A DNA stretch of 34,910 nt from Desulfobacterium sp. (GTDB lineage Bacteria; Desulfobacterota; Desulfobacteria; Desulfobacterales; SURF-7): NCBI GenBank assembly GCA_013824585.1, contig PNOB01000006.1:1-34910 (forward strand), given 5' to 3'. Each line of letters begins with the position of its first letter. The stretch's first letter is position 1. Made by a program: the position numbers and the translations under genes. Below the pieces are notes generated by a model. The model ran no database searches. It saw nothing but the letters and a program-made list of their open reading frames with translations, and had not been told where the DNA came from. This document shows positions 1 to 34,910 of the stretch, one piece after another.

Positions 1-1
1 G

Positions 2-343
2 GCCGGGGGTGTGCTGGTTCCATTGACCGATAAGCTTCTGGTTATTGATGCTGTGAAAAGTCTGGGATTGAAGGTTATTCTGGCTGCAAGAGGTTCATTG
101 GGAACTATTAACCATACACTCCTGTCCATCGAGGCCATCCAAAAAAGGGGACTTGAGGTGGCGGGTGTTGTGTTTTTGGATCCAGGGGAAATTCAGACTT
201 CAAGAGAACTTCTTGAGGAAAATATGGAAGCTGTTAAACAGTTTTCCGGTATAACCGTTGCAGGTGTGATCGGGCATATCCGGGATTTTTCAGATCCAGG
301 CAGAGATTACATGTCCGTACTGGATACCATGTTTCATTTTTAG
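2..343 (+). CDS. bioD: Dethiobiotin synthetase, C-terminal part (cut by the window edge)
   Basis: The reading frame is open from base 2 and ends at TAG 341-343, so this is the C-terminal ~113 residues of a gene that starts before the window. BioD closes the ureido ring of 7,8-diaminopelargonate with CO2 and ATP to give dethiobiotin in the cytoplasm. The visible part begins AGGVLVPLTD, which matches the BioD GAGGLLVP-like motif, and continues with ARGSLGTINHTLLSIEA, the typical nucleotide-site segment (GLGTINHTLLT in relatives). bioA, which makes the substrate, follows on the same strand 393 bases later, but a repeat element lies between them, so they may not share a transcript. The identification rests on these motifs and the bioA neighbour. 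The N-terminal P-loop cannot be checked here. Confidence 0.9.
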   Translation, partial: AGGVLVPLTDKLLVIDAVKSLGLKVILAARGSLGTINHTLLSIEAIQKRGLEVAGVVFLDPGEIQTSRELLEENMEAVKQFSGITVAGVIGHIRDFSDPGRDYMSVLDTMFHF

Positions 344-412
344 TAAACGTCAACCGTATTGGGTAAACGCATTTGGAATTTTATTCATTCCCCCCTTGGG
401 GACAAAGGGGAA

Positions 413-630
413 TAAGCGCTAACTTAAATTGATTATTAGTCATTAACAATTGATTATTGATTATTGTTTTACCATTTACATGTGGGAGCGGCATCTTGCC
501 GCGATATTTATGCTTTGATCAAAATTATCTTTCGCGACTGGAAGGCCACTCCTACATGAAATCCGAAAATTATAAAATAATCAATAATCAATAATCAATT
601 GTTAATGGTTAATTGTTAAGTTAGCGCTTA
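413..630 (+). repeat. TAAGCGCT palindromic element, copy 1 (218 bp, full length)
   Basis: A perfect 15-bp terminal inverted repeat, TAAGCGCTAACTTAA, opens the element, and its exact reverse complement closes it. The arms continue as AT-rich inverted sequence (GATTATTG-type repeats). The core, about 479-557, holds two REP-like units in inverted orientation: CATGTGGGAGCGGC with CCGCGA on the left, and TCGCGACTGG with CTCCTACATG on the right. The whole element can fold into one long cruciform with two nested palindromes. A further 12-bp inverted repeat (387-398 ATTCCCCCCTTG, 644-655 CAAGGGGGGAAT) flanks it. There is no open reading frame, so it would be non-autonomous (MITE- or BIME-like). It fills most of the 393-base gap between bioD and bioA, and I see no gene in that gap. 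Confidence 0.85.
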
Positions 631-689
631 TGCTTCAACCTCTCAAGGGGGGAATATTGGAAAGGAAAGCCCCAAAAGCGTTTATCCTG

Positions 690-724
690 GTAAACCGTAA
701 ACCATAAACCGTGAACCGTCAACT
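690..724 (+). repeat. Five tandem 7-bp units (GTAAACC type) upstream of bioA
   Basis: Period-7 units run without a gap: GTAAACC, GTAAACC, ATAAACC, GTGAACC, GTCAACT. They end one base before the bioA Shine-Dalgarno sequence (GGGAGA, 725-730). A related stretch, GTAAACGTCAACCGT, lies just after the bioD stop at 343-357. Whether this is a protein-binding array or a slippage product cannot be told from the sequence. Confidence 0.7.
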
Positions 725-736
725 GGGAGAACAAAG

Positions 737-2032
737 ATGGATAATTCCAATATCAATGATTTATTAGCATTTGACAGAGAACATATCTGGCATCCTTACA
801 CATCTATGACCAACCCTCTTCCGGTTTATCCCATTGCATCGGCAAGAGGTGTCCGGCTGATAATGGAAAATGGAAAAGAGTTGATTGATGGAATGTCCTC
901 CTGGTGGGCGGCGATTCATGGATACAATCATCCGGTTCTGAACGCAGCCCTAAAGAAGCAGATGGAAGACATGTCTCATGTCATGTTCGGCGGAATAACC
1001 CACAGACCGGCAATCGACCTTGCCAAGCTTCTCATAGAGCTGACTCCGCCAGGTTTGCAGAAGGTTTTTTTATGTGATTCCGGTTCTATATCTGTGGAAG
1101 TAGCTATCAAAATGGCAATTCAGTACTGGTTTTCCACAGGGCTTCCTCAAAAAAACAAACTGTTGACGATCCGATCCGGATATCATGGAGATACATTCAT
1201 GGCCATGTCCGTATGTGATCCAATCAGTGGAATGCATGGGATGTTCAAGGGCGTGCTGAGCGAACATTTTTTTGCAGATGCTCCAGAATCCAGGTTTGGT
1301 GAACCATGGGATGAATCGGATATCCAGAGTTTTGAGAGACTCATGCTTGCCCACCATGAAACAACAGCCGCCGTCATCCTGGAGCCAATTGTCCAGGGAG
1401 CCGGAGGAATGCGGTTTTATTCTCCGGAGTATCTGAAAAAAGTAAGAGCGCTCTGCGATGAATACAACATCCTGCTGATACTGGATGAGATCGCGACCGG
1501 ATTCGGACGAACCGGAAAACTGTTCGCCTGTGAGCATGCAGGCATTGAACCGGATATCATGTGTCTTGGCAAGGCATTAACCGGAGGGTATATGACGCTT
1601 GCCGCAACATTGACTACGGAAAAAGTCAGTGAAGGGATTTCATCCTGGGGAGGAGGGCAGTTTATGCATGGTCCGACTTTTATGGGCAATCCGCTTGCCT
1701 GTTCGGTAGCATCTGCCAGCATCCGGCTGCTGTTATCATCTCCCTGGAAAAAAAAGATAAAGGAAATCGAGATTCAGCTTGCAGAAGGGCTGGCTTCCTG
1801 CCGGAAAATCAAGGGCGTGGCGGATGTTCGTGTTCTGGGCGCCATTGGGGTCGTGGAAATGGAAAATCCGGTCAACATGGCTGGAATCCAGAAGAGATTT
1901 GTGGAACAGGGAGTATGGATACGTCCTTTCGGGAAACTGATTTATCTCATGCCTCCCTACATCATCACGGAAAATGAGCTGGGACAACTTATTGCAGCGA
2001 TCCATACGGTTCTTTTGTCCCATAAGCGCTAA
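737..2032 (+). CDS. bioA: Adenosylmethionine-8-amino-7-oxononanoate aminotransferase (DAPA synthase)
   Basis: BioA transfers the amino group of S-adenosylmethionine to KAPA, giving 7,8-diaminopelargonate for biotin synthesis. It is a cytoplasmic PLP enzyme of the class III aminotransferases. The 431-residue length fits the family. Visible landmarks are the BioA-specific [15 protein letters not shown] near residue 52, [14 protein letters not shown] with the PLP-binding Asp250, and the Schiff-base Lys279 in [12 protein letters not shown] 737 follows GGGAGA at a 6-base spacing. The last two codons and the stop (AAG CGC TAA, 2027-2032) lie inside the terminal repeat of the next palindromic element, so that element supplies the C-terminus Lys-Arg-stop. 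bioD lies upstream on the same strand. Identification is firm. Confidence 0.97.
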
Positions 2033-2204
2033 CTTAACAATTAACCATTAATTGTTGATTATTGATTATTTAATAATTTTCGGGTTTCATGTGGGAGCGA
2101 CTTCCAGTCGCGAAATAAAATTTTGTTCAAAGCATAAATATCGCGGCAAGATGCCGCTCCCACATGCAAATGGTAAAACAATAATCAATTTAAGCTATCG
2201 CTTA
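2023..2204 (-). repeat. TAAGCGCT palindromic element, copy 2 (182 bp, inverted)
   Basis: This copy starts TAAGCGCTAACTTAAC, which is the right-hand end of copy 1 read in reverse, so it lies in the opposite orientation. It ends at 2190-2204 with an imperfect terminal repeat (TTAAGCTATCGCTTA). Its core (2088-2165) holds the same two inverted REP-like units, CATGTGGGAGCGAC and GCCGCTCCCACATG. About 25 bp of one AT-rich arm is missing relative to copy 1. It overlaps the last ten bases of bioA. Copies 1 and 2 therefore bracket bioA as a long inverted pair. The rest of the 267-base gap after bioA (2205-2299) shows nothing but the ribosome-binding site of the next gene. Confidence 0.85.
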
Positions 2205-2299
2205 TGGGGTAAACCCCATCGCAAAAGCAGGAGAAAAATGGTATGGATGTACCTGGAGCATTCAGATAAAATATATTTTTTAATCAAAGAGGGTCGAAC

Positions 2300-2698
2300 A
2301 TGAAAAAAATCTGGCTTGTCATAATGTTGTTCAGTGCCATGGCCTGTATGGGAATGCAGGGGAATTCAGCTTCCCGGTATCCTGTGCAGAAAATTTCTGT
2401 TACCGTCAATGTTCCGGATTCAGGGTGGCGGGTTCGGATATTGGAAGTGCATCGTGTCAACGAGGAGCTCTGGGTGGTTTCAGAGTTGTATCGTCTGGAA
2501 GGAAAATCTTCCCAGGTGGTCTCGAGCATAGAAGATCTGGTGGAGATCCCGGCTCCAACACTTCCGGTTGTCCATTTCATTATTGGGAAAACATGGGGCT
2601 GGTCTGCTAAGACAGATTCAAACCACTACATCCGCTCACGGAAAGAGATAGCTGATAAACTCAGTAAGGGAGAGTGCATTTACCCAAAAAGGGATTGA
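2300..2698 (+). CDS. Small secreted hypothetical protein (132 aa)
   Basis: I do not recognise a named family. The protein starts with a typical signal peptide (MKKIWLVIMLFSAMACMG). A Cys at position 16 follows AMA, which is only a weak lipobox, so a lipoprotein is possible but not clear. The mature part is one small beta-rich domain with the run YPVQKISVTVNVPDSGW, then ELWVVSELYRLEG, LPVVHFIIGKTWGW and a final KEIADKL segment, consistent with a secreted or periplasmic protein of about 110 residues. ATG 2300 has AGAGGG about 8 bases upstream. It ends at TGA 2696-2698. The same frame then stays open for 74 more codons that read like a different protein (see the fragment that follows). It lies between two palindromic repeat copies, so it may be part of an exchanged segment. 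Confidence 0.6.
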   Translation: MKKIWLVIMLFSAMACMGMQGNSASRYPVQKISVTVNVPDSGWRVRILEVHRVNEELWVVSELYRLEGKSSQVVSSIEDLVEIPAPTLPVVHFIIGKTWGWSAKTDSNHYIRSRKEIADKLSKGECIYPKRD

Positions 2699-2923
2699 AA
2701 TGGAAACTTTTCAGATTCATCCATCCATTTCGTAATCAAGGAAAATTTTTATCCGCCACCCGAGATCAGGGCCATGGAGATGGATGTGATCCCGCCAGGG
2801 ACTCATGTGAATGTTTATAAATCTTATGATATCATGATGAAAATAAAAGAAATGGCAGATATTCTGTTACCGCTTCATGAACCGGAGTTTGCCAGTGTGG
2901 ATACGATTGCAGGCCCCCCATAA
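2699..2923 (+). pseudogene. C-terminal remnant resembling an MBL-fold (AHL lactonase-like) hydrolase
   Basis: After the TGA at 2696 the same frame runs open to TAA 2921-2923 with no plausible start. From about 2744 it reads ENFYPPPEIRAMEMDVIPPG, then THVNVYKSYDIMMKIKEMAD and ILLPLHEPEFASVDTI. This resembles the C-terminal end of N-acyl-homoserine-lactonase-family metallo-beta-lactamases, where a PPGxHVD segment and an ADxxLPxHDP segment (with the last metal-site His) close the domain. The upstream metal motif HxHxDH is absent, so this is a fragment of about 70 residues. The stop codon is the first three bases of the adjoining repeat copy. The match is from memory of the family, and the first ~15 codons after the TGA have no recognisable content. 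Confidence 0.5.
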
Positions 2924-2974
2924 GCGCTAACGTAAATTGATTATTAGTCATTAACAATTGATTATTGATTATTG
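2921..2974 (+). repeat. TAAGCGCT palindromic element, copy 3 (left end only)
   Basis: TAAGCGCTAACGTAAATTGA and the following GATTATTAGTCATTAAC and GATTATTG repeats match the left 54 bases of copy 1 almost exactly. The REP-like core and the right arm are missing, so this copy was truncated by deletion or recombination. It abuts the lactonase-like fragment and ends about 50 bases before aroQ, which comes in from the other strand. Confidence 0.8.
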
Positions 2975-3024
2975 AGCCAATTTTAAAAGTACATATATCG
3001 TGTCAACATGAAAGCAAGTCGGAA

Positions 3025-3477
3025 TTATTTTTTGACCATACTGGAGATTGCCTCAAGGGCCAGGATGTAGCCGATCACTCCCAGACCCGCAATCTGTCCT
3101 GTGACAATATCTGAAAGCATTGATTTGTGCCGGAATGATTCCCGTTTATAGATATTGGACAGGTGAACTTCAATGATCGGAATATTCAGCAGCAGAACCG
3201 CATCGCGGATTGCAACACTTGTGTGGGTAAAGGCTGCCGGGTTAATAATCAGCCCGCTCACTTTTTCCATAGCGTTTTGAAGCTTTTCCACAATCGCTCC
3301 CTCGTGATTGGATTGAAAAGTTTCAACTTCAAGGTTCAGGTCCGATCCTTTTGATGAGATTTCATTGTTGATATTTTCCAGGGTGTTATTGCCATAAACT
3401 TCAGGTTCTCTTTTACCAAGCATGTTCAGGTTCGGCCCATGGATAACCAGTATTTTGTGGCGGTTGCTTTTCCCCAT
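3025..3477 (-). CDS. aroQ: 3-dehydroquinate dehydratase, type II
   Basis: AroQ removes water from 3-dehydroquinate to give 3-dehydroshikimate, step three of the shikimate pathway, in the cytoplasm. The 150-residue length is typical of the small dodecameric type II enzyme. Seen in the sequence: HGPNLNMLGKREPEVYG with Arg23 and the catalytic Tyr28, INPAAFTHTS (substrate-binding Asn79 and His85), EVHLSN with His105, and RESFRHKS. ATG at 3477 has AAGGAG seven bases upstream. It is the last gene of the minus-strand run and follows rpe after 21 bases, so it is probably co-transcribed with it. Downstream it faces the plus-strand repeat remnant. I see no strong terminator. Identification is firm. Confidence 0.96.
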   Translation of the reverse strand: MGKSNRHKILVIHGPNLNMLGKREPEVYGNNTLENINNEISSKGSDLNLEVETFQSNHEGAIVEKLQNAMEKVSGLIINPAAFTHTSVAIRDAVLLLNIPIIEVHLSNIYKRESFRHKSMLSDIVTGQIAGLGVIGYILALEAISSMVKK

Positions 3478-3498
3478 TTTGAACTCCTTTTTTATTGG

Positions 3499-4203
3499 TT
3501 AGGGGCGCTGACAGAAGCTTTCTTCCGTTCTTCTTTTCTTATAAGCGATGTCGATTTTTTTATGGAAGTCCTGGATTGTTTCCTGATAGTTTTTGCTTCC
3601 AAAGATCGCAGAACCAGCCACAAAAGAGTCTGTTCCAGCTCTGGCAATTTCAGCGATGGTACTTGAATTGACACCGCCATCAATCTGGATCAGGGTCTTT
3701 AGACCTTTTGTTTCGATCATTTTCTTCAGGGTTGCAATCTTTTCCAACGCGTTTTGAATAAATTTCTGACCTCCGAAACCCGGATTAACACTCATGATCA
3801 GAATAAAATCCAGATCCGGCAGTATCCATTCAACGGTCGACAGAGGTGTTGCAGGATTGAGGGCAACACCTGCCTTGACGTTGCTTTCTTTAATCAGGTT
3901 GATGGTCCGGTTCAAATGGGTGCAGGCTTCAACATGAACCGATATCAGGTCTGCGCCGGCTCGAATGAACTCCGGGATCATGAGATCCGGTTTTTCAATC
4001 ATCAGATGCACATCCAGGGGGAGTGATGTTGCTTTCTTACTGGCTTCCACAATAATGGGGCCATAGGTTATGTTGGGTACAAAATGACCATCCATCACAT
4101 CAATATGGATCCAGTCCGCTCCTGCTTTTTCAACAGCAGATAACTCCTCTCCCAGTTTCCTGAAATCGGCTGACAAGATGGATGGGGCTATTATTTTGTT
4201 CAT
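3499..4203 (-). CDS. rpe: Ribulose-phosphate 3-epimerase
   Basis: Rpe interconverts ribulose 5-phosphate and xylulose 5-phosphate in the pentose phosphate pathway. It is a TIM barrel with one active-site metal. The N-terminus IAPSILSADF is the family hallmark. The metal and catalytic residues are in place: His33 and Asp35 in WIHIDVMDGHFVPN, His66 in LDVHLMIE, and Asp175 in IQIDGGV. SVNPGFGGQ, the phosphate-loop segment, is intact. At 234 residues it is slightly longer than the usual ~220 because of a charged C-terminal tail (KKRRTEESFCQRP). It lies between the PASTA protein gene and aroQ on the minus strand, in one probable transcription unit. Confidence 0.97.
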   Translation of the reverse strand: MNKIIAPSILSADFRKLGEELSAVEKAGADWIHIDVMDGHFVPNITYGPIIVEASKKATSLPLDVHLMIEKPDLMIPEFIRAGADLISVHVEACTHLNRTINLIKESNVKAGVALNPATPLSTVEWILPDLDFILIMSVNPGFGGQKFIQNALEKIATLKKMIETKGLKTLIQIDGGVNSSTIAEIARAGTDSFVAGSAIFGSKNYQETIQDFHKKIDIAYKKRRTEESFCQRP

Positions 4204-4262
4204 TGCTGGCGGTTCCTTTTACAATATTGTAATGACTTTTTCAGTTGTCCAGGTTCCATTTT

Positions 4263-5234
4263 TTACCAGGTATCAAATACCTCTGTTTTTATCAACTCAT
4301 TATCCTGATACAGGAAGAGGGTGGCATCCAGATTTCTGGGGATCAGGGCCCATATTTCCTCACCAGGCTTTGCATATTGATCAAACAGGTCTACCGTTAC
4401 GCCAAAACAGTTTACATCAATCTGAATATGTTTTCGCATCAAGCCGATTTCAAGCTTGAATTGGAAAAGATGAACACCCCCGGTTTCATTGATCAAATTA
4501 TGGCTTTTTGATCCTGGTTCGCGATTCATGACAAGATTCACGATGCTGTTTTCAACCACCTGATAACCCGGCAACGGATTTTGAGAAACAATCTGGTTTT
4601 TGGGTTTGCTGATATCAAAGGTTGACTGGATATCTCCTAAAGTTAAATTCAGGGACTCGAGAACCCGGATGGTTTCATCCAGCGTTGTGCCGGTTAAATC
4701 CGGCATCATATATAGTACCGGCTGGATACCATTGCTTAAAAGGAGATCCATGCAAGTTTCTCTTGTAACAATTTTACCCGGTAAGGGGGCCTGTGCCATG
4801 ACCATATCTTTTATAAATGTTTTGCTGTAAGCAACAGAGATTTTTCCCTGGCAGAGTCCATTCTCTTCAGCGATGATCCTGGCCTGTTGGATGGAGAGGC
4901 CCTCCAGGTTTGGCATTACAATGGTTTGTGGGCCTTTTGAAATAGCGATTCTAACATCACGGTCTTTTTTAATTTCCGATCCAGGTTCAGGATCCTGAAA
5001 AATGATATGGTTTTTTGGGATTATTTCATTGTATTCAGATCCGCTGACTTTGGTGTTTAAACCAAGATCCGTTAAAATTTCAAGAGAATACACAAGGTCT
5101 TTTCCTGTCAGATCCGGGACGATCACCGTGTCTCCACTTTTGATAATATAGGTGAGCGCCATATACGCACTGATTCCTGCTGATAAGAAAAAAAGCAGTG
5201 CGAACAAGGCTATTTTTACAATTTTGGCAATCAC
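4263..5234 (-). CDS. Membrane-anchored protein with three PASTA domains
   Basis: The protein has one N-terminal membrane helix (about residues 4-30) followed by three consecutive PASTA domains (about 34-101, 103-168 and 173-237), each carrying a VPDLTG/MPNLEG-like start and a DPxPG/NPLPG-like turn. A conserved-looking ~75-residue tail follows that I cannot assign. PASTA domains bind peptidoglycan or muropeptides in Ser/Thr kinases and penicillin-binding proteins, but no kinase or transpeptidase domain is present here, so the protein is a stand-alone envelope protein, with its domains predicted outside the membrane. The start is GTG 5234, which overlaps the rsmB stop as GTGA, so translation is probably coupled. 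The context (rsmB upstream, rpe downstream) gives no direct clue to the role. The domain call is solid; the function is open. Confidence 0.85.
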   Translation of the reverse strand: MIAKIVKIALFALLFFLSAGISAYMALTYIIKSGDTVIVPDLTGKDLVYSLEILTDLGLNTKVSGSEYNEIIPKNHIIFQDPEPGSEIKKDRDVRIAISKGPQTIVMPNLEGLSIQQARIIAEENGLCQGKISVAYSKTFIKDMVMAQAPLPGKIVTRETCMDLLLSNGIQPVLYMMPDLTGTTLDETIRVLESLNLTLGDIQSTFDISKPKNQIVSQNPLPGYQVVENSIVNLVMNREPGSKSHNLINETGGVHLFQFKLEIGLMRKHIQIDVNCFGVTVDLFDQYAKPGEEIWALIPRNLDATLFLYQDNELIKTEVFDTW

Positions 5235-6592
5235 TGTTTACCTGACTTTCGAAAACAGACCGAAAAAAAACCATCCATGGAATCGCGATGAGGATAAGTT
5301 GTCAACCGGCGGTCATGATAGATTATCGGAGTCATTGCGCAGGGTAACTCTTTATGCCGGTCTTCCAGTTGAAAATCCAGGTGATGGTTCAGGAAGCTTT
5401 CAACAACCTGATCGGTTTCTTCCGTTTCAGTGCTGCATACAGCAAATGTCAATCTTCCTCCTGGTTTCAAAAGATCCACAAGGTTTGACAGAAACAGGAT
5501 CTGCCTTTTCTGATAACTGTCAAGATCCTTTTTGGATTCCTCCCATTTTATATCCGGATTCCTGCGGATCACACCCAGACCAGAGCAGGGTGCATCCAGC
5601 AGAACATGATCAAATTGCCCGGAAAGGTGGTTTTTCGGGTGATGGAGTAAATCAAACGGACAGGTCTCAACAATATGGACACCCAGACGGTTCATTTCAT
5701 TTTTCAATTTTTGAAGTTTTTGGGTGTTGTTGTCAAGGGCAATGAGTTGACCCTGGTTGTTCATCATCTGTGCAAGGTGAGCTGTTTTTCCACCCAGACC
5801 AGCGCAGGCATCCAGAACTTTCTGCCCGGGTTTTGGGGCCATCAGCATAGACACAATCTGTGCTGCTTCATCCTGTACCTGAAACCATCCGTTCTGAAAC
5901 GCTTCAAGTTGTGATATCGGGGTTTTGGGGGCTGTAAGCCGCAGCCCGAATGGAGAATACGGTGTTGGCTCAATGGTTTTGACTTCGGTTACAAGGGCTT
6001 TTTCAAGTTTTTCCCGTGTAATTTTCAGCGTATTGGTTCTTATGGTGATTGGAGGAATCTTATTGGCAGCCTCGCACATGGCTGCTGTTTCTTCTCTTGT
6101 ATATCGAGCCAGCCATTTTTCAATCAGCCATAAAGGGAAAGAGCAGGATATGGAGAGATATTTTGCAAAATCCGCTTCCATAGATGGAAATGGAATATCG
6201 GATCGATGTCTTGCAACATTCCGGAGCAATCCGTTGATGAACTTGGTAACCCATGGCGGGTTGCTGAGCTTTCCCAGTTCAACAGAGGTGTTTACGGCTG
6301 CGGAGTCGGGTATCCTGTCCATGTATAAGATCTGGAAAATGCCGATTCGTAAAATGTTTAAAACAGCAGGGTCCATTTTTCGGAGAGGGGTTTTGCTGTA
6401 ATGGCCAATAATCCAGTCCAGCTTGTTCCGCCATCTTGTAACACCAAAAACCAGCGAATGGGTCAGGGAACGGTCTTTTTTTGAAATTTCTTCTTTTTTT
6501 TCAAGAAGGTTTTCCAGGGCATGATCCAGCGTTCCTTTTTTCTGATCCAGGGTGTTTAAAATCTGTAATGCGGTTTGACGGGCATCTGGCAT
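5231..6592 (-). CDS. rsmB: 16S rRNA m5C967 methyltransferase RsmB (Sun/Fmu)
   Basis: RsmB methylates C967 of 16S rRNA with S-adenosylmethionine. The 453-residue protein has the full family layout: an N-terminal NusB-like RNA-binding domain (about 1-130), then a Rossmann methyltransferase domain. Motif I is VLDACAGLGGKTAHLA (259-273; most relatives have DACAAPGGKT). The two cysteines of the m5C mechanism are present: Cys336 in LLDAPCSGLGVIRRNPDIKW and Cys386 in FAVCSTETEE. ATG 6592 has GAGGAA upstream and follows fmt by 21 bases. The def-fmt-rsmB order is a common bacterial arrangement that links initiator processing and ribosome maturation. Its stop overlaps the start of the PASTA gene. Confidence 0.95.
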   Translation of the reverse strand: MPDARQTALQILNTLDQKKGTLDHALENLLEKKEEISKKDRSLTHSLVFGVTRWRNKLDWIIGHYSKTPLRKMDPAVLNILRIGIFQILYMDRIPDSAAVNTSVELGKLSNPPWVTKFINGLLRNVARHRSDIPFPSMEADFAKYLSISCSFPLWLIEKWLARYTREETAAMCEAANKIPPITIRTNTLKITREKLEKALVTEVKTIEPTPYSPFGLRLTAPKTPISQLEAFQNGWFQVQDEAAQIVSMLMAPKPGQKVLDACAGLGGKTAHLAQMMNNQGQLIALDNNTQKLQKLKNEMNRLGVHIVETCPFDLLHHPKNHLSGQFDHVLLDAPCSGLGVIRRNPDIKWEESKKDLDSYQKRQILFLSNLVDLLKPGGRLTFAVCSTETEETDQVVESFLNHHLDFQLEDRHKELPCAMTPIIYHDRRLTTYPHRDSMDGFFSVCFRKSGKQ

Positions 6593-6613
6593 TTGGATTC
6601 CTCGGCAGGGCGG

Positions 6614-7555
6614 CTATGTGAAAACCATTCCCGGTGATATTCTGGTTCCCCGTAAAAAATCCCGGATATGAAGACGTTTTCCAGATGAACCCTGGATTTC
6701 CAGAATGGAAAGCGCTCCTTTTCCTGTGGAAACACGAAGTTCGTCCTGAAACCCCTGGATAATGGTTCCCGGCAGGACAGGGTCTGTCATGGAAGCGGTT
6801 TTTGCCTTGAACAGTTTCAGGCATTTTTCACCCCAGAAAGTAAAAGCACCGGGCCATGGTGTCATGCCCCGTATAAAGGCCTCGATCCTTTCCGCATCAA
6901 GAGTCCAGTCGATCCGGCCATCCTCTTTTTTTAACAATGGCGCAACAATCGCCTGGCTGTGGTCCTGTGGTATGGGATGCAGGTTGTTTGTCTCCATCTG
7001 TTCCAGAGCGGTTACAAGCAGATTCGCTCCTTTTTCGGCAAGCCGGTCATACAGGGTTGCGGATGTGTCATCCGGAAAAATTTTTTCTTTTTCGGCAAGC
7101 AGGATATCACCCGAATCCATGCCAGTATCCAGAACCATGATGGTTACACCGGTCTCTTTATCCCCATTGATCACTGCCCACTGGATAGGGGCTGGCCCCC
7201 GATATCTGGGTAACAATGACGGGTGAATATTGATTGGATATCTTTTCGGCAGCGTGAGCAGATTTTCCGGTATGAATTGACCAAACGCGACAACGACCAG
7301 ATAATCCGGTTCATATGAAACAATCGTCTGATGGAAATGATCTGAGCGGATCGAATCCGGTTGGAGTACTTCATACCCCAGTTGCAGAGATGCAGTTTTT
7401 ACAGGGGAGGGCAATAATTTCTGGCCTCTTCCTTTGGGTCGATCCGGTTGCGTCACAACCAGAGAGATTGTGAATCGGCTCTTGTGAAGGCTGTGGAGAG
7501 CAGGTACAGCAAATTCGGGTGTTCCGAAGAAAATAATTTCAGGTGATTTATTCAT
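6614..7555 (-). CDS. fmt: Methionyl-tRNA formyltransferase
   Basis: Fmt transfers a formyl group from 10-formyl-THF to methionyl-initiator tRNA. The 313-residue length is standard. The N-terminal formyltransferase domain carries the catalytic triad Asn109, His111 and Asp147 (INIHPSLLPRYRGPAPIQWA and MDSGDI), and the SLLPRYRG loop is intact. The C-terminal OB-like tRNA-binding domain follows from about residue 205. ATG 7555 lies inside the def 3' end (8-base overlap) behind AGGGAAA, so the two genes are translationally coupled. Its substrate, the initiator tRNA, is encoded at 31.3 kb in this same window. Confidence 0.97.
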   Translation of the reverse strand: MNKSPEIIFFGTPEFAVPALHSLHKSRFTISLVVTQPDRPKGRGQKLLPSPVKTASLQLGYEVLQPDSIRSDHFHQTIVSYEPDYLVVVAFGQFIPENLLTLPKRYPINIHPSLLPRYRGPAPIQWAVINGDKETGVTIMVLDTGMDSGDILLAEKEKIFPDDTSATLYDRLAEKGANLLVTALEQMETNNLHPIPQDHSQAIVAPLLKKEDGRIDWTLDAERIEAFIRGMTPWPGAFTFWGEKCLKLFKAKTASMTDPVLPGTIIQGFQDELRVSTGKGALSILEIQGSSGKRLHIRDFLRGTRISPGMVFT

Positions 7556-8060
7556 TTTCCCTGAGTTGTTTTTTAACCTTTCTTTTGTATATCCCTCTTT
7601 TCAGCGAACTGATCCGGTCAATAAAAAGAATTCCGTTCAGGTGGTCTATTTCGTGCTGGAGTATTACGGCCAGCAACCCCTGAGCGTCTATCCTGACAGG
7701 ATTGCCCTGGATGTCCAGGCCGGTAACCACTGCAAACTCAGCTCGTTTTACATCCGATCTGAATTCCGGCACACTCAGGCACCCTTCGTTTTCAGATAAC
7801 AATTCCCCCTCTGTTGAAACAATTTCAGGGTTGATAAGAACCTGGTAAGGCCTGTTTTCTTTATCAGCTTCCGGATCAAAAACAATGATGCTTCTGTCTT
7901 CACCCACCTGGATAGCAGCCAGCCCGACACCAGGGGCTTCATACATGGTGTCAGCCATATCCTCAATCAGTTTTTTGATATCATCATTGATATCCTCCAC
8001 CGGCTTGGTTTTCTTTTTCAGGAATGGGTCTGGATAGGTAATGATTTTCAGTACTGTCAT
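7548..8060 (-). CDS. def: Peptide deformylase
   Basis: Def removes the formyl group from nascent proteins in a metal-dependent reaction (Fe2+ or Zn2+). All three family motifs are present in the 170-residue protein: GVGLAAIQ (44-51), EGCLSVP with metal ligand Cys94, and QHEIDHLNG with His136, Glu137 and His140. ATG 8060 has a GAGAGA-type ribosome-binding site. It sits just downstream of the membrane protein gene (10-base gap) and overlaps fmt, so ribF, the membrane protein, def, fmt and rsmB probably form one transcript. Confidence 0.97.
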   Translation of the reverse strand: MTVLKIITYPDPFLKKKTKPVEDINDDIKKLIEDMADTMYEAPGVGLAAIQVGEDRSIIVFDPEADKENRPYQVLINPEIVSTEGELLSENEGCLSVPEFRSDVKRAEFAVVTGLDIQGNPVRIDAQGLLAVILQHEIDHLNGILFIDRISSLKRGIYKRKVKKQLRENE

Positions 8061-8070
8061 GTGATTCTCT

Positions 8071-9135
8071 CTATGAATTGTATTTTATTTGTCTGATATT
8101 GACACCATAAACAATTGCGGAAATAAACCCGGCAATGATGACGGGAAACATTTGAATTGCGTGACTGACAAGCGCAAATCCGGAAGCCTCTTTGGATCCA
8201 ATTGCAAAAAGGGATAAAGCAAATACCGCTCCGGCTTCCCATAACCCCCAGAATCCGGGAACCGATGGAAGCGCGATGAAGAAGCAGATGATAATCAGAA
8301 CCGCGGTAGCTTCAAAAAAAGACACGTTGACTCCCGGACAACCCAGGGTGATTATATAATAAGAAACCGCCTGCATCAACCAGATGGTCAGTGAAAAAAA
8401 CACGCACAGGGATAAATTTTTTAAATTCTTTACCAGGCCAAAACCTGCTGCAATATTTTCAATGATGCTTACCAGGGGTAAACAGAAATATCGGCCAATG
8501 GCTTCTTGCACTTTTGACCCTGCAAATGAAAAAATACCCGGTATTTTCATGATCATCCATCTTGCCAGTTTCCGGATACGGTCAATGGATATCAGGGCAA
8601 TGCCGGCAATCAGAATCAGGCTGAGTTTCACCATACCGCTTGCAATGGTCATGAGCATGCTGCGGTTTAACGTATAAGATCCGAAGGTCATCTTGATATC
8701 CGGGTCAATGTCAATGAAAGACAGGACAACAGCAAAAAGAAGAACCAGAAAAAGAAGATCAAACAGCCGTTCGGTGGCAACGGTTGCCAGCCCTGTGATA
8801 AATGGGATTTTCTCTTTTTGCTGGAGGATCGCAGGCCGGGCCAGTTCACCAATTCTGGCCGGTAATACGCAGTTCAGCATAAATCCGATCATCATCGGAT
8901 GATAGGCTCTCCAGAAGCTTACCGTTGATGCGGTTCGGAGGATTACCTGCCATCTGAGGGCTCTCATATAAAAGCTGAGCACGACAAACAAAAGAGAAAT
9001 CAACATCCAAAAGTAATCAATGGATTGGAAATACTGAATCAGTTCGGAAAACGGGACATTTTTAAATGCAAAATATAAGGCAATTACAGAAATAACGATC
9101 CCTGCAAGCAGGGAAAAGATCATTTTTTTTTTCAA
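8071..9135 (-). CDS. Polytopic membrane protein, lysylphosphatidylglycerol synthase TM-like (UPF0104/PF03706 type)
   Basis: About seven to eight hydrophobic helices span the 354 residues. The pattern RALRWQVIL in the first third, LPARIGELARP, and ATERLFDLLFLVLL are characteristic of the LPG-synthase/flippase transmembrane family (AglD/MprF membrane half). IIICFFIALPSVPGFWGLWEAG near residue 290 is the matching C-terminal motif. No aminoacyl-transfer domain is fused, so a lipid-flippase or lipid-binding role is more likely than lysyl transfer, though the substrate cannot be read from sequence. The best start is TTG 9135, six bases after GAGGG. It is followed directly by a run of ten A before an in-frame ATG at 9123, which lacks well-spaced Shine-Dalgarno sequence. 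Confidence 0.82.
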   Translation of the reverse strand: MKKKMIFSLLAGIVISVIALYFAFKNVPFSELIQYFQSIDYFWMLISLLFVVLSFYMRALRWQVILRTASTVSFWRAYHPMMIGFMLNCVLPARIGELARPAILQQKEKIPFITGLATVATERLFDLLFLVLLFAVVLSFIDIDPDIKMTFGSYTLNRSMLMTIASGMVKLSLILIAGIALISIDRIRKLARWMIMKIPGIFSFAGSKVQEAIGRYFCLPLVSIIENIAAGFGLVKNLKNLSLCVFFSLTIWLMQAVSYYIITLGCPGVNVSFFEATAVLIIICFFIALPSVPGFWGLWEAGAVFALSLFAIGSKEASGFALVSHAIQMFPVIIAGFISAIVYGVNIRQIKYNS

Positions 9136-9208
9136 CGTAAACCCTCTGGCATGTCAGCCGAGTCATAGAGAACAAGCGTAAGCAGATCCAAAGATAAACG
9201 AAAAACAC

Positions 9209-10141
9209 TCATGCCAGAATCTTTCTGGCTTTTTCAATATCTTTCCGGATCTGATTGGAAAGTTCTGAAATGCTTTCAAATTTTTTTTCACTGCGCAGAC
9301 GATCAATAAAGTTGACACGAATCCTCTGCCCGTAAATGTTTTCATTAAAGTCAAGTATATGAACCTCAACGGTGAAAATATGGTCATCAAAGGTCGGGCT
9401 GTATCCGATATTGGCCACCCCGATATGGTTGCCGGTCAAACATTCCACTGTGACTGCATATACGCCTGTTTTGGGGCAGAGCTCATCGTGAAGGCGAATA
9501 TTGGCTGTCGGGAAACCCAGCAGCTTTCCACCCCGGTTCCGGCCGCTGACAACCTTTCCCCGGATCTGGTAGTATCTGCCGAGCATGCTTTTTGCTTCAG
9601 CAACCCTGCCTTGTAAAACTATTTCACGAATTTTTGTTGAGCTGATCCTTTCATGTTCTCCTGCATCATTATACTCCCAGTCAACCACAATAATCTCAAA
9701 TCCGAATCCGGCAGATATGTTTTTTAAAAAATCGATATTGCCTTCCCGGTTTTTTCCAAAAGAGTAGTCATTACCAACAACAATGGCTTTCATTCCGATT
9801 TTTTTCAATAACAGATCCTCAACAAAGGATTGCGCTGTAATTAAGGAAAATTCTACTGTAAAGGGAATGCAGATTAAAATATCGATATCGGCCCGGGACA
9901 GGAGTTCGATTTTCTGGTCATAACGGGTAATATGGGGGGGATAGCCTTCTTTTTTCAATACCCTCATCGGGTGTGGCTCAAAGGTAATTGCTACGGCAGT
10001 TCCCTTTACTTTTTCGGCTTGCAGCCGAACCTGTTTGAACAGAGCCAGATGGCCTTTATGCACCCCATCGAAATTACCGATCGTGATCACGGCATTTTTG
10101 TAAGGCTCTGTAATATCGTCTATATTGTTAATGATTTTCAT
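9209..10141 (-). CDS. ribF: Bifunctional riboflavin kinase / FAD synthetase
   Basis: RibF phosphorylates riboflavin to FMN and adenylates FMN to FAD. The N-terminal nucleotidyltransferase half has GNFDGVHKGH (22-31) and ISSTKIREIVLQGRVAEA. The C-terminal riboflavin kinase half has GKVVSGRNRGGKLLGFPTANI and GVYAVTVE, with the PTAN motif. The 310-residue length is normal. It is the first gene of the minus-strand run that continues to aroQ, and its start faces the divergent tRNA-Leu with 102 bases between. Identification is firm. Confidence 0.97.
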   Translation of the reverse strand: MKIINNIDDITEPYKNAVITIGNFDGVHKGHLALFKQVRLQAEKVKGTAVAITFEPHPMRVLKKEGYPPHITRYDQKIELLSRADIDILICIPFTVEFSLITAQSFVEDLLLKKIGMKAIVVGNDYSFGKNREGNIDFLKNISAGFGFEIIVVDWEYNDAGEHERISSTKIREIVLQGRVAEAKSMLGRYYQIRGKVVSGRNRGGKLLGFPTANIRLHDELCPKTGVYAVTVECLTGNHIGVANIGYSPTFDDHIFTVEVHILDFNENIYGQRIRVNFIDRLRSEKKFESISELSNQIRKDIEKARKILA

Positions 10142-10243
10142 ATTTCATCCAGTTTATAACATAAGACTTGACAGCCTTACCAAATCAATATACATAATTT
10201 ACCTTTCTTTTGAAAGCAAACAGTTTTTCAATAATTGTTTTGT

Positions 10244-10330
10244 GCCGAAGTGGCGGAATTGGTAGACGCGCTAGGTTCAGGGTCTAGTGGGAGCCTTCTC
10301 GTGGGAGTTCGAGTCTCCCCTTCGGCACCA
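10244..10330 (+). tRNA. tRNA-Leu (anticodon CAG), CCA encoded
   Basis: The acceptor arm GCCGAAG (10244-10250) pairs with CTTCGGC (10320-10326), followed by discriminator A and an encoded CCA (10328-10330). The anticodon stem CTAGG/TCTAG holds the loop TTCAGGG with anticodon CAG at 10278-10280. A long variable arm (class II) and the T arm GGGAG-TTCGAGT-CTCCC are present. The 87-nt length fits tRNA-Leu. It reads CUG codons. Confidence 0.97.
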
Positions 10331-10340
10331 TAGAAATATA

Positions 10341-10380
10341 AAGGGTTTGGCAAAATTCAAAATTGCCGAACCCTTTTTTT
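10341..10380 (+). terminator. Rho-independent terminator after tRNA-Leu
   Basis: AAGGGTTTGGCAA (10341-10353) pairs with TTGCCGAACCCTT (10363-10375) over 13 bp with one wobble and a 9-base loop, and is followed by a run of T to 10380. It would end the tRNA-Leu transcript and separate it from the ATPase gene. Confidence 0.9.
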
Positions 10381-10509
10381 ATTGGCATTTATGATTTTCG
10401 ATCTTTGTAGATTGTTTATTTTGAGGTTTTTGTTTATTTGGTCTGGGATGGTTTTTATGATGATTGTATCTATAAACATACTTTTGCGGTTTTATCCGGA
10501 TGAAAGCGT

Positions 10510-10538
10510 TTGACAATAGGTTTCTGCCTAAATATACA
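10510..10538 (+). promoter_or_regulatory. Consensus sigma-70 promoter for the ATPase/DUF4276 pair
   Basis: TTGACA at 10510-10515 and TATACA at 10533-10538 are separated by exactly 17 bases. The start site would be near 10545, giving a leader of about 85 bases before ATG 10631. The rest of the 300-base gap between tRNA-Leu and the ATPase gene is AT-rich and shows only the small palindrome at 10559. Confidence 0.65.
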
Positions 10539-10558
10539 TCAAAGATATTTTATGTTAT

Positions 10559-10574
10559 GGAAGCTCCAGCTTCC
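10559..10574. repeat. Perfect small palindrome in the leader of the ATPase gene
   Basis: GGAAGCT-CC-AGCTTCC is a 7-bp perfect inverted repeat that lies between the predicted promoter and the start codon. It could act as an operator for a dimeric repressor or be a short dispersed repeat. The sequence alone does not decide. Confidence 0.5.
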
Positions 10575-10630
10575 CTGCTTTTTCCTTTGTCCCGGCTATT
10601 AACCCAATCGCCCATCAGGAGAATAGAAAA

Positions 10631-11746
10631 ATGGCTGAGATGGAAGATTCTTTGGATAAATTGACCATACGGGGATTCAAGTCCATTCGAGCATTAGAGG
10701 ACTTTGAACTTAAGGATCTCAATGTTTTTATTGGTGGCAATGGCGCCGGTAAGAGTAACCTTATCGATTTCTTTCGATTGCTGAGGCAAATCATTGACGG
10801 CAACCTTAATGAATACATAAAGTCAAGAGGCGGCATCAGCGACTTCCTTTTTAATGGCCGCAAGGTGACGTCGCAAATGGAATTCAAAACAATCTTCGGT
10901 ACCCGGGGATATCGTTTCAAGATTATACCGGGACCGTCAGAAAATTGTCTGCTTAATGATGAAGCCCGCTTCTACAAGCATGGATCTACAGGTTGGTGGG
11001 TGCTAGGCAACAGCCCGGATGGAAAATCGTTACTTGGCAAAGAAGCAAAGAGCAAATCAAGGGATAGCAAATTCAGTATGCCTGTATTTTCGGCAATTTC
11101 ATCATGGCAAATTTATCATTTTCACGACACCAGCGCCACTGCATCAATGCGGCATTATGAAATCGTTCAGGACAATAAGGTGTTGCGCTTTGATGCCTCA
11201 AATATCGCACCGTATCTTTTGCATCTCAGAGATGATTATCCGGATGCTTACCGTGAGATTCTTGATTCGGTGCGTTTGGTAATGCCATTTTTTAATGATT
11301 TTCTCCTGGATGTTACAGAATTTGGTGAAAAACAGATGGTCAATCTTTCATGGCAGCAGAAGGGATCGGATTACCCAATGCAACCTTATCACTTTTCAGA
11401 TGGCTCCATCCGTTTTATTTGCCTTGCAACTGCATTGCTTCAACCAAAGCCTCCGTCAACAATCATCATTGATGAACCGGAACTTGGATTGCATCCATCA
11501 GCCATTTCCATACTCGCGGAACTAATCCAGAACACTTCCAAACGGACCCAGTTGATTGTGGCTACGCAGTCTCCTGCGCTCATTGATCATTTCAGTGTGG
11601 AGGATGTTATTGTTGTCAATCGCAAAGATGGCGCATCCACCTTTGAACGATTGCAGGAAAAAGATTTTAATGCCTGGCTGGAAACCTATTCCGTCGGGGA
11701 ACTCTGGAGTAAGAACGTGATTTCCGGAGGGCCGGTCTATGAGTGA
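10631..11746 (+). CDS. SMC/ABC-type ATPase (AAA_21, OLD-like without TOPRIM)
   Basis: This 371-residue protein is a compact ABC-class ATPase of the RecF/OLD type. It has Walker A GGNGAGKS (35-42), an ABC-signature-like FSDGSIRF (255-262) and Walker B TIIIDEPELGLHP with Asp281-Glu282. VATQSPALID follows as the H-loop region, with Gln in place of the usual His. No long coiled coil and no C-terminal TOPRIM domain are present. ATG 10631 has GGAG upstream in a CAGGAGAA context. The stop overlaps the DUF4276 start by 8 bases, so the two products are made together. A split ATPase plus TOPRIM-like partner recalls class 2-4 OLD systems such as Gabija and PARIS, but neither of those named systems uses DUF4276 as far as I know. 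A role in phage or plasmid defence is inference. Confidence 0.88.
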   Translation: MAEMEDSLDKLTIRGFKSIRALEDFELKDLNVFIGGNGAGKSNLIDFFRLLRQIIDGNLNEYIKSRGGISDFLFNGRKVTSQMEFKTIFGTRGYRFKIIPGPSENCLLNDEARFYKHGSTGWWVLGNSPDGKSLLGKEAKSKSRDSKFSMPVFSAISSWQIYHFHDTSATASMRHYEIVQDNKVLRFDASNIAPYLLHLRDDYPDAYREILDSVRLVMPFFNDFLLDVTEFGEKQMVNLSWQQKGSDYPMQPYHFSDGSIRFICLATALLQPKPPSTIIIDEPELGLHPSAISILAELIQNTSKRTQLIVATQSPALIDHFSVEDVIVVNRKDGASTFERLQEKDFNAWLETYSVGELWSKNVISGGPVYE

Positions 11747-12425
11747 TTATGCTGAAATTGTTGCGCTTGTAGAGGGACAAACGGAGAGAATATTTATTGC
11801 AGATATGTTGGTGCCTTATCTATCCACAAGAGGCGTTTATATGACACCGATTATTATTTCCAAACCAGGACAGAAGGGTGGAGACATAAGATTCGCCAGG
11901 GTAAAGAACGATATTGAACTTCATTTGAAACAGCGGCGGGATACCTATCTGACGCTTTTTATAGATTTCTATGGCATCAAAAGTGATTGGCCAGGGCTTG
12001 AAGAGGCGAAACAACAAACAACCCCTTCCAGAAAGGCTTTAAAAATTAACAGTGCAACCAAGATTCGGGTAGAGGAGTTATTCGAGGGTTATCATGTGGA
12101 CATTCGTTTTATACCTTATATCTCTATGCACGAGTTTGAGGCATTACTTTTCAGCGAACCTCAAAAACTTGCTGAATTGCTTCATGTCTCCCAGGCAAAA
12201 ATTGAAAAAATCCTTACGGATTGCGGTGGGCCGGAAAATATTGATGACTCACCAATGAAAGCGCCATCCAAGAGGTTGGAAAAGCTTTCAGCAGGATACA
12301 AGAAAACATCGACCGGTATTGCGATTGCAAGATCGATTGGGTTGATTAAAATTCGTGAGAGCTGCCCTATCTTCAATGACTGGTTAACGGCTGTAGAAAA
12401 TCTGACAGGAGCTTTCAATGGCTAA
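11739..12425 (+). CDS. DUF4276 family protein (TOPRIM-like), partner of the ATPase
   Basis: The 228-residue protein has the DUF4276 landmarks: LVEGQTERIF near the N-terminus (Glu12, Glu16), TLFIDFYGIKSDWPG with Asp76, and RFIPYISMHEFEALLFSEP (His131, Glu132, Glu134), ending with CPIFNDWL. The first two blocks look like the acidic motifs of a TOPRIM nuclease core (VEGxxE then a D-rich strand). The known family literature treats DUF4276 as TOPRIM-related, and the catalytic reading here is inference. ATG 11739 lies inside the ATPase gene (overlap ATGAGTGA). This fixed ATPase-then-DUF4276 order suggests a two-component complex in which ATP-driven sensing controls a nuclease. Confidence 0.85.
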   Translation: MSDYAEIVALVEGQTERIFIADMLVPYLSTRGVYMTPIIISKPGQKGGDIRFARVKNDIELHLKQRRDTYLTLFIDFYGIKSDWPGLEEAKQQTTPSRKALKINSATKIRVEELFEGYHVDIRFIPYISMHEFEALLFSEPQKLAELLHVSQAKIEKILTDCGGPENIDDSPMKAPSKRLEKLSAGYKKTSTGIAIARSIGLIKIRESCPIFNDWLTAVENLTGAFNG

Positions 12426-12605
12426 ACAAAGGTCTTGAGGGCCAAAGCCTGCTTGCAAAAGCCGGAAATCCCCACTTATCTTGTGGACGATCCGAATTCG
12501 ATCAATATTTTTATAAACTTGTGCCAACGCCAAACGAGGCATATACACAATTGTTATGGCCTGAGGATACCAGAAATAGATCAGCATTATATGCTTGTCC
12601 CGGCA
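12426..12605 (+). other. Possible gene remnant between the DUF4276 gene and lpdA
   Basis: One frame is open without a start codon from 12380 to the stop at 12653-12655. It reads in a protein-like way from 12419 on: WLNKGLEGQSLLAKAGNPHL, then RSEFDQYFYKLVPTPNEAYT and QLLWPEDTRNRSALYACPG. I do not recognise it. It may be the 3' end of a third gene of the ATPase/DUF4276 unit whose start was deleted, or chance. No terminator is visible between the two convergent genes. Confidence 0.25.
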
Positions 12606-14036
12606 TTATCCGTGAATCGGGTTTCCGGATGCCTTTAAAGCGGTTTCCATCATAATCTCCGAAAGAGTGGGGTGCGCATGAATCGTATCTGCAAGCTCTT
12701 TGACCGTGCAGTTTTTTTGAATTGAAAGAGTGGCTTCGGCAATAAGGTCTGTTGCATTGGGTCCGATGATATGGACACCTAGGATTTTACCGGTATCGGA
12801 ATCTGAAATGATCTTTGCCTGTCCGGAAATTTCGTTGATTACATGGGCTTTCCCGATGTGCCGGAACAGAACCGTGTGGGTTTGAATATTCCGGGAAAGA
12901 GTCGCGGCACTTTTTTCCGTATGGCCGACGCTCGCGATTTCCGGAATGGTATATACAGCATTGGGAAGAATATCATAACGCATTGTCCGATCATGTCCGG
13001 CAATATTATCCGCTGCCACCATCCCTTCAAAGGAAGCGGAATGAGCCAGCATGATCCTGGACGGCCCCAGAACATCCCCAATGGCATAAATGCAGGGTAT
13101 ATTGGTTTCCATTTTATCATTCACCCGGATCCAGCCATGCTCATCAGTCTTAACACCAGCATTTTCCAGGCCGATTCCATGGCTGTTGGGTATTCTTCCG
13201 ATACAAACCAGCATTGCATCTGTGGTTAATTTCTGCTCATCTGATTTTTCTGTCTGAGTCAGAAAGGGTGACGGGCCGATTGTTACATCAAGACGGTTTC
13301 CGGAGCTTCGGCACCCTGTGATGCTTTTTTCAAGATAAACCTGGATTTTCATTTTTTTCATTTCACGTAGCAGGATGGAGGAGCATTCTTCATCCATAAA
13401 AGGCAGCGGTATCAGACAAGAAGCAGCTTCGATCAGGGTGACCCTGGAACCTAATGCGGAAAAAATAAAAGCAAATTCGCATCCGATCACACCGCCTCCC
13501 AGGATGGTTATGGATTCGGGAATCTGTGTGATGTCGAATATATCATCGCTGGAATAGACCTGTTTCCCATCAAAGGGAACGGAAGCCAGATCTCTGGGCC
13601 TGGCACCTGTAGCAATGATGAGTGAGTCCCATTGGATTTTTTCTGTTTTACCCTCCTGAAGCAATACTTCCATGCACCCGATCGCGCTGATTTTTCCTGT
13701 CCCGTTGATATAGCGGATGCCCTGTTTTGCTAATAATACATGAATTCCTTTGGCCTGGTTCTGGATGACTTTCTGTTTCCGAAGCATCAGATTGTTGAGA
13801 TCAACGGTAATGTTTTCAGGTACAACGATTCCGAATTCTTCTGCTTTTTTCATTTTCAGGATCAACTCGGCTGTATTTTTCATGATTTTGGAAGGGATGC
13901 ATCCGCGGTTCAGGCATGTTCCTCCGATTTTATCTGCCTCGATCAGGGTAACTTTTTTCCCATGCTTTGCCGCCCGAATCGCTGCGACATATCCTCCGGG
14001 ACCTCCTCCGAGAACTGTAATATTGTCTTTTGTCAT
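12606..14036 (-). CDS. lpdA: Dihydrolipoyl dehydrogenase (glycine cleavage L-protein)
   Basis: Lpd reoxidises the dihydrolipoyl arm of GcvH with FAD and NAD+. The FAD site GGGPGGYVAAIRAAKHG, the redox disulfide Cys41/Cys46 in GGTCLNRGCIPSK, the NAD site GGGVIGCEFAFIFSALG, AIGDVLGP, and the C-terminal His-Glu pair in HAHPTLSE are all present. I take ATG 14036 as the start because GGAGG ends five bases before it; the in-frame GTG at 14042 would overlap that ribosome-binding site. The gene is divergent from gcvT with a 185-base shared upstream region, which points to use by the glycine cleavage system and not a 2-oxoacid dehydrogenase. Product length is 476 residues. Confidence 0.95.
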   Translation of the reverse strand: MTKDNITVLGGGPGGYVAAIRAAKHGKKVTLIEADKIGGTCLNRGCIPSKIMKNTAELILKMKKAEEFGIVVPENITVDLNNLMLRKQKVIQNQAKGIHVLLAKQGIRYINGTGKISAIGCMEVLLQEGKTEKIQWDSLIIATGARPRDLASVPFDGKQVYSSDDIFDITQIPESITILGGGVIGCEFAFIFSALGSRVTLIEAASCLIPLPFMDEECSSILLREMKKMKIQVYLEKSITGCRSSGNRLDVTIGPSPFLTQTEKSDEQKLTTDAMLVCIGRIPNSHGIGLENAGVKTDEHGWIRVNDKMETNIPCIYAIGDVLGPSRIMLAHSASFEGMVAADNIAGHDRTMRYDILPNAVYTIPEIASVGHTEKSAATLSRNIQTHTVLFRHIGKAHVINEISGQAKIISDSDTGKILGVHIIGPNATDLIAEATLSIQKNCTVKELADTIHAHPTLSEIMMETALKASGNPIHG

Positions 14037-14221
14037 GATCACCTCCGGAATGTTGCCTAAAAAGTCAACGATACTGATGCGATATGTTTATGGTTTATAA
14101 ATGATAGATTTTTTCTGATGATTTTGATATACTTTATCATAATTCAATCACAAATGAATTACAAAACTTTCTCTATTTGATGTCTTCATGATGGAATTCT
14201 TTTTCAGGCCAAAGGGTAGCG
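14037..14221. promoter_or_regulatory. Divergent lpdA/gcvT control region
   Basis: This AT-rich stretch must carry the promoters for both directions. CATAAT at 14138-14143 is a possible -10 for gcvT but has no good -35 partner. I looked for a glycine riboswitch, which often precedes gcv operons, and see none of its conserved blocks. The gcvT ribosome-binding site is AAAGGG just before ATG 14222. Confidence 0.35.
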
Positions 14222-15496
14222 ATGAATCCTCTGATGAACCAGACACCTCTGCATCATTGGCATAAACAGAATAACGCGCATTTATCTGAATTTTCCGGAT
14301 ATGAGATGCCGTTATGGTATCCAGCCGGAACCAGAACCGAACACCTTTCTGTGATCACCCATGTTGGAATATTTGATACCAGCCATATGGCTTCAATATG
14401 GATAAACGGTCCGGATGCGTTTCATCTTCTGCAATATGCTTTTTCAAGAGATCTGAACCGATGGAACGGAAAACCCGATTCACAACTGCCGGAAGGGCGA
14501 TGCGCGTACGGCGTATTTTTAAATCCTTCCGGAGAGGTGATGGATGATGCAGTGGTATACCGGTTTCGCAATGACTGCTTCATGGCGGTTGTCAATGCAA
14601 GTATGGGGAAGACAATTACCCGGCATCTCACGGACTGCCGGGACAATATGAATGTTGAAATCAAGGACCTGACAGACCGGATCGGAAAGATGGATATTCA
14701 GGGCCCTCTGTCTGCAAAAGTTCTTGCAAAAGCCCTGACAGATCCGGAAAAAATATTGAAAAAAATGGCATATTTCAGCTTTAAAGGTTCCGGGCCTTTT
14801 TCTTCACATGGGGAAACAGTCAAACTGATCAATGGAATTCCGGTAATGGTATCCCGCACCGGGTATACTGGAGAGTTTGGTTTTGAACTGTTTGTCCGTT
14901 CCGAAGATCTCTTGCAGACCTGGGAGCTGATTTTTGAATCCGGTAGAAGTTTTGACATCCAGGCCTGCGGACTTGCGGCAAGAGATTCCCTGAGAACCGG
15001 GGCTGTTCTTCCTCTTTCCCACCAGGATATCGGGGCATGGCCTTATGTTCGTCATCCCTGGACTTTTTCCCTTCCTTTTAATTCCGAAAAAAACGGCTTT
15101 ACAAAGCATTTTATCGGAGGGAATGTCCTGCTTGTGGAAAAAGAAGCAGAATATACCTATCCCTTTGCCGGGTTTGATCCCCGGAAAATCATAGCCGGAA
15201 AAGCGAGTGTCTCTGATTCAGCCGGAAAAACAATCGGCAGCGTTCTGACATGCACCACGGATATGGCGATCGACAGGCAGGGAGATCGGATTTACAGTAT
15301 GGCTACTCCGGACAGGCCGGTTGACTTCCTTCCAAAAGGACTTTCCTGCGGTTTTGTCAAGGTTGAAGTACCCCTTGAAGCAGGAACGGTCGTGTATCTT
15401 GAAGATGGCCGGAGAAGGATAAAAGTCAGGATCGAGAACGATATCCGGCCGGACCGGACAGCCCGCTGTGCAATGGAAAAAATGTTATTGGCTTAA
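14222..15496 (+). CDS. gcvT: Glycine cleavage T-protein (aminomethyltransferase), variant
   Basis: GcvT takes the aminomethyl group from lipoyl-GcvH, releases ammonia and makes methylene-THF. Family landmarks are visible: FDTSHMASIWINGPDA, MDIQGPLSAKVL, SRTGYTGEFGFELFV and CGLAARDSLRTGAVLPL. At 424 residues it is longer than the usual ~360-370. The conserved block NAxxxEKD that carries the catalytic Asp (Asp101 in human AMT numbering) reads NASMGKTI here (Asn125 to Ile132), so the Asp is apparently replaced by Ile. The position in the operon right before gcvH, gcvPA and gcvPB still supports a T-protein role, either with an altered mechanism or with another residue taking over. ATG 14222 has AAAGGG five bases upstream. 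Confidence 0.85.
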   Translation: MNPLMNQTPLHHWHKQNNAHLSEFSGYEMPLWYPAGTRTEHLSVITHVGIFDTSHMASIWINGPDAFHLLQYAFSRDLNRWNGKPDSQLPEGRCAYGVFLNPSGEVMDDAVVYRFRNDCFMAVVNASMGKTITRHLTDCRDNMNVEIKDLTDRIGKMDIQGPLSAKVLAKALTDPEKILKKMAYFSFKGSGPFSSHGETVKLINGIPVMVSRTGYTGEFGFELFVRSEDLLQTWELIFESGRSFDIQACGLAARDSLRTGAVLPLSHQDIGAWPYVRHPWTFSLPFNSEKNGFTKHFIGGNVLLVEKEAEYTYPFAGFDPRKIIAGKASVSDSAGKTIGSVLTCTTDMAIDRQGDRIYSMATPDRPVDFLPKGLSCGFVKVEVPLEAGTVVYLEDGRRRIKVRIENDIRPDRTARCAMEKMLLA

Positions 15497-15522
15497 CTGT
15501 TGATAATACAACTCCCGGATTA

Positions 15523-15598
15523 CATATGGGAGTGATTTCATGTGTAGTGATTGTATGTGGAGTGATTATATGTGGGAGCGGCATCCTGCCGCGATAAG
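15523..15598 (+). repeat. Degenerate 15-16-bp tandem repeat ending in a REP-like unit, in front of gcvH
   Basis: Four related units follow each other: ATATGGGAGTGATTTC, ATGTGTAGTGATTGT, ATGTGGAGTGATTAT, ATGTGGGAGCGGC. The last runs into GCATCCTGCCGCGATA, which is the same REP-like sequence found in the core of the TAAGCGCT elements. The 3' edge of the REP unit touches the gcvH Shine-Dalgarno sequence (AAGGAG, 15596-15601). The hairpin (GCGGCATCCTGCCGC) would sit just upstream of the ribosome-binding site and could affect gcvH translation. Confidence 0.7.
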
Positions 15599-15609
15599 GA
15601 GAAGTTACA

Positions 15610-16014
15610 ATGAAAGAGATTTTAGAATTGAATCTGCCCCAAAACGTCCTGTACACAAAAGATCATGAATGGATGGATACAACCGGCAACACCATGAGAA
15701 TCGGCATCAATGATTATGCCCAGGATCAACTGGGAGAGATTGTCTATGTTGAGCTTCCGCAGATAGGGGCTTGTTTGAACAAAGGAGATGTATTTGGAAC
15801 CGTTGAGTCGGTCAAGGCGGTTTCCGAAGTATTTATGCCTGTCAGCGGAGAGGTGATCCAGGTCAACACGGATCTGGAGAATGCTCCTGAACTGGTCAGC
15901 AGCAGTCCTTATGAAAAGGGATGGATGATTGAAATCAAGGCATCCAACCCTGACGAAGTCAAAACAATGATGGACAGGGAAGCATATCTGAAATTTCTGG
16001 AAGGAATCAAGTGA
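15610..16014 (+). CDS. gcvH: Glycine cleavage H-protein (lipoyl carrier)
   Basis: GcvH shuttles the aminomethyl group between P-, T- and L-proteins on its lipoyl arm. The 134-residue protein shows the family N-terminus (YTKDHEW), GINDYAQDQLGEIVYVELP, and the lipoylation site Lys69 in GTVESVKAVSEVFMPVSGEV. The C-terminal YEKGWMIEIK is also standard. ATG 15610 follows AAGGAG at eight bases. It overlaps the gcvPA start (TGATG). The enzymes that lipoylate it (LipB, LipA) are encoded downstream in the same cluster. Confidence 0.98.
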   Translation: MKEILELNLPQNVLYTKDHEWMDTTGNTMRIGINDYAQDQLGEIVYVELPQIGACLNKGDVFGTVESVKAVSEVFMPVSGEVIQVNTDLENAPELVSSSPYEKGWMIEIKASNPDEVKTMMDREAYLKFLEGIK

Positions 16015-17342
16015 TGCGGTATTTTTCCCATACACCGGAAGATATCCGGTCCATGCTTTCCGCCATCCATGCAGGCAGTATAGAAGATCTGTTTTCCTTG
16101 ATCCCTGCAAATTGCCGGATGAAGAAAAATCCGGATATCCCTCCTCCGATGAGTGAATGGAAGTTGATCCGGAAGATGGAGGAAATGGCCGGGGATATGC
16201 CTTCCTCAGCCTACCGGTCGTATCTGGGGGCCGGCCGGTATGAGCATCACATTCCGTCCATACTGCCCTATCTTCTTGGCCGGTCGGAATTCTCGACAGC
16301 GTATACTCCCTATCAGCCGGAGATCAGTCAGGGAACCTTGCAAGCAATTTATGAATACCAGACCCTGACTTCCCGTCTGCTCGGGATGGATGTGGCGAAT
16401 GCTTCCCTGTATGACGGCGCCTCGGCTTTATCAGAAGCACTTTTCATGGCTCTCCGCATCACAAAAGGAAAACAGATCGCCATGTCAAAACTGGTGCATC
16501 CATTTTTTCGGGAAGTAGTATCAACCTGTTTTGCCCCGACATCCTTTGAGATAATAGAGTTGCCTTTTCTGGATAACGGAACAACGGATATTTCAAAGCT
16601 CAAGGACATGGAAGACCTGGGCGCTGTTATTGTTCAATCGCCCAATTTTTTTGGATGCATTGAAGATCTTCGGAAGGTCTCTGAAACAATTGATCATCAG
16701 AAAACCTTGCTGATCGCCTGTTTTACGGAACCGATTGCTTTCGGCCTGATTCATCCTCCCGGGGATCAGGGCGCAGATATTGTCTGCGGGGAGGGGCAAA
16801 GCCTGGGAATACCGGTTTCTTTCGGGGGCCCGGGGCTTGGGATGCTAGCGTGCAAAGAGGCCTTTATCCGGAACATGCCCGGAAGGCTTGTCGGAAGAAC
16901 AACGGATCTGGACGGCAAACCCGCATTCGTTCTTACCCTTGCAACACGGGAACAGCATATCCGTAGAGAAAAGGCTACCTCCAATATCTGCACCAACAGC
17001 AGTCTCTGCGCTGTTACTGCCCTGATGTTCATGGCTTCAGTGGGTGGTTCCGGAATCAGAAAACTGGCACAGCTCAATCATGATAAATCCGAATATGTAA
17101 AAAACGGATTAAAAGCAAAAGGAGTCCGGATTCCTTTTTCCGCTCCGACATTCAATGAGTTTGTGGTTCAGTTTGAAAATGGATTTTCAAAAAAATATGA
17201 AAAACTTCTTCAGGAAAAGATCATTCCCGGATTACCGCTTTCCGAGTTTTACCCTGAACTGAAAGATCACTATCTTATTTGTGTAACGGAAACCAAAGGC
17301 AAAGCCGATCTGGATCATTTTATAGAAAAGGTGACATCATGA
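16014..17342 (+). CDS. gcvPA: Glycine dehydrogenase (decarboxylating) subunit 1
   Basis: GcvPA and GcvPB together form the split P-protein, which decarboxylates glycine and loads the aminomethyl group on GcvH. Landmarks are FSHTPEDIRSML at the N-terminus, FLGAG-like YLGAGRYEHHIPSI, TAYTPYQPEISQGTLQAIYEYQT, YDGASA, and GEGQSLGIPVSFGGPGLG. Of two adjacent in-frame starts, GTG 16011 and ATG 16014, I prefer the ATG, which overlaps the gcvH stop as TGATG with AAGGA upstream. The product has 442 residues. It overlaps gcvPB by four bases. Confidence 0.96.
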   Translation: MRYFSHTPEDIRSMLSAIHAGSIEDLFSLIPANCRMKKNPDIPPPMSEWKLIRKMEEMAGDMPSSAYRSYLGAGRYEHHIPSILPYLLGRSEFSTAYTPYQPEISQGTLQAIYEYQTLTSRLLGMDVANASLYDGASALSEALFMALRITKGKQIAMSKLVHPFFREVVSTCFAPTSFEIIELPFLDNGTTDISKLKDMEDLGAVIVQSPNFFGCIEDLRKVSETIDHQKTLLIACFTEPIAFGLIHPPGDQGADIVCGEGQSLGIPVSFGGPGLGMLACKEAFIRNMPGRLVGRTTDLDGKPAFVLTLATREQHIRREKATSNICTNSSLCAVTALMFMASVGGSGIRKLAQLNHDKSEYVKNGLKAKGVRIPFSAPTFNEFVVQFENGFSKKYEKLLQEKIIPGLPLSEFYPELKDHYLICVTETKGKADLDHFIEKVTS

Positions 17343-18796
17343 CAGAGACTTCCGCAACCAGAGGTTTGATCTTCAATGAACCGCTCCTCTGGGAGATCGG
17401 CAAAAAAGGGCGTATTGGTTTTTCCATGCCGGAGCATGACGTTCCGGACGCACCTCTTGATAAAGAATTCATCCGAAAAGATTCCGAGCTGCCAGACTTG
17501 AGCGAAGTGAATGTGATCCGGCATTTTACACGGTTATCTCAGTGGAATTTCGGGATTGATGCCGGGATGTATCCGCTGGGATCATGCACCATGAAATACA
17601 ATCCAAAAGTCAACGAACGCGTGGCTTTGCTTCCGGGATTTGCCGAGGCCCATCCTCTGCTTCCGACCTCTCTTTCCCAGGGGATCTTACGGTTGATGTT
17701 TGAGCTGGAGCGTTGCCTGGCTGCGATTACTAGTATGGATGCAGTTACACTGCAACCCTCAGCCGGTGCACAGGGAGAGTTGTGCGGCATGCTGATTTTT
17801 CGGGCCTATCATCGGAAAAAGGGAAAACCCCGTTCGAAAATTATTGTGCCAAATACTGCCCACGGAACCAATCCATCCAGCGCAACCCTTTGCGGTTATA
17901 AACCAGTTGGAATATCCATTAATGAAAAAGGGATTCTGACACCAGATGCTGTGGCAGCATTGATGGATGAAGATACAGCCGGTATCATGGTGACCAATCC
18001 CAACACCCTTGGCTTTTTTGAAGAAAACATTCAGAAAATCTCGGAGATTGTTCATTCAAAAGGCGGTCTTGTCTATGGTGACGGCGCAAATATGAATGCT
18101 GTTATGGGCATTGTCGATATGGCAGCTTGTGGCATGGATATTCTGCATCTGAACCTTCACAAGACATTTTCAACCCCTCATGGGGGAGGAGGACCAGGAG
18201 CAGGTCCGGTTTGCACAAAAAAATATCTGGAGCCGTTTCTGCCTGTACCCCGTATCATTGAAGAGAAAGGAGTTTTTTCCCTTTCCAATGATTTTCCGGA
18301 TTCTATCGGAAAACTTCATGCTTTTTATGGAAACGTAGGTATCATGATCCGGGCTTTGGCCTATATCCTTTGCATGGGAGGGGAAAATTTAAAAAAGGCC
18401 AGCCAGTTGGCGGTTCTCAATGCCAACTATATCAAGGAGAAGCTGAAAAAAGTACTTCATCTTCCGTATGATCGAACCTGCATGCATGAATGTGTTTTTT
18501 CAGATAAGAATCAGAATCCAACAAAGATAACGACCCTGGATATGGCAAAGAGGTTGATCGATTTCGGCTTCCATCCGCCTACGATCTATTTTCCTCTGAT
18601 TGTAAAAGGCGCCATGATGATCGAGCCTACCGAGACAGAATCCAAGGAGGAAATCGATCGATTTATTGCAGCCATGGAACAGATTGTTGAAGAAGCAACA
18701 AACCAGCCTGATCTTCTTCGAAACGCACCTATGAAATGCAAGGTACGGAGACTGGATGAGGCGCAGGCTGCAAGGAAGCCGTGCTTGGCTGGTTAG
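17339..18796 (+). CDS. gcvPB: Glycine dehydrogenase (decarboxylating) subunit 2
   Basis: This is the PLP-carrying half of the split P-protein. The cofactor lysine is Lys275 in NLHKTFSTPHGGGGPGAGP. MYPLGSCTMKYNP, VTLQPSAGAQGE, NTAHGTNPSSA and IMVTNPNTLG are the other family motifs. The start is ATG 17339, overlapping the gcvPA stop as ATGA. A longer open frame upstream of it has no ribosome-binding site and overlaps gcvPA. The 485-residue length fits. The cluster gcvT-gcvH-gcvPA-gcvPB is then interrupted by a 342-base gap with a palindromic element before lipB. Confidence 0.96.
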   Translation: MTETSATRGLIFNEPLLWEIGKKGRIGFSMPEHDVPDAPLDKEFIRKDSELPDLSEVNVIRHFTRLSQWNFGIDAGMYPLGSCTMKYNPKVNERVALLPGFAEAHPLLPTSLSQGILRLMFELERCLAAITSMDAVTLQPSAGAQGELCGMLIFRAYHRKKGKPRSKIIVPNTAHGTNPSSATLCGYKPVGISINEKGILTPDAVAALMDEDTAGIMVTNPNTLGFFEENIQKISEIVHSKGGLVYGDGANMNAVMGIVDMAACGMDILHLNLHKTFSTPHGGGGPGAGPVCTKKYLEPFLPVPRIIEEKGVFSLSNDFPDSIGKLHAFYGNVGIMIRALAYILCMGGENLKKASQLAVLNANYIKEKLKKVLHLPYDRTCMHECVFSDKNQNPTKITTLDMAKRLIDFGFHPPTIYFPLIVKGAMMIEPTETESKEEIDRFIAAMEQIVEEATNQPDLLRNAPMKCKVRRLDEAQAARKPCLAG

Positions 18797-18851
18797 ACGG
18801 TTTGCCCGTTTTGGCCGGTTGACCGGGGTAATTTTACCATATGTAGGGGCA

Positions 18852-19052
18852 TAAGCGCTAACTTAAATTGATTATTAGTCATTAACAATTGATTATTGTT
18901 TTATCATTTGTATGTGGGGGCCTATAGTCGCGATATTCATGCTTTGATCAAAATTTTATTTTGCGGCTGGAAGACCATTTTCACATGAAACCCGAAAATT
19001 ATAAAATAATCAATAATCAACAATTAATGGTTAATTGTTAAGGTAGCGCTTA
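18852..19052 (+). repeat. TAAGCGCT palindromic element, copy 4 (201 bp, full length)
   Basis: Same orientation as copy 1. The left end is TAAGCGCTAACTTAAATTGA and the right end TTAAGGTAGCGCTTA, with one mismatch in the terminal repeat. The core is partly decayed: CATTTGTATGTGGGGGCCTA on the left no longer matches the REP unit well, while GCGGCTGG and TTTCACATGAAA on the right do. It fills most of the gap between gcvPB and lipB. The flanks GTAGGGGCA (18844-18852) and TGTAGGGGCAGG (19060-19070) are alike, so it may have inserted within another dispersed repeat. Confidence 0.85.
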
Positions 19053-19059
19053 TGCACTT

Positions 19060-19089
19060 GTAGGGGCAGGCCCCTGTGCCTGCCCTTTG
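19060..19089. repeat. GTAGGGGCAGG hairpin repeat
   Basis: GGGCAGG (19064-19070) pairs perfectly with CCTGCCC (19079-19085) around CCCCTGTG. It looks like the short GC-rich dispersed hairpins common in environmental bacterial genomes. It lies about 50 bases upstream of lipB and has no T run, so it is not a standard terminator. Confidence 0.55.
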
Positions 19090-19138
19090 TATGACCAGAT
19101 ATGGTTCCAACATAAAAACAAACCGGAATTAGAAGCCA

Positions 19139-19831
19139 ATGACAGCAACCTTGAATCCCTGGTATTTTGTGACACTTCCGATTATGGATTATGAAAAGGT
19201 CAAGGATCTTCAGAATCAGGTGGTGTCTGGTAAGGTCGCCGGAACCCTTGGTGCAGAAGTAGTAATCTGGGTGGAGCATCATCCGGTAATCACGATTGGC
19301 CATCATGGCGGGAAAGAAAATCTGATGGTTTCTGAGGATTATCTTCAGGAGCAGAAGATTCCGGTGATTGCTGCGGAAAGAGGAGGAAATATTACCTACC
19401 ATGGCCCAGGTCAATTAATTGCTTATCCGGTAGTCAACCTTCAAAGGCAAGGACTCAGCGTAACAGAGTATGTCCGTCTTCTGGAGCAGGTCATGATCAT
19501 GACCTGCCATGAGTTTTCTGTACAGGCCAGCCGCAATCCGGTCAATCCAGGAATCTTTATTGGAAACAGAAAACTGGGTAGTGTAGGGATTGCGATTCGA
19601 CATGGCGTATCTTTCCATGGATTCGCGTTGAACATCGATATTGCTCTTGAACCATTTCAATGGATCCATCCGTGCGGGCTCCGGGATATAAAAATCACTT
19701 CCCTGCAAAAAGAAACCTCTTCTCCGCTGAACCTGAAAATGATTCAACGGTCTGCGCAACAGCATTTTTGTGCTCTGTTTGGAATTGAGCCTGTCCAGGT
19801 TGAATTATCGGAATTGGAAAAAATGCTGTAG
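19139..19831 (+). CDS. lipB: Octanoyl-[acyl-carrier-protein]:protein octanoyltransferase
   Basis: LipB moves octanoate from ACP to the target lysine of lipoyl domains, here most likely GcvH. The 230-residue protein shows ERGGNITYHGPGQLIAYPVV, NRKLGSVGIAIRHGVSFHGFALNI and the catalytic Cys179 in IHPCGLRDIKITSL. ATG 19139 has a weak AGAAG-type ribosome-binding site. It opens a short cluster lipB-kup-lipA just after the glycine cleavage genes, so lipoyl synthesis sits next to its main customer. Confidence 0.95.
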   Translation: MTATLNPWYFVTLPIMDYEKVKDLQNQVVSGKVAGTLGAEVVIWVEHHPVITIGHHGGKENLMVSEDYLQEQKIPVIAAERGGNITYHGPGQLIAYPVVNLQRQGLSVTEYVRLLEQVMIMTCHEFSVQASRNPVNPGIFIGNRKLGSVGIAIRHGVSFHGFALNIDIALEPFQWIHPCGLRDIKITSLQKETSSPLNLKMIQRSAQQHFCALFGIEPVQVELSELEKML

Positions 19832-19869
19832 CTTTCCTTGCTTTTTTTTGGTAGTTGGTGTTTGTCTTT

Positions 19870-21687
19870 ATGAAAACTAGTTCATCCAACATATACAGCA
19901 TCATCAAATCATTAGGCCTGGTGTTTGGCGATATCGGCACCAGTCCGATTTATACGCTGACAGTCATTTTTTTAATCACCCCCCATTCTCAGGAAAACAT
20001 TATCGGCGTTTTATCATTGATTATCTGGACGCTGATTCTGCTGGTCATGATTCAATATGCCTGGCTGGCCATGAGTTTGGGGCAGAATGGTGAAGGCGGA
20101 ACCATTGTTTTAAAGGAAATTCTCACACCGCTTCTGAAATCGGGAAGACAAATCACGTTCGTCACTTTTCTTTCATTTATTGGTATTTCTCTCCTGATCG
20201 GTGATGGGGTGATTACCCCGGCGATCAGTATATTGAGTGCTGTTGAGGGGATGCTGTTGATTCCCGGACTTGAGAAAATGTCTCAGAACTGGTTGATTCT
20301 GATTGCCGCCATTATTGCGGTTGTCTTGTTTTCGGTTCAAAAAAAGGGTTCCGACAAGGTATCGGCTTTATTTGGTCCGCTGATGGTGATCTGGTTCTTA
20401 TCGCTTACCCTGTCAGGTCTTGCGGCCATTGTATACACCCCTCTGGTATTCAAGGCTGTCAATCCTTATTATGGCATCCAATTTTTAATGAAACATGGCC
20501 TTGCAGGCTTCTTTGTATTGTCAGAGGTTACCTTATGCGCGACCGGCGGCGAAGCATTATATGCAGACATGGGTCACCTTGGCAGGGAACCCATTGTAAA
20601 AGCATGGTATTTTGTGTTTATCGCGCTTGTATTGAATTATCTGGGACAGGGCGCTTTTTTGATCCGCCATCCGGAGGCAAAAAATATCTTGTTTGCGATG
20701 GTTTTTTCTCAGGCTAAATTCTTATATGTTCCCTTTTTAATTCTAAGTATCCTTGCCACGGTGATTGCTTCACAAGCCTTGATCAGCGGATTATTTTCAA
20801 TTGTATACCAGGGAATCACCACTAGAATCATGCCCATGTTAAGAATAGAGTATACCTCGACAACGCTGCAATCCCAGATTTATATCGGATTTGTAAACTG
20901 GTTTTTGCTGATCGCGGTTTTATTCATCATGGTTGAATTCCGGGAATCAAGCCGTTTGGCAGCCGCCTATGGTCTGGCTGTTACAGGAACAATGACCATT
21001 ACCGGAATCATGATGACATGGATCTTCTGGCTGCGAAGGAAAAAACGGCTCACGTTCATATCTTCGATGATGCTGTTGGTCACCAGCATTTTTTTTCTTT
21101 CCAACAATTTTAAAATCCCTCACGGAGGCTACTGGTCCATCGTTATCGCATCCCTCCCGTTTGGAATTATTGTTCTGTATCGGGAAGGTCAAAAACAATT
21201 ATATCGCGCGCTCCGGCCTGTATCGCTGGATTTGTTCCTGGTTGGTTACCGGGATATTTATTCGAAATTGAATAAAATTCAAGGAAGCGCGCTGTTTTTT
21301 GCAAAAGATCCGAAAGTGATTCCCCCATACCTTGCCCATACAATGATCAGCAATAACATCATCTATGAAGACAATATTATTGTATCCATTGTCAAACTGG
21401 ATAAACCTTTCGGCATGGAAGGAGTTTTTAAACAAACAATCGATAAAGGACTTCGTGCTTTTGAAGTTCAGATGGGTTACATGGAGGTTGCTCCGGATGT
21501 TGGAAAAATATTGCGAAAATCCCAAATTAATGAAAAAGCGATTTTCTATGGTGTTGAAGATATTTATACAAACAATTTTTTCTGGCATATTTTTTCATTT
21601 ATCAAAAAATTAACACCAAATATTGTTCATTTCTATAAACTTCCACGCAATAAAATGCATGGCGTTGTAACTCATGTGATCATGTAA
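19870..21687 (+). CDS. kup: KUP-family potassium transporter
   Basis: Kup is a low-affinity K+/H+ symporter of the inner membrane. The N-terminal SLGLVFGDIGTSPIYTL and the segment GQNGEGGTIVLKEIL are family hallmarks, as is LIGDGVITPAISILSAVEG. About 12 hydrophobic helices fill the first ~450 residues, followed by a cytoplasmic C-terminal part of ~150. I take ATG 19870 (605 residues); an upstream in-frame TTG at 19855 is also possible, and neither has a clear Shine-Dalgarno sequence. The gene sits between lipB and lipA, and its stop overlaps the lipA start (TAATG), so lipA translation probably depends on kup. No functional link with lipoylation is known to me. Confidence 0.93.
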   Translation: MKTSSSNIYSIIKSLGLVFGDIGTSPIYTLTVIFLITPHSQENIIGVLSLIIWTLILLVMIQYAWLAMSLGQNGEGGTIVLKEILTPLLKSGRQITFVTFLSFIGISLLIGDGVITPAISILSAVEGMLLIPGLEKMSQNWLILIAAIIAVVLFSVQKKGSDKVSALFGPLMVIWFLSLTLSGLAAIVYTPLVFKAVNPYYGIQFLMKHGLAGFFVLSEVTLCATGGEALYADMGHLGREPIVKAWYFVFIALVLNYLGQGAFLIRHPEAKNILFAMVFSQAKFLYVPFLILSILATVIASQALISGLFSIVYQGITTRIMPMLRIEYTSTTLQSQIYIGFVNWFLLIAVLFIMVEFRESSRLAAAYGLAVTGTMTITGIMMTWIFWLRRKKRLTFISSMMLLVTSIFFLSNNFKIPHGGYWSIVIASLPFGIIVLYREGQKQLYRALRPVSLDLFLVGYRDIYSKLNKIQGSALFFAKDPKVIPPYLAHTMISNNIIYEDNIIVSIVKLDKPFGMEGVFKQTIDKGLRAFEVQMGYMEVAPDVGKILRKSQINEKAIFYGVEDIYTNNFFWHIFSFIKKLTPNIVHFYKLPRNKMHGVVTHVIM

Positions 21688-22604
21688 TGGTGAATGACAG
21701 CAGTCCACTCAGAAAACCCAAACCCCTCTGGCTTCGAAAGCGTCTTCCTGATCAGCCGGAATTTGAAGAGATCCGCACTCTCCTGAAACACTCCTGCCTG
21801 AATACAGTCTGTGAGTCAGCAAAATGCCCGAATATATGGGAATGCTTTTCAAAAAAAACAGCAACCTTTCTGATCATGGGCAACCGATGCACAAGAGATT
21901 GTCGTTTTTGTGCAATTGAACATGGGCCTGTTGAGCTGCCTGATCCAAAAGAACCGGCTCATGTAGCAGAAGCAGTACAGAAAATGGGTCTGGAACATGC
22001 AGTCATTACTTCTGTGACAAGGGATGATCTTGCGGATTTCGGCGTATCCTGTTTTGTGAAAACCATTCAGGAGATTCGGAAGCGTTCACAGGGGATTGCT
22101 GTGGAAGTGCTGATACCGGATTTCTGCGGTGATGAAAAAGCTATTGAATCCCTGGTCGCTGCTGAACCGGACGTGATCGGCCATAATATTGAAACGGTTC
22201 CGGGATTGTATCCAATTGTCAGGCCCCAGGCAAAGTACAGGGTTTCGCTTGCCTTGCTGCGACAAGTGAGTGCTTCCGGAAGAACCATTTTTGTAAAATC
22301 CGGCATGATGCTCGGTCTGGGAGAGACAAGAGATGAAATCCTTCGGACAATAGATGATCTGTTATGTTCCGGATGCCGGATTCTAACCCTCGGTCAATAT
22401 TTACAGCCCACCAGAAATCATATCCCGGTGAATCGGTTCATACCCCCTGAAGAGTTTCATTCATGGCAGGAAAAAGCCATGGCCATGGGGTTCCGGCAGG
22501 TTGTCAGCGGACCGTTTGTCCGCAGTTCCTACCATGCCGGAAACCTGTTTCGCACGATGAAGGCTTCTGAGAAGCCTGAAGTGCCTGTTCAAGGTCTTGG
22601 ATGA
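21687..22604 (+). CDS. lipA: Lipoyl synthase
   Basis: LipA is a radical SAM enzyme that inserts two sulfurs into the octanoyl chain on lipoyl domains. The auxiliary cluster ligands Cys42, Cys47 and Cys53 (CESAKCPNIWEC) and the radical SAM cluster Cys68, Cys72 and Cys75 (CTRDCRFC) are present, as is the C-terminal RSSYHAG whose Ser binds the auxiliary cluster. The 305-residue length is standard. The ATG at 21687 shares an A with the kup stop. In the 161-base gap before the next gene the lipA frame stays open after its stop (to TGA 22704), with TAKQIADIPEDVQMAFEKQT visible. I do not recognise it. Confidence 0.97.
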   Translation: MVNDSSPLRKPKPLWLRKRLPDQPEFEEIRTLLKHSCLNTVCESAKCPNIWECFSKKTATFLIMGNRCTRDCRFCAIEHGPVELPDPKEPAHVAEAVQKMGLEHAVITSVTRDDLADFGVSCFVKTIQEIRKRSQGIAVEVLIPDFCGDEKAIESLVAAEPDVIGHNIETVPGLYPIVRPQAKYRVSLALLRQVSASGRTIFVKSGMMLGLGETRDEILRTIDDLLCSGCRILTLGQYLQPTRNHIPVNRFIPPEEFHSWQEKAMAMGFRQVVSGPFVRSSYHAGNLFRTMKASEKPEVPVQGLG

Positions 22605-22765
22605 TATCCATCTATATTCTGGCTTGCACCGGTTATAACGGATACGGCAAAACAGATCGCAGACATTCCCGAAGATGTGCAGATGGCATTTGAGAAACAG
22701 ACTTGACGCATCAGGCAGAATAACTTAGAGATAGTTCCAGGTTTATAAAATGAAAGGATTATCCA

Positions 22766-24010
22766 ATGTTTGAGTATCTGTTATCCAAAGAACAGCTTGC
22801 AATACGGGATGAAGCAAGGGAATTCGTGAAATCCATTCCTCGGCAGATGATTATTGATATGGATCAGGACAAGATTAAATTCCCCAAAGAGTTTCTTCAG
22901 GAAGCCGGAAGATTGAATCTGATGGGATGCCGTTATCCAAAAGAGTGGGGCGGAAGAGGACTGGATTGGGTAGCTACCACTGCGGTTATGGAAGAGATCG
23001 GCACGCTCGGTTATATTTTTGCCTGTGTTTTCGGTGTGGGAGCGGAACTGGTATGTGATGCAATCATCCTGCACGGCACAGATGCGCTTAAGGAAAAATA
23101 TGTCAAACCGCTGCTGAAAGGTGAAATATTCGCAGCCGAATGCCTGACCGAACCTAGGGGCGGGTCTGATTTTTTCGGTGCAACCACAAAAGCGGAAGAC
23201 AAGGGGGATTATTTTCTGCTGAACGGACAGAAGCGGTTCATCGTGGGAGCAGAAGGAGCGGACTACTTTCTGGTATACGCAAAAACAGATCCAAAAGCAG
23301 CGCCTCATCAATCATTAACCTGCTTTATCGTTGACCGGGGGCCAGGAGTAGTTGTCGAATATTTATACGGCCTCATGGGATGCAGGGGAGGAGGAGCAGG
23401 AAGGCTGGTCTTTAAGGATGTCAGGGTTCCAAAAGAGAATGTTGTAGGATCTGTCAACAATGCTTTTGCGGTGTTTAACACCATGATGATACCGGAGCGG
23501 CTGGGTACGGCAGGGATGACCATCGGCGCTGCCAGACCGGCTCTGGAGATTGCAACCGGTTATTCAACCCGAAGAAAGGCATTTGGAAAAACCATCAACC
23601 AGTTTCAGGGAGTGAGTTTCCAGATTGCAGAAGCCGCCATGCTGCTGGATGCCTGCCGTTCCATGATCTATACTACCTGCCGGGCGGTAGAGTCCAATAT
23701 CCATCCGGCACAGATCCGGAGGATGGTTTCAGAATCGAAAAAGTTTGTCACCGAGTCCTGTCAGAAAGTGGCTCACAACGCCATGCAGGTCATGGGCGGA
23801 ATCGGGTACACCAATGTGTATCCCATTGAGCGGATCGAACGGGATCTTCGTCTTGCCTCCATCTGGACCGGTTCCAATGAAGTGATGTCCCTGATTATTG
23901 CCCACGAGTGGTATGGCGAGTATGCAAAAAGCAAGCAGGCGGCAAGAACCCGCGATTGCGAAGGGGATGCACTGGAAGCTTATGCAGTGGATGAAAAAAT
24001 ATATGAATAA
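22766..24010 (+). CDS. Acyl-CoA dehydrogenase family protein
   Basis: This FAD enzyme oxidises an acyl-CoA to the enoyl-CoA and passes electrons to ETF. The three-domain fold is clear: a helical N-terminal domain, a middle beta domain with ECLTEPRGGSDFFGATTKA, and a C-terminal helical domain with RKAFGKTINQFQGV and MQVMGGIGYTNVYPIERIERD. The usual catalytic Glu site near the end (YEG in short and medium-chain enzymes) reads WTG here (Thr368). The alternative site used in isovaleryl-CoA and long-chain enzymes has Glu244 in IPERLGTAG. This suggests a branched or longer substrate, but the specificity is not certain. At 414 residues it has a slightly extended tail. AAAGGA precedes ATG 22766. Confidence 0.9.
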   Translation: MFEYLLSKEQLAIRDEAREFVKSIPRQMIIDMDQDKIKFPKEFLQEAGRLNLMGCRYPKEWGGRGLDWVATTAVMEEIGTLGYIFACVFGVGAELVCDAIILHGTDALKEKYVKPLLKGEIFAAECLTEPRGGSDFFGATTKAEDKGDYFLLNGQKRFIVGAEGADYFLVYAKTDPKAAPHQSLTCFIVDRGPGVVVEYLYGLMGCRGGGAGRLVFKDVRVPKENVVGSVNNAFAVFNTMMIPERLGTAGMTIGAARPALEIATGYSTRRKAFGKTINQFQGVSFQIAEAAMLLDACRSMIYTTCRAVESNIHPAQIRRMVSESKKFVTESCQKVAHNAMQVMGGIGYTNVYPIERIERDLRLASIWTGSNEVMSLIIAHEWYGEYAKSKQAARTRDCEGDALEAYAVDEKIYE

Positions 24011-24087
24011 CCATCATTTCAGCAGCTAATCAAAAAAAGAGAGCATCACCACACTCCAGAACGGTAACGAAACAGGATGCCCATATC

Positions 24088-25125
24088 TCACTGAATCAAA
24101 TCCTTCTCCGATTTCGTCTGATTCCGGCCAGCTTTCTTAGCAGCATACAGCGCCCTGTCTGCTCGTTCGATGATTGAAGCAGTATCGTCTTGCGGATTGA
24201 TTTCCGCCACACCAAAACTGGCTGTGACCTTGATGGTTTCCAGATCGGTTTGGGGTTCCTTCAAGTGGCTGACGGCGATTCGGATACGAAGGTGCTCGGC
24301 GAGAACTCGGGCGTTATCACAGGTTGTTTCCGGCAGCAGGATCACGAATTCCTCTCCACCATATCGGGTTGGGATATCCCGACCCTTAACACCTTTTTTA
24401 AGCACCGTTCCAACGGTTTTCAATACCGTATCCCCCATCAGATGGCCGTATGTATCGTTGAATTTTTTGAAATGATCGATATCGAGAATGATGACGGAAA
24501 AGGGTTCGTTGGTCGATCTATATGTTTCCACGAGGTTTCGGATTTCCATGTCAAAGATCCGCCGGTTGAAAAGCCCTGTGAGGGTGTCGGTTGAAGCAAC
24601 GGTCTCGATTGCCTCCAGTTTTTTATTCAGGGTTTCTGTTTGATTTTGAGCCTTTTGAAATTCATCTTGCAGTTGACGGTTTTTGTCAGCCATTTTTTGG
24701 GTGTCAACAATGATCGAACCTACGATATCCTTAACTTTGGTTATATTTCCAGTAAGGGAGAGATCCTCGGAATAGCCGGAAAGTTTTTTTTCATACTCAT
24801 TGGAAGCGTTGCTGGCATTCAGTATGCCCTGCAGCATGTCCTGAAGAATGCGTTGGGTTTCCTGTTGAACTTTGGCCATAATCTCCTTATGGTCATGATC
24901 CAGATACTGTTTGTAGAGATCGATGATCGTCTCATGGGTGAATGGAATTTTTTTATCCACCATCTTCTGGATGGCATCCCACAGCACAGGATTTTTACCC
25001 TCAAAATATTCATACCAAACCAGGTAACTTTTCGGTGACAATGGGAAACCAAGTTTTTCGGCCTGTTGATAAATCTGGGTCGATATCCGATGGATGATTT
25101 GCATCTCCTGATTCATATTACTCAT
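24088..25125 (-). CDS. Diguanylate cyclase (GGDEF domain), cytoplasmic
   Basis: The C-terminal ~170 residues form a GGDEF domain that makes c-di-GMP from GTP: STDTLTGLFNRR, DIDHFKKFNDTYGH and the active-site GGEEF (256-260) are intact. The inhibitory I-site, normally RxxD just upstream, reads KGRD (Lys247 to Asp250), so product inhibition may be weakened. The N-terminal ~150 residues have no membrane helix and no named sensor domain that I recognise. A predicted coiled coil of about 30-35 residues (DTQKMADKNRQLQDEFQKAQ onward) links it to the GGDEF domain. It is convergent with the acyl-CoA dehydrogenase gene. A strong promoter lies about 240 bases upstream. Confidence 0.92.
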   Translation of the reverse strand: MSNMNQEMQIIHRISTQIYQQAEKLGFPLSPKSYLVWYEYFEGKNPVLWDAIQKMVDKKIPFTHETIIDLYKQYLDHDHKEIMAKVQQETQRILQDMLQGILNASNASNEYEKKLSGYSEDLSLTGNITKVKDIVGSIIVDTQKMADKNRQLQDEFQKAQNQTETLNKKLEAIETVASTDTLTGLFNRRIFDMEIRNLVETYRSTNEPFSVIILDIDHFKKFNDTYGHLMGDTVLKTVGTVLKKGVKGRDIPTRYGGEEFVILLPETTCDNARVLAEHLRIRIAVSHLKEPQTDLETIKVTASFGVAEINPQDDTASIIERADRALYAAKKAGRNQTKSEKDLIQ

Positions 25126-25365
25126 GTTGCACCTATTTTTTGGTTTGACAGCTCTGTCCTATGGAACGTTGACTCAATTCCTGACGATTCCCGGTTTTCG
25201 ATGATCCGTCGTTATCCTGATTTTTACCGGATGACGAATCGATTCAAGGAGAATGGTACGAATGCTATAATCCGGCGATATGTCCAATATGGTTCAATGG
25301 ATCGGTTTTTTTTGGTTAAGGCGACTTTGGGTATTAATGATAAGATTTTATTTTTTCCAGTTTTG

Positions 25366-25394
25366 ATTATAATTGAAACCTGCTTGTGAGTCAA
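25366..25394 (-). promoter_or_regulatory. Near-consensus sigma-70 promoter with a long leader, for the diguanylate cyclase gene
   Basis: On the minus strand TTGACT (25394-25389) and a perfect TATAAT (25371-25366) are 17 bases apart. A start near 25359 gives a leader of about 230 bases before ATG 25125. I see no known riboswitch and no convincing leader peptide in it. The rest of the 370-base gap (25126-25495) holds nothing else that I can name. Confidence 0.65.
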
Positions 25395-25495
25395 GAACTT
25401 AGTCAATGCATCATGTTGAACATAATGGAATCAGTTTCCGGTGTATATGCTTATGTTTTGTAGGTCGGGTTGAGGTATGAAACCCGATAATGGGT

Positions 25496-26494
25496 TTACT
25501 TTTGAATACGGGAGTAAACATCCGCATCGAGCGGCAATTGGTGTCCGGCTTTCAGATAGTGAAAGCCGCTTGCTGCGATCATTGCGGCATTGTCCCCGCA
25601 TAAATCAATGGGTGGAATGTGCAATGTCAGGTTTTGATCCACAGCCTGGGATCTGATTTTTTCTCTCAGCCCTTTGTTTGCTGCCACTCCTCCAACAATT
25701 GCGATATGGTTGCAGCCTGCTTCCTGAGCTGCTTTCATCAGTTTGAAACAGAGTACATCCGTCACCGCATCCTGAAATCCAGCCGCGATATCAGCGGCCT
25801 GCTCCTGGTATTCATCCTGATGATTTTGGATATACCGATTTACGGCGGTTTTCATTCCGCTGAAGCTGAAATCAAATCCATTTTTGTCCAGATAGGATCT
25901 GGGAAACTTGATTTTTTTGGGATCACCCCTGGCCGCAAGTTCATCAATAATGCTCCCGCCTGGATAGCCTAAATTCAGCATCTTGGCAACTTTATCAAAG
26001 GCTTCGCCGGCTGCGTCATCTCTTGTCCGGCCCATCACTCTGGCCTGTGTATGGGAGGTTACATGATAGATACTGGTATGTCCGCCGGAAACAAGGAGAG
26101 CAACAAAAGGGAACTGCGGCGGATTGTCGCAGATAAACACCGAGTTGATGTGTCCTTCCAGATGGTCGACACCCACAACAGGGATATCACGGGCCCATGC
26201 CCATGCTTTTGCAAAAGAGAAACCCACAAGCAGGCACCCGATCAGTCCGGGGCCTTGTGTAACAGCCACGCCGTCAATCTCTGACAATATTCTTCCGGAT
26301 GCCTGAATGGCCTCATTGACTACCGGAACAATGGATTCAATGTGTTTCCGGGAGGCAAGCTCGGGAACCACACCGCCATATCGATGATGGATATCGGTCT
26401 GTGAAGAGACAATGGAGGAAAGAACCTTTTCCCCGTTTTCCACAACAGCTGCTGCGGTTTCGTCACAGGATGACTCAATGCCGAGAACAATCAT
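25496..26494 (-). CDS. tsaD: tRNA N6-adenosine threonylcarbamoyltransferase
   Basis: TsaD transfers the threonylcarbamoyl group to A37 of tRNAs that read ANN codons, together with TsaB and TsaE. The N-terminus MIVLGIESSCDETAAAVV, the metal ligands His111 and His115 in VDHLEGHINSVF, LVSGGHTSIYHV and GGVAANKGLR are diagnostic. The start is ATG 26494, four bases after the purM stop (TGATAGAATG); the longer open frame upstream lies inside purM and does not match the family. The product is 332 residues, normal length. It shares a transcript with purM. Confidence 0.97.
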   Translation of the reverse strand: MIVLGIESSCDETAAAVVENGEKVLSSIVSSQTDIHHRYGGVVPELASRKHIESIVPVVNEAIQASGRILSEIDGVAVTQGPGLIGCLLVGFSFAKAWAWARDIPVVGVDHLEGHINSVFICDNPPQFPFVALLVSGGHTSIYHVTSHTQARVMGRTRDDAAGEAFDKVAKMLNLGYPGGSIIDELAARGDPKKIKFPRSYLDKNGFDFSFSGMKTAVNRYIQNHQDEYQEQAADIAAGFQDAVTDVLCFKLMKAAQEAGCNHIAIVGGVAANKGLREKIRSQAVDQNLTLHIPPIDLCGDNAAMIAASGFHYLKAGHQLPLDADVYSRIQK

Positions 26495-26498
26495 TCTA

Positions 26499-27557
26499 TC
26501 AACAAGTTGTTTCTTTAGTCCATTTGATCTGAGTCTTGGATGTTTTTCGTTCGACAACCGTTCCGATGAGAAATGCTTTTTCATTCATCCCGGAAAGCCG
26601 CTCGAGTATTTCCTGTGAAGCCTCTTCCGGAACAACGGCAATCATTCCAATGCCATTGTTAAAGGTCCTCAGCATCTCCGGATCCGTTATTTTGCCGGCC
26701 TGCTGGAGAAAGGAAAAGATGGGAGGGATAGCCCAGGAATCTTTCTGGATTTCGACTTTACAGGACTGGGGAATGATTCGGATGATATTTTCGGATATCC
26801 CCCCGCCGGTAATGTGGGCCAACCCGTGAATGGGAAAATCTTTAATCAGACGTCGAACGGTTTCTGTATAAATCTTGGTTGGTTCCAGGAGTTCTTCACC
26901 AATGGTTCTCCCCAGTTCCGGGACCATGGAGTCAATTTTGAGTTTCAGCCTGTCAAAGCAGATTTTCCGGACAAGGGAATATCCATTGCTGTGCAGTCCG
27001 CTGGATCCGATGCCAATGAGTTTATTTCCCACACGGATTTCCGAACCATCAATGATTTTACTGTTATCCACAACACCCACGGCAAACCCGGCCAGATCAT
27101 ATTCGCTTTCATGATAGATGTCGGGCATTTCAGCGGTCTCACCACCGATGAGCGCACATCCAGCTTGACGGCAGCCCTCGGCAATACCCTTGATAATGTC
27201 GGCAGCGGTTTGGATATTCAATTTGCCAATGGCGAGATAATCAAGGAAAAATAATGGTTTTGCTCCCTGCACAATGATATCGTTGACACTCATTGCCACA
27301 AGATCAATACCGATTGTATCGTGTTTATTCATCATAAATGCGATTTTGAGTTTTGTGCCGACACCATCTGTGGAACTGACAAGAACCGGTCTTTGAAGAT
27401 TTTCAACATTCAGCGAATAAAGCCCCCCGAATCCCCCGATTTCTCCCATTACACCGGTTCTGGGGGTCTGGTTCGCGATCTCTTTGATTGTTTTTATAAA
27501 TGTATTTGCCTTGTCAATATCGACACCGGCATCAGCGTAAGTCATAGGGTCTGTCAT
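26499..27557 (-). CDS. purM: Phosphoribosylformylglycinamidine cyclo-ligase (AIR synthetase)
   Basis: PurM closes the imidazole ring of AIR with ATP in purine synthesis. The 352-residue protein has the family start TYADAGVDIDKAN, LVSSTDGVGTKLKIAF, MSVNDIIVQGAKPLFFLDY, GGETAEMPD and HITGGGISENIIRI. ATG 27557 has GGAG nine bases upstream. It leads a two-gene minus-strand unit with tsaD. Upstream it is divergent from the aminotransferase gene, with 226 bases between. Confidence 0.97.
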   Translation of the reverse strand: MTDPMTYADAGVDIDKANTFIKTIKEIANQTPRTGVMGEIGGFGGLYSLNVENLQRPVLVSSTDGVGTKLKIAFMMNKHDTIGIDLVAMSVNDIIVQGAKPLFFLDYLAIGKLNIQTAADIIKGIAEGCRQAGCALIGGETAEMPDIYHESEYDLAGFAVGVVDNSKIIDGSEIRVGNKLIGIGSSGLHSNGYSLVRKICFDRLKLKIDSMVPELGRTIGEELLEPTKIYTETVRRLIKDFPIHGLAHITGGGISENIIRIIPQSCKVEIQKDSWAIPPIFSFLQQAGKITDPEMLRTFNNGIGMIAVVPEEASQEILERLSGMNEKAFLIGTVVERKTSKTQIKWTKETTC

Positions 27558-27633
27558 TATTTTCTCCTGGATTAGACGATCAAAAAGACAGCGAAAAATT
27601 TAAACTGAAACCAATGAAAAGTCAAAACAAATT

Positions 27634-27662
27634 TTGACATCCGTACTGCCATCGTGTAATGT
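27634..27662 (+). promoter_or_regulatory. Candidate promoter for the aminotransferase-hom-thrH genes
   Basis: TTGACA at 27634-27639 is a perfect -35 box. TAATGT at 27657-27662, 17 bases on, is a weak -10 box. The leader would be about 115 bases. A small hairpin (GGGT with ACCC near 27702-27715) lies within it, but I cannot match the leader to a known riboswitch. Confidence 0.4.
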
Positions 27663-27783
27663 CTGGTTATTGAAAGGGAAATAAGCAGCTAGGCGGAAAC
27701 CGGGTGGGAAATACCCTGGGGTCTTTTGACATACCGGATGTTTCGTTGGTCAAAATCGTTACAAGACAATGACAGGTTGAAAG

Positions 27784-28953
27784 ATGACAAAATTTGCAAG
27801 ATTGGATCGTTTGCCGCCGTATGTTTTTGCTACGGTCAATCAGATTAAGATGGAAGCAAGGCGTGCCGGAGAGGATATCATTGACCTGGGGATGGGAAAT
27901 CCGGATCTGGGAACACCGGATCATATTGTGGAAAAGCTGATTGAATCGGCAAAGAAACCTCACAATCACCGGTATTCGGCATCCATGGGAATCACCAAAC
28001 TTCGGCATGCCATATCGCAATGGTATGGACGCCGATATAATGTGGACATCGATCCTGAAACCGAGGCCATTGCCACAATCGGCGTGAAAGAAGGATTGTC
28101 CCACTTGATTCTGGTGACCATCCGCCCCGGAGATGTGGTGTTCGTTCCCAATCCTACGTATCCCATCCATCCGTTTTCAGCTATTATAGCAGGCGGCGAT
28201 GTCCGGGGTATCCCTTTGAGCCCGGAATCCGATTTTTTTGAAAACCTGATCGCCGCAACCCGGCAGACCTGGCCAAGGCCCAAGGTTCTGATTTTAAACT
28301 ATCCGCATAATCCAACGACAGCGGTTGTGGATCTTGAATTTTTTCAAAAAATTGTCGATTATGCAAAAGAGCATGACATCATGGTCATCCATGATTTTGC
28401 CTATTCGGATCTGGTATTTGACGGGTATCAGGCACCCAGTTTTCTTCAGGCAAAAGGTGCAAAAGATGTGGGGGTGGAGTTTTTTTCATTATCCAAAAGT
28501 TATAACATGGCTGGATGGCGGGTTGGTTTTTGTGTGGGAAATCCGGAAATTGTCGCCGCACTCAGAAGGATCAAAAGCTATCTGGATTATGGGATTTTTC
28601 AACCCATCCAGATTGCCTCGATTATCGCACTGCAAGGCCCACAGGACTGTGTTGCAGAAATATGTGATACATACAGGGCAAGAAGAGATACATTGATATC
28701 CGGATTGAGCCGCGTTGGATGGGAAATTGAAAGTCCCAAAGGCACCATGTTTGTATGGGCAAAAATTCCGGAAAAATTCCGCAGCATGGGGTCTGTGGAG
28801 TTTTCCAAAATGCTGGTACGGGAAGCCAAGGTGGCGGTTTCTCCGGGCCTGGGGTTTGGAGAATACGGGGATGAGCATGTTCGTTTTGCCCTGATTGAGA
28901 ACAATATGAGGATCAATCAGGCTGTGAGGGGAATCAAAAAGGTTCTTGGATAG
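27784..28953 (+). CDS. Class I/II PLP aminotransferase (AlaC/LL-DAP aminotransferase-like)
   Basis: The protein is a fold-type I aminotransferase of the cytoplasm. The PLP lysine is Lys238 in [17 protein letters not shown], and the aspartate and tyrosine of the cofactor pocket are in [32 protein letters not shown] and [11 protein letters not shown] are also typical. The N-terminal [20 protein letters not shown] resembles AlaC-type alanine transaminases, which are often placed beside homoserine dehydrogenase in deltaproteobacteria. Aspartate, alanine or methionine-related substrates are all possible; the next gene (hom) suggests a link to the aspartate family. The 389-residue length fits. It is 29 bases upstream of hom and probably co-transcribed. 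Confidence 0.88.
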
Positions 28954-28982
28954 GTTGATATCGCTAAGGAGAATAACGGATC

Positions 28983-30296
28983 ATGAAAGAAGTGAAAATC
29001 GGATTGTTGGGTTGCGGAACCGTTGGAACCGGAGTCGCCAGGATTTTATTGAAAAGCTGCGACTTGCTCCAATCCCGGATCGGTACAAAGCTTATTCTAA
29101 AACATGTGGCAGATCTGGACATGAAAACCGATCGAGGCATCTGTTTTGATGACGGAGTGTTTATCTCCGATGCATTTCAGGTCGTTAATGATCCGGATAT
29201 TGATATTATCGTCGAGATGATCGGTGGAAGTACTATTGCCAGAAAGCTGATAATGAAAGCCATTGATAATGGAAAACATATTGTGACTGCCAACAAGGCA
29301 TTGCTCGCTTCACACGGCAATGAAATCTTCCAGGCAGCATCCCAAAAAGGAGTGGATATCGGGTTTGAGGCCAGTGTGGGCGGTTGCATGCCGATCATTA
29401 AAACCATCCGTGAATCTCTGGTGGGGAACCGGATTTCAGAAATAAGGGGGATACTGAACGGCACCTGTAACTATATCCTGTCCAGTATTACCGAGACCGG
29501 TGTTCCGTTTGCAGATGCATTGAAAAAAGCTCAGGAAAAAGGCTATGCAGAAGCAGATCCGACACTGGATATCGAAGGATTGGATACGGCTCATAAGCTG
29601 GCGCTTTTGTCTTCTCTGGCCTATGGGATGGAATTGAATCTGGATGATATCTACGTGGAGGGGATTTCCAGGATCGATTCCATGGATATTGAGTTTGCCA
29701 AACAGTCCGGATATACAATCAAACTGCTGGCCATCAGCAAGTTTTCAGGAGACTCTGTGGAAGCGCGGGTGCATCCCACCATGATTCCATGCGAGAAGCT
29801 GCTTTCCAATGTAAACGGTTCATTGAATGCCGTATCAGTTACCAGTGACGCGGCAGGAGAGATTCTGCTGCATGGGCATGGGGCAGGCATGATGCCTACG
29901 GCCAGCGCCGTGATTGGAGATATCGCAGATATCGCGCGTAACCTGATGCTGGGGATCAGCAACCGGATTCCGGCCTTGTCCTATCAGCCGCAGCATATCC
30001 GGAAAATCCCTGTAAAACCCATGGATGATATCAGGACCCATTATTATTTCCGGTTTTCAGCCCTGGACCAGCCGGGAGTACTTTCCAGGGTCGCCGGGCT
30101 GCTAGGGGATCATGGCATCAGCATTCAGACCGTTCACCAGAAGGGAAGGGATAAGAAGGGCGCTGTGCCCATTGTCATGCTGACGCATATTGCCAAAGAG
30201 GCGGATGTCCGGAAAGCATTTGACCAGATCAGCAGTCTGGATGTAATAGCCGATCAACCCGTGCTGATCCGGATTGAGTCAGATGACTTGGATTAG
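28983..30296 (+). CDS. hom: Homoserine dehydrogenase
   Basis: Hom reduces aspartate semialdehyde to homoserine with NAD(P)H, the branch point to threonine and methionine. The nucleotide-binding site is IGLLGCGTVGTGVARIL. The catalytic core shows ANKALLASHG, GGCMPIIKTIRESL, GILNGTCNYILSSI and EADPTLDIEGLDTAHKLALLS. A C-terminal ACT domain (from about residue 350: HYYFRFSALDQPGVLSRVAG) implies feedback control by an amino acid, usually threonine. The 437-residue length is standard. ATG 28983 has AAGGAG upstream. thrH follows after 28 bases. Confidence 0.96.
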   Translation: MKEVKIGLLGCGTVGTGVARILLKSCDLLQSRIGTKLILKHVADLDMKTDRGICFDDGVFISDAFQVVNDPDIDIIVEMIGGSTIARKLIMKAIDNGKHIVTANKALLASHGNEIFQAASQKGVDIGFEASVGGCMPIIKTIRESLVGNRISEIRGILNGTCNYILSSITETGVPFADALKKAQEKGYAEADPTLDIEGLDTAHKLALLSSLAYGMELNLDDIYVEGISRIDSMDIEFAKQSGYTIKLLAISKFSGDSVEARVHPTMIPCEKLLSNVNGSLNAVSVTSDAAGEILLHGHGAGMMPTASAVIGDIADIARNLMLGISNRIPALSYQPQHIRKIPVKPMDDIRTHYYFRFSALDQPGVLSRVAGLLGDHGISIQTVHQKGRDKKGAVPIVMLTHIAKEADVRKAFDQISSLDVIADQPVLIRIESDDLD

Positions 30297-30324
30297 ATGG
30301 GTAAAAAAAAAGAAAAGAGGTGTC

Positions 30325-30933
30325 ATGAATATTGTATGTTCTGATCTGGAAGGGGTCTTTGTACCGGAGATCTGGATCAATGTTGCAAAAAAAACAGGAA
30401 TTGAGGAACTGAAGCTGACCACACGGGATATTTCAGACTATGATGTTCTGATGAAAAGACGATTGAAAATTCTGGCAGCAAACAATCTGAAGATACAGGA
30501 TATCACGGCAGTAATTGCAACCATGGACCCGCTGGAGGGTGCGCTGGAATTTTTAAACTGGCTCCGATCCCAGACCCAGGTGATTATTGTATCCGATACC
30601 TTTTCACAGTTTGCCGGCCCGCTGATGGAAAAACTCGGGAGGCCGACCCTGTTCTGTCATTCCCTTACCATTAATGGAGATGGTACGATAACCGGATACA
30701 ACCTGCGGCAGCCCGAAGCCAAGAGACAAACCGTTCTTGCTCTGAAAAGCCTGAAGTACAGGGTGGTTGCTTTTGGCGATTCCTATAATGATATCGGAAT
30801 GCTGAAAGAGGCGGATGCGGCCATGCTTTTCCGGCCTCCGGAAAATGTCATTCAGGAATTCCCGGAATTTCCGGTAACAACGGATTATCATACTTTACAG
30901 AAATTGCTGCAAAAAGAGCTGGCAGTATCATAG
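30325..30933 (+). CDS. thrH: Phosphoserine phosphatase / homoserine phosphotransferase ThrH
   Basis: ThrH is a HAD-family enzyme that hydrolyses phosphoserine and can pass the phosphate to homoserine, giving phosphohomoserine for threonine synthesis. The N-terminus CSDLEGVFVPEIW has the nucleophile Asp7 and the Glu9 variant typical of ThrH. IIVSDTFSQFAGPLMEKLGRP and FGDSYNDIGMLKEAD complete the HAD motifs. I chose ATG 30325, which has AAGAGG 4 bases upstream and gives 202 residues, the usual ThrH length; a longer open frame upstream overlaps hom. Its place right behind hom supports the homoserine role. Confidence 0.93.
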   Translation: MNIVCSDLEGVFVPEIWINVAKKTGIEELKLTTRDISDYDVLMKRRLKILAANNLKIQDITAVIATMDPLEGALEFLNWLRSQTQVIIVSDTFSQFAGPLMEKLGRPTLFCHSLTINGDGTITGYNLRQPEAKRQTVLALKSLKYRVVAFGDSYNDIGMLKEADAAMLFRPPENVIQEFPEFPVTTDYHTLQKLLQKELAVS

Positions 30934-30946
30934 TGATCACAAGGTT

Positions 30947-31267
30947 ATGCTGGAGATTACGGAAAACGAAAAGGGGCTGACCTTTAAAATATTTGTGCAG
31001 CCGCGTTCATCCAAAAATGAAATCAAGGGTCTGCATGGTGATGCCTTGAAAGTCCGTCTGACCGCACCGCCGGTAGACGGAGCTGCCAATGCTATGTGCA
31101 TAAAGTTTCTGGCCGGATGTTTTGATATTTCAAGATCAAATATAGAGGTGGTTTCAGGGGTTTCCTCAAGAACGAAGCTTGTTCGCATTCAGACTGAATC
31201 GAACAGAAACCGCAAAGAAGAGATCGGACGGATCAAAAAAAAGATTGAATTGTTTATAAAAAATTAG
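30947..31267 (+). CDS. DUF167 (YggU family) protein
   Basis: This small (106-residue) alpha/beta protein matches the YggU/DUF167 family of unknown function: FKIFVQPRSSKNEIKGLHGDALKVRLTAPPVDGAANA is the conserved segment, followed by SNIEVVSGVSSRTKLVRI. The C-terminus adds a short basic tail (RNRKEEIGRIKKKIELFIKN). It lies 13 bases after thrH, so is likely the last gene of that transcript. The AAGG before ATG 30947 is a modest ribosome-binding site. Confidence 0.93.
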   Translation: MLEITENEKGLTFKIFVQPRSSKNEIKGLHGDALKVRLTAPPVDGAANAMCIKFLAGCFDISRSNIEVVSGVSSRTKLVRIQTESNRNRKEEIGRIKKKIELFIKN

Positions 31268-31274
31268 TATTTTC

Positions 31275-31303
31275 TTGACAAGGTTTTTTCAGTTCTATAT
31301 ATA
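31275..31303 (+). promoter_or_regulatory. Promoter of the initiator tRNA gene
   Basis: TTGACA (31275-31280) and TATATA (31298-31303) are spaced by 17 bases. The start site would fall at about 31310, a few bases before the tRNA. Confidence 0.8.
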
Positions 31304-31315
31304 AATCAACTCTGA

Positions 31316-31392
<77 letters not shown>

Positions 31393-31403
31393 TTAATAAA
31401 AAC

Positions 31404-31437
31404 AGGGACTTAGGATAGATTCTGAGTCCCTTTTTTA
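31404..31437 (+). terminator. Rho-independent terminator after tRNA-fMet
   Basis: GGGACTTAG (31405-31413) pairs with CTGAGTCCC (31422-31430), one wobble, then TTTTTT. Beyond it, up to the gene at 32113, there are about 675 bases without a gene. They hold the tandem repeat at 31453 and the intron-like relic at 31996, and otherwise AT-rich sequence in which I see nothing. Confidence 0.9.
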
Positions 31438-31452
31438 TTGGGTAGAAAAATA

Positions 31453-31476
31453 ATACCCAACACTATACCCAACACT
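31453..31476 (+). repeat. Tandem 12-bp repeat downstream of tRNA-fMet
   Basis: ATACCCAACACT occurs twice without a gap, and TTGGGTA (31438-31444), the inverse of its TACCCAA, lies nine bases upstream. Such direct and inverted short repeats beside a tRNA 3' end are what integrase arm sites look like, but no integrase gene is present in the window. Confidence 0.65.
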
Positions 31477-31995
31477 CAGTTTTAAAACAGACAAAAATCA
31501 GGTGAAATTTTATTTTTGGAAATGAGACTTTCGAAGGGTAAAAATTGGATTTTCCGGATTTAGGTACAGTTGATATTTCTTTTTCGAATCAATAGCCAGA
31601 TTATCCTAAAAATAGGTTTCGTTAATCTGGAAGAATCACAGGATCGGACGTCAAGTGATTTCGTGAGATCGGTTCTTCATATCGCATTTGTACAATTTAT
31701 TTATGAATGATGCATACTCCCAGATTCCAAAATATGATTACTGAATCAATAAAAAAATATTCATCGCGTCCTACCCTATACCTGCGATTATAAAGCAGTA
31801 TTTTTGATTATTTTTTCATCATCACATAATATCCATAGGGATGGTGATCCGGTTGCAACACAACGGTTTTTACTTTACAGACACCTTAAATTGCACCTAT
31901 AAATACTGTTGACACGCAAGGCGCTTTTCACATATCTTCATCTTCAAAAAACTCATTGCATAATGCTTGCAAGTGCATAAGTGAGCAGATTAGAA

Positions 31996-32061
31996 GATCC
32001 CGGTGCGGAAAAACCGCACCGGGATCTGTGAGGGGGCGGTCGGGTAACTGGCCGTTCTACC
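31996..32061 (+). mobile_element. Relic resembling the 3' end (domains V-VI) of a group II intron
   Basis: GATCCCGGTGCGG (31996-32008) pairs perfectly with CCGCACCGGGATC (32014-32026) around AAAAA. It is followed by TGTGAGGGGGC and a second hairpin CGGTCGG-GTAA-CTGGCCG (32037-32054), then TTCTACC. This order (a 34-nt-like domain V hairpin, a TGTGAGGGGG linker, and a GNRA-capped domain VI hairpin that ends in CTAC) is the typical 3' end of bacterial group II introns. The domain V here lacks the AGC triad and the two-base bulge, so it would be inactive. No reverse transcriptase is seen upstream. A plain palindrome or terminator-like structure is the alternative, but there is no T run. Confidence 0.45.
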
Positions 32062-32112
32062 TTGATTCCAAGGGCTTGGAATTTATGATTAGAGGAAAGG
32101 GGCTAAAAAACG

Positions 32113-32619
32113 ATGGACAATGAAATTTGTCTAGCATGTGGTGGACCTCTTAAGGACGGTAAAGACTATATTGAAGGAAGGTGCAATGATTGTAGGGAAA
32201 AAGGTTTAAAGGCGAATAAAAAAATTATTAAACAACAAGAAAGAATGCGTAAGGGTATTAAGAAATCCAACTTGAAAGTTATTGGGATAAAACTAATTAT
32301 CGCATGCTTTTTGGTGCCGTTGATAATTCAAGTAAACCTTGATAAGCCAATACCATACTATTACCTAATTCCACTCGACGTCCTACGCCTTGGGATCTTA
32401 GTAGGTATTGGATGTCTCATAGTGCACTATCGAAGCTTAAAGGCTATTGGTATAACACTAATTATCTCGTTCGCATTGCTGAGACCGATAATTAAAGATA
32501 AACTTGATCAACCTGATCAACCAATGCCATACTATTACGATATTCCACTCGTCCTTGGGACTTGCGCAGGCTTTGGATGTCTGTTAGCACACTATCTAAG
32601 GCGGAAACAGTCAAAATAG
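32113..32619 (+). CDS. Zinc-ribbon membrane protein with an internally duplicated TM unit
   Basis: I do not recognise a named family. The 168 residues begin with a zinc ribbon (Cys6, Cys9, Cys24, Cys27), followed by a basic linker (KANKKIIKQQERMRKGIKK). Then two copies of a ~54-residue unit follow: LKVIGIKLII...PIPYYYLIPL...GIGCLIVHYRS (54-108) and LKAIGITLII...PMPYYYDIPL...GFGCLLAHYLRR (109-164). Each unit has two hydrophobic segments, so four membrane helices are likely. GGAAAGGGG lies about 13 bases upstream of ATG 32113. It is surrounded by long non-coding stretches and sits on the accessory side of the initiator tRNA. Confidence 0.7.
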   Translation: MDNEICLACGGPLKDGKDYIEGRCNDCREKGLKANKKIIKQQERMRKGIKKSNLKVIGIKLIIACFLVPLIIQVNLDKPIPYYYLIPLDVLRLGILVGIGCLIVHYRSLKAIGITLIISFALLRPIIKDKLDQPDQPMPYYYDIPLVLGTCAGFGCLLAHYLRRKQSK

Positions 32620-32651
32620 GTCTTAGCTTTAAATTTGATCAAAAACTTTAG

Positions 32652-32728
32652 TGCATAACAGAATAGCAGCCGTGCCGATTCGCCCATTTCCGAGCCGCAG
32701 CGTCGAGATCCGGCAGGCCACAGTTGAG
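32652..32728 (+). repeat. Weak attC-like site after the zinc-ribbon gene
   Basis: GCATAAC (32652-32658) could be R'', and GTTGAGG (32722-32728) R'. The inner arms GCCGTGCCG (32668-32676) and CGGCAGGC (32710-32717) pair with one extra base in the left arm, as attC sites do. The spacers (9 and 4 bases) are not symmetrical, so this is only suggestive. The following 230 bases (32729-32959) contain no gene; a small hairpin AGCGG-TGAG-CCGCT is at 32832-32845. Confidence 0.3.
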
Positions 32729-32959
32729 GTAATCTTCGGTTAATGTCTTGATAGAGATCCAATTATGTGCAAAATACAAATACAAATCAAAAATGTTGGT
32801 CACGAAAAAAATTTTCGATGAATATTCTTCAAGCGGTGAGCCGCTCTGATATTTTTGAGCAAAATTACGTGGAAAAATTCGAAAGATCAGGAAAAATTAA
32901 AAGTCCTTTAATGGTTGGGTGGAAATGACCAAGATCCTATCTTTAAAAAAAATATATAT

Positions 32960-33030
32960 CTAACCACGGCGCTGCACCGTACGCTGACCGGCGCTACGCT
33001 TGGTTGGCTCCGGTGAGCTTTTAGTTAGCC
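32960..33030 (+). repeat. attC-like recombination site (upstream of the GspG-like lipoprotein gene)
   Basis: The outer arms CTAAC (32960-32964) and GTTAG (33024-33028) pair. After a six-base spacer, GCTGCACCG (32971-32979) pairs with CGGTGAGC (33011-33018), leaving one extra G in the left arm. A five-base spacer TTTTA then leads to GTTAGCC. This R''-spacer-L''-loop-L'-spacer-R' plan with an extrahelical base is the attC plan of integron cassettes. GTTAGCC departs from the R' consensus GTTRRRY at one position. It lies 18 bases upstream of ATG 33048. Confidence 0.5.
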
Positions 33031-33047
33031 CGAGAAAGGAGAATGTC

Positions 33048-33605
33048 ATGAGTAGACTAAATTTCGATCCCCTTATAATCCCCAAAGTCACCGCACTTCT
33101 CGCTATGTGTGTTCTCATTGGCTGCGTTTCCACGGTGCCAAAGACGTCTCAGCAAGTCTCCGAGCCACCAACTTCTTCGGCCCAGTCCAGCATGTCTGCG
33201 GAACAACGCCAAGCAAAAATTAATGCCGATATTAGTTTCATTGTCAATGCTCTTGTGGTGTATAGAAAAGATCATGGGGCGTATCCAACAGACCAACAAG
33301 GACTGCAGATCCTATTAACCGCCAGTGCATCTGGGCCGCCATACGCAAATGCATTGCCCAAAACACCGTGGGGACGGGACTACCTTTACAAGACCACAGA
33401 CGTATTGCTGATATGCTCTGCACGATCCCAACCCATGGGTATTGGCTGGAAGTGGCGTGAGGGAAACCAGCAGTGGGAAAGGACAGACAACGGCTACATC
33501 GTCCAGGTCTTGACACCAGAGGGTACTTATAACTCCATGCCTAAGAATCAGTTTGGTGACCTGCCGCCCGATGTCTATATCGCCCCGGCTAGTGGAATCA
33601 AATAA
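33048..33605 (+). CDS. Lipoprotein with a GspG-like (type II secretion pseudopilin) domain
   Basis: The product has 185 residues from ATG 33048, which has AAAGGAGAA upstream. A lipobox LIGC (Cys26) after a hydrophobic segment marks it as a lipoprotein. A Ser/Thr/Pro-rich linker follows. Residues ~57-115 then match the C-terminal part of GspG-type major pseudopilins: INADISFIVNALVVYRKDHGAYPTDQQGLQ, ASGPPYANALP, PWGRDYLY. True GspG proteins are prepilins with a methylated N-terminal helix, not lipoproteins, so this is a re-anchored version. No secretion genes lie nearby. It is bracketed by two attC-like sites and is probably a cassette gene. Function unknown. Confidence 0.75.
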   Translation: MSRLNFDPLIIPKVTALLAMCVLIGCVSTVPKTSQQVSEPPTSSAQSSMSAEQRQAKINADISFIVNALVVYRKDHGAYPTDQQGLQILLTASASGPPYANALPKTPWGRDYLYKTTDVLLICSARSQPMGIGWKWREGNQQWERTDNGYIVQVLTPEGTYNSMPKNQFGDLPPDVYIAPASGIK

Positions 33606-33613
33606 ACATGAGC

Positions 33614-33669
33614 GGCTAACGAGCCGTTCCACCAGATCGCTTACGCTCCTGGTGAACTTGGTGTTCGGG
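33614..33669 (+). repeat. attC-like recombination site (between the two lipoprotein genes)
   Basis: GGCTAAC (33614-33620) is R''-like. After a five-base spacer (GAGCC), GTTCCACCAG (33626-33635) pairs with CTGGTGAAC (33649-33657), with one extra C in the left arm and a 13-base loop. A five-base spacer (TTGGT) leads to GTTCGGG (33663-33669) in the R' position. The equal spacers, the extrahelical base and the position just downstream of a small gene fit attC. R' deviates from GTTRRRY. Confidence 0.5.
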
Positions 33670-33693
33670 GAACAAAAAAGAAAGGAGAAAGAC

Positions 33694-34296
33694 ATGCCAA
33701 CACGCCTAAGACAGATAGCTCTCGTCGGCTGTTTCAGCGTGATGATAATAACGTTCGGTTGTGGAAAAAGCGAAGAGTCGAAACCGGCAACTACAGGAGC
33801 TCAGCCGACTGCGACAGCTCAACCTGCCGTAAAGCCAAAGAAGCAATCGCCGGAGGCCATCGCAGCAAAGTTGGACAAAATGGGGGTGAAAGTGCAGGTC
33901 AAGTCAGAGGACGAGTTCCTCATAACAGAAGGTTTTCCCTACCAGAAGGACCTTAGCCTCGACTACGTCATCGAGATTGCCAAGATCGAGAAGGGCGTGT
34001 TCACGGCCTCTGAAAACAGCAACGTTCCTATAGAAATGATGGGTATGGTTTACGCTGTCGCAGGAGGTTCCTTCATACCCAAGTGCAACGCGAAGGAAGG
34101 TACGCGAACACTCGCAGATACGGTCGGGAACACGTGGATTTTTAAAGAATCAGGCATGGAGTTCAATGTCTACCTGCCTGCGGCGACGAGTCCAGTCCTC
34201 ATTGTCCGCTCAAGGACGGAGGGAGCGATAATCAACTTCACCAAGGAGGGAGTGCGGCTCAAAGGATTCATCCTGAAGCCGTTTGGAGAACCGTAA
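33694..34296 (+). CDS. Predicted small lipoprotein of unknown function (200 aa)
   Basis: The start is ATG 33694 behind AAAGGAGAA; an open frame further upstream runs through the attC-like site and is not credible. A signal peptide ends in TFGCGKSEE, a weak lipobox with Cys23. A Thr/Ala/Pro linker (residues ~30-52) is followed by one alpha/beta domain with KLDKMGVKVQVKSEDEFLIT, GKIEKGVFTASENSNVPIEM-like content (IEKGVFTASENSNVPIEM) and EGVRLKGFILKP. I do not recognise the domain. It shares its layout (ribosome-binding site, lipoprotein signal, low-complexity linker) with the preceding gene, but the sequences are unrelated. Confidence 0.7.
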   Translation: MPTRLRQIALVGCFSVMIITFGCGKSEESKPATTGAQPTATAQPAVKPKKQSPEAIAAKLDKMGVKVQVKSEDEFLITEGFPYQKDLSLDYVIEIAKIEKGVFTASENSNVPIEMMGMVYAVAGGSFIPKCNAKEGTRTLADTVGNTWIFKESGMEFNVYLPAATSPVLIVRSRTEGAIINFTKEGVRLKGFILKPFGEP

Positions 34297-34434
34297 ACCA
34301 CCACCGAGTACACAGAACGCAGAATGGAGACACCGAACGTTGGGCATCGATTCATGATAGACCCAAATATAGACGGTAGCCCCACTGTCTCTTCGAGATT
34401 GGTACGGAATCAACTGACTAAGGAGGAAAATGGG
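34297..34434 (+). other. Spacer with a GTTGGGC motif
   Basis: GTTGGGC at 34339-34345 matches the R' consensus of attC sites exactly, but I find no pairing arms upstream, so I do not call a site. TTGGG (34340-34344) and CCCAA (34362-34366) can form a weak hairpin. The ribosome-binding site AAGGAGG of the next gene is at 34420-34426. Confidence 0.3.
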
Positions 34435-34910
34435 ATGAGTTGCTTGGATAAAAGCGTCAAATGCTTGGTTATGATGTTTGTAATATCTTGTATCTTCCTG
34501 TCAGCCTTTGCATACGCTGGCATTGACGACGAGTTGGCAGCAGTTACCAAAAAAGGTAACGCAATAGAAATCCGCCCCCTAATAGATAAAGGGGCCAACG
34601 TCAACGCACGAGATACTGATGACTCAACAATACTGATGGTAGCATCGGACTACGGTCATATAGAAGCCGTGAAGATATTGCTTGCGAAAGGCGCTGATGT
34701 TAATGCAAAGGCTAACAATGGATTTACAGCTCTAATGACTGCATCAAACAAAGGGCATTCAGAAGTCGTGAAAATACTGCTTGAAAGCGGGGCTGCCGTA
34801 AACGCCAAGACAAAAGAGGGATTTACGCCTTTAATGTATGCGTCATTGAAAGGACACGCGCAGGTTGCGGAATCATTACTTGCTAAGAGGGCGAGTCTTA
34901 ACGACAAAGA
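34435..34910 (+). CDS. Secreted ankyrin-repeat protein (cut by the window end)
   Basis: The frame starts at ATG 34435, nine bases after AAGGAGG, and stays open to the window edge (158 codons). A signal peptide (about residues 1-28, ending AFAYA) is followed by ankyrin repeats of ~33 residues: LIDKGANVNARDTDDSTILM, VASDYGHIEAVKILLAKGAD, VNAKANNGFTALMTASNKGH and so on. At least three full repeats are visible. The repeats are close in sequence to each other. Ankyrin repeats bind proteins; with a signal peptide this one acts in the periplasm or outside. An earlier ATG at 34430 is followed by a stop at once and can be excluded. Confidence 0.85.
   Translation, partial: MSCLDKSVKCLVMMFVISCIFLSAFAYAGIDDELAAVTKKGNAIEIRPLIDKGANVNARDTDDSTILMVASDYGHIEAVKILLAKGADVNAKANNGFTALMTASNKGHSEVVKILLESGAAVNAKTKEGFTPLMYASLKGHAQVAESLLAKRASLNDK

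Follow-up and report, generated by a model that had tools for sequence, protein, structure and literature searches.

Near the right-hand end of a contig of Desulfobacterium sp., a single small gene lies between two short structured regions that resemble the attC sites of integrons, with no integrase gene in view. Is this a genuine piece of a cassette array, and if so, what has become of its integrase? The DNA analysed here (the window) is the entire contig C6 (34,910 bp) of the draft genome G000, which comprises 505 contigs and is 89.5% complete. With a probability of about 0.9, we read positions 32958-33669 as a fragment of a CALIN, located in a species-specific segment downstream of a conserved tRNA-Met gene. 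A CALIN (cluster of attC sites lacking an integron integrase) comprises two or more attC sites without an integrase in the vicinity; here there are two sites, and IntI was found neither in the window nor in the bin. A complete integron has intI and attI beside its array, an arrangement that does not occur in the window. The element is of a known kind, and there seem to be several in the genome.

In integrons, the substrate of IntI is the bottom strand of attC in its folded state, and strands are exchanged at G/TT. Both sites of the window (Table 1) have an R'' box ending in AAC and an R' box starting with GTT, with complementary outer arms. Site 1 reads ATCTAAC cacggc GCT[g]CACCG, then 31 nt, then CGGTGAGC tttta GTTAGCC; its outer arms form 5 bp (CTAAC/GTTAG) and its inner arms eight pairs, with an extra g in L'' and spacers of 6 and 5 bases. 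Site 2 reads GGCTAAC gagcc GTT[c]CACCAG atcgcttacgctc CTGGTGAAC ttggt GTTCGGG; its inner arms form nine pairs, with an extra c in L'' and spacers of 5 and 5, and its outer arms pair over exactly 7 bp with the start of its own cassette and over 4-5 bp in the array. In both sites the unpaired base of the left inner arm follows three pairs, and neither site has a run of T downstream. The same scanner returned this layout from plasmid class 1 cassettes, such as GTT[c]AAGCCG of the aadA2 attC. The attC plan that the initial annotation had proposed, including the extra base in the left inner arm and a structure kept while the sequences differ, is therefore borne out by the anatomy and by the two covariance models described below; its coordinates were right for site 2 and began 2 nt short for site 1 (32960 in place of 32958). 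This anatomy is such as IntI should be able to use.

Table 1. Positions of the features in and beside the array (numbering of the window)
Feature	Position	Strand	Remarks
tRNA-Met	31316-31392	+	last conserved gene before the species-specific segment
ORF P0004	32113-32619	+	upstream of site 1; zinc-ribbon-like start, two duplicated membrane segments
attC site 1	32958-33030	+	R'' 32958-32964; L'' with extra base 32971-32979; L' 33011-33018; R' 33024-33030
Recombination point of site 1	between 33024 and 33025
Complete gene cassette, 639 bp	33025-33663	+	ends GTTAGCC and GGCTAAC, exact complements
P0001, cassette gene, putative lipoprotein	33048-33605	+	lipobox LIGC; GspG-like pseudopilin domain at residues 51-116
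attC site 2	33614-33669	+	R'' 33614-33620; L'' 33626-33635; loop 33636-33648; L' 33649-33657; R' 33663-33669
Recombination point of site 2	between 33663 and 33664
P0002, orphan putative lipoprotein	33694-34296	+	probable gene of the next cassette; its own attC not seen before the contig end
Ankyrin-repeat protein, apparent signal peptide	34435-34910	+	runs off the contig; array membership unproven

Plain minimum-energy folding of site 1 was not clearly better than that of shuffled sequences (z of -1.07 for the bottom strand), and both sites fold weakly within the array (pfold 0.015 for site 1 and 0.0009 for site 2), the poor value of site 2 arising because its R' box comes from the next cassette. 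Since the plain fold of site 1 is not decisive, the case rests on the anatomy, on the covariance models and on the match of the cassette ends, not on folding energy. As read from sequence, sites 1 and 2 are genuine attC sites with canonical anatomy. Two other candidates were dropped: one at about 32650-32752, which folds no better than shuffles and was missed by both models, and one after P0002 with an R''-like ACCGAAC (34332), which has no matching arms or R' and gave no match to the second model on the + strand. No third attC site was seen between site 2 and the contig end at 34910, and a search against Rfam matched tRNAs only. Further sites downstream, which the initial annotation had hoped for, are thus missing from this contig, whereas many attC sites occur on other contigs of the genome.

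The training set of the first covariance model (R1) comprised 23 attC sites, taken from plasmids and relatives, the sites of the window being left out; the model was run on the window with filters off and a cut-off of E ≤ 10. Exactly two matches were returned, namely site 2 (15.8 bits) and site 1 (10.7 bits), with E-values that are weak (0.12 and 2.1) and, as the covariance tool itself states, rough. R1 also detected the arrays adjoining the integrases of relatives. From 38 attC sites found in this way, in integrons of relatives and one cyanobacterial plasmid, a second model (R2) was built; it gave the sites of the window 21.2 bits (site 2) and 20.3 bits (site 1), with E-values of 0.002 and 0.0036, against 9.4 bits for the next-best match there. 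Eleven loci outside integron arrays (108,750 bases) served as background and gave one match, on contig C77 of G000, which is attC-shaped too. Matches above background, which the initial annotation had named as a check on its reading, were therefore obtained with both models. In the genome-wide search with R2, 150 of 361 candidates were scored and the sites of the window are not among the matches listed, so that the count of attC sites is a lower bound.

Within an array, the next cassette begins behind the first G of the R' box, and therefore the two half-boxes of one and the same cassette should pair. The cassette of the window starts after the first G of GTTAGCC and ends in the R'' box GGCTAAC, and all four variable positions match (4/4). 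In a sample of 20 cassettes, taken from the arrays of the congener G001 and from those on other contigs of G000, the boxes of the same cassette match at all four positions in 17, while the two boxes of a single in-array site share on average 1.0 matching position and random pairs of boxes match fully in 8%. When the 639 bp are closed into a circle, the attC hairpin becomes the minimum-energy fold, with a 7-bp R stem, spacers of 5 and 5, a 9-bp inner stem and one bulge, and its pfold (0.26) compares with 0.23 for the attC of aadA1; the expected sequence of the joint is ...TTGGTGTTAGCC.... This complementarity is what one would expect of a unit that was once circular, and its exactness suggests recent activity. 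The off-consensus R' box of site 2, already remarked on in the initial annotation, has its explanation here, as this half-box belongs to the following cassette and boxes of the form GTTCGNN are common in the arrays of this genus. The start of the cassette that would correspond to site 1 (GTTAGAT) was looked for upstream of that site and was not found.

P0001 sits between the two sites in the direction expected of a cassette gene, as had been proposed, and its start codon lies 23 nt past the recombination point. Despite the GspG-like domain, it has, on direct reading, no prepilin start, and it falls below the NCBIfam cut-off for true GspG. Among 58 relatives no full-length relative was found, the matches covering the GspG domain only (about 34-48% identity), and named genomes gave partial matches only, best over the same domain. 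P0002 starts 30 nt past its own recombination point; it has no match in Pfam or NCBIfam, no relative in 388 other genomes of the order (0/388) and none in plasmids and viral contigs. The leaders of the two genes are nearly identical (AGAAAGGAGAAtGtCATG, 16 of 18 bases) and lie at 33033-33050 and 33679-33696, 646 nt apart. Single-sequence structure models of both proteins (mean pLDDT of about 40) were set aside. For the ankyrin-repeat gene, a start at 34435 is preferred over one at 34324 because of an AAGGAGG and a signal-like N-terminus seen on direct reading. Within P0004 a stretch of about 165 nt is duplicated (71-84% identity), which yields the two similar membrane segments after its zinc-ribbon-like start; it is possibly the gene of a truncated first cassette, though this is unproven. 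The earlier suggestion that the neighbouring genes are cassettes too stands in part: membership is shown for P0001 and likely for P0002, and is unproven for P0004 and the ankyrin-repeat gene.

Synteny with three congeners covers the homoserine dehydrogenase, YggU and tRNA-Met genes and ends at about 31440-31570. After tRNA-Met, the congeners G001 and G002 carry other genes, and since the counterparts of those of G001 are found on contig C299 of G000, the array of the window forms a segment specific to this species; it is absent at the same locus in the congeners. P0001 and P0002 are accessory genes without synteny, and the fixed gene order in relatives that would have spoken against a cassette was not seen, P0001 having only distant matches to its GspG domain. 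At 31625-32070, exactly where synteny ends, there are diverged dispersed intergenic repeats, with related copies on many contigs of G000 and its congeners, those elsewhere in G000 being 74-86% identical; the repeats include an inverted repeat (31995-32027) whose 14-bp arms match perfectly around a 5-nt loop.

No IntI or relic of one was found in the window, and the bin gave no IntI match above the cut-off, so that the absence of a visible integrase noted at first holds for both. The bin gave only partial integrase matches without the integron-specific part of the profile, which are probably XerC/D-like. In contrast, TIGR02249 was matched above the cut-off in 33 of the 59 genomes searched, including all three congeners. 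In G001 (contig C8) IntI adjoins about 18 attC sites, and the integron integrase of G002 (contig C1, 209-1170) is split over two frames and may be inactivated. The intI genes of the congeners sit at a locus other than that of the window, and the leader sequence found next to intI in this genus is not present in the window. A gene near IntI in G001 has its counterpart at the extreme end of contig C250 of G000, which stops about 2.2 kb short of the position of intI, and hence intI may simply be unassembled. Arrays of attC sites were found on contigs C285, C132 and C97 of G000. On C132, sequence that adjoins intI in the congeners is followed by three attC sites, and a kinase gene takes the place of intI; such a layout could reflect loss or displacement of the integrase. 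The sequence before this array is the leader shared by the three congeners, and the gene at the intI position is of the protein kinase/PEGA/FGE-sulfatase kind (8650-8745 and 5332-8265). Contig C285 (1-5498) is built of cassettes; it carries no fewer than five attC sites, and among its genes are one for a HigA antitoxin and, ahead of it, one for a HigB-like toxin. The lone attC-shaped site on C77 (9737-9793, - strand, 21.6 bits) lies just before a lipoprotein hydrolase-like gene and may be a further scattered cassette or a remnant.

It is scarcely credible that both hairpins are repeats or terminators of an ordinary intergenic kind, resembling attC by chance. The indifferent plain fold of site 1 and the richness of this genome in dispersed intergenic repeats would fit such an origin, but two sites of differing sequence share a common attC anatomy, models trained without them single out exactly these two, the ends of the cassette match exactly, and neither site is followed by a T run. 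We also hold it quite improbable that the core genes and the array were joined through the repeats at 31625-32070 in a chimeric assembly: the junction is indeed made of sequence that has relatives in other parts of the genome, but copies diverged to this degree are a poor substrate for mis-joining, and the attC pair and the cassette lie outside the repeats.

The fate of the integrase leaves more room for debate. The window might hold one part of a complete integron, with the integrase either past the contig end or in a gap of the assembly, and its integrase-less state would then be an artefact of assembly; the fragmentation and incompleteness of the genome, the premature end of C250 and the finding that draft genomes overstate CALINs (PMC9024848) would accord with this, and yet we think it unlikely, because left of site 1 the contig continues into conserved core genes with neither intI nor the leader, and intI has a different locus in the congeners. 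The layout of the window bears on the same point. Cassettes normally point away from intI, so that the intI of the window would be expected left of site 1; as the array points away from the core genes there, that side does not conceal a missing integrase. The converse explanation, in which the integron integrase is gone from the species and every array of the species is a frozen remnant, is doubtful: it draws on the lack of IntI in the bin and on the kinase gene at the intI position of C132, while the bin is incomplete, C250 ends where intI would follow, and cassette ends that are still exactly complementary suggest recent activity. For the species as a whole, the integrase may have been lost or may merely be unassembled.

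In our preferred reading of the window as a CALIN fragment, an IntI of the species or lineage would have brought the cassette in, acting on the folded bottom strand of attC, which it would cut and join at G/TT. IntI supplied in trans could excise the cassette again, and P0001 would probably be read from its own ribosome-binding site. The fragment was probably exported from the main integron of the genus, whether it was inserted at a secondary site or moved by a rearrangement. A bolder picture, which we put forward tentatively and consider rather unlikely, is that cassettes of the species are kept as a scattered reservoir, free of integrase, in at least five parts of the chromosome (C6, C132, C285, C97 and C77), with the leader surviving at the original integron and intI replaced by the kinase region, so that cassettes move only in trans or stay frozen. 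With this array, an uncultured genus joins those whose cassette arrays lie apart from the integrase. The complementarity of cassette ends is a simple check that needs only the sequence, and can confirm two-site arrays that score weakly. P0001 and P0002, putative lipoproteins without close relatives, fit a report that cassettes are rich in secreted proteins (PMC9668308).

Like the CALINs of the IntegronFinder definition (PMC9024848), the array has at least two attC sites, no nearby integrase and small accessory genes in one direction; it differs in its shortness (two sites seen), in being interrupted where the contig stops, and in coming from a draft genome with intI-bearing congeners. Displaced CALINs, away from the ilvD integrase locus, occur in about half of Xanthomonas genomes (PMC12444791), and CALINs can be mobilised in trans (PMC12444791, PMC9668308). 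The array of the window resembles those of Xanthomonas in occupying a chromosomal place other than the integrase locus, although it belongs to another lineage and its position is seen in one species only. Class 1 integron cassettes (e.g. aadA, aacA) share the spacers of 5-6 bases and the extra base after three pairs in L'', whereas the array here has neither a resistance gene nor the intI1 platform. The chromosomal integron of G001, unlike the window, has IntI and its long array at another chromosomal locus, but it belongs to the same genus and has the same attC anatomy, complementary cassette ends and R' boxes of the GTTCGNN type.
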